Below, in pieces: positions 1 through 64,000 of a DNA stretch of 64,000 nucleotides; the stretch's first letter is position 1, and the number at the start of each line of letters is the position of its first letter. Made by a program: the position numbers and the translations under genes. The stretch is from assembly GCA_037974965.1 (NCBI GenBank), contig JBBPFI010000003.1, positions 744,001-808,000 on the forward strand, in the 5' to 3' direction. The stretch is from Dacryopinax spathularia (taxonomy: Eukaryota > Basidiomycota > Dacrymycetes > Dacrymycetales > Dacrymycetaceae). Below the pieces are notes generated by a model that saw nothing but the letters and a program-made list of their open reading frames with translations, was not told the origin of the DNA and did not search any database.

Positions 1-1313
1 CCAAGAAGAGCGTGATGTCGAGATGTCAGAGGCGCGCAAAAAGCCCGTACCGCTTTGTGTGGTTACCCATCCGCACCGAGCGCCGTATGGGCTCGCCGAA
101 CGGCCGCATAGCTCACCTCCGATGCGAACGGACTTTCGACCCACACCCTCTTTGCCCTTTACAGGCAACAGCGCGACCGGCGAGCGCTCAAGGGGCCTAA
201 CCAAAAGGTTTGCCTCCCGGGCCCTGCCTTCCTAGGGAGGCGGTGCTTTGCGGGGCAGTGCAATACCTTTGCTTCCTTCAAGATGCCGTCCCCTTTCCCC
301 CTCTCCCTTCTGCTGATGTCTTGACCAAACGGCTGCTTCCGTTGCCTTGTTCATGCGGTCATTCAAAATGTCGCACCGGCCCGATCTTCCCTGCATCTCT
401 CTCTAGCTTGGTCCCCTATGAGAAACGCTCGTCATCTGCTCTTTGGGGGTCGCTTGCCTTCCCGCCGGTTAGAGACCATCTGGATCATGAACTACGGGAT
501 CCTCACGTTCAGCATGTGGTGTTCCTTCAACTATGATACAAGCGTGAACAGGTTGGCACGTCTGTCATCGGCGGGCTTGCGCTAATGTGCATGATCCGCA
601 CTGGTCACCAGCGATGCCATACGTGAGCTACCGGATATTGTGTTCCCTGGGTCAAAGTTTTTGGGACTTCAGCTTTGGGGAATCTTGTACATGGGCGTCT
701 CGTGAGCCAGCTTGGCATCCGCAATCTCCCGCACGCCCTCATCTTGTGAGGGTTAACACCAGCATATTGGCCGGCGCTCGACGCAAGTTCCGATTGCGGA
801 GAGTACCCTTCAACGGTGACTCAGAAGTTCTGCCGAAAGCACCGTCCGTCGCCGCCAACAGGGTTCAGCGCCGACGCGCTGCCGATGGCACATGCTCATT
901 TTAGACAATTTACCCGCTGTTTGTCCTTCCACTTTTCCTTGGCAGACGTCGTCGCGATGGGGGTGCGGGCATGTTATGTCACGAGGCGCTGCTGTTCGAA
1001 AGCAGATCGTTCATAAATTTAGGGTATGCTCCCTGTCTCATCTAACACGATAAGCGTGTGGTATTCCGCCGGTCTAAGTTGAGTAGCTCCTGCTACAGCG
1101 TCTTAGAAGCCAACCATCGATTTGCAGACTTCTTTCTCTAGGAAGATTGCCAATGTAGTCGTAGCTTCAGCAGTCGCGAAGATGTGGGACCTCGTCTTCG
1201 GGCCGGGCGCCTTGCTCGGATGCAATAGGGGACGCGTCGAGCACCGTCTTCCTGACGCGTCTGTCCAGGACCAGCGCGTATAGCTTAGCGCCCACCCTCT
1301 GCCCTAATCCGTC
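1..1313. other. Unassigned left edge
   Basis: No gene could be supported here. Several short open frames of 60-108 codons exist on the plus strand, but none shows a recognisable domain, a convincing splice pattern or a conserved motif. The last 150 bases are the likely promoter and 5'UTR of the first phosphomannomutase gene. The stretch could also hold the end of a gene starting outside the window. Confidence 0.4.
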
Positions 1314-2309
1314 ATGCCCACTGGAGCGTTCGCGGATCGCCCGCTTCACAAGCTCTTCTTGTTCGACGTCGATGATACGCTCACTGTTCCACGTCAGGCG
1401 GTGTCACCTGAGATGCTGGCCATCCTGAAAGAGGTCCGGAAGAAGGCGGCCATTGGGTTTGTGGGAGGTTCCGACTTCGCAAAGATATCGGAGCAGCTCG
1501 TACCGGATGGCAAACACAATGGTGCTGTCCATCCACTGATGCTATTCTCGGCGCTTAATGCGGACGTGTCCAGTCGTCGATGACTTCGACTACGCCTTCG
1601 CCGAGAACGGACTGATCGCTTACAAGCTCGGCAAACCGCTGTCGTCCCACTCTTTCATCAAGCAGGTTGGGGAAGAAAAGTACAAGAAACTGGTCAACTT
1701 CATCCTCCGATATCTTGCTGATGTCGACATCCCCATCAAACGGTGAGTAAGCTCGAAAAGCGGTGCATATTACCGACCTTAACCCGCATCTGCAGAGGAA
1801 CATTCGTCGAGTTCCGCAATGGAATGATAAATGTCAGCCCTATCGGGAGGAATGCTACGTTGGTCTCGATTCATTCCATGGAATTCGCACCCCGACTCAT
1901 GTTGACAACTATTCAGGATTCAAGAGCGCCTAGACTTCCAAGCATATGATAATGTGCATGGTATACGGGCGGCTATGGTCAAGACATTGCAGCAGGAATT
2001 CGCTGACTACGGCCTCACGTTCTCCATCGGCGGACAGATCTCGTTTGATGTATTCCCGAATGGCTGGGACAAGAGATACGCTCTGGGATTGGTCGCGGAT
2101 GAACAGTTTGACGAGATACATTTCTTTGGGGACAAGACGCATAAGGTGCGTTTCACTGCCTTCTAAATCAAGAGGGCAGAATCATTGACGCGTCCTCATT
2201 ACAGGGCGGAAACGACTACGAGATTTACTCGGATCCTAGAACAATCGGCCACTCTGTGAAGAATCCGGAAGACACCATCAGGCAGTTGAAAGAGCTCTTC
2301 TCTCTGTAA
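1314..2309 (+). CDS. Phosphomannomutase, copy 1
   Basis: Interconverts mannose-6-phosphate and mannose-1-phosphate in the cytosol, feeding GDP-mannose for glycosylation and cell wall (SEC53/PMM family, HAD superfamily). Five exons fit: 1314-1521, 1574-1742, 1796-1858, 1917-2145 and 2205-2309. They give 257 aa, within the usual 245-265 range, with all phases consistent. The HAD motif I reads FDVDDTLT, so both catalytic Asp are kept, but the Gly normally following the second Asp is Asp. Other family blocks are present: [27 protein letters not shown] and FFGDKT. The third intron has an unusual GTTGGT donor. A tandem paralogue lies 720 bp downstream with exactly the same exon lengths. It looks functional, but might be specialised or less active. 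The family call is sure; the activity of this copy is not. Confidence 0.9.
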
Positions 2310-3028
2310 AGCCCTTGATCTGATCGGGACGAGCTATAAGCGCCCAGTGGTAATGCTCCATGCACGGTCCACCCGAATCACCGACTTGTGATGTCAACAA
2401 TGCTGCAGGCTGATGATTTGGAATTGCGTGCTGGCGATTTCGGCTGAGTCCGGTGTTGACAATGGGTTGCGGATCGTCCTCCAGTCAGTGAAATGTACGC
2501 AGTACTGGATTGTCGGCAGGGCCGCAGCGTGTTCATTGCTACTGGAATGTGCCGACTTGTTCAACGTAATTTACGGCAACTTTTCCCGCTGTTGTGTCGC
2601 GTCAGTCCAGCATCGGAGGTGTCAGGCACCCGCCAAGTGAAAGCCCCGACAACAAGCAGAGGCGAACTGGCGGCCGAGGAACGCTCCCTCTCCCCGACGT
2701 CGGCCACGTTGTCTTGCTCACCGACGATGTCACCCTGCTAGTATCTACAGATCTGTCGACCAATCTACGGATTTCGCCTGCCTCGGAAGGGGATGAGGTC
2801 GCGTAAGAATGGAGTTCGTGACCGAGCGTCATAGAACAACAGGCGGGAAAGGCCTGCCTTGCTTCGCAACAGGCTCGCACGTTGTTCGAGTGACGGAGGC
2901 AAGTCGCGTTCCACGCACCGCGACGTAACGGCCTGGACCTCAATCCCAGGCGTAGAGCAGTGTACAAATGCAAAAAGCCCTTCACTCCTCTTTCTATCGT
3001 CCCCTTTCCTCTCATCTCGTAGCTCATC
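2310..3028. other. Spacer between the two PMM genes
   Basis: This is the 3' end of copy 1 and the promoter of copy 2. A long minus-strand open frame overlaps the second gene, but it has no recognisable domain and is read as a shadow. A pyrimidine-rich tract (about 2986-3020) lies just before the downstream start codon. Confidence 0.5.
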
Positions 3029-4020
3029 ATGCCCACCGGAGACTTCGCCGACCGCCCGCTGCACAAGCTGTGCCTGTTCGATGTCGACGGCACGCTGACG
3101 CCAGCGCGGCAGAGCGCGTCCCCTGAGATGCTGGCATTGCTCAAGGAGGTCCGCAAGAAGGCCGTTATCGGCTTCGTCGGCGGATCAGACTTGGCGAAGA
3201 TCTCGGAGCAGCTGGTGCCTGATGGAAAGCACAAAGGTGCGCATTGGTCACGTTGCTGAGCTATGCAGAACCTCTGACCAGCGATCTGTTAGTCACCGAT
3301 GACTTCGACTACGGGTTTGCGGAGAACGGCCTGACAACATACAAGCTGGGCAAGCCGCTCTCGTCCCACTCCTTTATCAAGCAGGTCGGTGAGGAGAGGT
3401 ATAAGAAGCTTGCGAACTTCATCCTCAGGTACCTGGCCGATGTGGATATCCCAATCAAGCGGTACGTGGGGTAGACTTCCATTTTGAACCCGAAGGTTGA
3501 AGTGAATGTCGCAGGGGTACGTTCATCGAGTTCCGCAATGGCATGATCAATGTCAGCCCTATCGGAAGGAACGCGACGTGAGTCCAAGCATCTACCCCGC
3601 TGATGTATGCTGACGGGTTACGTTGACAGGGTGCAGGAGCGCAACGAGTTCGAGGCCTACGATAAGGTGCACGGCGTTCGAGCGGCCATGGTCAAGGTTC
3701 TGCAGGAGGAGTTCGCGGACTACGGCCTTACGTACTCGATTGGCGGGCAGATCTCCTTTGATGTCTTCCCGCACGGGTGGGACAAGACATACGCTCTAGG
3801 CCTTGTTGCGGACGAGCAGTTCGACGAGATTCACTTCTTTGGTGACAAGACCTACAAGGTAGGGGCGTTTTCACGGCTGTGGCCTGGACCGTACTCAAAC
3901 ATTGGGCTTATCTAGGGTGGAAACGACTACGAGATCTACACCGATCCTCGTACGATCGGGCACTCCGTGACGAGCCCGGCCGACACCATGAGGATCCTCA
4001 AGGAGATCTTCCAGCTGTAG
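3029..4020 (+). CDS. Phosphomannomutase, copy 2
   Basis: This is the second phosphomannomutase, making mannose-1-phosphate for GDP-mannose synthesis. Exons are 3029-3236, 3293-3461, 3515-3577, 3630-3858 and 3916-4020, giving 257 aa in consistent phase. It has the canonical nucleophile motif FDVDGTLT, followed by PARQ as in human PMM1/2. Substrate-cap and core blocks are also present ([54 protein letters not shown]). All introns have standard donors. This copy looks like the conventional SEC53 orthologue, and copy 1 like its duplicate. Identical intron positions and exon lengths point to duplication of the genomic locus rather than retroposition. Confidence 0.96.
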
Positions 4021-4457
4021 ACGTGCGGCTGAGAACAGCAGAAAACGAAGGTCGAGAAGAATAGAAGGACTGCCGCACGCCATCTCCGGCGAAGAGTGCT
4101 TGGACAGTAATAGTTTCTCCTGATCGCAGAGTGTGCACTTCTGTGATACCGTAGACATCCTTAGCGGGGCACCCTAGTATCCCGCAAGAACACGAAATGA
4201 ATATGATCTCTTGACATGCCGTTCTCTTCCGAGTGCCAAGCACCCGAGGTTGCGTACTTCTACCGTCCAGTCACCACGAGAAGATCGCGGCAGCGCCAAG
4301 AGGACAGGGCGGAATACCATATCAAGGCACAGGGCGTGGGCCTCCGCAAGATGTCGTGATGGAATAGCATACAGATGCATATCCTCGTGATACCTACGCA
4401 CAGGTGTCCTGCTACACTAGCCAATACCCGATGTAGCTCTCAATGCCCTAGACCCGC
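4021..4457. other. Convergent spacer PMM / RPL30
   Basis: Shared 3' region between phosphomannomutase copy 2 (plus) and RPL30 (minus). No further gene or structured element was recognised. Confidence 0.5.
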
Positions 4458-4943
4458 TCATGCAGCAGCGCCACCCTCAGTAGCAATGGTGAGCAGGTCG
4501 CTGTCACCCTGGTCGGAGATGGTCATCACACTGCGCAAGAAGTCAGCATCCGCCACCCGTTGATGACTGCATATTCATGCTCACCCGACGCGGAACAGCT
4601 TTCCAGCAGCGGTACCAAGCGCAACGTTGGACCCAGCAAAGTGGTGGACGGCAGTCTTTGAGAGCATGGCATAGTACTCAATTTCCGACTTCCGTAATGG
4701 GGGGCAGTTGCCGGCGATAAGGATGAGTTTGGCTAGAGGAGAGCAATGTCAGCGGGGCCTTCTCAGCTAACGCTCCAGCCCCACGGCGAGCACAGGAGGA
4801 AGAATCTCACCCTTGCCACTGCGCATCTGCTTGAGTGCGGACTTATAGCCCAGGGTGTACTTGCCCGACTTGACGACGAGGGCGAGACGGGAGGCGATGG
4901 ACTCCGTCGACTTGGCGGACTTGGACTTCTTGGTGGGGGCCAT
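4458..4943 (-). CDS. RPL30: 60S ribosomal protein L30 (eL30)
   Basis: Component of the large ribosomal subunit. Read on the minus strand, coding exons are 4811-4943, 4585-4732 and 4458-4530, giving 117 aa. The start [16 protein letters not shown] and the blocks [38 protein letters not shown] and [20 protein letters not shown] are diagnostic of eL30. The length is slightly above the usual 105-115 aa because of a short Ala-rich tail. A 51-nt 5'UTR intron (4951-5001) ends eight bases before the ATG, as is common in fungal ribosomal-protein genes. A palindrome shared with the RPL11 promoter and an 18-base C tract lie upstream. Confidence 0.97.
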
Positions 4944-5076
4944 TGGAATACTGAAAGGCGTGTAAGATGAAGAATGCTCAGGTTGATATTGCTGCACTTA
5001 CGAGGTCGCCGGCGGATTGCTGCTGGTGTTGGTGAACGTCGGTGCGAAGGACGGAAAGGGTAGCACTGAGTTTTGG

Positions 5077-5088
5077 AACTGTACAGTT
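5077..5088. promoter_or_regulatory. Palindrome AACTGTACAGTT upstream of RPL30
   Basis: This perfect 12-bp palindrome lies about 75 bp upstream of the 5'UTR intron donor of RPL30. The identical 12-mer occurs about 95 bp upstream of the RPL11 start codon at 50058-50069. Its presence at similar distances in the only two ribosomal-protein promoters of the window suggests a binding site for a dimeric activator of these genes (inference). Confidence 0.5.
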
Positions 5089-5111
5089 CCTTTTTGCACA
5101 GCCACACAGAT

Positions 5112-5129
5112 CCCCCCCCCCCCCCCCCC
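5112..5129. repeat. Poly-C tract (18 C)
   Basis: Eighteen consecutive C, or G on the RPL30 coding strand, upstream of RPL30. It may be a nucleosome-excluding or G-quadruplex-capable tract. A similar 15-C tract occurs at 14683-14697 inside the large element. Confidence 0.8.
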
Positions 5130-5845
5130 GGCACTCAGCACGTGACCTACGAGTGCCCGGCGTCTAATTAACTGAGACGAACAGCGAACATTAACAGCTA
5201 CTAGTGATCGGAAAGGTTGCGGCATGGTCATAGTCATGCAAGAGGAGGAACCACTCGGTCATGTACAGGCCCTTTCGGGATGACGCCTGATGAACTGGGA
5301 TATGCAGGACATAGCGCTGACACTTACTGAAATCCAAACTCAATGCGAGCAAATACAGCTATAAGTACAATGGCTCTCACCCGGACGAAGACATAGGGCG
5401 TCAGCATTCGCCAATCTTACCGGGTTGTAACAAGTCAAACGATCTGCTGCACTTTCTGGGCAGTTCTTTGAGTTGCCATATTGGGTGGCCAATTCGAACG
5501 CCGTCCTGGATGGCCGCGCCGTAACTAAGAAGCCGGGACATGGCGACCCAGGCAGCAGCAGTTGGCCACAAATCCGGGCCTGAGATAGCATGCTGTCCAC
5601 CCTCGCGCCCGCCATTCGGTGGTCAGACCAGAACGGTCTTGCGCAGACGACCAGGATATGTGCGTAGTGGAGAGGCTGTACTGCCAGATCGTAGCACCTT
5701 CAAAGCAACCACGGACATCGCCATTTGACCGGGAAGTCAATCTTTGACGATTGAGGTCCCTCCTAATAAAACTCTTCAACAAATGCATTGTCCACTGTTA
5801 GTGGTTGACGCATGCGATCTTGATTGGCCCTGCCAAAGGGAGGTG
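5130..5845. other. Spacer between RPL30 and the large element
   Basis: No supported gene. Overlapping short frames on both strands show no domain or splice pattern. The left terminal repeat of the large element starts at its right edge. Confidence 0.45.
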
Positions 5846-5888
5846 GTCATACGCTGAGTATGAGGTTACGTATGGGTCATAACCCTGG
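5846..5888 (+). repeat. Left terminal inverted repeat of the large element
   Basis: About 43 bp matching the reverse complement of 22681-22722 at roughly three quarters of positions, including TATGAGGT and AACCCTGG. The match fades outward of about 5846. Confidence 0.7.
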
Positions 5889-5899
5889 GAACCTCCACC

Positions 5900-6290
5900 C
5901 TGCCGCGCGCCGCACCCCTCGAGCACCCGAAAAGCACCCGCCCCACCCTAGATGCACCCTGTAGTCACTCTACACGCAGTATTCACTCACCGGCCACCTT
6001 GTATTCACTCATCACGCACTCCCCACTCTCTGTGCACTCCTCTAGCATTCCCTGGACACCCGGGAATCACTCATACCCCTGCACTCCCGACGCTCCCTGT
6101 GCGAGTGCAGCTCTGCTCGCTGTCAGGGTCCTCGCCCTTGGCACCCCCTCCTCACCGCCTGCTCACCTCGCCAGCACTCTCCTGCAATCCACCATGCACT
6201 CCCCCAGCATCCCTCGCTCACTCACGCGAATGTCATTCCCCCTCCCTACGCCGCCAAACATCATTCATGGGGCTCCCGGGATCAACTGAA
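5900..6290 (+). repeat. Left subterminal motif array
   Basis: Many degenerate copies of GCACCC, GCACTCC or TGCACYCC on the plus strand, spaced 10-30 bp, directly inside the left terminal repeat. The same motif on the opposite strand fills 22560-22680 inside the right end. This mirror arrangement is what subterminal transposase-binding arrays look like. Confidence 0.65.
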
Positions 6291-6591
6291 GCCCCGCGGG
6301 AAGGCGCGATAACACGGCCGACATTAGGGGGTCCCGCAGGCTCGCAATCCGCGGCAACGGTCACTGGGGTGCTTCTAATTGATCATCACCATCCGCTCAT
6401 GATTCGTAGGATACCCAATGCCAATCCCGTTTTTTCTGCATGTCGCGTGACTCGTGGACGCGCCGTGTTTATTTTGGCCGGCTAGAGACAGCTGACGTGG
6501 AAGCTTTCGTTCGTCTTTTGAATCCCTATCCTTCTTCGTTACGCTAACTCAAAACTCAGCCATCTCTCCACTCTTGCCTGCATCTACCACG

Positions 6592-9500
6592 ATGAGCATT
6601 CCCGAGGCTCCAGGGCCTACCCCCGTTATCTCAGCCTTTGCTCCAGCTCGGACGTTTGCAGCAATACCCGGCCTTCCCGCTGCTACCACTTCTTTTCGTG
6701 AAAGGTTCGAAGAACAGCAAGGTATCACTCCAAATGACGACCGGCTGGCGGCATCGGCACGACATCCTCCTGAGCTCAGGGGCCGATCTGGACGCCTAGC
6801 TCGTGCAGGTAGAAACCGTGCTGGCCGCGGATTCGCGTTTTTGACCGCTACGCCCGGAGGAGCTTCAGCGACCGATCGCGGCTTTACTATGGCTCCCACA
6901 AACAGCATACCGGTCGACCTCGTCAATAATGGGAATCGCGATATATCCGGGAATCCCAGGCAACCCGGCATTACCGGGGATACACAGTTGCAGACTAGGA
7001 GCAATGGAGCGCATGGTGGTCGCGGGAGGAGTCGTGTCTATGTTATGATACTCCCTTGTCCGGTACGTCCAAATGCCTTTCGTCTCTACTATGATTGCTA
7101 ATCCCTTCAGCTCGGTGGAATCGAAGGTGTCTTTCCGCTCTCCGACTCGCATGGCGTACGACCTTATGCTGGGCTGAACCTAGCAAGGCTTCGCGTCATG
7201 ATGGATCGCTTCAAGCCACTCGGGCTGGCTTTCGAGGTCGCTCCCCATCTCGGCACCTTCGAAGACCTCAACGTCGCCCTTCTCAGTCATATGCACGATC
7301 ACGGCCTATACTTCCCTGCCCGGCCTGCAGATGGACCCTCCCTTGCTGGCAACTCAGAGTCAGGCCGACATACTCTTTTCATGCCTGAACTCTATAATTT
7401 CGTGCGCCCGAGGGAACAGGAAAGCAATCCGCCTGGACCCTACCAAGTTATACATGTGAAGCCCACAGTCCCTATTCACAACCACCTGAAGACCTTGTAC
7501 AAGCATTGGAGGATAGTGGAGGAAGACAATCGCTTTCCTGCCCATTTGGCCTTTGTAGGTGCGCTTGTATTCCCACTGCTGCACTCGTCCCCCCATACTC
7601 ACCCATCTACTATTTCAGTCCCTCGATATGGAGGAATCCCGGGCTATCTCCCTGAAGACCTTCAGCGCGGGCCCGGTCGACACCTCTGTTTCATCCGGTG
7701 GGCTTTGTATCTTCTTTCGCATTGCGATGTCGGGTCCACCCATCTCGACAACGCCTGCTTGGGCCTTTCAGCTTGTATTGTACCCCTCCCACCTTTCCCT
7801 GATGCACCTCCATCCGATAGTATTGTCAGCGCGACCGAGCCCGACGGTGCCAGGGATACTCATGCCGTAAGGTCGGCTGTCGTTGCCTTTACTGCAACAT
7901 CTCAGGATGCAGCAGTAGCGCCGGTGTTGGCTGACATCCTGCAATCTACCGCGGTGCTCGTGGATGACTTTCCGCTTCGCCAGCACACGCCATTGGTAGC
8001 TCCGAGTCCTCCGCATAGCCGAGCGGAAGCCGCTATGACAGCCTTCCAGCTGAATATGTACGACAATGCATCCCAGGCCGCTCCGGACCTGATCGAGTCA
8101 CTCACAATGCTATCCCCTTCGCAACCCGTACTGCCACCTCCCCCGCACCTGTTGGAAGTCCGCTCTCCAGAAATGGCGGATGGTCCAGAATTTCAGGTGG
8201 CCGTCCCGGGATCCCCAGCAATATCGGGATTCCCAGCAATATCGGGATCCCCAGAAATATTGGGATTCCCGGGAATGATGAGTGGGTCTGAAGGTCAGGC
8301 TCCATCTTCTCCAATTGCCGCTCGCCCCTCGTCTTCCACGGCGCAGTCATGACGTCAAATCTCTCACTCCCCTCCCTCTTCTGCGTCACCGCCTCGCCGT
8401 CGAGTACGTCCCCGTCGATGGTCGCCAACTCCCTTCGTTATCGACCTCACCCAGGATCATGAAGACATTGTGATGGAAGAGGCAGCTCGGCAAGACGATG
8501 CCGCATTTGGGCTTTTCACTACAGATCCAGACTCTGATGATGATGAAGGTCTCGACCCAAGCTCTCCAGGTACGTCGGCAGCTCCCTTCGGTGTCCTTTT
8601 CCTGATGCTTGCTTGACAGTCTGGCGTCCTCCCTTGATGCCCTTGCTCTCCTCTACTCAAACCGCTCGTTGGTCCAGGGAGGCAGCCCGCCACATCGAAG
8701 CTCCCCCGAGTGGCTACGATAAACCGTTTGTTGCTTACATTTATGATGGCCACCCATCATCGTACACTGAGCCCGCCTTCGAATCACTTGCTGGTCAGAT
8801 TGTCAACGATCTTTGGCTGTTACTCGGCAAAGCGTTCCCATGCCCACACTCAAATTCTCCGACGCCCTCGCATCAAGCGGTCATGCAGCTGAGGGACTAT
8901 TGTGCTGCCCTTACCCCCGGACACTTGAAGGTTGAGATGTGCGTTGTCTCGGGTCTACTTCTGCCAGTTACTCAGTATTCTATAGATGGGTGCAAGGTGA
9001 TCGTTACGTGAATCGCCGACGCTTGATTACAATGGGGGCCGGTCCGAGCCGAGTCACGTTCCACATGGCAATGGGCCATTACCTGAAGAAGAAGCCGCTC
9101 TCCCACATCACCACTTTTGACGGGTATATTGGGATTCGCCCTCTTATCGGCTACCACTACACGGACGATTTGTTCTGGACCGGCATCGGCATTCTAAGTG
9201 TTCTCTGGATACTTTTTGGGCAATCCCCGCCCTTCAATATTTCCCCCTTCCTCCTCCTCATCGGCGCGTCTGATGACTTTGACGCAGCCCTTGAAATGTG
9301 CGAGGACCTAGCCTTCATTCGCGCCTTTGCACCGATTGGCGCCAGCTGGCTGACCTCCTGGGATCGGCTCAGTAAAGACCATGTTTCCGACCCCACTTTT
9401 GTCCAGAAAACTTCCACCTCCGTAGCAAAACATGCGATAAGCGACTTTGGTCCTATCCTGGACGCCATTGATGAAGTATGTCCCCTGTTCGACCCAATGA

Positions 9501-10397
9501 TCCAACGCACTGACGACCTACGGTTCAGGAGTGTCCTGCGGAGTTGGCAAGCTGGAAGATGACACGCAGCGAGCACCGCCGCATCAGGGTCAAGCTGCGC
9601 AATTACTTTCTCTTTGGAGACGCCGAAGTGTCAGTGGTAGGGTCACAGATATTGTCTTTGCGGGGTGGATTGTGATACTTCGATCGCCTTAGAAAGGTGC
9701 TGCTTTAATTGTCTGATTATGAAGGCTGCTGACGTCGAAGCAGTATTATGTTTCCCAGGCATTCCAGGATTTCCCGACCTTCCTTTGCGTCCTCTACCGA
9801 GACCTGACGGTCGAACCTGACGGTCGAACCTGACGCCTACCTTGCCCAATGCATATCCTGGCAATCTCCCTCACCCAGTGTACCTCCCAACACGTGGGAT
9901 GATTTCAAACATGCAATCTCCCGCTTCATCAGCAGAGATGGTCTTCCGCCTTTGTCAACAACACCTGGGTCCCAGGGACTGCAAGCCGTGTATGCTACGC
10001 TTGGCGAGTCGGGAAGGATACATTCCTCCGACTCGGCTGCGCTGCGTCGGCCTCATATCCGCCGGATACTGATGAATCTAGCTGTCTTTGGGGTAGAGCG
10101 CCCCTCATCCTCGATGCAGATCCGGGTGAGTACCTCACGAACTATGGATCTTCTCATGCCCAACTGATCGCCGGGTAGATTGGAATCAAGCCTAATATGA
10201 TTCACTTACCTGGGAATGCTTCAACGCAGGTCAGCACTCAGTCGGTTCTACATGCGACTGTCTGCCTCTCTATGCTCGACCTCAAGTACGGCACGGAGCT
10301 GCACGAGCTTGCCATAGCCGATGATGATGGCCTGGAGTTTGACAGAGTGTTCTTTGCCAACTTGCTCACTTCAGGCTCCAGCTTCAACACAATGTAG
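6592..10397 (+). CDS. Large element gene A: long protein with SIM-like motif and weakly HECT-like C-terminal part
   Basis: The largest gene of the element. The first exons are clear: 6592-7062 and 7111-7554, with a third starting at 7619, all in phase and with good splice sites. From about 7.7 kb onward the splice pattern is not resolved, because long frames overlap. Visible parts are a Pro/Gly-rich N-terminal region and a block with YAGLNLARLRVMMDRFKPL. At about 8437-8480 there is a SUMO-interaction-like FVIDLT followed by acidic residues. Near 9.0-9.5 kb it has MGAGPSRVTFHMAMGHYL and WILFGQSPPFNISPFLL. Near 10.25 kb it has ATVCLSMLDLKYG. The last three blocks faintly recall the lobes of a HECT ubiquitin ligase, including a Cys followed by a Leu-rich LP.Y-like stretch, but this is not secure. 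Function unknown; a possible E3-like factor. Confidence 0.4.
8195..8276 (+). repeat. Short tandem repeat with GGGATTCCC core
   Basis: Three to four tandem units of about 18 bp, CCCAGCAATATCGGGATT-like. Translated in gene A they give a Gly-Phe/Ser-Pro pattern. This is the densest cluster of the dispersed GGGATYCC motif of the element. Confidence 0.7.
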
Positions 10398-10589
10398 ATC
10401 ACTCATTTCACCTTATCCCAAGCTACCTTATGCTCTATAGTATTCTAGATCAAGCTGACAATACATTCGTGTTTCTGCCGTTGCGTCTGAGCAAGCTTGG
10501 GAAGTCCTCACGCTATAGCTACCTCTTGATTGTCCGCCTGGTAAACAGGGTCTCCCGGAGTTCCCGGCAACCCCGCAAGCTGTTAGTAG

Positions 10590-10780
10590 AATAACACCTA
10601 TGGGAGAACAACATACCATGACTGAAAACCCTACCTACACTTCCTTGATTGATGTCCTACCCATCGACGCACGTTTGGCTTCGGACAGCATGAACCATCT
10701 ACCCTCTACGACCTACCCGAGTGAGCCGCTATCCCAGGGAATCCATCAACTCCCTGGGATAGGCGTAGCCCCGGGAGTCC
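10590..10780 (+). repeat. Three-copy module, copy 1
   Basis: About 190 bp nearly identical to 20280-20480 and, less closely, to 17155-17365 (both on the minus strand). It includes the upstream ACAACATACC, an ATG and about 54 codons beginning MTENPTYTSLIDVLPIDA. It also contains a perfect hairpin with 10-bp arms, ATCCCAGGGA at 10731 and TCCCTGGGAT at 10751. Confidence 0.85.
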
Positions 10781-12175
10781 AGGGCGACAAAGTCTTCCTG
10801 CTGACGGGCACAGGCGAACCACCTATCACCAAATGGAGTTATTCGACCACATTGAATGCTCCTATTCAGGTCAAGTAGGTGCTTTGGCTCTACGATTGCC
10901 ACCCGAAACAGATGGACCCTATCAGTACTCGCGATAACCACTGCACACAGTCAGCGATTGTTGTACTCAATTTCAACCCCCTACAACTTTGACTGCCGAT
11001 GATGGACTCTGTACCATGGTATCTCACGCGCCAACAGCGAAGAGCCCTGGAACATCGTTCCAGGATCAACATGCCCGATAGATCAGACTTGCCGACTCAT
11101 CCACCACTGGTGCAATTCCCCCACTCTCCCAGTCCATCCGATCTCTCTCTCGGCCCATCACACCCATCACAGCAACAGGTCGAGCAGCGAGGGTTCGACA
11201 TCGGGCCCCAACCGACTGCTATTCCAACTGGGGATCCAGGGTTAGATCTTTCAGGGGGGATAGATGGATACTCGGGGCAAGCGGGAGAGCAGGGAGTAAC
11301 GGGAATGGACGAGCTAGGTGCCAGCGTCCCACCACTCCCGGGGATAGGAGAGTACACAAATGTAAATGCGTACGTTCCGCTTAGCCTTCTATCGTTGGGT
11401 GCATCTCATCTTTCTGAAGATTATTGGGCTCGTTGGCTAGGGAGGTGAGGGATCGTACGATCGCTCAATCCTCTTCGAACGCCGCCAGCACTCTTCCTCT
11501 CCATGCGACCATGCACACATCCGGCCCTTCCATGCCATCGCTGTCAATGGCAATTCCTTCAGACATCCCCTTGGGGCTCACATCCCCCCGTCAGCCCGCG
11601 AACCATTCTCCTTCCATCAGTCCCGACAGGCACCCTCTCCCCGATCGACCAGATAATGCCCAGCTCGACCTTCACAACAGTCTATCGCCACAAGAGGACG
11701 AGACGCGGCATCCATCGCCTCTTCGCGATCGTCTACAAACGGATCAACTGAGTGGGAGTATCGGTAGCCTCGTGTCGTCAGGTGAGTAGTATTGTCCTCG
11801 CGGCCACCTGGTGAATCGGGGCTGATGGTACCTACAGGCGAGCGATTATCCGTTTTACTCATCCTCTTCTTGCGGGATCAAGTCAACGGCAAGATTTACG
11901 GTCGGGCGAGGATGAGGCAGATCGCGTCACGCAGTGCTTCCGAGGTTGACCTGCTCCAGTTCATCTTTTTGCCTTCCCTAGCCCTCCCCAACCATGGACT
12001 TTCGGAGTTCGCTGGGCCCCGATACCAAAACTTCATGCTCGCCACTTCGCAAATCCCGTCGACTTCTAGATCCGGGCCAAACGCTTTTCACTTGCAACCC
12101 GGTCACCATTCGCTGGGAATGCTGGGTAACCTCCTCAGGGGGCAGGAAACTCTGCAGGGCACCTTGGAACAGTAG
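10618..12175 (+). CDS. Element gene B, unknown, begins with the repeated MTEN module
   Basis: A chain of open frames in one direction: 10618-10878, about 10999-11448, 11424-11789 and 11792-12175. They are Pro/Ser-rich and largely low complexity, with plausible GT-AG introns between them, for instance a donor after 11781 and an acceptor near 11838. Exon joints are not fully resolved, and it may be more than one gene. The last segment abuts the TA target of a Tc1/mariner insertion. The coding region may therefore have continued into the open frame on the far side (13.5-14.5 kb). No domain recognised. Confidence 0.35.
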
Positions 12176-13523
12176 CGCGCAAAAGTAATGACCCGCGACG
12201 CACGGGTCCCTGGTCGTCGTCGCGCACCTCTCGTCGTTTCTGTTTACCTACCTCGTTAGCACTGTAGCTCGATTCTCTACTTCATAATCTACTTTGAAAT
12301 TTGGATATGGTAACCACCCGGGCTGCTGCTAGAAATGCCCCTAAGCCACCAAAGCCTAAAGTCTATGCTACACCAACAAAGCGGGCTCGACTCCATGTCC
12401 TTCGAAAACTTGGCATGACCTACCACGAGATTTCGAAAGAGCTCAACCTCTCGATTTCAACTATCAAACGACACCTCAAACGCCTGGACAGTGGAGAAGA
12501 GACCTATTACTCCCCCATACAGCGCCCAGGGCGCAAACCATTGATTACACCAAGATCTCTGGGCCGAGCCATCCGGTACATCGACACAGGCGAGCTCGAC
12601 AATGCGGCAGACTGCCATCGGATTCTCTTCCCCCACGTCAGCGCTTCGACAGTCCGACGAGCACTTGCAAAGCGGGGATTACATGGCCGGGTAGCTGCCA
12701 AAAAGCCTTTGCTTGATGCAGAGCGGGCTGCACTTCGGCTTGAATGGGCTCTGGAGCGGCAAGACTGGACGGCGGAGGATTGGAAACAAGTGGTCTTCTC
12801 GGACGAGTCAGCTGTGAGTGTGTGGGGTAGTTTCGGGCGGCGGTATATCCGGAGGAGGGTTGGGGAGAGATTTCGCAGCGGGAAGACAGCTGTACGCATG
12901 CGCCATCCCAAGAAGGTCTTTGTCTACGGTTGCATCTCAAGTCACGGAGTCGGTCCGCTACATCGTTTTGAGGGGAAGGTTAATTGGGTGAAGGTCATTG
13001 CAGCGGTGGAACACAGCTATCTGGGCGGTCTTCAGCGCTGGAACAAGCATACAACAGACTTCATCTATCAGCACGACAATGACAGAAAAAGCAAAACACC
13101 CGGAGCAATGCAATGGCTTGACGAGCACGAGATCTTCCGAATGGACTGGCCACCATACTCCCCAGACCTCAACATTATCGAAAACTGCTGGCAATACCTC
13201 AAGAGAAGGCTCTACATGCGCCATGGTTATGCTAGGACACCAAATGAAGTGTGGGAGGCCGCTCAGGAAGAGTGGGAAGGAATCCCACTTTCATACCTTG
13301 AAACTCTCTTTGATTCTATGCCACGTCGCATCGCTGCTGTGATAGAAAACAATGGTTATCATACCAAATACTGATTCTATACTGTCGCCTCTACATACCA
13401 TATTAATACCTTTTAATGAACTTCATTGTAAAAAATATGCCTTTCTCCCCCACAAAAATGAGCTCCGGCGAAAGCGACGACGGAACAGGGACTCGCGCGT
13501 CGCGGGTCATTACTTTTGCGCGC
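12175..13523 (+). mobile_element. Tc1/mariner transposon nested in the large element
   Basis: A complete element of 1349 bp flanked by TA dinucleotides at 12173 and 13524. Its inverted repeats are about 45 bp. They begin GCGCGCAAAAGTAATGACCC, are identical over the first 27 bases and nearly so afterwards. It carries an uninterrupted transposase gene. The near-identical ends and intact gene suggest recent movement. The dispersed CCCGGGAAT motif of the host element is essentially absent from it. Confidence 0.93.
12307..13374 (+). CDS. Tc1/mariner transposase (DD34E)
   Basis: A 355-aa intronless transposase catalysing cut-and-paste movement at TA sites. The N-terminal part (residues about 20-110) is a paired-like helix-turn-helix region with ISKELNLSISTIKRHLKR and a GRKPLITPR hook. 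The catalytic triad is visible: Asp in FSDES, Asp in YQHDN, and Glu in SPDLNIIENCWQYLKRR, with 34 residues between the second and third. The usual MDWPPYSPDLNIIEN signature is intact. There are no stops or frameshifts, and the length is normal for the family. The start used is the first ATG, six bases after an in-frame TTG. Confidence 0.95.
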   Translation: MVTTRAAARNAPKPPKPKVYATPTKRARLHVLRKLGMTYHEISKELNLSISTIKRHLKRLDSGEETYYSPIQRPGRKPLITPRSLGRAIRYIDTGELDNAADCHRILFPHVSASTVRRALAKRGLHGRVAAKKPLLDAERAALRLEWALERQDWTAEDWKQVVFSDESAVSVWGSFGRRYIRRRVGERFRSGKTAVRMRHPKKVFVYGCISSHGVGPLHRFEGKVNWVKVIAAVEHSYLGGLQRWNKHTTDFIYQHDNDRKSKTPGAMQWLDEHEIFRMDWPPYSPDLNIIENCWQYLKRRLYMRHGYARTPNEVWEAAQEEWEGIPLSYLETLFDSMPRRIAAVIENNGYHTKY

Positions 13524-13671
13524 TACTGAACCCATCGACCGTTCTTCGGCACGAACACAATCCTTCCTCAACTCCCTGCCATCCCACGTGCCCCGGCGGT
13601 TCTATGATGGCCTGGTCCTGGTTCTCTACTTGGTCAAGTTATCGCCAGCTTGGCAGAGAGTACCGGGCAGT

Positions 13672-14535
13672 ATGCCTAGTACCCCACCGCGAACACCTTC
13701 CCCACCTTCCCCTGCTTCTGCTTCGCATGACCGAGCGAGCCGATCCGGGACAAGAGAAAATGAAGGGAGGATGTCCCCATCTGCCCGATCCGCGTCTCCA
13801 AATCTCGACCACTCTGCCCTTCTCGGGAACACCGGTATTCCCGGTAATCCTGGCATTCCTGGGAGCTCCCCCATCAATGGGGTAAACAGGAGTACAGGGA
13901 GCCGTCCGCCCCCTCGTGCCCATGGTGAGGAGATTCGGGCGGGCACTCAGCATCCCTCCTTCACAGCCCGTGCCGCCTACTTGCAGTCGACATTCGCACG
14001 GATATACCAGATAGTTGACGGCGCTATACCGAGAGAGCAGCGCACAGCCGACACATCGGTTGCCTGGTATATCAAACGCATCGAGCTCTTCAAAGAAGTC
14101 GCTGCCGCATTATCAATGCCCGACGCCCTCATTACCGACGTCTATACCGTTCAGCAACCCGACGGCTGGGATGGGCGAATCACCGCCAACGATCTTGTCT
14201 ATTGGTTCAGCTCCCTTCGACGGGGAGGTGACCTGTCAAGGGCTACGCTCCGCAATCACCACCTCAAGCTTAACAAGTTTCGAAACTTTTGGGACCATCG
14301 TCGAGCATGGTATTTACTGGAACGTTTCCGCTGGGACAAAGGCGACAACATCACCTTGGAGGGACGGGAGAAATTGGAGCTTGCCGGCGTCATTGGATAC
14401 TGCTTCGCTAGAACCGGTGCTGCTCAAGCGGCGCTGTGCGAAGGTACACCTCCTGGATATATAGCAAGGCTCGCTAGCACCTGGAGACCTACGACTACGT
14501 TGAACAAGATCAAGCGCCTTCATCCCGAGCTGTAG
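13672..14535 (+). CDS. Element gene C, unknown protein
   Basis: A long open frame of 287 codons from the ATG, open upstream as far as the Tc1/mariner end. The N-terminal third is Pro/Ser-rich and contains a GIPGNPGIPG stretch encoded by the dispersed CCCGGTAATCC-like motif. The remainder looks globular and basic, with blocks such as VAWYIKRIELFKEVAAALS, DLVYWFSSLRRGGDLSRATL and FRNFWDHRRAWYLLERFRWD. The latter part is helical with many aromatic residues. No family recognised. It may be the downstream part of gene B, separated by the inserted transposon. Confidence 0.5.
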   Translation: MPSTPPRTPSPPSPASASHDRASRSGTRENEGRMSPSARSASPNLDHSALLGNTGIPGNPGIPGSSPINGVNRSTGSRPPPRAHGEEIRAGTQHPSFTARAAYLQSTFARIYQIVDGAIPREQRTADTSVAWYIKRIELFKEVAAALSMPDALITDVYTVQQPDGWDGRITANDLVYWFSSLRRGGDLSRATLRNHHLKLNKFRNFWDHRRAWYLLERFRWDKGDNITLEGREKLELAGVIGYCFARTGAAQAALCEGTPPGYIARLASTWRPTTTLNKIKRLHPEL

Positions 14536-15239
14536 AGGTCGTGAAGACGGGCTTCACTGAATAGATCGGTCAGCAGATAGTATCCCGTTGTATGCGTAAT
14601 TACCTTCGAATGCAGTGTCATCCACCCACGTGTGCCCCCTCGAGCTTGCGTTTGACTGGAGTTGTTTCAACCCTACTGCCCGCCCCCCCCCCCCCCCTTG
14701 CAGTCTCAATATGGACTTGCCCTTCCCGCCGCTAGCTCGCTTCAGCCCGATACCTTGGATGTGAAGGAACTTTGAACGTACTGGCAGCCGGCCATGGTTG
14801 CTCCATGCGGCCCGATTCGCCGGAGCCTGGGATTTGCGAGTGTACCGGGATCCAGCGAATCTCTCGGGATTAGCGGGTGTCACGCGCTTTGCGAGAGCAC
14901 CGGGATTTCCAGCGATACTGGGGCTGCCGCCAAGGATAGCGAAACAGTGGTGGCGAATCATAGCATTGTAGTGGCGACGCGTCACTCAACATACATGACT
15001 CGTCTTCCGAGGCGAAACACTCGGTGAGTCACTTTCAGCAGTCACGTAACGCTTCACAATGACTCTATAAGCAGCTCGACGCTCCTGCAGTCGTCCCCAC
15101 AACTTGGTTTCACTCCACCACCGTCCCTCCCTTGTCTCCCAACGTTCCAATTCATTCCGACAGCCTTATACGTACGCATACACTTACTACCACTTTGTGA
15201 ACGGCCCCATCGACGCCTTCCTACCCGCATACATTCAGC
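14536..15239. other. Spacer with poly-C tract and motif cluster, promoter of gene D
   Basis: Contains a 15-base C tract (14683-14697) and a cluster of GGGATT/CCGGGAT motifs at 14828-14930. A TATA-like TATAAG at 15066 lies about 175 bp before the start codon of gene D. No convincing gene. Confidence 0.5.
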
Positions 15240-16883
15240 ATGCCCAGCACTCGATCTTCTTCAACGCGCTCGAGCCGCCGGCACAGTCCTACTCCTGAGC
15301 CCGAGCCTACCCCTACCCCCGAGACGGACCCTCCCTCCGACCAAGATCCCGCGGAGAGCAATTCGGGCGATGACACTTGCAAGGAAGACGAAGGTGACCC
15401 AGACGTCCTCACTGTCTATACTCTGCAGGGATCGTTCTTTCAGAGCCTGGACGACGGCTACCAGGCAGAGGTCTGCAAGCATGTGCGTGTCGCCAAGGTC
15501 ACTGCGGCTCGCGAAGGCTACCTTATCTACTGTAAGTGCATCAGCCGGTTGTAGCATGGCAGAGACTCACGTACCTTTAGCTTGCTGCTTCAATAGTGAT
15601 CCCGATTGCAAGTGCGGGCATTGGGGTGAGTAATTGGATATGGTCTCTGGTGCTTCCAGCGCATATACTTACCTTGCTTATCACAGAGACGTCTCACTCT
15701 GTCGAAGCTCGTCGTGCCAAGAACATCGGCATCACTGTGACCGGCAAACATCGATATCCTGGCCTCAAAGCACCTCAGTTTGAGGTCGAGCACCTCCTAA
15801 AGGGGGAGCCCATAGAGATCAAGCGCGATGACATCGTGAGAAACAAACGCGCCGCTGAGTCAGCTGCGGAACTGTCTGCTTAGCTTGACCGGCACATGGC
15901 CGCCATCAGGAAGAAGAAGCTTGACCGAGCCCGCAGTAAGGCTTTGGGTAAGTCAACAGACCGCAGTTCCGGGAATAACAGTGCGGCCGGGCGGGCTGGG
16001 GGCTGCGGGACGCCCGGGAATGACAAGCGTCCCGACAGAGCCGGTGGATCAGCGACTTCTGGGACGAGCCGCTCAACGCCTGCAAGCAACAACAATACGA
16101 AGACGGGAAAGCAGCAAACTGTACGGTTCGACCTCTCTCGCACTGAGTCCGTTGGGGACAAGACCAGCGAGTCGGCTTTCAGCAAGGATCGAAACAAACG
16201 CGCAGGGTCTGCTCTAGACTCGGTAAGTGCTACTCCCGGCTGGCAGAGATCTGCCTGACACCTGAGGTCTCCTTGGCTTAGGACGTCGATGATGAACCCC
16301 CCCGGCAAAGACGCAGGACTGACGACGACGACCCCGACGCTATCTTGGCTGACGCGCTGAAGCGTCTTAGTCGTCCATTCGTGAGCTACCGCATCAAGCT
16401 CGATTTTGTCGGCGAGATATTCGGAGACTTCCGCATCTTCGAACAGGATTTGCGGTCTGAGGCGACAGGTATTCTCGAGATGGTGGAGAACTTGGAAAGT
16501 GCCAAAGAGGTGCTAGAAGAGAACGTAAGTAACCTGCTGTGGAACGCAAGGATATGCTCAGAAGTTCCTCAGATTCCACAGCCGTACAACGATCCATACG
16601 GTGACCCGGACAAAGACATCGTCGAACTCTTGAAAGATGCCAAAGATGTGCTTCGCAAGCCGAATGCTCCCATGGAAGCCAAAATGGCATGGGTTTTGAA
16701 GCTCTTCAAGAACCCCAGCATCTTCAGGCCAATGCTGAGGCGTGCTTGTATTGGGATGATGGAAAACGCTATCAAGACCTACGGAGTGATCAACGATAAC
16801 CGATGTCGTGAGCGTTTCAAGGCTGTATGCACTGTCTTTGTTAGTCTCGCTGTAACTGATAGTTTGCTCAGGACGCCTCGTAA
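15240..16883 (+). CDS. Element gene D, intact seven-exon orphan protein (443 aa)
   Basis: Seven exons fit with perfect phase: 15240-15531, 15581-15625, 15687-15835, 15884-16222, 16282-16524, 16573-16824 and 16872-16883. The introns are 46-61 nt with standard GT-AG ends. The N-terminus is Ser/Thr/Pro- and acid-rich. Exon 2 encodes a Cys cluster, SCCFNSDPDCKCGHWG, that could bind zinc. A basic helix (AAIRKKKLDRARSKAL) and a Ser/Thr/Gly-rich linker follow. The C-terminal 170 residues are helical, with a probable coiled coil around EATGILEMVENLESAKEVLEE and a block PMEAKMAWVLKLFKNPSIF. No known family recognised. Its clean splicing stands out against the other genes of the element and suggests selection until recently. 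Confidence 0.7.
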
Positions 16884-17046
16884 ACACAGAGCATACTCAG
16901 CTTCTATTCCCTCAAGCCCCGGTTGTCCCATAAAGCACGGCGTTACAGAAACATCCTCAGTCTCTCGTGTTACTCCATACATCCACTTTCCTTCCTGGTT
17001 GTTTACGTGCTTGTGTAGTGTCTTGCTTCCTTGCGGTACATTGTCT

Positions 17047-17365
17047 TTAATTCACCTCGGTACGCTTGGAGACTTGTACAGATAGTGACAGTATGATGAA
17101 CATTGTTGATGCGAGTGAGATAAATGTGTTTGGGCCTGTCAGCGGGAAGACAGCATCTCCTGGCACTGCCGGGGCTAAGCCTATCCCAGGGAGTTGATGG
17201 ATTCCCTGGGATAGCGGCTCACTCGGGTAGGTCGTAGAGGGTAGATGGTTTGAGGGTAGATGGTTCATGCTGTCCAAAGCCAAAAGTGCGTCGATGGGTA
17301 GGACATCAATCAAGGAAGTGTAGGTAGGGCTTTCAGTCATGGTATGTTGTGCTCCTATAGGTATG
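17047..17365 (-). repeat. Three-copy module, copy 2, with short open frame
   Basis: Diverged copy of the MTEN module on the minus strand (ATG at 17340). It has an internal 15-bp duplication (HLPSNHLPSTTYPS) and the conserved hairpin at 17183-17212. The frame runs on for about 98 codons but has no recognisable domain. It may be a gene remnant or a short regulatory peptide. Confidence 0.7.
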
Positions 17366-17578
17366 TTGTTTGGCTACCTATAAAGGCCAATCTCTTGAAG
17401 TAGAGAGTGGCTGGTTCTGCAGTTCCAAGCCAAATCTATCGCGTGCCGGGTGAGGAACATTGTTCATTAAACCATTTCCCTCCCATCCCTCCCGTGGCTA
17501 CTAATGCTATCTATGTCGATCTCCATGGCAAGGCTAACATGCTTCAAAGCGCAGTATATCCAAACGAGATATGAATGA

Positions 17579-19362
17579 TTAAGTTTGGCTGGTCAGCCTG
17601 GCACATTCAACCAGTGCACACTTCCAGCGTTCTGTTAGGGTTATGATGTCCGAGACGCCGCATAGGGGACCGACACGGTGAACAAGCGTTTGCACTTGCT
17701 CAGCATCGAGAGGACATGCCACCGCCGGAGAGTCTACGTGCGAGAGACGGGGGGGGAACCGGTCCAAAGTCCGAGCGTCCGTCTGGAAACCAGAGTTAGG
17801 GGGTGGCAGCTGTTCACTTCTTCCCAAGTCAACTTCCAGGGAGCGCTCGTTCTCCCGGGATACCCGCTCATGGTGGGTGGGCTCGTGTGCTCGGTTAAGG
17901 TCTTCTTCATTTGGGTATTCCGATCCATATAGCTCTGGGTCTTGATCGTATTCTGCATCCTCTAGGGGCACAAGGTCGATACCCCGAGCTCCATGAAGCA
18001 AACAGCCGGTTATGAAAAGGTCCGCAGGCCGCTGGTTTCCCTCTGCCAACGACATTGTGTGAAAATTCCATTGATTTTGGAAGTGTATTGCGTCATTGCA
18101 AATGTCGTTCAAGAAAAGCCAGTGAAGAAGCCATATATGATCGAGGTTGAGATGGTTCAGGCTGTGATGTCGTTCGAGATCGTGAAAGAAGTTGGACCAC
18201 TTGCGACCGAAGGAGTTCGTGACATCCACCCACATGCGCTCGATGCGAGTGTTGTGCACTGACCGCCCCCATATGTAGGAGCCACGATTTGCACCACGAT
18301 GCTCCAGCATCCATTCAGCAACCCGAACATTTTCCCCCCCATGATCTCCTCTAACCCGGGACGGGATACCGAAGCCTTCTATGCCCTCGAGAAAAGTGGA
18401 CAGCACGGCGCTGGCGCGGTTGGTTGGGTTCACGTGAATGGCTGTAACACATTGGGAGTATCCATCCACAAAAGCGTGGATATAGATGCCCCATCGGACC
18501 AGCCCGTGTTGACCATCATGATGCCAAAGTGAATTGGGACCCGCGACCTTGTAAGGGTGGCGAGGGATGCGGCGACGATCAAAGGTTCGAGGTTCGGGAT
18601 CGATACGTCGAAGTGCCTCTGTCAGCACACGCAGCGGGACTCGATGCCCGAGGGAGACCAAATGGCCATTCAGAAGGCGTTGTCCGCAGTCCAAGAATCG
18701 ATCTCGCCAGGTCTTGATTAAGGCATCCAATGCTTCGTTGGAGAGGTCTCAGGCTGCTTGTCTCCGCCCGGGCCAGTGCAATCGAGGAGGCTGCCCTGCA
18801 ACCTCAACCTTCTCCACGATAGGAAGGCCAGGCCTGCGGAGACCTGCTTCCAACAGGCAGCGGCGGACTGTGCGTCTACTGATCTGAAGGCGACGAGCGA
18901 TTGCGGACGCTGAAGCAAGTCTTGATGTCTCTTCGAGATAGGTGGGATGAATGAGGATGCGAGGGCGCCCGGGACGCCCAGGTCCCCCTGGAGACCGGGC
19001 GAGAATCTGGGGTATCGCCCTAGGTATATTGTCGGAGCTCAGCGTGAGAGCATCTTTGAGCATTGCCGCCATGTCACGCAGGTCGCGCTCGACCTGAGCA
19101 ACGTGTGTAGGTAGAAGCAAGTGGAAGACCTGTGTAGGGAAGGAGTGAGGTCACTAGGGCATGTGGGACTCAGGCTTACCTCTCTCGCAGTCTCCCAAAA
19201 GCGGGTAACCATCTCCCGGGTTTCCTGAAGCCTTCCCCGATGACCCACATCTATCCTGAGCGTTGCTGACACCGTCCGCTGGAGTCGTTCAAAGTGGGAA
19301 CCAACCGTTGCGCCGGCGAGCTCGGGATTTCGGTGAAGCGCCTCGATGTTGAAGGTAGCCAT
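17579..19362 (-). pseudogene. DDE integrase-like gene of the large element
   Basis: Integrase-core (rve-type) protein, the likely recombinase of the element. Read on the minus strand, it begins at MATFNIEALHRNPELAG (an upstream in-frame ATG exists at 19503). A 50-nt intron sits at 19130-19179. A helix-turn-helix region follows (SAIARRLQISRRTVRRCLLE), then a helical region and the catalytic core. The core shows WHHDGQHGL, RVRGDHGGENV and RIERMWVDV, so all three acidic residues are visible. It resembles integrase-core proteins that are multicopy in many basidiomycetes and some animals. There is no reverse transcriptase, RNase H, chromodomain or LTR nearby. The gene appears to carry about one break, so this copy is probably no longer active. 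Confidence 0.75.
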
Positions 19363-19648
19363 GGGCGTCACAGCTGCGGATGGATAGGAGAAGAGGGGGA
19401 GGGGATGATTTCCTGTCGAGGGCGGGAGGGGCGAAGGAAGGGTACGCGCGCTGCACGACGACGGCGCTGAGGCCTGCGTCCTCCGCTCAAACAGCCTCCA
19501 CATCGAGGGGAATCACGCGAACACCGGGAACGCCAGAAATGAGGGGAATCACAGGGTATGTTATTGATGACCTAGGCGTAAGGTGATTTACAATGTGCTT
19601 ATGACGACAGGAGTCACTGCCTAAGGAGGACAGGAAGAGGTACAAGAA

Positions 19649-20449
19649 TTACGCAAAACAGGGCAGATACCTGAGCAGTCCGGCGCGGATGGTTTCTACG
19701 GCATAGACGGATGCGCTGAGGACGGAAAACAACGTGTTGGCAATACGTTGACCATCTTCGTATGCCCGTATACGCGCCGCCGTTGTTGCGTAATCCTCTG
19801 GCGCATCCCCGGCTTTCTCGTCACCCGGTTGCCCCAGTTGCGCTAGTTGCACCGGCAGAGCTGGTTGCAAACCAAGAAGACGCTCCGCGTAGTGCCCTGG
19901 GACTTCTAGGACGTCCAGTGTCGCATGCATAGTGCGGGTAACGGCAGCGTACGTGCGTTCGCAGATAATAGCCTTCTCGGTTGGGATGAAACCCGAGTTA
20001 GGGTTGTAACTGGATTTAGGGTTGTTAGGGTTAGGGTTGCGCAACCCTAACTCGGCGAAGGCCTTCCATCCACCCTCTGGAGTCGCCTCGGATGGTCTCG
20101 TAGCTTTCTCACTGAGGGGTCCTAGGGAGCCCGTCAGATGCCCCGGGATGCTTCATGGATTGGCGATTGGGCGTGTCGAGGTGTCCTCAGTAGGGGGTGG
20201 GTAGTGTGACTCGTGAGCGGAGCCATTCTTGGAAAGCGGTGTGGAGAGTGCATCGTCCGTGTCCGTGGGCTGGACATCGTCTCCCGACACTCCCGGGGCT
20301 ACGCCCATCCCAGGGAGTTGATGGATTCCCTGGGATAGCGGCTCACTCGGGTAGGTCGTAGAGGGTAGATGGTTCATGCTGTCCGAAGCCAAACGTGCGT
20401 CGATGGGTAGGACATCAATCAAGGAAGTGTAGGTAGGGTTTTCAGTCAT
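19649..20449 (-). CDS. Element gene E, begins with the MTEN module, unknown
   Basis: A first exon starting at MTENPTYTSLIDV (20449) is followed, after an unresolved intron with an acceptor near 20122, by a frame running to 19649. The second part has FIPTEKAIICERTYAAVTRTM and RIYARIRAYEDGQRI-like helical sequence and no known domain. Part of the coding DNA consists of TTAGGG-type repeats, which translate to an Asn/Pro-rich stretch. It could be the upstream part of the integrase transcription unit or a separate gene. The exon joint is uncertain. Confidence 0.35.
19994..20053. repeat. Interstitial telomere-like TTAGGG repeats and palindrome
   Basis: About six TTAGGG or CCCTAA units, partly degenerate, within 60 bp. 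They include a perfect 20-bp palindrome, TTAGGGTTGCGCAACCCTAA (20031-20050), and outer arms CGAGTTAGGGTTG in inverted orientation. Confidence 0.9.
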
Positions 20450-20490
20450 GGTATGTTGTGCTCCTATAGGTATGTTGTTCGGCTATGAGA
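20280..20490 (-). repeat. Three-copy module, copy 3
   Basis: Minus-strand copy almost identical to 10590-10780, including ACAACATACC before the ATG and the ATCCCAGGGA/TCCCTGGGAT hairpin at 20307-20336. Confidence 0.85.
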
Positions 20491-20895
20491 ATGTCAGTCT
20501 CTTGTTGAAATGGGTTATGTACCGTACGAACGTTAGGAGGAGGTGATGGTAACGGAGCAAGGTGGCACATTGCATCCGCTGGCACCCCTGGCACTGCTTT
20601 ATATACACAGACCCAAGCAGTAGTCATGTGCGACATGTCATCATTGCCACGTGGTCAAATTCCCCCTTTTGGAATGCTAAATCTTTATTACTGTAACCCA
20701 GTCCCGTAAGAGGATATGCATTGTTGGAGTTGCCTACAGTATAGAGGCCAGGTACGAGTACGAGTAAGACCTACCACGCAAATCCGACAGATGCAGATGC
20801 GCGACGGAACAGTAGTCCTTGCGATCTCATTACAGTATGCATGGGCGTAACAACGGGGGGACGGGATATAGTGACAACAGAGGGAATCTCGTGAG
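20450..20895. other. Intergenic part of the element
   Basis: No gene supported. Holds the upstream region of copy 3 of the module and the downstream region of gene F. Confidence 0.4.
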
Positions 20896-20946
20896 GACTA
20901 ACGGGAATGCCAGGACTAACGGGAATGCCAGGACTAACGGGAAACC
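20896..20946. repeat. 18-bp tandem repeat (GGACTAACGGGAATGCCA)
   Basis: Nearly three perfect units just downstream of the stop codon of the small membrane-protein gene. Each unit carries the GGGAAT half of the dispersed motif. Confidence 0.9.
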
Positions 20947-20986
20947 ATGGATATGACTGAGTAGCAGAGAGAGGAAAGAAAAAAAT

Positions 20987-21884
20987 TCAAAGAACAGTAC
21001 TCGTGACGTTCGCAGCAGCGATAGTAGCAGCAGCGATGGTAGCCGAGGTAATAGAGGCCGCAACCCCACCAGGCGAAGAGGAGTGAGCCCTCGCATTGAG
21101 CGTGATCGCGACTGCGTTCGGTAAGAATTTGATGTCTGCATGGCCCGGAGGACTCACCGTAGACGATGCCCACGATGACGGCCACGAAAACGGCAATCCA
21201 GAATATGGCAACGCAGAAGCGTGTGGCGAACTCGTCGGTCCAAGTATCCCCAGCGCCCTGACAGGCCGAGCTGGACGACCAGCAGAACCAGCGACAGACG
21301 GCGTTGAAGGCGGGCCCGCATCCGCTCATGCATTCCCCGATGGCGTCGAAGACGTTCAAGATGACCTTAGCACAGCTCAAGCCGCGCTCTCGAGCACGGG
21401 CACGGTTGAGGCAATAGTACGCGGCACGCTCGGCATCAGACATCTGGGGCCCATCGTTATTCCTGGGAATTGTGGAATTCCCTGCATTGCCGGGATTGGC
21501 AGGAGTACGGGAGCCAAGAGAAATGGCGTCCATCTCGCCGTCCACCTGTAAGCAGTCAGTGTTTGCAAGCATGGGATAGTTAATGTACGCTACCTGGGCC
21601 CATCCACCGCGATCCCTGCGATCCAACAATCCATCCAGACTGTTGCGCCCATCATGCTCCTCGGGATACACGCTCCTGGTCGTAGTGGTAAGGTCGATAG
21701 GGTGTTGGGATCCTCCAAACGTCGCATTAAAGGAGGCGCCATCTTCCATGTTCGCAGGGCGGTCGTCGTTGTGATTGTTTCTCTCGGAGCGGCGGTGAGC
21801 AATTTCGTCCTCGAGAGCAGCGGTGTTGAAGGGGCGGCCAGCACGTCTAGATCTATCGGCGAGGTTGCGAAGGAAGCTAGACAT
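20987..21884 (-). CDS. Element gene F, small single-pass membrane protein (267 aa)
   Basis: Three exons on the minus strand fit in phase: 21594-21884, 21158-21545 and 20987-21111, with 48- and 46-nt introns. The N-terminus is basic and disordered (MSSFLRNLADRSRRAGRPFN), followed by HPIDLTTTTR, which resembles a SUMO-interaction core. A Cys-rich stretch follows (GECMSGCGPAFNAVCRWFCW), then a strong hydrophobic segment (FCVAIFWIAVFVAVIVGIVY, about residues 205-225) and a small-residue-rich Ala/Thr tail. There is no signal peptide, so it is probably anchored in an internal membrane with the N-terminus in the cytosol. Family unknown. The start chosen is the first ATG after the 5' region that gives a basic N-terminus; an upstream in-frame ATG exists. 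Confidence 0.6.
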
Positions 21885-22049
21885 CCTGGCCGAGGATGGA
21901 TGGCAAGTGGAGAGAGGAGAGAGAGGGACAGACGAGCGAAGCTGGCAAGGGTACAGCTGTGATACCGGGCGACGGAAGCAAAAACACGTGGCTCCGCACA
22001 GCATGATGACTGGGTCCCTATGTCGCCACAACCGTTCAGAACGCGAATT

Positions 22050-22100
22050 TGAGTATATTAATTTTTATATTAATTTTTATTAGATACTAATTATTATAAC
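22050..22100. other. AT-rich block near the right end
   Basis: An unusually AT-rich stretch (ATTAATTTTTATATTAATTT and onward) in an otherwise GC-rich element. It could ease DNA melting at the end or mark a relic insertion. No coding content. Confidence 0.6.
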
Positions 22101-22559
22101 AGACCTTACCCTGCAAGGCTTGTCTATAAGGCCTGCAGGGAGGAGAAAATACCTACTAATGACTCCGCCGATAGTCCTGGTGCTCCCGGGAGTCCCGGGA
22201 GCCCCAATAATGAAGGTCGTCGAGGGAAGCCAAGTGGCTGTACCGTACCTATTCGTTGGTTTCGATTGTCTTCGCGCCTAGGCAAAAAGCTTCTGTCCGA
22301 AGCACCAAAACACAGCCTCTCCGGGTGGAAATCGGTCAGAAGCATAGGGTGCCGAGCTTCTCAAACGGGACCCCTGTAGCAAGTCAGATGGATGATCCCC
22401 CGGCTGTCCATGGGATAATGTACCCGGGAAGCCAGGTGAGAACCGACGGAGCATCCACCGGGTATCCCAGCCTGGCGAAAGAGCTGGATGGCGGTCTGTC
22501 GAGCTCGAGATTTAGATAGACGTTCACACTCAATCTGCACTGCGAAAGTGCAGGTGGAG

Positions 22560-22680
22560 TGGGCGAGGCGGGTGAGTGCCGAGTGCACCCCGGGTGCAAG
22601 AGGAGTGTGGGGTGCAGAGCGAGTGCGGCTGGGGTGCACCCGGAGTTTTCCGGGTGCAGGGGGAGTGCAGGGAGCGTGGG
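22560..22680 (-). repeat. Right subterminal motif array
   Basis: Copies of GGGTGCA, GAGTGCA or GGAGTGCAGG (the reverse complement of TGCACYCC) directly inside the right terminal repeat. They mirror the left array at 5900-6290. Confidence 0.65.
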
Positions 22681-22722
22681 CCAGGGTTCTGTCCCATATG
22701 TCACCTCATAGCTGAGGCATGC
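22681..22722 (-). repeat. Right terminal inverted repeat of the large element
   Basis: Contains CCAGGGTTCTGTCCCATATG and ACCTCATAGCT, the inverse of the left end. It lies about 190 bp before the start codon of the Ran-binding-domain gene. Confidence 0.7.
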
Positions 22723-22909
22723 AAAGGCCCAGTTAGTTGCCAAGGGTTCACAACGTGTTAGACGCGAGCTATGCCCGCCGCCCATTCTCCCCATCCGCTT
22801 CCGGTACGCGTGTCGCATATCGCTGGTTCCTTCCCCAACCGGGCTGAGTCGACGCTGCTTTGCACAACTTGAACACCTTGGACGTCCATCCCTCTTCATC
22901 TGTGGAAGA

Positions 22910-25512
22910 ATGGAGTCGCCGACAAGGCCTGGAGGAATGAAGCGAAAGCTATCGAATGAGCAAGAGAGAGATGACGAATCTGCCCGTCCTGCCGCGGGGA
23001 CAAAGAGACCGCGCGATGGATCAGTCGACCGACCGCCGTCAATCAGCGATGCAGCAGGAGTACTGGATACAGAGAAGATCAGCGCCGCAGGATCTCCCGT
23101 ATCTCTACGGGCGAAGGATGACGAAACGTTGGCAAAGATCTCGCCAGTGCTTAAACCTGTGAGAGGCGACAATGTTGATGATACGGACATGACGGTGGAG
23201 GCGAAGGCGGCGACGCTTAAGCGTAAACATTCCGCTGTGGACTCCGGGGACGAGGTCGTGGAGCCTCCTGCTGGCGCTCCTAGACTTGAGGAGCAGGCCG
23301 ATGAGAACATGGAGAAGACGGTCGAGGATGCACCCGCTGCTGAACCCGCTGCTGAACCCGCTGCTGAATCGATCCCTGCACCATCTGTTGCGCCAACTGC
23401 GACGGTCCCGCAACCCGCCGTAACGAAGGAGTCCAGCGCAGCTGAATCCTCTCCAGCGAAGATCGATACCAAGCCATTCGTGGTGAGTCCAAGCTCGGCA
23501 GATATGTGTGAACGCAAGGAGCTGACATGCGGCATTGTAGAATGGCTTCGCTGCTTGGAAACAAGGCGGGCTCGGCAAATTCACGCCATATTCATTTGGC
23601 GGATCTCCTGCGAGTCCTCCATCCGCTTTTGGAGGAGCTGGCACGACGAGTTTCGCAAGTTCGTCTACCAACGCTTTTGGTGCGCCCTCTGCTGGACCTG
23701 CGACGTCCGCATTTGGAGCCCCAACATCCGAGGCACTTGCGGGCTCGTCATCTATCCCTGCCAAGTCGTCGAATCCGTTGGCAGGCATGATTACATCTAC
23801 TAAGGCAAGCATGCTTTTACTCTGAGATGAGTAGGACGCGAGCTCATGGTATACCGCAGAACGGCTTCCAAGGCTTTGCTGCAAGAAATCCGCTAGACTT
23901 CTTAGCAAAAAGCCCTGTCGGCGAGAATATCGAGACGTTACCGAAAATCGATGCTTTCAAAGGACTTGCGCCACGATCTTTCGGTGGACCATCAAGCACT
24001 CCCGCTGGGCCATCCACAAGCATCTTCGGGCAAAGAAAGACATCGCCTTTCCAGGAAAATCCTCTCGACGCCTCTGCTGGCGCGCTGGATCAACCGGCGC
24101 CGGCCTTGGGTGCTGCAACAGACCCCTTTACCTACGTCCCGGAGAAGGAAGCCGACGTCTTTGGGCGAAAGCGTAGTGGTACCCCTCAGCCAGAGCCCAT
24201 TGTCAAGGGCGATCGTAAGCGGTCGCATTCGTATCTGCTCTCGTTCCTGACAATGTGTTGCTTGCAGGTATTGTGGGAGAAGGAGAAGAAGACGAGGACA
24301 CGATCTGTAAAGAGCGCGCATCCATCTATCAGTCCAAGCAGGATGCACCATGGCAGAAGCGTGGCGTGGGCACATTGAAGATCAATGTTAATCGCACAGA
24401 TGGGAGGGCTCGCATGAGTACGTGGCATCTTACTTGCATGCGTGCGAGGCTTCTAACACACACCGTAACAGTTATGCGAGCCGATGGCACTCTCAAGGTC
24501 ATCCTTAACATGCGCTTGTATCGCGATATGATCTTCGCCCCGGAGAATCGCGGTCAGTCTCTGAAATTCAGTGAACTCGACGGTCACCAGTGGGTGCATT
24601 ACGGTCTAAGGGTCAGTACGACATCAGGTGTAGCGAAAAACATTGTGACTGATGACTTTTCTTCAGTTCGGAAGCCCTGAGATCGGTCAACGGTTCTTCG
24701 ATGACTTGAACGATGTCCTCCCATCCCAACCGCTCCTTGCCTCAAACGTCACAAAGTCCTCGACCAAGCCCGCGGCGAAAGACGAACGATCCTCGGAACC
24801 TGCAACTGACGCCATCCGCACTGCGAAATCGGCGACTCCGGCCAAAGCTGAGACCTCGAAAGTTGAACCCGTTGCTGCGGTAGCCCCAGAGGACGACTCT
24901 GACTCCGATGCGGACAAATCTAGCAGCATCGAGAAGGACGATGATGAGGACAAAGATGATGATATTGAGCCTGCTGCCGGTGGATCTAAAGCGGCCTCCG
25001 AAGAAAGTGACGAGGAGAGCCAGGCCGGCAGCAGCATCTCCTCCGAGGGTGATGACGACAAACAGGGCGCTCAGGATAAGGGAGATAAGGAGGACGCCGG
25101 ATCTGGAGGCACTTCCGGCAAAGTCTCTGTAACGGACACGCCTGCGGTTCACAAGGAAAACGGAAGCCCCGCGGCGGGTAGTCGATCGCCATCCCCGAAG
25201 CGAAAGCTCGAGGAGCTCGAGGATGATGAAGATGTCGCCGAGAAGGAAGCTGTCACGAAAGAGATGAAGCGGATGCGGGTCAACGAGCTGGAGAAATCCA
25301 ACAAGTCTGACGAGGTGGAGCCCGAAGGTGAAACCAACGAATCGCTGGACGGGGAGTCGTTGGTGAAAGAGGCCGCGGTCGAGGAAGAAGAAGAAGAGCC
25401 AAAGCCTGAAAAGGCTCTGGTTGATAAGGAGAAGCCGGGTGCTGAGATGAGCACGGAGAAGAATGCGGATGAGAAGACCGGTGATAAGGAGGTGGTTGAG
25501 GAGGTCGCTTGA
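22910..25512 (+). CDS. Ran-binding-domain FG protein (RanBP3/Yrb2/Nup50-like)
   Basis: A likely nuclear-transport cofactor binding Ran-GTP. Six exons: 22910-23482, 23541-23804, 23860-24214, 24268-24417, 24472-24611 and 24667-25512, giving 775 aa in consistent phase. The N-terminus has basic nuclear-localisation-like KRKLSNEQ and TKRPRD. Residues about 190-330 carry FG-type motifs (SAFGGAG, NAFGAPS, SIFGQRK). A Ran-binding domain spans about residues 405-500 (WQKRGVGTLKINVNR, RMIMRADGTLKVILNMRL, FGSPEIGQRFF). A long acidic Glu/Asp/Lys-rich tail follows, which is longer than usual. The second intron (23805-23859) uses a GC donor. Its promoter is squeezed by the right end of the large element. 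The domain is certain; assignment to RanBP3 versus Nup50 is open. Confidence 0.88.
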
Positions 25513-26602
25513 GCTGCATCATGATTCCCCTAGTCTCAGGTACCATCTTTCCATGATCCTGTATATCTTGTAACATGTAGCACTGTATCATCCTATCGTA
25601 TTCACAATCCGCTCTGCGCACCGATGCTGACCGGTCGCTCAATTTTCTTCGTCATCCTGGTCGAGCTGGGGATGGCGCGGCAGAACGTGCAGCCCTGATA
25701 ACTGATCAGATGCTACACAGACGTCATACATCTGCGCAACAAACGACCTTGCATTGCTCCTTATGGCAGTCCATGCTTCTTTATCAGGCAAGTTACGAAC
25801 GCCGGCTCAGAAGCGCCGTTGTTCCGTGATAGAATTCGAGGCCCCGCCAGGGACAGACATCTTGTGTTGAATCATGGGCCTGGCGGTATCGGAAGTCCTG
25901 CGAAAGATCGGTAGAGTCGAGCCACGTTCGACGTCCCCTATGGGACAAGGCCGTCTTAGACTTTCCCATGGTTACGACATGCGAGAAGCGAGCTGAGCGC
26001 CTTTGCGACCTCTGCTCTCAGGTATGAGACTGCGTACGGATACGAGGCAACACGCAGTCCCCGACAGCATCATACAGCAACAGCTCCACAACAATGAAAT
26101 CATCGTCGTTCGATGACCTGGCAATAGACGCCGCAACGATCACGAAGGACCGCAACAATCCCGCCTCCATCCTATCAACCCAAGAAAAAAACGTGTGAGA
26201 ACCAGGGGCGCGGCGCCAACATCTTCCGCGTCTTCTATCGGAAGTGAGGTGCACGTCATTCAACGTGAACACGTCTAGACGCGTTTCAGGGCGGATGGCG
26301 ACGTGATGTTTTGCTCTGTGAGATGGACGTGCGGCAGAACAAAAGGAAGAGGGATGGGAAGGGTGGTGAGCATGGGAGGTGCTTCGCCGGTCGGCGATTG
26401 TCCTGCCTTTTCCAGGGATCCGATGGTCTGGATATTCGGAACTGATGGGTCTCGCCTAATTCTTGAAATATGGCGCATGCGAGAAAACAGCAATTACTGC
26501 CCAACAAATATGACAACGTCCTGGAGACGACCCAGAAAACAACGATCGAGCTCGCAGAGAAAACCGAGAATAGAGAAACGTAAAAATCGGGTGGCAGTTG
26601 CA
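25513..26602. other. Convergent intergenic region
   Basis: About 1.1 kb between the tails of the Ran-binding-domain gene (plus) and the VMA12-like gene (minus). Open frames here are short and mutually overlapping, and none shows a domain. Nothing else recognised. Confidence 0.5.
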
Positions 26603-27544
26603 TCAGGTATCCTCGCTTCCGCTTTGGGTAACGCCTGCCGGTGGAGCCCTGCGCCGGAGAGTAGGGTGCTCTTCGGCCGCACCAGACGGTATGAGGTCGT
26701 CCGGTTCCAAGGGAGAGGAATCGGCCTTGTCGACCGTTATCTGTGCCGGTTTTTGTTCGGAGTCCGACACCGGGGTGTCGAGTTTGGTTTCCGCCGATCC
26801 AGCTGCCTTCTCTGAGTCATTGTCCATCAGGCTGCGATTGCCTTTTTCTTCGGGTTTCGCTCGTAGCCTCGCTTTGCCCTCGCGTCGCGCTTTCTCGCGA
26901 GCTCTACGCTTCTCGGCCCTATCTTGCGAGATAACGAACAGCACGCCTTCTGAGGCTGCAACCAGGAGGCCAGCAAATAATGCAACAAGTGCGCGCTGAT
27001 CGTCGGATATGCGAAAACAAACATTGACTTAGTGCTGATGGAGCGAACTCTCGGCCGAACAGCAGCTTACCCATTCGTCTCTCCAGCCAGCAGAGCCAGC
27101 AGCGTACCACGCCGCAAAGCTTACACCGCCAACGGAGAACAAGCCGTTGACAACAGCGGATAGGGCGCGCCGGTCTTCAACCCACTGCTTGGCTGCAAGT
27201 TTCCTTGCCGTGTCTGTCGTCTGCGGTGGATCCGCCGTCGCGGTCGTGATCGTTTGCACGCCCGCAAGGAGGGATATCATCTCGTATTCTCGCGGATCCA
27301 AGCCATGCGTGTCCAGCGCCGACTTGCACCGCGCAGACCGCACATGCTTCGATATTTGGGAGAGCAGGCTATAGGGTATTGTTCGCTTGGCTGCGACGGT
27401 ACCGGAGTCATCTGCCCTAGGTGGTACGACATAGGGACGCAGCTGTGCAGCGAGGTCGTCCGTGAGCACCGGCGGCGGCGGGACCTCGAGCAGCACCAGC
27501 AGAGTCTGGCGCAGGTGCTCAGGCAACGAGACCAGCGTAGCCAT
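26603..27544 (-). CDS. VMA12: V-ATPase assembly factor, VMA12/TMEM199-like
   Basis: An ER membrane factor needed to assemble the Vo sector of the vacuolar proton pump. Exons 27071-27544 and 26603-26995 (intron 26996-27070, 75 nt) give 288 aa. The cytosolic N-terminal domain ends in EYEMISLLAGVQTITT, followed by VNGLFSVGGVSFAAWYAAG and ALVAGLFAGLLV-like hydrophobic segments. These are two membrane spans near residues 135-180, separated by GSAGWRDEWRALVALF, as in Vma12. The C-terminal cytosolic tail is long, charged and Lys/Glu-rich, and longer than in yeast (215 aa). The divergent neighbour beyond the MITE is an acyltransferase-like gene. The family call rests on topology and the conserved loop. 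Confidence 0.82.
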
Positions 27545-27628
27545 AGTTAATCGAGCAATTACCCAAGTAGGAAATCGTGGTTCAGATCGTAATGCGTCGA
27601 GACTATCAACGAGCTAAGTAACGTTAAC
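27545..27628. other. Short promoter region of the VMA12-like gene
   Basis: Only about 85 bp separate the start codon from the left end of the MITE, so the MITE may contribute promoter sequence. Confidence 0.4.
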
Positions 27629-28111
27629 AGAGAGGTTGCGCAAGGCTCGTACGAACGGCTTTTTACGGACCCTGACCCCCAAAATGACACATTTGAATGG
27701 CTCACTTAGTGACTTGGCACACTTAATTCTCTCTATCCTGCTTATTGAACCGGCAATAAGTCACATAGTCGTGTAGGGACTGTCACCACTATCAAGCAAG
27801 CAAAGGGAATCCCAGCTAGTATCTCTTGTTCACGCCCAGCGGGGCACGTTGTGTACCACTGAAATGGTGAGTTGTGATTGGTCCGTTCTGACCCCAAAGC
27901 ATAGACTTGACCAGCTGAGCAGACGTGGTTCAAACTTGAGCAGCTCCTTGATCCAAGTCATTAAAGTACATAGCGGAGCCTTTAGTACCATTTATAAGTG
28001 CCAAAAGGTCCCACTATGGGGGCCAATCCACTATGTAATGTATATGAAACTGGCTCACATTACGGTCAGGGTCCGTAAGAACGCGTTCGTACGGACGTGC
28101 GCAATCTCTCT
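27629..28111. mobile_element. MITE, about 480 bp, with long inverted repeats
   Basis: The ends (27629-27680 and 28060-28111) are inverted repeats of about 45-50 bp. They share AGAGAG-TTGCGCA, CGTACGAACG and TTACGGACCCTGACC at over 80 percent identity. The interior has no coding capacity. Flanking TAA occurs on both sides, which would fit a PIF/Harbinger-type target duplication, but the exact boundary is ambiguous by a few bases. Confidence 0.8.
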
Positions 28112-29127
28112 AACACCGATTGTATGCGACTGCGTGGTCCCTGGCGGATAACGTGCGTTGTGCGATCGGCGGCCGTCTGAATTTGTGGCGTGCGCAAATT
28201 TGGTGAGAACCGATGGCGATGACGCACCACTCAAAAGGCAAACCATCAGATACCCGCTCCCAAGCTGCTGTTTCGCGCAAACCCCAATTTTCGCTCGTTG
28301 TCCAAGAGAGGATGGCTGGTGTCGGTAAATCTCCTCGGTTACGCTCAAGACCACTTTCGTAACTCCGGGTTGAGGCGTATTTGTAAAGCAAGACTAAGGC
28401 CCAAATAAATACGAATACCAGTAGCAGTGTGGACCAACAACAACGGGAAATGCGAATAGAATAGCAGAAGTATACTACCTCGAGGCGGTAATGGAATGCC
28501 TGGGAAGGGAAGAACGCGTCGAGACGTCATGGCCATGTCAAGATGCGGTAATGGCGGATGGTGGCACGGTAAGCCTAACATGAATTTTTGAATTACTTGG
28601 GTCTGGAGAGAGCGGGGAAGGGTCTGGTTAAGTGGCGCTGGGGCTGAGAGAAAGCGGTCGAGGCGGTGTCTGGGGGTCTCGGTTGAGACTGGGTGAGGCT
28701 TCTTCCCCCTTTTCCAACACAGTCCCGGTCTTCTGAGCGCGAGCATCATACGCCAACCGCTTACTCGTTCATCTTCCACGCCCATCACAACCGCTTCATA
28801 TAGACGGTTGAGCTCTACCGCACGCTTAGCACATCTCTCTCTCCCCCCTACCTACTATTTTCCTTCTCCTTGTTCGCTGCCCTTACTGTGGTACGAAGAA
28901 GGCGCGCGTTGTGTGGTCGATCACTGCGACATCAACCGCTGGTCCAATCAATTCGCTCCCGTGCGAGGAACGTTGAAGGAAGTGCAGTGCGGCGAGGTCT
29001 CCCCAAACGGACTCAAATTGCCCCCCCCTTATCCCACGCCGTTCGACGTATCGCTCTGCTTCGACTCCGTTTGCGGACTGTGAGACCTTTTCGGTGAAGA
29101 CCGCCCCCCGGCATCACCCATCGCATC
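28112..29127. other. Promoter region of the acyltransferase-like gene
   Basis: About 1 kb without a supported gene. Pyrimidine-rich stretches around 28840-28870 and 29020-29035 are consistent with a fungal promoter and 5'UTR. Minus-strand open frames look like shadows. Confidence 0.45.
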
Positions 29128-31512
29128 ATGGCCCAAGTACCAAACCTCCCTCCTGCACCGCGGTCCGGCTCACCAACCCCCATTTTCGAACGGTTCAAGT
29201 CCTCTCACTCGTACAACCACCACTCCCCTCTCGCTCAGCAAGATAGAGAGGACGACGACGACGGGGCTTCACCTTCTCAACCTCTTTACCCAAGCACGGC
29301 GTTGGACTCACCCCCTCCTCCTCCTCGCATCACCAACCCTTATCGTCATCAAACCATGCCAACCTCACCGACGGGCATCCCACCCATTCAGACTGGCCGA
29401 CGTAGCCATCCTCTCTCCAACCTCCTAACTCCCTCGTCATCCACCCCCACCCTTGCGTCAGAAGCAGAGCCCGACGCAGATTCGGCTTACGATGCAAAGC
29501 GCAGCTCGAACGTCCACGTTCCGCACGCTGGGTCGTCTACGCCTTACCTGGGTACTCCCTCCGAGGATGAGAAGCACGGCTACGCTATTCCTAATGTCGC
29601 GACGTCCAACTCAAATGGTGGTTTGCTAGCGTGGTTGGCTGAGGACGAGAAGAGGCGTTCCGGTGAAGCCGCTGAGAACCGTAACCGCTCCGGCAGCCTC
29701 GCAGCTGTCAGCGGTGAGGAGGGCCGTCGAGTCGGCTACGTAGACGGGCTGAAGTTCCTGTGCGGCCTTGTCGCGATGAACGCAGCTTTCCTTGCTATTA
29801 CGCAGGAGGAACCGGGTGCCGTTGAGCGTGCTAGTCCGCTTTACGTGACAAGGTTAGTACTTTCGCCGTTGTTTTGCTTTGCTTGCAGTCCTTAACTTGA
29901 ACCCCATAGATCTGCCAACATCGCAGCGCAAGGGCTCCTGCTTCTGTCAGGTCGCTCGCTTCCCATCCCGCTGCCTCATGCCTCCCCTCTCCTGTCCCTC
30001 TCCCTCATATCTCGCCCGCTCCGCTTCGTCCCTCCCGTCATCGTGGTGATTCTCCTGCAATGGGGCCTGTGTGCTGGCGGCCATACCAACATCATGACCA
30101 ACGTCCTCGACATTAACGGCCCGCAATGGTGCGGTATTACGAATGCTGCTGGCTTCTTCACGCTTCTCTGGGGCCTCTTCGGCACGTTCAGCTATCAGAC
30201 TCAGATCGGACAGGCATTCGGTGCTAATCTCTGGACTGTCCCCTGGTTCTTCCAGAGTGCGTATCTCATTGACCCTAATTGTTTCGTAAACTTACGTATA
30301 TGCAGGCTCATACTTCACGTACCTGCTCCACATTGTGGTTTCGGCTCTGCCGTCCAACCGTTACTGGATCTACATCATGCTGTTCTGCTTCACTTGGTCG
30401 ACTTTCTCGTACTTCACCCCGGCGTTGCTCGGTTACGTGATTTACGACATGTCGACGATGTTCCTGCCTCGCATCCGCCGCATGCCGCTCGTGCAGCGCA
30501 TGTTGGTGCAAGCTGTGCTCCTCGGCTTGATCATCATCTTCGAGTTCGTCGCGCCGACGAGGAATGCCATCGACTCGGGCATGGCTGCATGGAACGTGCG
30601 CGATGTTACGCAGATCCAGTTCGGCGACACTGTCTTCGTCACCCTCGCCCTTCTTTGGGTTGAGATCACCCCGTGGGCACAGCTTGTCCTCGGCAACTTC
30701 CTCGTCCGCTACCTCTTCATCGTAAGCCTTCTCCTCCTTCTGCCTCTGATCAATGCTCACAGCAGCTTCAGCTGACGCCTGGAATGTACCTGTTGACACC
30801 TTCGCTGGTGTACACGCTGGTTCCCTCCGTCATGTCCCACTTCCCTCATGCCTTCACCAATGCCGGTGCCCTGTTCGCCGCCTGGGCCGCCCTTCTGGTT
30901 ACCGTCGTCGCCCTCTCCGTGGTCTTCTACTTCCTCGTTGTGTACCCGTCCGCATATGCCTCCCGCTGGTTGTGCTCCTTCCTCGTTTCTTGGGGACCCG
31001 ACGCCGACCCGGATATGTTCGCGGACGCCAGTATCACCACCGCTCCCTCGGACGGCAAGCGCAAGATCTACGTCGAGAAGCCGTTCCGCAGCTTCTCGCT
31101 GGTCACCTCCGCCTTCGGCACACCGATTGGCTCGCCTGCTCCATCCGTCCGGCGCATGCGTATGGATGATGCCAGCATTCGGGCGTCGCAGATTTCCATG
31201 ACTCCGCACAGCCCTCGCATCGAAATGACGCCGCTTGCCTCTCCCGTCGGTGGAACGCCTCACGGATCTAGCGAGCATCTTCCTTTCAACAACGGACGCG
31301 GTGGCTATGGGCACGCCAGGACCAGCTCGCAAGACAGCAACGGGAAGAGGCCAGAGAGCTACTACAGCCCTGTCGCTCCGAATAGCCCGCAAGTTGCCGC
31401 ACCTCCCATGCAGCAAAGGACGTCGCAATCGCCGCCCCCTACCTTCCACATGCCGCCACCAACACCTCCAAAGGGTGCTGCCCCGCCACAGGCGCCGTAT
31501 TACCGGGGTTGA
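29128..31512 (+). CDS. Multi-pass membrane protein, acyltransferase-3-like
   Basis: Four exons: 29128-29852, 29910-30256, 30306-30721 and 30772-31512, giving 742 aa in consistent phase. A disordered Pro/Ser-rich N-terminus of about 200 residues precedes RRVGYVDGLKFLCGLVAMNA, which resembles the YxDGLRG start of acyltransferase-3 proteins. Eight to ten hydrophobic segments follow, for example VVILLQWGLCAGG, GFFTLLWGLFG, YIMLFCFTWSTFSYF, LVQAVLLGLIIIFEF and LFAAWAALLVTVVALSVVF. The C-terminal 200 residues are cytosolic, with many Ser-Pro and Thr-Pro sites. Likely transfers acyl groups to a sugar or lipid acceptor at a membrane. The family assignment is moderate and the substrate unknown. Confidence 0.65.
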
Positions 31513-32530
31513 GAAGAACATGACCAGTTTTTCCTGGGCCATGGCGACGTCTTTCCATTTTAGAGTGCGGTGCGAATCGCTTATTTTCCCTTTCTTTATC
31601 TGCTCAAGGACCGTTCCTTTACTCTTTTTTCTTCTTGCACTTGCACGGTTTCACGTTTCTCGCTGGTCGTGCCCTGCCAGTCTGGAGCTGACCATTTGCA
31701 AACCTGTAACACGCACACGGACGGTTGCGCTTTAACTACCTTCTACTGGTGATACCCAGTGCTTTTCCCTTTTCACCACGCAAAGCATCGTTTCCGAGAC
31801 CTTTCCTTCCCACATCCAATCTTTTGAATCGCTCTTTGACAAAACCTCGGCTTCACGCCACTATGCATGCTGTATCGCTCACCCAACCTCCCCTCCTCAC
31901 CTCGCCTCCGAGACCACCTCTATGCCGTGTAGATGACCTCCGGACTCTGCCGTAGTCCCTCTGACTACAATCCTTTACTACGCGTAGCTCCTCCCTGAAC
32001 GCTCTCAAGTCTCCTTAATATCTCGTCTCCGCAAACGTAGCTAGTAGACCCCAATGTATATTTCGGGATGATATGACGACGACCTTGCCACATAATCGAC
32101 CTGAGATCTGTCAAAGCCAGACCCGATCGACCAGCACCGGGTCCACCAAACGCCACGGAAATCAATAATTACCCCATGGAAATTTAAATACCAGGTCAGT
32201 CCACTGTCGCTGTCGAGGACTAGGTTTGTTGTGATTGTCGAGGCGCGTCTCACGTGATTTCATGAAGCGGAGTCAGAAGTGAGGCACGTCATGTATTGGA
32301 GGACGCGTCCGGTCATTGCATTACCTTCCAAAGATCCCGCACCGCGTCTGCACAGGACGAAGTCTCTCTAATACTCTAATACCCTTACTTTGACCTTCTC
32401 GTCCTCCTATACAGCCAGTCGCCTGTCCTTCACAAGTTCTTGGAGGGCTGGGAGGCATATTGCTGCCTGCTTATTCATCGACTGTCCGCTCGAGTCAAGT
32501 AGAGGACAGATGGTCCACCGCTCGTCAGCA
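31513..32530. other. Intergenic region upstream of the polymerase delta gene
   Basis: 3'UTR of the membrane-protein gene followed by the polymerase promoter. The reverse frames that cover it have no domain. ACGCGT (MluI-type, as in fungal G1/S promoters) is present once, within GGACGCGTCC at 32303-32312, about 220 bp before the start codon. Confidence 0.5.
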
Positions 32531-35500
32531 ATGGCGAACCAGGAGAACGTCCCGCCGCCCAACGCCCTACCCATCCAGTAAGCCCGCTCCACCTATTCAC
32601 CGCAGTGAACCAAGCTAAACGAGAACTCGTGGTAGTGACCGTCCAGAACCGATAAGCCAGCCGGCGATGAAGAAGCGTAAACTGGAGGGCTTGCCGCCAA
32701 ACAGTCAGCTCTCGAATGGGGTCGTGAGGCAGGACAAGAACAAGACTGTGAACGGTGATACGGGCTCGTTCACCGAGGTGCTGGAGAGGCTTCAGACTCA
32801 GTCTGAGGAGATTGGTGAGTCTATATGCTCCGACCGTTTGTCTGTACGGTCGCTGATGCCGGTTTGCGTAGATCCGTCTGGCTCCCAGCATTGGGCGAGG
32901 CCGGAGCTGAAGCCTATTAGCGAGCAGCGGGATAGTGTTATCTTCCAACAGATCGATATTGAGGAGAGTGCGGATGCGATTGATGGGAGCCCGTCTCTTC
33001 GGCTGTTCGGTGTGACTGAGGTGAGTCAGCATGCACCCAGCGCGACATGCATGGACTGACCGTCTCTTAGAAAGGACACAGCGTCCTTATGCATGTCACC
33101 GGCTTCTTCCCTTACTTCTACATTGCTGTCCCTCGCGGCTTCGTAGAGCAGGACTGTGATGGCTTCCGCCGCCATCTGAACGAGAGGAACGACGATGCCG
33201 TCTCCCAGCTCAGCATCGTCAAGAAGCGCAGTCTATGGGGTTACCGGGGCGACGAACAGAATCCCTTTCTGAAGATCGTGATCTCGAAGCCACGTCTCCT
33301 CCCCAAGATTCGTGGGCTATTCGATCGCGGCGAGCTCGACTACAAAGGACTTTTCATGGGACCTATACCGACTTACGAGAGCAATATCTCGTATGAGATG
33401 CGGTTCATGATCGACTGCCGGGTTGTCGGTATGAACTGGATCGAAGTTCCTGCTGGGAAGTACAGGCTACGAACACCGAAGGACAAGGTGTCAAACTGCC
33501 AGATTGAGTTGAACGTTCGGTATGGCCTCATGTTTGCCGATCAGCGTTTACGATGAACTAACTCATATTTCAGATGGAATGACTTCATTTCGCATACACC
33601 AGAAGGCGAATGGTCAAAGATGGCACCACTCCGTATTCTCAGCTTCGATATCGAGTGTGCCGGCCGTAAGGGTATATTCCCGGAGCCCGGGATGGATCCA
33701 GTAATCCAGATCGGCAACATGGTCACTCGTCAAGGGGAGAGCAACCCCTTCATCCGGAACATCTTCACGCTCAACACCTGCGCGAACATTGTCGGCTCCC
33801 AGGTCCTCGAGTTCCAGAAGGAGGCGGATATGCTTGCTAGCTGGCGCGATTTTGTTGAAGAAGTTGATCCGGATATGATTGTTGGGTATAACATCGCAAA
33901 CTTCGATCTGCCGTACTTGCTTGACCGGGCAGCGGCGTTGAAGTGCGCGAAGTTCCCGTACCTCAGCCGGATAAAGAGTGCGTGGTACGGCCTGGCTTGT
34001 GTGTCTGTTGCTAATCCTGTCCTTCAGACCTGAAGACGCAAGTGAAGGAAGCGCATTTCTCCTCCAAAGCTTACGGAACTCGGGACTCGAAAGAAACACC
34101 GATGGAAGGTCGGCTCCAGCTAGACATGCTCCAGGTCATGCAACGCGACTACAAACTCCGGAGTTACACCCTCAACGCCGTATGTGCCGAGTTCCTTGGC
34201 GAGCAGAAGGAAGAAGTGCACCACTCGATCATCACCGAGCTTCAGAATGGTACAGCAGAATCCAGGCGTCGTCTTGCCGTCTACTGTTTGAAGGACTCCT
34301 ACCTCCCACAGCGACTCATGGACAAGCTCATGTCATTCGTCAACTACACCGAGATGGCTCGTGTGACCGGCGTGCCGTTCAACTATCTCTTGCAACGAGG
34401 ACAGCAAATCAAGGTCATCTCGCAGCTGTACCGGAAAGCGAATGACGACGGCTACCTCGTCCCCGCAGTGAAGTCTGAAGGTTCAGATGAAGTGCAATAC
34501 GAAGGTGCTACTGTCATCGAGCCCGAGAAAGGGTACTATGATGTCCCGATCGCTACGCTCGATTTCAGCTCGCTGTATCCGTCCATTATGATGGCGCACA
34601 ACCTGTGCTACACTACTCTCTTGACAAAGGAGACTATTGACCGTCTCAACCTGGTGGAAGGTGTGGATTACGTGAAGACGCCAAACCATGGTGAGACTGC
34701 CCGGATGATCAGTGATAGCATTACTGACTCCTTAACAGACTATTTCGTCACACCGGCTCGCCGAAAGGGACTTCTTCCGACTGTCCTGGAGGACTTGATT
34801 GCTGCGCGAAAGCGGGCAAAGGCAGACCTGAAGAAAGAAACCGATCCGTTCAAGCGTGCCGTGCTTGATGGTCGACAACTCGCCTTGAAAGTCAGCGCAA
34901 ACTCCGTGTACGGTTTCACTGGCGCAACAATCGGCAAGCTACCTTGTCTTGCTATCTCATCCAGTACAACGGCATATGGTCGGGAGATGATTGAGAAGAC
35001 CAAGCAGGAGGTCGAGAAGGAGTATTGCATTGCTAATGGACGAGAATGGGACGCCAAGGTCATCTACGGTGACACTGATTCCGTCATGGTTCGATTCGGA
35101 TGTCCAGATCTGCAGACTGCGATGGCACTCGGTAAGACTCTTTGTTTGGATGATACGTCAGGCATTCTGATATTTGCACAGGAGCTGAAGCTGCCGAGCT
35201 CATCACTTCCAAATTCGTCCGCCCGATCAAGCTGGAGTTCGAGAAGGTCTATTTCCCATACTTGCTTATCAGCAAGAAACGCTATGCCGGTTTGTACTGG
35301 ACAAAACCGGAGAAGTATGACAAGATGGACAGCAAGGGGATTGAAGTATGCTCACTCCACACTCTCCGCTGTGCGACGCTAATGGGCATTTTAGACTGTG
35401 CGACGAGATAACTGTCGTCTGGTGCAAACTGTCATCGAGACTTGTCTGCACAAAATGCTGATCGAGCGAGATGTCGAGGGCGCTATCGAGTCAGTTCAGC

Positions 35501-36472
35501 TTCTACTGGCAAACATCACATATTCATGCTTCGGCAGGTACACCAAGCAAACCATCTCCGATCTTCTACAGAACAAGATCGATATGTCCCAGCTTGTCAT
35601 TACAAAAGCATTGACGAAAGAAGGTAGGAACATCTTTGCGGAGCAAGGAGGAACCTGTTGCTGACCAGAATATCAGACTATGCTGCCAAGCAAGCACATT
35701 CGGAATTGGTGAAACGCATGAAGCAGCGTGACGCTGGCTCGGCACCTGCGCTTGGTGACCGTGTGGCATATGTCATCGTGAAGGGAACGAAGGACGCTGC
35801 TGCATACGAAAAGTCGGAAGATCCGCTATATGTTCTCGAGAACAACGTTCCTATCGACACCCGGTATTACCTGGACAATCAACTCTCCAACCCGCTGATG
35901 CGGATTTTCGAACCTATTCTCGGCGACAAGGCCAAGTCGTTGCGTAAGTAGTATGGCTCCTATAATTCTAGACATTTTGCTCATGCTGCCTAGTTGTTGG
36001 TGAACATACCCGCTCAATCCAAATCGCAACTCCTACCGTGGGCGGCTTGATGAAGTTCGCGGTTCGGACCGTAACCTGTCTGGGTTGCAAGACGCCGATG
36101 CGGTCAAATAACAGCAAGAACCCTAGTATGTCAGTTTACTACTCTGGGAGCCACTGAGACTGATTTTCGTTGTAGACGGCGCCGTCTGCAACAACTGTAA
36201 GCCGAGGATGGCGGAGCTCTATCAGAAGCAGGTTCGTAACCCCTTTCGCAGATGGCGAGAATCGTCTGACCGTTTCACAGATCGCGACCACCTCCGATCT
36301 ACAAGTACATTTCGCTCGTCTGTGGACACAGTGCCAGCGGTGTCAAGGTTCACTACACCAGGACGTACTGTGCGCAAGCAAAGATTGCCCCATTTTCTAC
36401 ATGCGAAAGAAAGCACAAAAAGACGTAGCAGAAGCCGTTGAAATGATGGAGCGCTTCAACGTTAGTTGGTGA
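32531..36472 (+). CDS. POL3: DNA polymerase delta catalytic subunit
   Basis: Replicative family-B polymerase with 3'-5' proofreading, acting in the nucleus on the lagging strand. Thirteen exons fit in phase: 32531-32577, 32636-32814, 32872-33020, 33071-33519, 33574-33977, 34028-34690, 34739-35131, 35182-35345, 35395-35623, 35677-35943, 35994-36125, 36176-36231 and 36281-36472. They give 1107 aa, normal for the family. Visible motifs are exonuclease [19 protein letters not shown], exonuclease [15 protein letters not shown], polymerase [25 protein letters not shown] and C YGDTDSV. The C-terminus has two Cys clusters (CLGCKTPM with CNNC, and CQRC with CASKDC). The second is the iron-sulfur site binding the B subunit. 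The intron at 34691-34738 is 48 nt and open in frame. Confidence 0.97.
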
Positions 36473-36731
36473 ACTGCATATCTTGCCCGCAGTAGACGCA
36501 TTGCGATACCCGATCTCTTGTATTAGTATATTCACACAATTGGATATGTTATCTCGGTCAAATGTCATATTGGAGTCGCACAGAGCAACCAATCCGTCCA
36601 CTGCTATAATATCCTCGACAAAAATGGCTAAGTTAACATCTTACACTATTGCGAACAAAGAGATCTGAAGAAGTTACATCGGGATAAAGAAGGATAAATA
36701 GAACGAAAGGCAGGTCGAAAGGAATGTCATG

Positions 36732-37547
36732 TCATGATGAGTGATTGGACACAACGCTCTTTACGCTCTTCAACGTATCCCTCCACCGGCTCTTCCTATT
36801 CCCCTTCTTTCGCTGCTGCCGTAAGGCCTCTCGCTGTGCCCGCTCCATTGAGGCATTATACATCGGCGGCGGGGTCCGTTGCGAGAGGTCGAGCGGCATG
36901 CCAGTAACCGGGCAGACAGGAGTAGGCGGCGGCATCGTATATCGTGCTAAGGCTGCTCGCTCTGCATCTCGCGGGACGATAGGAAGAGGAGGCGGGATGG
37001 ACGGTATCCGTTCGTGGAAGGAGAGTGGGGCTGTTACGACGATGCTTGGCAGGTCGGGTGGAGGTGTGCTAGGGTTGAGCAGCCGATCCTTTGATGATGA
37101 GCTGGCTGACAATGATGCTCGAAGCTCGTTTGCCATTGTTTCGGGGACTGAATAGCCCGGTAATCCAGCTGAAAACGGGATTGTTAGCACTTGTTATAGT
37201 GCTAGAGCGGGAGAAGGCAAGAACGCACGAGACTTTATCTCCAGCATCGATACGGCTATCTTCTGTGCCTCTGCATTCTCTGCCCAGGGACTAGGCGTAT
37301 ACGCTGGAGGCTTCACAATAGATCGCCTAACAGACAAGATCGTGATCGGCATATCCTCCACATGATAAGGCTCAGCAACCGCAGCTTGCCGCGCCTGGAC
37401 AATAGCGCGTCTCCATCTCCATAGACCGTACAGGAAGATAGAGACGAGCGCAAGGCCAAAGAATATCGCTGCTGTGAGCAAGCCGGCGAAAGCCGCTCTT
37501 GAAAGATGAGCAGGCGCAGTAGTAGTCGTTGTCGAGCTCTCCGCCAT
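36732..37547 (-). CDS. Single-pass membrane protein, unknown (251 aa)
   Basis: Two exons, 37229-37547 and 36732-37168, joined in phase across a 60-nt intron. A short Ser/Thr-rich N-terminus (MAESSTTTTTAPAHLS) precedes one strong transmembrane segment (FAGLLTAAIFFGLALVSIFLY) and the basic stop-transfer sequence WRWRR. A cytosolic tail follows, with PPAYTPSPWAENAE (PPxY-like), Pro-rich stretches and a basic C-terminus (RQQRKKGNRKSRWRDTLKSVKS). The layout (short outside part, one span, Pro-rich tail) is common among uncharacterised basidiomycete proteins. The PPAY motif might recruit a Nedd4/Rsp5-type ligase (inference). An upstream in-frame ATG at 37757 would add 70 residues. Confidence 0.7.
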
Positions 37548-38508
37548 TGTGCTGAGCGAAATGAAAGAAGACGACGACGACCAAGGCCAGGCAGACGATC
37601 CACGAACAAAAGGCTGAGCTGGGGTCAGGAAGCCCGCTGCGGGGGGAAGAAGAGTCCAATTCAGAACCCGCTGAAACGTGCAAGGCGTGCATCGTTTCAG
37701 CCGAGGGTGTGTACGGAGGATGTAGGCGTCGCAGGCTAGCCGGAGCTCGTGGAGCATTACACCACGAGCAGCAGCACCCGTCTCAGGTCCAGGCTGAACC
37801 CAATTCCCACATCAGAGCCTGATGTGTACCTTGACGACCTGGAAGATACATTCCAGACAGACGTTCTCAGTCCCTAGCTGGCCATCAGACCACTTGGAGA
37901 GGAGCGACGAAGGTGCTGGAGCGGTTGCATGAGTGTGGGGTCGCTTGCGGAGTGAATGTCTGGGTCGAGACACGGAACATGTTGCGAGTCGTTTCAGCCA
38001 CCAGATGCGATGCTGCCAGTTCATCAATGACGAGTAGGGCGATGATTTGAGTTTCTGGACGGGCGCTCCGCAGCCTTGATCACTCCGCTTCGTGGGAAGT
38101 GTGTGCATAGAGCAGCGATGTGTGAATAAGGGTATCCGCAGTCGATCGACTGGAGATGCGTTGACAGTTGATCAAGTCTGCACTTGGTGGAAGTGGACAC
38201 CGCCTCACCACCGTCATCCCTGCAGATCTTCCGTTGACATAAGCAGCAAGCAGGCGTCTGCAGAGTAGTATGCTCTCCTCCTAACAGCCCATGGGCACGG
38301 TGCCTTGCCCGCGCAGAGGAAGAGAAAACGATAATGGATGTAACCGGCAGACAGCAGCCCAACTTTTGCCAGCGAGACGGGATAATCAATAATCACGTGA
38401 CACATTCTCGCCCAGACCGCTTTCGGTAGCGCGTCACCGACGCGGCCGTCGGCGGCTTTGACCTCATTCCGCAATTAGAGCTCTTTTCGAGCTCGTACAA
38501 CTTGTAGG
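37548..38508. other. Divergent promoter region
   Basis: About 960 bp between the membrane-protein gene (minus) and the HIRIP3-like gene (plus). Frames found here are short or shadows. No structured element recognised. Confidence 0.45.
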
Positions 38509-40172
38509 ATGTCGTCAAAGGTCGAACAGTTTGAGAACCTTGCAAAGGAAATTATCTTCCGAGCAAAGCGGGAAGACACACTTGCGTACGTCTCGCATTT
38601 GTCGTCCACTTCTAATGGCAAGGCTGGCTGCTGACCTGCGAGCCAGGCAAGTAACGATCAAGTCCGTTAGACGAGAGATCGAGCGCAAACTAGGCCTGAA
38701 GGAGGGGGAATGTGATGCCTACAAAGATGAGATCAAACGGGCCGTAAACTGGGCGTTGGTACGATTTCCTCTGCGCCACTATTCTGGATATAGGCTGATG
38801 GGGCAGTAGGAGAACGACGAACCTTCACCTCCTCAAACACCGAAGCCTGCATCGAAGGGCAAGCAGGCTGTTAAGGGAGAGGAGGAGTCACCAGTCAAGG
38901 TCGAAGAGGAGGAGAAGCCAGCGAGGAAACGGAAGTCTAGCCCTGACCTAGATGAGGATCATAGTAGGGCAAAGAAGGCGAAGAAGAGCAGAGCCGACGT
39001 GAGCGATGAGGAGGGCGATGAGAAAGAGAGCTCGGAAGATCGTCCTCGAAAGGTGCGTTCTGCTCACCTGTTGAGCCGTTTGATGCTTTAACTGGGTATC
39101 GTAGAAGTCCCCTGTGCGGGCAAGGGCTGAGACGCCCAAGTCGCCCGCCGCGACATCCAAAGTGCGTACACCTCGCCACGCATCTCCTCACAGCTAACAA
39201 TGGCGCAGCCCCACAAATCCCCGCCTAAGCCCAAACGACCCTCCCCAAAACCAGTCAAAAAGGAAGACGACGGCCACGTACGCCCTTCCCCTTACTCGTC
39301 TCTCCTGTAGACAACTAAGATCTGAACAGGAGAGCGACACCTCCCTCAGCAGCGTATACGACGAGCCTCCCACCGCTCGACGCAAGAAACGGGGTTCTGG
39401 CTCGAAGGTGGATGGGGAGAAGGATAGGGAGAAGCCTAAGCGGGGTAGGAGGGAGAAAGGCAAATCCGGCGAGCCTCTAGATCCAGTGGAGGAAGAAGTC
39501 GCCAGGCTCAAAGTGCGTTTCCTCCCACCTTTCCTTCTTCCTTCTTCCTTCTTCCTTCTTCCTTCTTCCCCCTCCTGTCCCAGCCTTGCGTCCTGCGTGA
39601 GCCTCCATATGAGAGTTGTGAGCTGACCGATGAGGACAGAAACTCGTCAACGCCTGCGGCGTACGCAAGATCTGGTCAAAGGAACACGCCGGCCTCACTC
39701 CATCCCAGCAAGTCCGGCAGCTGAAAGTTCTCCTTGCCGACCTCGGTCTCACAGGTCGGCTTACACTGGAAAAGGCAAAGAAAGTGAGGGAGAAGAGGGA
39801 ATTGCAGCAGGAGATCCGTGAGTCCCCCTCTCCTCGTCTCTCTGCCAGGCAACGAGGACGGCTGGGAAAGGTTGGGATTAGCGCTGATGTGTGATATATG
39901 ATGTAGAGGACGTACTGGAATTTGAGAAAGCGCGCGGGATCGCAGCTGAAGAACGCCGTACCCGGTCAACAACGGTCAAGAAACGTGTTTCTCCCGAGAG
40001 CGCAGACGAGTCCGACGGGCCGGAACAACAGGACGACGAAGTTGTCGCGCGTCAGGTACGCTAAACTCCCTCCATCCCTGAGATCGAGCTGGAGCGCTGA
40101 TGGGGTGGGGTGGTGTAGAAACGAGAGCAGGATTTGTTGGCGTTTATTGGGGATCAGAGTGATGATGATTGA
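38509..40172 (+). CDS. HIRIP3-like histone chaperone
   Basis: Nine exons: 38509-38585, 38647-38758, 38810-39052, 39105-39161, 39209-39277, 39330-39512, 39640-39817, 39907-40055 and 40119-40172. They give 373 aa with all phases consistent. The N-terminal helical domain (residues about 25-65, QVTIKSVRREIERKLGLKEG) is DEK_C-like. The middle is highly charged and disordered. The C-terminal domain (KLVNACGVRKIWSKEHAG, QVRQLKVLLADLGLTGRLTL) matches the conserved CGVRK block of HIRA-interacting protein 3. That block is known to sit beside a CHZ-type H2A/H2A.Z-binding motif, and the acidic tail fits this role. Intron 6 contains a CCTTCTT microsatellite. Confidence 0.82.
39531..39570. repeat. CCTTCTT microsatellite in an intron
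   Basis: About five tandem 7-bp units within intron 6 of the HIRIP3-like gene, downstream of its donor. It forms a long pyrimidine tract. Confidence 0.9.
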
Positions 40173-40405
40173 TGATGATTGAGAGCCCGAGCGGGTGAGG
40201 ATTCAGGATTCACAAGTGAAGATTGACCGAGGGTATCTGTTGTACACCATCTCATCTTTGTAGCATCTACCAACCCAGTTCACCCTACCATACCAAAAAC
40301 AATAAAATAATAATAGCCCCCATCGCCCACCCTCATCTTGCCCTTCCTATCCTGTCCCCCTTCCCCCTCTCCCACCTCCCACCTCCAACCGCCAAACACC
40401 CGCCC

Positions 40406-41452
40406 TCAAGCAAAGAACCTCACCCCCCCACCCTCCCCACCCTCTATAACCTGCGCCTTCCCCTGTTTCTGCAGAACCCCGATTGCGCGCCTGAGCAGGA
40501 TTTCGGGCATGTCTGTTAGGTCGGAGGGGATTGCGGGGTGGGTGATTTCGAACAGGGTTAGGATCGTGTTCGTTTGGCCGGTTTTTATTGCCTGTAGGGG
40601 TGTCAGCTCTGGACTTCTCCATTGTCTCCCTAACTGGCTCCTCCACTCCATGCCCAGCGAGTCGGGCGAGGCCGGCGAGGGCAGCAAAACGAAGGCAGCC
40701 CAACAGGCGAGAGGTAAGGACAGATGGACAGTGGGAAGTCGGGAGTAAGAAGCGGAAGGGAAGTGCGTACCCAATCAAGCAACACTCCGGCCCATTCTTG
40801 GACTGTTCGCCAGCATAGGACAACGCTTGAAGATTGTTTTGGGGGATCGGGGAGGGCGCGTTCTTCGGTTATTAGCTGGTCTATAACCGCTAGCAGTAGT
40901 TTGCGGGATATCGTTCCTGTTTACCTGGGTCAGTACCGCATAACATAAGGGTAACGCAGAGGACAACAAAAGGAATCAGGAAGACGTAGGGCAGGAGCGG
41001 AGCCCACGTTCAGTCCAGCAAACTGCCATGGCTGATGATCCCCCCCCTCGCCGGGCAGAGAGTGGGAGAATGCGTAGCGGGTGTACAGGGGGATAGGACG
41101 TACGTGGTGGTTTGAGTCGGGGGTTATGCAGCGCCTCGACCCACTCGCCCCCACCGGCAGCAGCAGCGTCCGCGTCGTCCAGCTTTAGAGTCCACAGTCT
41201 CCTATACCGGGCGTAGTGGAGGATCAGGTCGGCCCAGTGCTGTTTCTGAGTAGCGAGCGTTCGGGGATTCGGTTGGTATCTGTCATCAGGATCAGCGATG
41301 GTCAATGAAGACAATACAAGTTAGGAGGGACTTGGTGGTTCAAGGAGATGGGGGAGAGGTGGGGGGACGTACGTGTAGAACGCGGGCCATGAGTGGATCG
41401 AGGGGAGTAGGAAGCCTGAGGGGGCTTTGACGGGTGCGAGTTCCAGGCCCAT
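40406..41452 (-). CDS. VPS25: ESCRT-II subunit VPS25
   Basis: A winged-helix subunit of ESCRT-II that links to ESCRT-III (Vps20) in multivesicular body sorting. Exons on the minus strand are 41373-41452, 41104-41279, 40771-40916 and 40406-40591, giving 195 aa in phase. The two winged helices are seen. The first has WPAFYTYQPNPRTLATQKQHW and ADLILHYARYRRLWTL. The second has RKLLLAVIDQLITEERA, SSSVVLCWRTVQEWAGVLLDW and GQTNTILTLFEI, the classic end of VPS25. The third intron side (40917-41103) is long for this genome at 187 nt. The gene is convergent with the HIRIP3-like gene (233 bp between stops) and divergent from the RXT3-like gene. Confidence 0.93.
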
Positions 41453-42124
41453 CTCTCTCTTTATTTTTCTCTTTCTCTTTCACTCCAACTTCACTTCTCT
41501 CTCCTCTCAAACCAGAGCACAAGGGCAGTAGCCAGAGACGAAGGAGCGCGTATGCTTCGCACCCCACGCTCGACTTGCGCACCAGCGATACAGACGCACC
41601 AACTCAGGGCCCTTCCTCGCCCTTCCCAGCTTCCAAGCTTCTCCGCCTCCGCCAGCGCCACGTGGAACTACGTAACCCCCCTCAAACCCGCTTCGCCGCC
41701 GCCCCCCCGCAAGCGCAACTCCGAAATCAGCGTTGATCTGATTCCGTTCAGCAGGGGACGGGATTGGATGAACGGGGAAGGGGTCTGGCCTGGGCATGGG
41801 GGAATGGGCTGGCAGGGCGGCAAAGGGGTCAGACTGCTTTAACCTTTACTCGTCACTCTGCTTGGGGAGGCGTCTTTCTTCGCTAGTCGCTGCTCTATCT
41901 CTGTCGACTTGACCTCTCGAGCTGGTGAACGCGCTCGAGTTGATTGACGCGCGACGCACTGCCTATCAGCAACTGGATTCGATTTCATTCGATCGCACCT
42001 AAGCCCGATCCAATCGATCCCCGCATTCAGCATCCCACGCCGCCCGAACATCTCTCTTCTCTCGTCGCCTCCATCCCTCCTCCTTCCCCGCCGACTTTGA
42101 CGACCTCAGCAACAAACGACATTA
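41453..42124. promoter_or_regulatory. Shared divergent promoter VPS25 / RXT3-like
   Basis: About 670 bp with pyrimidine-rich stretches on each strand near the respective starts (CT-rich 41452-41510; CT/CCT-rich 42050-42110). No domain-bearing gene. Confidence 0.5.
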
Positions 42125-45100
42125 ATGTCCACCCCACCCCATCCAACCCGCTCACCAACCTCCTCCTTCCCCCCGCCCTCCTCAACCGGCCGTTCAACCA
42201 CGTCCACTTCCACCCCAGCTACGCCGCTCGCCCCTCCCCAAGTCCCCCCCGCCTCGGGACATGGGCCCATCGCACCCGTAGGCACTGCCGCTGCTGCAGG
42301 AGGCACACAAAGGCCTGCGCAGGCATTGGACACGCCTGCTCAGATATTCGCTGCTCATCACGCGGCTTTCCCACTACCTTCCACGACCGCCTCATCAGCC
42401 GGCGCGCGTCCATCCACTCCAAACCCTCCTCCTCTTCCTGCCGCAGGCGTGGGAAGTGGTGCGGCCACTCCTCAAAGTTCGAGGAGTATGGCAGACCGTT
42501 CCCCCACCGTAGCCTCCGTCCTGAGGGCGTACGACCCCTCCGGCCCAATAGCCTCAGCTCCACTGCCATCCAGCGCGTCGGCTCTCACATCGCCAAGGAC
42601 GACAACGCCAATGGGACCTATCCCTGTCCCTCCTCCTCCTTCTGGCGCTGCTAGTATCGGAGCAGGAGGAGCAGGAGGAGCAGGAGCGGATAGGAGTCCG
42701 CTAGAAAGGGGGCCGACGCTGGCGAGCATCTTACCGGGGTTTACGAGCTCCAGGACTTTGCCACCTCCTTTCCCCACCACCCATTCGCACTCGCACACGC
42801 ATACGCACTCTATCGGCCACGCACATTCATTGGGTCATTCGACCCACAGCAGCCCAACACGGCCTACGGCAACACCTCCAACCCCTCCCCAGCCCGCTGG
42901 ACCTGCTGGAGCTGCTGGAGCTGGAGTGGGTGTAGGAGCTGGGGCAGGGGGAGGAGCTGGGACAGGGGTGACGATAAGTCCCAAGATGGACATTAATAAT
43001 CTTTTGCATAGAAGGGATTATGCGTTTGGGGGATTTGGGGGTGGAGCAGGGAGCCCGCAGAGGGAGGGGAACGTCAGTGCAGATTCCGATCGGGAACGTG
43101 AGAGAGAACGAGAAAGAGAGAGGGAACGAGAGAGGGAACGAGAACGAGAACGAGAGAGGGAGAGGGAAAGAGAGAGGGATAGAGCCTACCGCGCCCCCTC
43201 GCACGTCTCCAACACATCACACATCTCCAACCCCTCGCCCTTCACCGGCGCTGGAGGGGCTGCGATCCTCTCCCCCGTAGAAGCGCGGTACTCGCCTCTG
43301 CCGCCTCCTGCTTCCCTCCCCCGTGAGCCAGGGTACGGGCTGCCTCCTACTGGAGTAGTTGGTGGGAGGGAGAGCCGCGAGCCTGGATATGTGGGGTTGG
43401 GTGACATGAAGCCCTCTGTTGGGGGATACGAGCTGTCGCCGCAGTTTGAGCGCGAACGACTGCTGCGACAGAGGGAGTTGGAGCAGCGCGATCGTGAGCG
43501 CGAGAGGGAACGCGAAAGGGATAGAGAGCGCGAGGCAGGAAGGGGATGGCAAGACCCCCCACCGCGCTACCCCTCCGCACCGCGCTTTCACTCCCCCCAA
43601 CCCCCCCTCCCCGCCTCCCAACCCCCAGCTCCCCTCCCCACCTCCTCCTCCGACCTCCCCCCTCCCCTCCCGGCTCAGCCAGAGCACCAAGAACCCCACA
43701 TAGGAACCTACCACGCCCTCTCCCACCCCCCTCCCCTCTCCTACCCCCTCCTGCCCTGCACACTCGACCTCCTCCTGCCCTCCCCTTCTCCCATTCTGCC
43801 CCCTCCTGAGCGGCAATATATCTATGGAACGCAATACTATACGGACGACTCCGACCCCCTTCTTTGCGCGCTCCACTCCGGGATACTATCCTATTCTGAG
43901 CTGCTCTTAGCAGCTAGAGGTGGGCTGAGGGATGAGGTGGGGAAGGGGGGAGGGAGGAAGAGGAGGGGGGTGTTGAGGCTTCGGGTGAGGGTGACGGCGC
44001 CTAGGGCGTGGTATAGGGGTAGTGAGGGCGGTGCGGGGGTGAGGAGCAGGGAGTGGGGCGAGTGGGGCGGGCATGATGGGTTTACGTATGAGTATTTGAG
44101 TGCTACTTGGCAAGTTGGCGTAAGTCCGCTTTTCCTTCTTTCCCAATATCTTCCGCCCGTCGAGGCAACGGGTCCTCTCGCCCTTTTGGATCTGTTTTTG
44201 GCCTTGGTCTTTTTTTGTGGAGGAGTGGAGTTGGCTAACGGTGATTGCGCGCAGCTGGACGGCCTCCCCTCTCGTATCAGACACAAACTGGAATCCCGTC
44301 CCCGAATCCTGGCCTACAGCGCCCTATTCCCCCATCTCCGCGGGTCCGCCGACCCCACACTTCGCCGCACGAAAAAATACGAATGGGACTCCTTACTCCC
44401 CGAACCCAAGTCCGGGCGCAAGAGGAGTCTGTTGGAAGTGGTCGAGAGGGCTGAGAAGGCTAAGGAAGTGGGGTGGGAGGAATGGGGTGCAAGGAGGCAG
44501 GAGCTCTGGGAGGGGTCGGAGGGGGGAAGGGGGAGGAGGGTGAGGTTTGGCTGGGGTGGCTTTTTGGAGATTAAGGGGTGGTGCGTTGTCTTTCCCTTTT
44601 GCTGGGTTTGTTGTGGGCGAGGGCTGACTTTGGGCGGTGTAGGGAGGAGTATGAGCCGAGGGAGTTGAGAGGGGAGGTTGAGAGGGGGGTGAGGGAGGTG
44701 TGGGCTGCTCGGGCTCAAGCGGCAGCCTCGAAGGAGACGGTTGGAGAGGTACGCGGTTCTAATCTTTGGAAGGGATGGGCTGTTTATCCTCTTGTGTCAG
44801 ACAAAGGCTACCGTAGAACTTCCCTCAAGCGAGGTACAGGCCAGTCAAGTCGGGAATGTTGACGTGGATGCTACGAAGGAGGAAGGTGCCGAGCCTATGG
44901 TATTGAAGGAGAGCAGCGAGACTACGGTTGTTGCGAAAGACGACAAGCCCGCCACCGTCGTTATCCCCGACGACAGCACGAAGAAGGCCAATGTCGCTCT
45001 TACAACACCATCACCCTCGAATACGGCCGAGCCGAGTCTACGAACACACGACATAATCCTCTGCCGCCAGCCTTCGTCCTCCACCACCGCCTCCCTACCG

Positions 45101-46441
45101 CAATTAGACAAAGATGAACATCTCCTCCATCTGTGCCATGCCGACCCCAGCTCAACCTCCGCACCCTGGCCTGCCATAGTCGACGGCTCTGGAAAACTCC
45201 TGTTCCCGAGGACGAAGGGCGACCAGTTGGTCTTACTGGACGAGGGAGTCGTCGCTGAGCTTCCGATGGATCTGAAGCTTAAGGAGAAGGAGGGGAAGGA
45301 GTCGCAGCTGCCGAAGCTGGTTTTGGACGTGAAAGGGTGGAGGTGGATCCCAAGGGAGCAGACCGCCGCTCTCGTCAAAGAAGCCGAAGTCTCGCCACTC
45401 ACCCGCGTACCCACTCCCAAAGTGCGCGAGCAAGCCGTATCGGAGGATGAACAACCCTGGTACGCCTCCCCCACCGTCCAAGTCTTCGGCCGTACAGCCG
45501 TCGACTACCGCCTACGCAAGATCTACGTCGACGGCCTGTTCGTCCGCCATGTAGTTGGGGACGAGCTGGTCGAGAATGTCGAAGATGCCTTCCATGGCCC
45601 TACACCCGGTCGGACGCGGGCTGCTAAGGTCCAAGCGGACAAGGCCGAGGCCGAGCGGCTAGAGCGGGAGAAGGCCAATCCTGTCGAGCCGCCTGTCACT
45701 GACTCGCCGGAGATCATTAGCGTCGTGGACGACGTTGTTGTCCTGAATGGGGAGGCTCCCTCCGAGGCGCAAGGGAAGAGGGAGTCGGACTCTTCACTCG
45801 TCTCTGGAGGGAGTGAAGATGCTGTCACTTCCCCCTCTAAGAAACGCAAGTCCCACGCTGCTAAGTCCAAGAAGTCGTCCGCCTCCGCCTCGAAGACCAA
45901 GGACTCTACCCCTGTCGATCCTGGCTCTGCTCCGCCAGCACCGGCGGCGAACAAGAAAAAAAGTCATAAGGCTCCCTTGATCTTCTATTCTGAGCGGACG
46001 ACACGCAGCAGCTCGAGGATGAACAACCATTCTCCCGAAGGGGCCAATGGGGATAAGAAACGGAAGCGGGAGGAGGATGACGAGCTGGAGGGCGAAGGCG
46101 AGGACGCTCCTGAGGAGGGCGGCGAGGAAGCAGCGCCTTCGCCCAAGAAGCAGAAGAAGGAGGAACCTGAGCCGCCGGAGTCTGGTCCTACCGACGGCGA
46201 GGTTCCTCCTGGCGCTGCAGACCTGGGAAAGAAACGGAAGCGGGAAGAAGACGCTGATGCTCCTGAGTCGGATAAGGCTCCCGCTGACGAGAAACCTGTC
46301 GCGCCGCTACCCAAGAGGCAGAAGAAGTCCTCGCCTCCTATTGTTGAAGAGGGCCAAAACGCACAAGCACCGGTCGTTTCCGAACCGGCTGCTGCCGCTG
46401 CTGGGCTGACCGAGGGCGAAGCGGCGGCCATTACAGCATAG
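42125..46441 (+). CDS. RXT3-like subunit of the Rpd3L histone deacetylase complex
   Basis: Exons 42125-44119, 44255-44580, 44643-44748 and 44801-46441 give 1355 aa. The N-terminal 550 residues are Pro/Ser/Gly-rich and disordered, with His repeats and two Arg-Glu alternating tracts. The Rxt3 domain starts near residue 560. It is recognised by IYGTQYYTDDSDPLLCALHSG, RVRVTAPRAWYRGSEGG and HDGFTYEYLSATWQ, and further on SRILAYSALFPHL-like and KYEWDSLLPEP sequence. The C-terminal 550 residues form a large extension with KRKREEDDE and KKQKK nuclear-localisation-like clusters. It has a second folded-looking block (WRWIPREQTAALVKEAE, YRLRKIYVDGLFVRHVV). It likely acts in nuclear repression. Far larger than yeast Rxt3, it could be a fusion or a lineage extension. 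Confidence 0.82.
43085..43185 (+). repeat. GAGAGG/CGAGAA purine tract encoding Arg-Glu repeats
   Basis: About 100 bp of alternating CGN and GAR codons giving a run of Arg-Glu dipeptides in the RXT3-like protein. A second, shorter tract lies at 43450-43535. Such tracts usually form single charged helices. Confidence 0.9.
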
Positions 46442-47469
46442 GCGCGAGCGGATCCCTTCGTTCGGTCTCGTTTCATCAATCCCGACCGAACGCTCTTGTC
46501 CGTGTTGAGCAAGATACGCCGACTGCCTGAGCGGATTCGGAGCGAGTGCGCTCGCGAGAGATGTTCTTCCGGATTTCCTTTACTGCGCTAAGCGCATGTA
46601 CATTCCTATTTCCCTTTGTTTCCTTTCTGGGTTGTCGTTCTTGGCGTTGTAAAGTGGCGAACCAACCCCTCGGGCTGGCATCACCGTGTTTTCCTGTATC
46701 TATAGCGTGGTCCCATTGTAGATCAGCTGCAATTTGCAAGTCTATCTCTCCGCCATTTATTTTCCCTGATGACGGGCTCCGGGAAGGCTTATGTTGCTTC
46801 TCCACCTTTTGCGTGAACATGTGAGCAAGGCAAAGTTGAACAGGCTTTGCGGCTCCCTGTCAGGGCACGTCTCGGCGCGACTCGGCACATTTCGTCCTGG
46901 GCCGACAGTGTTGCAGTGTTGATACACCGACGGTCCGTGCAGGAGCGTCGCGCGCCGGTCTGAACACTTCTCACTCTGATATCCGACTCTGCTCCGAATT
47001 CACATAAGGGCATAAATTACGTGCGACATTTACGAACGAGGGGGAAGATGGGTGGATCAGAAAGAGGGCCGGAGAGGGCGCCCTGAATCGGGCTGTCGGG
47101 CTGTTGTTGCCCCGAATGTGCGTGTGGGCCGTTTACCCCGCGCTGAGATAATGAGGGTAACTATAGGGGTCGGTTGCCCCATTCGGCCCCTTATCCTCGC
47201 GAGCTTTGCCTCTGCGGCGCAATCTCCTCCTGGTGGTCAGTGCAGGAGTCCGGGGCTTCCTATGAGGCTATTGGACATTGGGATGGCGGCGGCAAGGCAA
47301 TCAGGCTTGCCTACGCTTCCAAGAAGTTAGCTCCGTCGTATAATAAGGACGTAAAGGTCATGCGCGTACGCCCCCCTCGTCGCCCTCTGCAGTCGCTTCA
47401 CCTGGGCTCCCGTCGTCTCCCCCCAAATAACGTGCACACCACCCATCCACCAGGAACAGCTAGACAGCC
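46442..47469. other. Intergenic region, promoter of rhamnonate dehydratase
   Basis: About 1 kb without a supported gene. CCCCGC (47137) is a possible CreA/Mig1-type carbon-repression site. GTTGCCCC occurs twice, at 47105 (followed by GAAT) and 47173 (followed by ATTCGG). These are suggestive only. Confidence 0.4.
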
Positions 47470-48940
47470 ATGGCACCGTTCCCCAAGATTGCAAAGGTCG
47501 AATCATTCGTGCCTTCGAGCAAGGGCTCCGGAGGAGACTACCACAGGCAGGGCAAGGGACACTGGATCGTGGATACCTTCATCTCCAATCCTATGTCCCA
47601 GTATGAGGAGTATCGGGCCTCCCGTACCTCCTGGTATGCCCGCTACCTGAGGCGGCTGGGAGAGACTGACCATTGGATAGGGGCATTGGCGTCCTCGGCT
47701 CCCTGTTCGTCAAGATCACCGCGACCGATGGCACTGAAGGAATCGCAACCGGCTTCGGGGGCCCTCCTTCCTGCTGGCTTATCGAGAACCATTTTAAGCA
47801 GTTTGTCGAGGGGAGGGATCCTCGCGATGTGAACTTGATGTGGGATCAGATGTTCAAGGTGCGTGCAGCCCGTGGGAAGCCTGCCGAAGACGGCGTCTAA
47901 TCGGATTCCGGAATAGGCGAGTATGTTCTACGGCAGGAAGGGCATCGTTCTTGCCACCATTTCGGTCGTCGACCTCGCGATATGGGACCTGATAGGCAAG
48001 ATCCGAGGGGAGCCCGTGTACAAGATGATCGGCGGCCGCACGAAGGAGAAGATCCCCTTCTGTGAGTTTGCCTTACTGAGATCCGGAGTGAACCCCGCCT
48101 TATCTCCCATCAGACTGCACCGGACCTTTGCCTACAGAGACAAAGAAGATGGGATTCTGGGGAGCTAAGGTGCCGCTTCCCTTCTCTCCCGCTGAGGGAC
48201 CGGAGGGGATGAGGAAGAACATCGAGTTCCTCCGAAAGCACCGTGAATCCGTCGGCCCTGACTTCCCGATCATGGTCGATTGTTATGTGCGTTTCCCGTG
48301 TCCGCCATTACCCCACTACGATGGCTGACTTCTTTCCCGTTAGATGTCCTTGAACGTGACTTATGCCGTAGAGATCGCACAGAAGTGCATCGACCAGAAC
48401 ATCGATATCTACTGGTGGGAGGAAGTACTTCACCCAGATGACTTCGACGGTCACAAGTTGCTGAAGGAGCGCATGCCCACAGTGCGCTGGACGACCGGCG
48501 AACACGAGTACTCGCGCTATGGTCACCGCAAGCTCATCGAAGGCCGGTCAATCGACATCATCCAACCAGACGTGATGTGGATCGGCGGCTTGACGGAGCT
48601 CCTCAAGGTCAGCGCCATGGCCAGCGCGTACGACATTCCCGTCGTACCGCACGGCTCAGGACCATACAGCTATCACTTCATCATGTCCCAGCCACATTCG
48701 CCGTTCTGCGAATACATTGCCAACTCGCCAGACGGCAAGTCCATCCACCCCTGCTTCGGCGACCTGTTCTTGAACGAACCGCTACCAATCGGAGGCAGCA
48801 TCGACGTGAGCGACGCGCCGGGCTTCGGTCTTGAGCTCAATCCGAAGGCCGTCCTCATCCCCGTCTCCCAGCTCCTAAGCGCCGCGCCAGAGAAGCCTTT
48901 GAGTGATACTGCGAACGGCGTACCGAATGGGACCCATTAG
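47470..48940 (+). CDS. L-rhamnonate dehydratase
   Basis: An enolase-superfamily enzyme converting L-rhamnonate to 2-keto-3-deoxy-L-rhamnonate in the non-phosphorylated rhamnose pathway (LRA3/RhmD). Exons 47470-47633, 47681-47858, 47917-48061, 48114-48286 and 48344-48940 give 418 aa in phase. The family hallmarks are [22 protein letters not shown] and [17 protein letters not shown]. The metal ligands are visible as Asp in MVDCYMSLN, Glu in [10 protein letters not shown] and Glu in [11 protein letters not shown]. The catalytic His is in [10 protein letters not shown]. Other rhamnose-pathway genes are not next to it in this window. It is convergent with RPL11. Confidence 0.94.
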
Positions 48941-49220
48941 GTAGATGGAGAACCTGTATATAGCCGATATGTCCGTCATCTTGGGCGTAGATAGGTCGCC
49001 GATGTCATCCGTCATGTAACTTGAAGCCCAGTCTTACCAGACAAATGTAACTCATGACCGAGCACCCAATTGCACGCTCTCGCTTCCTCATATCACACAG
49101 GCAGCGGGCAGCTGCAACATGCACAATGATTGCGTTCACCACGGAGATGTCGTATTGTAGTAGCATAGACATATCCTATGAGCATACACGGAAAGAAAAT
49201 GCAGCAGCAGAGGGAGGCGA

Positions 49221-49964
49221 TCATTTCTAGAGACCAAGATGTCAGCCCCCAGATATGACACTCAGAGGATTAAAAGACTCACGAGGATGATGCCGTCGAA
49301 CCTCTGCTTGAACCAAGCCATGGTGTCCTCCCTCTTCACCTTATGTTGGAAGCCAATGCGTGCCTTCTTCTGCTTCCTCCGGGTCACACGCTGACCCGGA
49401 CGACCCATCACGACGTAAAAGTCCATCCCGAAAATACCAATGCCGGGATCGTAGCGAGCACCGAGATCGATGTGCTCCTGAATACCGAAGCCGAAGTTGC
49501 CGGTCTCGGAGAAGTTGCGCCGGCGCAGCTCGTACTCCTTCACCTTGAGACCACGCTCGAGGATCTCCTCAGCCTTGGGCCCACGGATCGTGACGTGCAC
49601 CGCAATCTTCTCGTTACGGCGGATACCGAACGTTCGGACAGTGTAGCGCGCCTTGGAGGTAACGGGTGTTTGGCCGGTCAGCTGCTCCAGCACCTTGGAA
49701 GCACGGGTAAGACGATCGCCCGACTCGCCAACAGAGATGTCTGTGCACCAGGTTAGCATATCCTCGATCTCGCCCAGATAATAAACGCACTGATGACGAG
49801 CTTGTCTATCCGCAGCTCCTTCATCGGGTTGGTGGGGGCTTTCGACTCTTCGGCCTGCGTATTCATGTCAGCACACTGTGGACGGGACAGGCAATGTACA
49901 CAGCATGCCCCCAGACCGTCTACAACGACTGGCAGCGATACTTTTGTACAGCAATACTCACCAT
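49221..49964 (-). CDS. RPL11: 60S ribosomal protein L11 (uL5)
   Basis: A large-subunit protein of the central protuberance. Coding exons on the minus strand are 49962-49964 (only the ATG), 49791-49854, 49283-49740 and 49221-49226 (AAA TGA), giving 176 aa, normal length. Blocks seen are [70 protein letters not shown] and [18 protein letters not shown]. An alternative start inside the first intron (MNTQAEESK) is possible, but the ATG-only exon with GTGAGT is the usual fungal arrangement and gives MAEESK. Upstream lies the palindrome AACTGTACAGTT also found before RPL30. Confidence 0.96.
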
Positions 49965-50057
49965 TTTGATTGTTGTCGGTGGGGTCGGACGGTCGGACGG
50001 TGAGCGCGCAAGTACGGCCAATGAGATAGCAATTAGGATCCGACCAGGGGACCATGC

Positions 50058-50069
50058 AACTGTACAGTT
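50058..50069. promoter_or_regulatory. Palindrome AACTGTACAGTT upstream of RPL11
   Basis: Identical to the 12-bp palindrome upstream of RPL30 and about 95 bp before the RPL11 start codon. It is a candidate ribosomal-protein promoter element (inference). Confidence 0.5.
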
Positions 50070-50228
50070 CTCAAAGTGTGGCTGATTTGCTTCCGCGCAC
50101 CTCAGCGTGCCATACCTCCCACAACATGACCGCGTACGACGATGATGAAATTATTCAAATAATACAACGTAAATGAAGGAATGCTAGACGACAACAATGA
50201 CAACCAAGACAAAGTGAGATATTGGAAG

Positions 50229-52992
50229 CTATGCTGCTGGCGTAGCGTTTGGATCGCGGAAGACCTTCAGATCCCACAGCTCGCCCACTTTCCGCTCGCC
50301 TGTCTCATCGGGCTCTCCTGCGTCCAGCTTCAGCCCTTGCTCGTTGGCTAAATGCAGTACGCAGATGAAGCAGAAACTTGTGCTGATCTCCTCGAGCTTG
50401 TCTTTGGGATATGTCTTCTTGAGCTCTTGAACCACTGTTACGAACTGTCTTGGTTCATTTGGATCTGTCGGCGCTGCAGCGACATCCTTCTTTGCCTGGA
50501 GCCCCGTCAGTACAAGGCGATTCATTAGCAAGGGCGGACTTGCCTCCTTATCCTCAGCAGGCGCATGATCAACCACAATGTTGAGACCTTTCCAAATATT
50601 CTCCTTGAGCTTTCGCACATCCACCCGCTTGGCCTTCTTGGAATAGTTGACGAATTCTGGCCGGACTCGCTTGAGCTGTTCTTGGGTTGCTGCCAGAAGG
50701 TCGCCTTCCTCATCCATGGTCTGCGCGGGGCCAGGGAAGCCGTCATCGTCGAAGCCGCCGACATCATCGAAGTCATCCATGAAGAATTGCGTCCCGAAGG
50801 GTATCCCTCCGCCATCTTGTGCTGCGCAGATGTCAGTGGAGTTCGTGGAAGTGCCACTGGAGACTCACTCTGATCGCCTTCAAAGCCGCCTGCTTGTTCT
50901 GCAGCTGCTTGCGCCCAGAAGCGCTCATCGACCTCTCCATCTTCCTCTGCAATCCAGTAAGACTCCGAGTCTGTCTTAGAAAGAAAACGGCCTACCATTG
51001 ATGACCTGACCTGCACGTCTCATCCGTATTGCGAACTTCGGCTTCATAAACAGTCGCAATAACTGTGCGCTGCTGAAGTGCATGTCATCAGGTAAGAGAT
51101 GTTCATCACGCTTCGGAGCAGGGGCTTTGGTCCTTGAGCTACGTTTCCGCTTTGCGGGTGCACGGCTACCCGGAAGTGAGATAGCGGTTCGACCGGCTGG
51201 CGCGAAGAGCTGCTTTATCGGGGGCGCTGGAGCAGCGAAGTCAATCTCGAAGGCTTTCTTCTCAGCTTTCGCAGCCTTGTTCGCAGCTGTTGAGGAATCT
51301 GGCGTGACTGTGGTATGTTAGTCTGCATCAGATTGCTAGTCTGCACTGAACGTACCTTTTCGGATGACCTTCCGCATCTTCCAATGTTCGGGACCAGCCC
51401 AGTTCTTGAGCAGGTTCTGGTCGAAATAGTCTAAGCCGCCCTCGCCCTCACCCATCGCCATGACCAACGCTCTCTCATTTGGCGGATGCCGGGGATCGAA
51501 CGTCTCCACACCACCGAATGCCACTCTCGACCCGCTTCCAGATGCGGCAGGCTGTTCCCCGCTCTCGGCGTCACCCCCGAGCTCGCCATCGTCCTCGCCA
51601 CCCCATCCTCCACCTCCATTGCCCCATCCGCCGTCATCGTCATCTATAGCCTGATCGCCTGTGAAGAAATCTTCTCCGCCTCCGGCATGATCGTCATCAC
51701 CGAATGCATCGCCAGTCTCAGGCGCGCGCGTTTCGGATTCTATCCGGTCGAGATTGAGGAAGGCGAGGTCAAGATTACTTTGATCGGCAGAGAACTTGAA
51801 GTCTGCTAAGGTGGAACTGATGACTTTGCCCTCGAGGATGTCCATACTTGGGAAGTACTTTGCCCGTAGTGCTGAAAGATCCACTTCAGCGCCCCTCATC
51901 TCTGACAACTCCTCTTCCACGTCATCATCTTCGAGCTTGCAGTCGCCAGCATCAAAAACGATCCGCAAGGAGCCGTCAACGCCGAGATGGTTCATGAGCA
52001 GGCCCATAGCGCCGCCCTCGTCAAAGTCCGCGCTCGTCTTCTTGAACAAGGGGTCGACCGTGAACTCCAGGTCGAATTTCTTGACCTGCAATTGGGCATA
52101 TGACTTGGCAAGCGTGGCTTCGGTTCGATGTGTCCGTCGCTTTGCCTTCACCGGACCTTCCTCGCCATCAACCGCACCCTCCTCGTTCCCTTCCTCATCC
52201 TGATGATCTGCATTCCGACCATCATCCGCCAGACCGCTCAGCAGCTTGCCCGTCTCGGTAGCCACACTGTCGACACGACTCGTCCAGATCTTCACGCAGC
52301 CATCGAGAGTACATGACGCTTTCTGGAAGTTGATGCTGTTGTCCAGCTCGTTTCGGAGAAGGGACATGTCGTGGAAGTAGTCGATCAGTGCGAAGTGCCA
52401 GGAATTTGTGGCGTTGATTTTCTGCCACATTGTCAATACTAAAGACTCAGAACTTCACCAGCTAACTCACGTTATCCGTGGCCATCTTCATCCACTCCTC
52501 GAAATTGCTGCTCAAGATCTGCAGACTCGGTGGTGGTGCTTGTGGCGCGACAGCAGAAATCTGATGACCTCCATTGACCATCGCCAGTGCAGCAACCCTC
52601 GTGCTCTTGTTTGCAGTCGTATTTGCCACCATACTCGCATTCGCACCAACAACAGACTTGTCCGAGTTCTGCCTCTCCACCTTTGGCGGGTGCTCCTCCG
52701 AATACCGCACAGAAGTCGACCGTTTCAGACTCTGTCTTCTCGCTCTCCGTTCCGCAGCATCGTCGTTGATATTCACTTCCGCCAACGGTGTCCGGGGCGA
52801 AGCGTGCATATCGCTCACGCGCCTCTTCCCCTTCCCCTTGCCCTCCTCCTTGATCTTTCCCGGCCTCGCCACAGGCTTGCGTGGGGGCGGCGAAGCCTCC
52901 CATTCCTCCACTTCGTTCTCCGAGTCCGAATCGGCTATCATGTTGACCCGCTTCGGTTTGGAGGCGCGTTGGGGTCGTGTTGGTGTGCTCAT
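50229..52992 (-). CDS. BRN1: Condensin subunit BRN1 / CAP-H (kleisin)
   Basis: The kleisin bridging SMC2-SMC4 and the HEAT subunits of condensin. Exons on the minus strand are 52471-52992, 51356-52421, 50996-51307, 50869-50946 and 50229-50821, giving 856 aa in phase. A disordered N-terminus has SPPPRKP and a CDK-like SPRTP. The N-terminal kleisin part is seen in SSNFEEWMKMATDNKINATNSW and ASCTLDGCVKIWTSRVDSVA. The middle is acidic with WGNGGGGWGG. The C-terminal blocks are YFDQNLLKNWAGPEHWK, VDVRKLKENIWKGL and LEEISTSFCFICVLHLANEQG, typical of Barren-family proteins. A GC-AG intron could optionally be spliced inside the last exon without changing frame. Confidence 0.94.
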
Positions 52993-53342
52993 GGTCGCTG
53001 GGGGTTGAGGTGGTCGTTGGGCGTCGCGTCGTAGGGGAATGGCCAAGACGCGTCCACTTGGTCGGAGTCAAATGTCAGTCACGTGATTGGTGGTATTTAG
53101 GCGCTCATCAGTGAGCGCTGGACCACTGCAATAATGATGGAGCTCCTCCCAAGTCCGACCCTGTCATGGTTGCCGTGAAGTTCGCTACATGACCAAACGT
53201 ATTTGCCGAGGACAATGCAGAGCGGACGGAAGTACCTTACCCGACTAAAGAGCAGCGTTCATGATGGATCAACTATTCCCGCGCCAATGGCCACAGCCCG
53301 ATCCTCACTGATCGGATAAAGCATGAGGGTACATATATGCAT
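52993..53342. other. Spacer BRN1 promoter / Nudix tail
   Basis: Includes the likely BRN1 promoter. An ACGCGT box at 53049-53054 lies about 55 bp upstream of the start codon; such boxes mark G1/S-regulated replication and chromosome genes in many fungi. No gene seen. Confidence 0.5.
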
Positions 53343-54282
53343 CTATTGGTACAGCCCAAGCCGCTTCAAAAATACATTCAAATACCACCCCGTCAATCCC
53401 CATATCTCCAGCCCCTTCCCACCCGCCTTCCCACTCCCACCCACCTCATCCTCCCCGCTCCATTTCTCCCACTCCAGCCCCAGACCGCGCACTTTATCAG
53501 TCACGTCAATTGCCCAATATGGAGTGTAGCCGCGGAACTCGTGAACGCGGAGGCGGGAGGGGTCGAACATCTCTCGGAAGGTGAGGTGGAAGATATGCGA
53601 CACTTCGGGTGGGTTTGGGCGGAGAGAAGAGAGGGCGATGGAGGGAAGGGGATCGTCGGGTCCGAGTGGAGGTCTTTCGGTACTTGGATATATGAAGCCC
53701 TGCACTAACTTAGAGAACGTAGGCTCAGATAGATCTTGTGACTTACGACAAAAGGATGTACTCTTAGTCTTCGTAAACTGAGTTCAGGTGGACCGAAAGA
53801 GCCCAGCACCTCAACCTGCCTCGGTACTACCCCAATCTCCTCGTCTGTCTCCCTCAGGGCGGTTGCAAGGAAAGTCTGATCATCTTCGTCCGCGCGTCCA
53901 CCTGGAAAGCTAGAGTACGGGTCAGATACCGGCCATGATGGCGATGCAAATAGGAGGCGCACCTGACCTCTCCAGCATGACTCCTCAGCTTTCCTCTCAC
54001 TTCGAACAATATCCCAGGATGGCCATCAACGTTGCAAAGCGGTACGAGCACTGCAGCATTCGGCGCTTCTGGGCTTGAGCTGATAGGCTCTTCCCGACTC
54101 AAGTGCTCCTTCCTGCGTAGTGTATGCCGGATGATACTCAATGATGTGAGATTGAGTGGCTCGTCAACCGGGAATCCAGCGCCGTCAGGCGTTGGAGGTG
54201 CAGGCTGGCGGCCAGATGAATATGCTCGCGAGCAGGTCGTAAGAAGTCGTGCACTATGAGGCATGCATCGTTGAGGGAGCAT
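53343..54282 (-). CDS. Nudix hydrolase, coenzyme A diphosphatase-like (PCD1/NUDT7/8)
   Basis: Probably hydrolyses CoA or related nucleotide diphosphates in mitochondria or peroxisomes. Exons 53963-54282, 53747-53909 and 53343-53708 give 282 aa in phase. The N-terminus (MLPQRCMPHSARLLTTCSRAYS) looks like a mitochondrial presequence. The domain follows as AAVLVPLCNVDGHPGILFEV, RSHAGEVSFPGGRADEDD and ALRETDEEIGV, a complete Nudix box. The preceding GEVSFPGG is the usual CoA-pyrophosphatase signature. It shares a 237-bp divergent promoter with VMS1. Confidence 0.9.
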
Positions 54283-54519
54283 GGCATATGCTGTCCACCA
54301 TCTCCTAAAGCTTTGGTTGCCGCACCAGACGTGGTCGACGTTGACGCTTTGATGTGATGATCGGGTCGCGATCGAACTTCCGAATAGTGGCTGTGAGGAT
54401 GATGACATGACGTTTGGATGAGTTGGACTTTGTCAGGGACCGAGGTTCGCATAAAGAACTAGACTTGTGCAGCTTTGCTTTGTACACTAGACTATCACAC
54501 CTACCTAAAGGACTGTGCT

Positions 54520-56634
54520 ATGGCCGAAACCGACCCCACCAAACACCCACTGCTCCAGCAGCCGCTGCATATATTCAACCTTCCGCCGGAAATCGTCGAT
54601 ACCCTCTCTATCCGCACCTCCGCGCTAGCACCTCCGCCACCACCGCGAGAACCGACTCCTCCGCCAGCGCCAGAGCAGCGGGAGGTTACAACAGCCTTCG
54701 CATGCAACATCTGCGGAACAAGCTTCGCAGACGTACAGGAGCAGAGGGAACACTATAAGAGTGACTGGCATCGGTATAATGTCAAACTACGGATGTCCAG
54801 CAAGCCTGCTGTATCAGAAGAAGAATTCAATGCTATCGTAGATGGTGCGTGCCCTTCCCTTCGGCATATATGCGCTCTACTGACAACTCGCAGAACTTAA
54901 TGACTCGATATCTGGCTCCGCTTCGTCGGACGAGTCTGATACCTCGTCATCAGCTTCAATATCCCAACTCATGATGAAGCAAAACCTCTCCCGCCCGCCT
55001 TCCGAAATCGAAGACTACCGACCAATTGCGAAGACTCCCATAATATGGTTCCAATCCAGCGCAGTGCCAGTAACCCAGTTCGGGATATACAATGCTGTAT
55101 TCGAACCTGGGCTGTCACCACCAGAGTACGTCGAGGCGGTGAAGGAGATGCAGGATGGAGGAGAGCACGGGAGGCTGTGGACGTTGTTCGCTACTGCTGG
55201 AGGTCACTTTGCGGGGATGGTAGTGCGTGTAAAACGGCCAAGTATAGAGGAAGAGACCGAGGAGACGGGGAAGGGGAAGAAGAAGAAACAGAAGCCAAAG
55301 CCGGAGGAGATGGAGGTCATCTACCATAAGACTTTCCATCGCTACACAAGTGAGTCATACACGCATTTATGTATGTTCCTGTGTTCTGAACATGGCTTCC
55401 AGCTCGACGAAAGCAAGGTGGTTCGCAAGGCCTCAACGACCAATCGAAGGGCAAAGCCATCAGTGCCGGAGCGATGCTGCGTCGATATGGCGAGCAAGCT
55501 TTGCGAGACGATATCCGCGCCCTCATGGCGGAATGGGCCGAAGAGATCAACGCCAGCGAGCGGATCTTCATCCGCGCCAGTACGAGCAACAAACGCATCT
55601 TTTGGGGTTATGAGGGGAACGTGATCGAGAAAGGCGATCCGAGGATACGGACTTTCCCGTTCCCGACACGAAGACCAACACTGTCGGAGCTGCAGAGATG
55701 CTTGCAGGAGCTTACGAGGGTGAAGATCTCGCATTTGACTGACGAGGCACTTCGAGCGCTGGATGAGGCTTATCTTGCTTCCCTACCCAAAGCTAAAGTT
55801 GTTCCTGCGCCAGCACCAGCACCACAGCCTCAAAAGCCTGTCGCGCCTAAATTAACGAAGGAGGAAGAAGCCGAACGAGATCGTTGGCGTCGACTGATCG
55901 ATATGATACGTAAAGGCCGCATAGAGCCGCTGAAAGCATTCTGGGAGCGGGAAAGCCAAGCGATGGGAGGAGTGAACGCCTCAATCCCTGAGTGGGCGGA
56001 GGACAGCAGAGGGTTTAAGACACTCCTGCAAGTCGCGTGCTCTGCAGGACAAGAAGAGGTCGTCCAGTGGTTACTGGTGGAACAACATGCGGACCCGACT
56101 ATACCAGTTCCTACTGGCGTGTCTGTCGCGAAAGACAAAGAAGATGATTCCGACGAGGAGGGCCGACCTGCCACGCCAGCTGTCGGCAGCCGACGCGTTG
56201 CTTACGACGTCGCTTCTACCCGCGGAGTCCGAAATGTTTTCCGGCGGCTGGCTTATTCTCACCCGGAGATGTGGGATTGGCTTGGCGCAGCACACGTCCC
56301 GTCTGTCCTTACACCTGAGATGGAGGCCGCCAAGGAAGGCAAGAAGGCCGTACGGCGGAAGGCGCTCAAAGACCGGCTCCAAGCCCGGGAGAAAGAGCGC
56401 GAGGCCGAGCGTGCGAGGCAGGAGGAGGAAGAGCGAGCACGTCTTGCCAGAGAGAAAGAAGAGGAGGCAAGGCGCCGGGCGGCGGAGCCTGCATTTGCTA
56501 GGACTGGGCCACATAAGCTTGGAGGCGGGAATGCTCCGAAGGGAGATGGGCTTGCGGGGTTGACACAGGAGATGAGGGCACGGATTGAGCGAGAACGACG
56601 GGCTAGAGCCGCTGAAGCTCGTTTACGTGGTTGA
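54520..56634 (+). CDS. VMS1: VMS1/ANKZF1 peptidyl-tRNA hydrolase of ribosome quality control
   Basis: Releases stalled nascent chains from 60S ribosomes and protects mitochondria. Exons 54520-54844, 54894-55349 and 55403-56634 give 670 aa in phase. A C2H2 zinc finger is at residues about 65-90 (FACNICGTSFADVQEQREHY, then WHRYN). The VLRF1 release domain contains FATAGGHFAGMVVRVKRPS and the catalytic RRKQGGSQGLND, with the Gln present, then SKGKAISAGAMLRRYGEQAL. Ankyrin-like repeats follow (FKTLLQVACSAGQEEVVQWLL), then a charged coiled coil and a terminal VIM-like Arg-rich helix (MRARIERERRARAAEARL). Confidence 0.95.
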
Positions 56635-57063
56635 TGGGCCCGGCGAATCGGGACTTTGTGGCCAATTACATACCTTCGGGCGAGACGGATCAACATTGAG
56701 CTGATGTTTGAGCGCAGCCGTTACCTCGCTACATCTTATGACGTCCTGGTCCCTTCCGTGTTCTGCCTTACAAGAACGAAGGGGTTCTCCGACGACGGTT
56801 AAATACAACAGAAGGTATAGGGGTAATGCTATAGGTGTTTGCACGTTGTGGTACCTGTATTTCTTCTGCGATCAGCTGATGAAGTCCCGTTGAAATTCAG
56901 AAAGATGTGTAGAAAATCGCGATCTACCAGGTAAGCACCATGAGGCCTGAAGATCAAGAGCTGCTTCTGGTTGGTCGATGGCTTGGATTTCTGAAAGCAA
57001 GCACCCTTGTGGAGCCCGCCAGAATCCGTCCTCCGCCTAGTCACGGACCGGCCGCGTCGTATA
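56635..57063. other. Convergent spacer VMS1 / TOR
   Basis: Shared 3' region. No gene or structured repeat recognised. Confidence 0.5.
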
Positions 57064-60000
57064 TCACCACCAGGGACACCTACCGTCATTCAGCATGAGA
57101 GGGAGAGGAAGAGAGATTGCCGGGTGCGATCACACACCATCCATGGAAGGCTTGACAGAGATTCTCCACTGAAGTCGCTTGGGTAATGAGCCTCTCCACC
57201 TGCACTGAGACTGGCAAGGAGACCTCTGGTTCGAAGTCTTGACCTAGATGCCCAGAATCAGCGCGGTCGCACGGCGAAGTATTGTCGTTTACCCTGTAGC
57301 TTGTCCCGCACACGTTTGTAGACCGAGACAGCCTTGTCGTTGCGGTCTTCATTGTGATCAAAATCTGAGGCGCGATTGAGCGGATAGTCGTAGCCAGCAG
57401 CGAGGGGTGAAATCATACTGCTGAAAATCACGGTCTCGTCCACAAGCGACCTCCGGCCAGGACCTGCGGGGCGAATCGTCCCAGCATCTAAGATCAGAGG
57501 CAGATGAGAGGACCATGCTACGCGAAGCGCTGTTCACTGACCGGTCTCGCTTTCCACCGAGGGTATGATGTGGTTGGCATCCTGTCGAAGACGCCAACTT
57601 ATGAGTGGGTCGTAGAGAAAAGCTTCCATCAGAGCCAGCAGCGACTCGCCGTTTTCGCGGAGAACTTGCATGGTGATTTCGCAGGTTTTTCTGAAGCTTC
57701 CATGAAGTCCACCGACTCCCATAGCATTAGTCAGCATGCGGGTCAATCGGAAAGGGACTTTCTCCGGGTACTTCTCGCGCTGCATAGCGAGCTCGAAACA
57801 ATCTCCGAAGTCGATGTGGACCACCTCTCCGCTCCTTCGTTGAAAGAGTAGATTCCTAGGATGGCGGTCACCGAGCCCCAGAATAGACCCCACCATGCTC
57901 ATGACCGCCAATGACCGAGTATAAGTGGTACGTCGTTCGACCCATACCTCAGAGCAGTGGCTATTCAACCAAAGAGCTTGATAGAGATCCTGGCCCGTCG
58001 TGTTGTTCAAGGCATATGCAAAAACTTCCACCTTTTGTAGCAAAGGAAGATTTTCGTAGTCTGGTGCCATCTGCAAACGTGAGTCGAGATATGCAAGCCT
58101 GGAGATGGGCTAATGCATCACTTACCTCGCTGACGAGACGTTGTTCAATACCCAGGTTGATTTGGCGAGCGTCGCGGTACTCTTTGATAAGTACGTACAT
58201 CGTGTCCGTGTCTTGTACCCAGCCGATTAAACCGGAGTGAGGGGACATGGGAGTAACAGAAAATTGCTGAATATGCAGTTTGCGCTGGAAGCTTTGCGAG
58301 TCACAAGCCAGAAGAGTGTTCACGAAGCCGAACAACTGCATGACACGTTCATCTTGGCGTAGGTCCTCGTGACCTGAAAATTCTTAGTGCAGGACCCCCA
58401 TGATGTGCATAGCGTCGTACCTTTCAGAAGGAACTGGTATTCGTGACCGTCAGTGCCCTGTATGCACACCTTTCTCGGCCGCTGTTTTGACGAGATAATC
58501 GAGAGGGTCATATGGAAGCGGGCGATGCCAATGGTTGGCTTTCCGCTGCGGTAGGTCCCTACGAATGGAACTTCATCAAGACAATTTCAGAAGAACAAGA
58601 GGCCGGGTACCTGGGACGGCCACTTTCAGGTCTCGTGCTCTTAGCAGCCCAGGGGCGGCATCCTGAAGCTCGATACTGGTCAGACGGTGCAGAGTTTTCT
58701 TGAGTCTGTAGACACTGATATCAGAGACGGGTCGAACGACACTGGCTGTCGTACTTGTTCCATACCACACCATAGATGTCCCACGCCTTGTTCAGATCGC
58801 TGCTATCGCCATATTTTTGGAATCTTTGCGAGAGTTCGCGGGCTTGCGCCAGTCCAGCGCCGAATTTCTGCATGAAGGAGGTCTCGTGAAAAGTCGAAGT
58901 ACCCTAGGACCATGCGGTGACGGTGAGAAGGGCGATTTCGATCAACACCCAGCTTACCTTCTCCAAGAGCTCATGTAAAGGTTCCAGATGAGCGATCATT
59001 GCTATCGCATTCCTCTCTTCGAATAGCAGGCCACCTGCTTCTTCGATGGCTGTACACCATTGCTCCTGCCAAAGTAGAGTCGCTCGGACGAGTTCCCTGC
59101 TCACAAGCAAAGCCTACTTAATTATATTAGCGGAATGTCACGGCAAGCTTCTGGAAACTGCTCCGAACTTGGTCGACCACGTCTCTGCTATGCTCCCGCA
59201 TAGAAGCCAATATTCGTAACGAAGCGTTCTTGCGCGTGATGTTCTGAGACTGGGAGGCGACCACCAGCGGGAACACCAATAATTGGGGATGAGCTCTCCC
59301 TACATCACGTAATACTTGACTGATGAGTCCTCGGACATTCGGATGTGTCGTTTGGATACGAGCTATTATCTAACTCACAGCATTAGCGCCACGGCATTGA
59401 CCTGCGATCAGCCATATCTCGCCTGAGGGATCACTTCTGCCCAAGTGTCCACATGGATCACCCGAAGTCCCAATTCTATTGCTCCATTGACCTCCTCCTG
59501 TTGGCCGAAATTGAACCATAGGGTCAACAATCTAAGAGCGTCCTGCAGCGCGGCCCCATTGCTGAGGGAAATTGAGCGGATGAAACCTGTATTACGTGAG
59601 TTCTTCGCGCGCTTGCCCAGGGAAGGGACCAGATACCTCGAATAGCGGCTATGATGTGCTTCACGAGAAGCTCTGCAGACATAGAGCCTCCCGCACGAGG
59701 GTGAGAAACCTCAGTAGGCGAAACGAGCTCGAAGTTAGCCATCGCCCAATTATGCCATGCCTTGTATCGCTCGGGGTCGAACCTCGTGGCGAGGTGGAAC
59801 CATTGTATTATCCTTGCAGCATTATTCTGACACAAGGACAAGGTAAGATGAAGCCCCGAATTGAGGTAGAAGCACGGTACGGACCTCCTTCCATTGCTTA
59901 TCCAAGGCCATATGCCACTGTCCTTGCTTGACGTAGCAGCGTGCGAGCAGTTTCATCTGGGCATTCGTGCGTGCATTGGCGGTGGTAATGCTGGTATCAT

Positions 60001-63000
60001 CATGGGGGCTAATTCCGAATTCTAGAGTGATTCGGTCCACGAGATGATGCAAGCCTTTCAGAGCGTCTTGCTGTCGACTACCTTCTGACCACAGAAACTT
60101 CAGCTGTGCATAGACGATGCTGGTGTCAACCTTGCGACCAAGTAAGTGTCAGTGAGATGTGCTCCTTTAAGCAGAGGACGTACCTCTCGGCCAGCCGGTC
60201 CTTTGACTTGACCGATTATAGACTCGAAAGTCTTTCCTGTAAGTCCCATACGGTTTGCCTTCCGTGATAGATTGGCAAACTTGATCCATATAGGCACATC
60301 CTCGGCTGGAGTAAGCACCAAGGATCTTACTTGCAAGATTCGCTGCCAAGTCTCTAGGTCGGGCTGACAACCAAGTAGCCTGGGTCCAGGGTAAGTCTCC
60401 ACTCTTACCAGGTGACATGCACAAACCGCCTGGTCCACGTGGTGCGCCTCCTGGACTCAAGGGCGAGATTATCGCCCGCTTGCTTGTATTCTACTATCTC
60501 TTCCAACTCGGACAGCGTCTGGAGCCGCACCACTATGCTAAGGCAAAATCAAGGAATGTACGTTGGCAAGGTGGGGAAACTCGTACCTGTAAGCACGCGT
60601 GTAGCTTTCCCTCATAAGGCTGGTAAACCTCATGTCCAACATGGCACGAGTTCGCTGGATCAGATCCAATGACCTTCCGTATTGATGATGGTGTAAGGCA
60701 AGAATTGCTCCGTAGAACGAATGCTCGGGGGTGTTGTGTTTCATACAATCGACGTAGTCTTCCATGGGAGTCCATTTCTGTCGTGCCCATGCAGCAGCAG
60801 CGGCTAGCGGTGCAACTTGGGAGCGCTTATTTAGATCAGCGTTCACCCAGCAGCGTTCTACCCCATTCGACAGTGACTCCCACTCTCCCAGAGCATGATA
60901 GCACCGCATCTTGCCGAGAATAACTTCATCCATATCGAGTACCGCGGATTCCTTGCTTTCGTATGCCTCAAGCGCTTCTTCCCAGCGACCCAGCTTCTCG
61001 TACCATTCCTCCCGCGGCATCATACCATACTCATCCTTGGCAAGCGCCAGTGTGGCCCAAGCTGTATCTGTCTGATGCAGTCTCGTCTGGGTATTGATGA
61101 TATCGTCAACGAGGGAGACAGTGTCGGGACCCTGGGTCCGTTGGACGAATTCGAGCTCCAAGTAGTGCAAGGCCTTGGCGTACGCATGGTGGCGAAGCGC
61201 CGCTTCGCATAAGGTGCGGATACTGAGGCCCACGGGCCGATCATTATTCTCCATGAATTCGAACAAGCCGAGAAGAGTATCCGCTATGCTTCCAGGCGCC
61301 TCAGGGGTTGTGAGGGCGGTCTCAAGCGAGCGCACAAGGTGCTCCTGGGTCCATGTCAGCAATTAGGGTAGGTAAAGGGACAGATCAACATACTTGATAT
61401 GCCTCGCTCAATTGCGCCCAGCAAGATATGAATCCTGCATTGAAAAGTTCACCAGGCAAGGCTCTCTGCGTTGCAGCGGCACCAGCGCAAGCTCTCAGAG
61501 CATGAGACGGTGATTCGCGAAGCATCGTCATTCCTAGCTGTCGTATCCAATGTGTCCAATCCGCAGCAGTGGACACATGCGAAAAAGCCCACGACTCCTT
61601 CAGATGTTGCGCATTGACTCTGAAATTTTCAGTTACAGGGAGCGACTCAGGTTCCACTTTGTCCTGTTCAAAACTTCAGTGCGATAAGATAGAGTCGCAT
61701 GCCAAGAGAAGGCACGTACGGTTCGATCAAATCAAACTTGCCGGCTAGAGACTGGCCGTTGTACAACTGGGCCACTAGCTGACTGTAGCCGGCGTGTTTG
61801 ATGTTACATTTGACGACGACCTGCCCTTATAAGCATAGGCCATGGTCCGGGATATGTGTTCTAGTAGACTTGCCTTGTCAATGATACTGAGAAATACCAC
61901 GAAATTTGAATCCAGCTGGAACAGCAATGTGCAAAGAGAATCCATCACCGCTGCGCTCACATCCTGATCCGAGTGTGCCAGTGCTCGTAAAAAAGAGTGC
62001 ACAATCGCCGAAGCGTAGCTAGTGAGATTAAGCATTCTTGATAGCCGACCAATAGTCTGAACTGCAGCTTTTCGTAAGGACGGCGTGGCGGTTTGGCTCT
62101 CGCATGTTCTTAGAACAGGGTTAAGGATGAGGTGCATGTACTCATCCAGGTCAGAGCCAAACGTGCACAATGCATGGAGCACGTTTGTCTGCAAGAGCTG
62201 TAGCCGAGAGGCATGGCCATTGAAAGCCTCGACGAGCTTGGGAAGTATTGCTGGGAGATGCGCTTTGAATTCTCCCTCAAGCGCAGTTGCCAGAGCTTCG
62301 ACGAGCGATACTAGCGGAGGGAGAGGGTGATCGATATCCCATAGATCGCAGAAAAGAGCAATCACATCAGCCAGAAACGGCCTAATGTGCTGGCTCACGA
62401 GCCCGATAAGCTTGCCCATCTCAGAGATGTAGAAGCCTTGATCAGTTCGCGTTGGTGATCGGGCGACATCCAAAAATGCGGGCACGACCTGAATGCAACA
62501 TGAGACCGGAACACACTAGTCCAATGGAGACCCACGAGAGGCAGGAAGGACATGCATTGGGGTCCTTGAATTCGGTACACTGCAAGGATGCCTTCTATGG
62601 CGGCAGTACGAGCGTCCAGGGATGAGCTGTCTTCGAGTAGACCGACAAGTGCCTTCATTGCAGCTGTTCGAAGGTATTGTTCGGAGGTGGGCCCAGCGGT
62701 TGCCATGAGCAAATGGAGATCAAAAGGATCTTCTGGAGAGACGACATGACAGATTGCCTCATCCATTTTTGCGTTAAAGGTCTTGGACACCATTAGCCTT
62801 TGCTTGTTGATTGCCTGGTACAGCTGACCTTGGGATCTACGGCACCCAGGATGCCCATCACCCTCAACACCTCTTGCCTAACTTCGGGCCTAGCCTCCTC
62901 GTCTAGAATCCGCCTCAGGACGAACAGCAGGTTGGGATGGTCCACGTATGGCTGGATGACGTATCCTGTGTGCGAGCAGAACGATCCGAGGGCTCGTAAT

Positions 63001-64000
63001 GCTGCTTCTTGCTTGGTGGAGGAGGACCTGTCTTGCAGGTTGACCAGCAATACGTCCATAATCTTCTGGGTATGGCTAGTGAGATCATCTCCACCAATCC
63101 TAGAAATCTGTCCAAGGCACTCGAGAACTTGTATGATGATGGCTGTGCTCTTGTCTTCTGCTTTCGATAGGAGCACCTTCAAAATCGGCACTGCATACGG
63201 CTTAAGGATTGTTTTGGTTTCGGAAATCATGATACCCAACAGCTGGGCAGTTTCCGCCTTCTCGCGACTACAAATAATGTCAAGCTAGTCGCAACGTCTG
63301 CGAAGGTTGTTCACGTACTTGAGGGCAGTGTGCTCCATCTGTTTAAGCAAATGGACAATAGTCTTCCGTAGCCGTGGCATCACGCAAGCTGGATTGCGTG
63401 CTGCCAAGCGACCAATCACTGTCATCGCAGCTCGTCGAACTGGAAACACCTCATCGTTCGAACCGTTGAAAAGTGCGCGAACGGTCGCAGCTTGACTAAG
63501 ATGGCGATCGAATGGCGGATCGAGGGCTGCCAGCACATTCCGCCTCGTTCTTGGTTCTGGAAGAGAGAGTTCAGTCGGTATCTGGTAAAAATGAGAGCTG
63601 ACTCACTTGGATCAGAGATTCCCAGTGCTACGAGTTTGTCAAGTATGTCACCCACGAAGCGCATGGCTTGGGTGTTGGTTTGTTGGCAGATTCGATCCTT
63701 CATCAAAAGATGCAAACATGCTAATGCAGCTTCTTGACGGATCTTGGAATCGTCATGCTCAATGTACGGCAAGACACAAGTGCTTGCAAAGCCACTCAAT
63801 GCATGACCTATAATGGGTAAGAGGTCAATGCGTGAATACAATCTGCGGGCAGGGGAACGGACCGGTAAAGTTGAGAGAGCGCAGTGTTGTGAGAGCCAGT
63901 ATTATCTGCTGATCTCCCTTCTTTAGTGTTGCGTAAGCACTATCAATGGTCTGACTGCCGCAAGAACTCTCGAAGGCACTTACCGCGGACGTCTGGCAAG
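57064..64000 (-). CDS. TOR: TOR kinase, C-terminal part (N-terminus beyond the window)
   Basis: A PI3K-like Ser/Thr kinase controlling growth. The minus-strand gene enters from the right edge. HEAT repeats are at 61.7-64.0 kb and the FAT domain at about 59.1-61.4 kb. The FRB domain spans about 59.1-58.75 kb ([43 protein letters not shown]). The kinase N-lobe has [20 protein letters not shown] and [16 protein letters not shown]. The catalytic loop is GLGDRHPRN and the metal motif [21 protein letters not shown] follows. The FATC domain has [20 protein letters not shown] and [18 protein letters not shown]. The last coding exon is only 16 nt (57064-57079), joined over a 58-nt intron. Many short introns interrupt the gene. 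Kinase residues are intact, but several FRB contacts differ from canonical TOR. It could be the main TOR or a TOR-like paralogue. Confidence 0.93.

Follow-up and report, generated by a model that had tools for sequence, protein, structure and literature searches.

A probable IS3EU-related family of very large DNA transposons with a private gene set, and its decayed member in Dacryopinax spathularia

Introduction

What is known of giant mobile elements in fungi concerns mainly the tyrosine-recombinase Starships of ascomycetes. Is there a giant element of another kind in a basidiomycete? The question is raised by a locus in a 64,000-nucleotide stretch of the Dacryopinax spathularia genome (the window, contig JBBPFI010000003.1, positions 744,001 to 808,000). 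An original prediction, made from the letters of the window, had outlined a unit of about 17 kb bounded by terminal inverted repeats (TIRs), and proposed that it is a cargo-rich element driven by an integrase. Here we ask whether the unit is mobile, what it is related to, and whether its genes are its own.

Ends and flanks of the element

The element was found to span 5859-22710 (16,852 bp), and not 5846-22722 as first drawn. Its 30-bp inverted ends, TATGAGGTTACGTATGGGTCATAACCCTGG and TATGAGGTGACATATGGGACAGAACCCTGG, are identical at 26/30 positions, falling to 14/30 in the next 30 bases, and GCTGAG is present on both sides. With the ends moved accordingly, the TIR-bounded unit is real. The features of the ends are as follows.

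5853..5858, target-site duplication, left (GCTGAG); sequence read
5859..5888, + strand, left TIR; TIR pattern match
5889..6458, + strand, left subterminal array of CACTC motifs; motif counts
22111..22680, - strand, right subterminal array of GAGTG motifs, mirroring the left; motif counts
22681..22710, - strand, right TIR; TIR pattern match
22711..22716, target-site duplication, right (GCTGAG); sequence read

The mirrored arrays seen in the prediction were recovered by counting. CACTC occurs 11 times in the left 600 bp against 0.8 per 600 bp inside, and GAGTG 6 times in the right 600 bp against 0.6 inside. In four other copies laid out, a related motif, TCAC[TC]C, is found 8-17 times on the left and its complement 6-10 times on the right, against 0.3-0.5 inside. 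This motif is weaker in the window copy (5 left, 1 right), and the complement of CACTC is weak (0-2) at the right end of the four others. A 318-bp piece of the left end has two further occurrences at 93% identity, on C1 and C8. They were considered as further elements and rejected, each being a 318-bp fragment within the same larger repeat. The right-hand 301 bp has no second match at the nucleotide level.

The genes on both sides look like ordinary ones, as had been noted. To the left is a short L7Ae/L30e-like exon that resembles ribosomal protein L30; its Pfam match (E 0.0098) does not reach the curated cut-off. To the right is a gene with a RanBP1 domain (E 1.8e-12).

Genes and repeats inside the window copy

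Gene models come from our own splice search, which is sequence-based and used no RNA.

6592..7780, + strand, g1, spliced, conserved part (about 420 aa in sister copies); own splice model
8649..10400, + strand, g2, spliced, conserved part, interrupted in this copy by an in-frame TGA (9673-9675); own splice model
10596..10812, R1, repeat of about 200 bp, copy of the g6-side segment, inverted relative to R2 and R3; sequence comparison
11547..14535, + strand, g4, inverted relative to compact sister copies and split by a nested Tc1/mariner; own splice model
12170..13528, + strand, nested Tc1/mariner with 46-55-bp TIRs; repeats and Pfam
15240..16824, + strand, g3, spliced, with the Cys/His-rich motif CCF..DP.CKCGHW, in the opposite orientation to that of compact sister copies; own splice model
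17131..17376, R2, repeat of about 200 bp, inverted to R1; sequence comparison
17579..19371, - strand, DDE integrase/transposase (PF24764 rva_4), with an upstream HTH-like stretch, splicing probable; Pfam
19487..20377, - strand, g6, small, weakly conserved, model uncertain; own splice model
20273..20485, R3, repeat of about 200 bp, overlapping the 5' side of g6; sequence comparison
20771..21884, - strand, g7, encoding about 300 aa in sister copies, where a hydrophobic segment, judged by eye, lies close to the C terminus; own splice model

Besides the integrase, five spliced genes (g1, g2, g3, g4 and g7) are kept in sister copies, and g6 weakly, in agreement with the six or more spliced genes of the prediction. 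The integrase-like gene that it had placed inside the unit matches rva_4 in Pfam at E=1.8e-60. Its catalytic residues are D285, D342 and E377, with a D-E spacing of 34 (DD34E). An HHCC pattern was looked for in the integrase and is absent, and no PDB match reached E<=0.001 when the integrase was searched by itself. Sequence searches of the private genes revealed no known family: the proteins given had no significant match in Pfam, NCBIfam or PHROGs, and g1 had none in Pfam. The C terminus of g2 has some likeness to the C-lobe of HECT ubiquitin ligases, but neither the Pfam scan nor PDB profile searches gave a HECT match, and this identity was dropped.

The window copy is a real but damaged member of its family, and it is dead. 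The integrase has a premature TGA at 18749-18751, and the g4-g3 block, bracketed by R1 and R2, is inverted. The ORF of the nested Tc1/mariner (12298-13374) is intact, with 358 aa and a DDE_3 match (E 1e-11). R1-R3 were first suspected to be MITEs, an idea that was dropped because they are copies of the g6-side segment seen nowhere else in the sequence examined.

Other copies in the genome

The end repeats are shared by other copies in this genome, and units bounded by TIRs hold the same genes at many sites, as expected of the mobile unit that had been proposed. Both ends could be read in nine large copies (12-39 kb) and four miniature ones. All 13 have a target-site duplication of 6-8 bp, which is exact in 12 and has one mismatch in C8a; it is not found in any of 156 swapped flank pairs used as control. 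The length is 7 bp in 8/13 (one with the mismatch), 6 bp in 4/13 and 8 bp in 1/13. The 13 copies, whose flanks were read, have TATGAG or TATGAC at both ends; in the C12/C16 miniature pair, one end is TATGGC. With <=3 mismatches allowed, a genome search with the TIR pattern gave 15 matches and the reversed control none, and a further pattern search gave 9 against 0. Another search, also at <=3 mismatches, gave 50 matches against 18 in the control; among the 50, 32 are within <=2 mismatches, and the 18 are a total not split by mismatch number. In five copies, the first 30 bases of the ends match at 25-28 positions and the next 30 at 8-14.

Two copies of 39 kb, at C4:504769-543886 and C11:390130-429073, are near-identical where compared, which covers 4.3 kb of the 39 kb. 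Inward from the first TIR base, 472/473 positions are identical, and around the integrase the identity is 99.84% over 3,831 bp, whereas the flanks agree at 63/200 and the duplications differ (CGCCCAG and CAGGCGC). Such similarity at unrelated sites suggests recent movement.

Conservation of gene order, the other expectation, held in part. The order is collinear in C5, C8b and C2, and with gaps in C8a, where most of g1 is missing and g4 and the integrase have stops. The window copy differs by its inverted block. Wide-span loci, of which both ends were located at 2/8, differ among themselves: the integrase lies between g2 and g4 on C4, and g4 between g2 and the integrase on C6.

Probable relation to the IS3EU superfamily

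The original prediction had held that the known groups of integrase-driven transposons are either small or equipped with capsid or polymerase genes. This premise needs changing, since a superfamily of such DNA transposons lacking both kinds of genes, IS3EU/GingerRoot, is already described in the available parts of two papers (PMC10045372, PMC12730594). In these parts, IS3EU is reported to have TA..TA ends and usually 6-bp duplications, rust members have TIRs of >30 bp, and some fungal families hold extra genes. The present family shares the TA..TA termini, the TIRs, the integrase-like DDE transposase without HHCC and, with those fungal families, the extra genes. It differs, as far as the same parts go, in its mostly 7-bp duplications, in the 12-39 kb length of its copies, and from rust IS3EU in the terminus TATGAG/TATGAC instead of TAYGG. 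Its TIR match, of about 30 bp, is to be set beside the >30 bp of the rust members. In place of TET/JBP and alpha-kinase, found in TET+ fungal IS3EU, it has the private set g1-g4. The alpha-kinase was searched by family: PF02816 has 19 matches in the genome, none of them inside the element spans, though this gene marks the TET+ subgroup and not the superfamily.

The ends and the DD34E integrase resemble those of IS3EU, and the element most likely represents an undescribed lineage close to that superfamily. The proposal of an undescribed element thus stands for the lineage and is tempered by the neighbourhood of a known superfamily. Among open-licence PMC texts, taken by titles and the starts of abstracts, no paper was recognised as describing this family. 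Altogether, the window copy is probably a decayed member of a very large DNA transposon family related to IS3EU, with a private gene set.

Transposon or endogenised virus

Polinton/Maverick elements are large and TIR-bounded, with an integrase-like gene and several conserved genes. The present family is like them in all of these (in part, PMC10045372), and its size range of 12-39 kb, its rve integrase and its recurring set of genes, which evolve fast, are specific to the lineage and include one with a hydrophobic segment, would also suit a DNA virus of Polinton/adintovirus type that became endogenised. In that case, g1-g4 and g7 would be virion or entry genes, and the polymerase would be lost or unrecognisable. 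We consider this unlikely. No B-type polymerase lies in any element span; the sole PF03175 match in the genome is on C19, outside the spans, and has an in-frame TGA. No capsid, packaging ATPase or protease was recognised by sequence profiles in the pieces given, and the failure of the private proteins in PHROGs as well as Pfam and NCBIfam points the same way. Moreover, viral contigs yielded no relative for g2, g4 or the integrase, and the named relatives of the integrase, among the matches listed, are fungal or fish proteins, with many others in that list unnamed. The mostly 7-bp duplications also depart from the 6 bp reported for Polinton/Maverick in the available part of PMC10045372.

Ownership of the gene set

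Genome-wide, g2 was found at 15 loci, and an integrase of its own lies no more than 42 kb away at every one of them. These 15 integrases make up a single clade (local support 0.997) that contains nothing else, and the six other integrase loci of this genome that were included, which have no g2 of their own, form a separate clade (0.999), in a tree made of the listed database relatives and own-genome loci, none of them a labelled IS3EU transposase. One gene-free integrase, C8:1074043, lies within 45 kb of the g2 of C8b, being 34 kb outside that copy and beyond its TIRs. With loci grouped by hand, clade integrases accompany g1 at 12/12 of its loci, g3 at 7/7 and g4 at 13/14; counted from the 15 integrases, g2 accompanies 15, g1 12, g4 13 and g3 7. 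At C8a, C14 and C7 g1 was not detected, nor was g4 at C1 and C14, and g3 is present in seven compact copies and at 0/8 wide-span loci. The private gene pieces are under constraint between copies. dN/dS is 0.06-0.20 in 24 of 34 comparisons, values that are approximate because dS exceeds 1 in 19 of these 24 pairs; the other 10 are saturated.

Because g2 goes with 15/15 clade integrases, and g1, g4 and g3 with 12, 13 and 7, the non-integrase genes look like the element's own, and the term cargo-rich was misleading. The family resembles Starships as a giant multi-gene mobile unit in a fungus, and g1-g4 might be passive, host-derived cargo as in Starships, without a role in mobility. Their lack of recognisable function would fit, as would the varying gene order and content between compact and wide-span copies and the further genes of a 39-kb copy (for example, three diverged paralogues in L065). 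This is quite unlikely, however, given the one-to-one association of g2 with one integrase clade, that of g1, g3 and g4 with most of the clade or with compact copies, and the constraint between copies. Only one homologue of g1-g4 was found away from an integrase, a g4 homologue at C13:494844. Starships, in the part of PMC12134995 available, are reported from Pezizomycotina and have a tyrosine recombinase, whereas here a DDE integrase occurs with TIRs and duplications. No tyrosine recombinase captain was found among the 10 window ORFs scanned, the 39-kb copies being read in part.

KDZ (Kyakuja-Dileera-Zisupton) elements have a transposase with features unlike the present one, which matches rva_4/rve in the Pfam scan, where DDE_3 appeared only for the nested Tc1/mariner. 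They are similar as basidiomycete DNA transposons able to carry extra genes, according to the part of PMC12730594 available.

That a host gene cluster came to lie between two unrelated inverted sequences by chance, as the ordinary-looking housekeeping flanks might suggest, is extremely improbable. Nine large copies with both ends read have their duplications at different sites, and the flanks of the near-identical 39-kb copies differ; barring an error of assembly, these two results refute the idea.

Possible mechanism and implications

For the IS3EU-related transposon family, the following scheme can be proposed. The integrase would pair and cut the TATGA(G/C)G ends and join them across a stagger of 6-8 bp. 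The mirrored CACTC/TTCAC arrays could be bound by the integrase or by one of the private proteins, and the miniature copies, as end-only derivatives with the same duplications, may be mobilised in trans. The g1-g4 proteins may serve as factors for mobility, replication or evasion of silencing, gained once by the lineage and not as host cargo. The g4-g3 block of the window copy could have been flipped when the inverted repeats R1 and R2 recombined.

Tentatively, and with the chances rather against it, the family might represent a new class of giant mobile elements of eukaryotes, one that may occur only in Dacrymycetes. Here, an IS3-like integrase would be combined with a multi-protein apparatus (g1, g2 and g4, plus g3 and g7 in compact copies) for transposing, replicating or packaging units of 12-39 kb, perhaps on the way from a transposon to a virus-like life style or back.

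Wide database searches with g2 and g4 found one relative each, both in Calocera viscosa (CALVIDRAFT_530982 for g2) and both annotated only as hypothetical proteins. Genes of the element may therefore pass for orphan genes of the host when such genomes are annotated. A DDE-integrase element of up to 39 kb is now seen in a basidiomycete, with near-identical copies where compared, miniatures, and uncharacterised proteins that follow the integrase clade. It thus becomes testable which extra proteins an IS3-type integrase needs to move tens of kilobases in a eukaryote.

Bounds and ends of the element

In the 29.2-Mb genome (24 contigs) that contains the window at C3:744001-808000, the integrase element of the window, here called the window copy, spans 5859-22710 (16,852 bp), with GCTGAG on either side as target-site duplication. 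The original prediction had recognized this element but placed both of its bounds (5846..22722) 12-13 bp too far out. The inverted ends are diverged as it described, being identical at 26 of 30 positions over 30 bp and at 14 of 30 over the following 30 bases, and the mirrored subterminal arrays were also recovered, with CACTC concentrated in the left 600 bp and its complement in the right 600 bp. The predicted DDE integrase-like gene matches Pfam PF24764 (rva_4; E 1.8e-60). In the open copy on contig C5, the integrase carries the catalytic triad D285, D342 and E377 with a D-E spacing of 34, and HHCC motif is absent from it.

A family of copies with target-site duplications

The TIR pattern occurs at 15 sites genome-wide and a variant pattern at 9, against none with the reversed control and none in the control, respectively; a loose pattern gave 50 sites (32 with two or fewer mismatches) against 18. 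From these searches, together with nucleotide comparison of the copies C8b and C2, nine large copies appear with both ends placed.

Large two-ended copies (contig and positions)
C3, window copy: 5859-22710 in the window
C5:658770-673846
C8a, C8:686671-698987
C8b, C8:1024607-1040063
C2:1060897-1075854
C8:43967-60611
C3:2226096-2242329
C4:504769-543886, giant copy, 39,118 bp
C11:390130-429073, giant copy, 38,944 bp

Other copies with the same ends exist in the same genome, and they include six miniatures of 0.43-0.47 kb (on C5, C2, C10 and C18, plus a C12/C16 pair). A target-site duplication was found in all 13 copies with both flanks read, namely the nine large copies and the miniatures on C5, C2, C10 and C18. 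Eight of these duplications are 7 bp long, that of C8a with one mismatch, four are 6 bp and one is 8 bp; when flanks were swapped as a control, an exact 6-8 bp match was seen in 0 of 156 pairs. Elsewhere, C1:2500597-2500914 (stretch L011) and C8:348074-348391 (L005) each include a 318-bp piece of the element's left end, 93% identical, within two copies of a larger repeat with the same flanks.

The two giants, which differ in length by 174 bp, share 472 of 473 bases counted into the element from the initial T of the TIR and are 99.84% identical over 3,831 bp around the integrase (4.3 kb of 39 kb compared), whereas their flanks agree at 63 of 200 bases and their duplications differ (CGCCCAG and CAGGCGC). 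The simplest reading of this comparison is recent transposition of a 39-kb unit. Near the right end of the C4 giant, C4:542001-543800 (L069) holds a long minisatellite-like array, by eye of GATTGTCYGATT-like units.

Linkage of the private genes to one integrase clade

Besides the integrase, the element carries private genes (g1, g2, g3, g4, g6 and g7, by our own splice models). Aligned as translations (window copy against C5, C8a and C8b) and as nucleotides (C8b against C2), the copies show these genes and the integrase in collinear order. First come g1 and g2 on one strand, followed on the opposite strand by g3, g4, integrase, g6 and g7. This order holds in C5, C8b and C2 and, with gaps, in C8a, where most of g1 and most of the g6 region are missing. 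It does not extend to the window copy, in which g4-g3 is inverted, or to eight wide-span loci, where g2 and integrase lie 17-41 kb apart in an order unlike that of the compact copies and whole-genome protein search did not detect g3.

In such searches, with exon matches grouped into loci by hand, g2 gave 30 matches at 15 loci, g4 17 at 14, g1 22 at 12 and g3 27 at seven. An integrase of the clade described below lies within about 45 kb of every g2, g1 and g3 locus and of 13 of the 14 g4 loci, and these four genes look like the element's own. The lone exception, a g4 homologue at C13:494844-496427 with no integrase, g1, g2 or g3 match near it, may be a remnant or a domesticated copy.

A FastTree phylogeny was built from 137 sequences, 23 from 21 loci of this genome (fragments C12:1020755 and C8:534319 omitted) and the 114 of 120 listed database proteins that cover the integrase domain. 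The 15 gene-linked loci form a single clade (local support 0.997) with no other sequence inside. Since the private genes are tied to one integrase clade, it seems that the set was gained a single time and has been kept since, with losses. The six other loci form a separate clade (0.999) grouped with database proteins; one of them, C8:1074043, sits 34 kb beyond the bounds of C8b, a copy with an integrase of its own. This second clade, without private genes, includes two near-identical pairs, C7:1340533-1341468 with C12:250868-251803 (99.3%) and C8:1598030-1598896 with C8:1074043-1074909 (97.0%; both over 3.3-3.5 kb), which could be recent copies or duplications.

Decay of the window copy

The window copy itself is dead: its integrase and g2 each contain a TGA, its g4 holds a nested Tc1/mariner element (window 12170-13528; 46-55-bp TIRs, intact 358-aa ORF), and its g4-g3 block is inverted relative to the sister copies. 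This block is flanked by the inverted 200-bp repeats R1 and R2, both copies of a g6-side segment. Stop-free integrase reading frames are present in other copies of the family.

Placement and possible roles of the private genes

In passages of two published accounts, IS3EU elements have TA..TA termini, usually 6-bp duplications and an integrase-like transposase without HHCC; rust IS3EU have TIRs above 30 bp ending in TAYGG, and an alpha-kinase gene is an additional component of the TET+ fungal families (PMC10045372, PMC12730594). The present family shares the terminus and transposase features of IS3EU so described; however, its duplications are mostly 7 bp, and that alpha-kinase gene is absent from the element spans. 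It is filed as IS3EU-like rather than proven IS3EU, because the tree contains no named IS3EU transposase. Polinton is disfavoured, since a whole-assembly PF03175 search placed a B-type polymerase in no element span. The sole match of the assembly, C19:27816-29084, has an in-frame TGA and is perhaps mitochondrial or plasmid DNA.

Among the private proteins scanned, none had a usable hit in Pfam, PHROGs or NCBIfam (g2 gave weak collagen-like low-complexity matches only), and PDB searches with g1-g4 profiles gave nothing significant (best E 0.66). Against 5.8 billion proteins, the g2 and g4 profiles each found at least one relative, in Calocera viscosa, among the best 8,000 candidates scored, where low-complexity words may have masked further relatives. 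These relatives point to a dacrymycete as the probable host. A conserved CCF..DP.CKCGHW stretch in g3 may bind metal, and g7 has, by eye, a hydrophobic segment. Collagen-like GXPG repeats (e.g., PGIPGMPGIPG) occur in linkers of the g1, g2 and g4 proteins in several copies. In the C4 giant, read for ORFs over all but about 21 kb, extra ORFs lie between integrase and g4, among them three diverged paralogues (stretch L065, 115-1233, 4455-5849 and 7548-8741) with a common [PD]PGW motif, pairwise identities of 29%, 24% and 20%, and no Pfam match.

In transposition, the DDE integrase would cleave at the TATGA(G/C)G ends and strand transfer would occur with a 6-8 bp stagger; the subterminal arrays may act as protein-binding sites, and the miniatures could be mobilised in trans. 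By the Nei-Gojobori method, dN/dS was 0.06-0.20 in 24 of 34 comparisons of pieces of g1, g2, g3, g4, g7 and integrase, values that are rough because dS exceeds 1 in 19 of the 24; the other 10 were saturated (pN/pS 0.20-0.38). These approximate ratios show long-term constraint in a multi-copy element, in which g1-g4 may serve as element-encoded mobility or survival factors.
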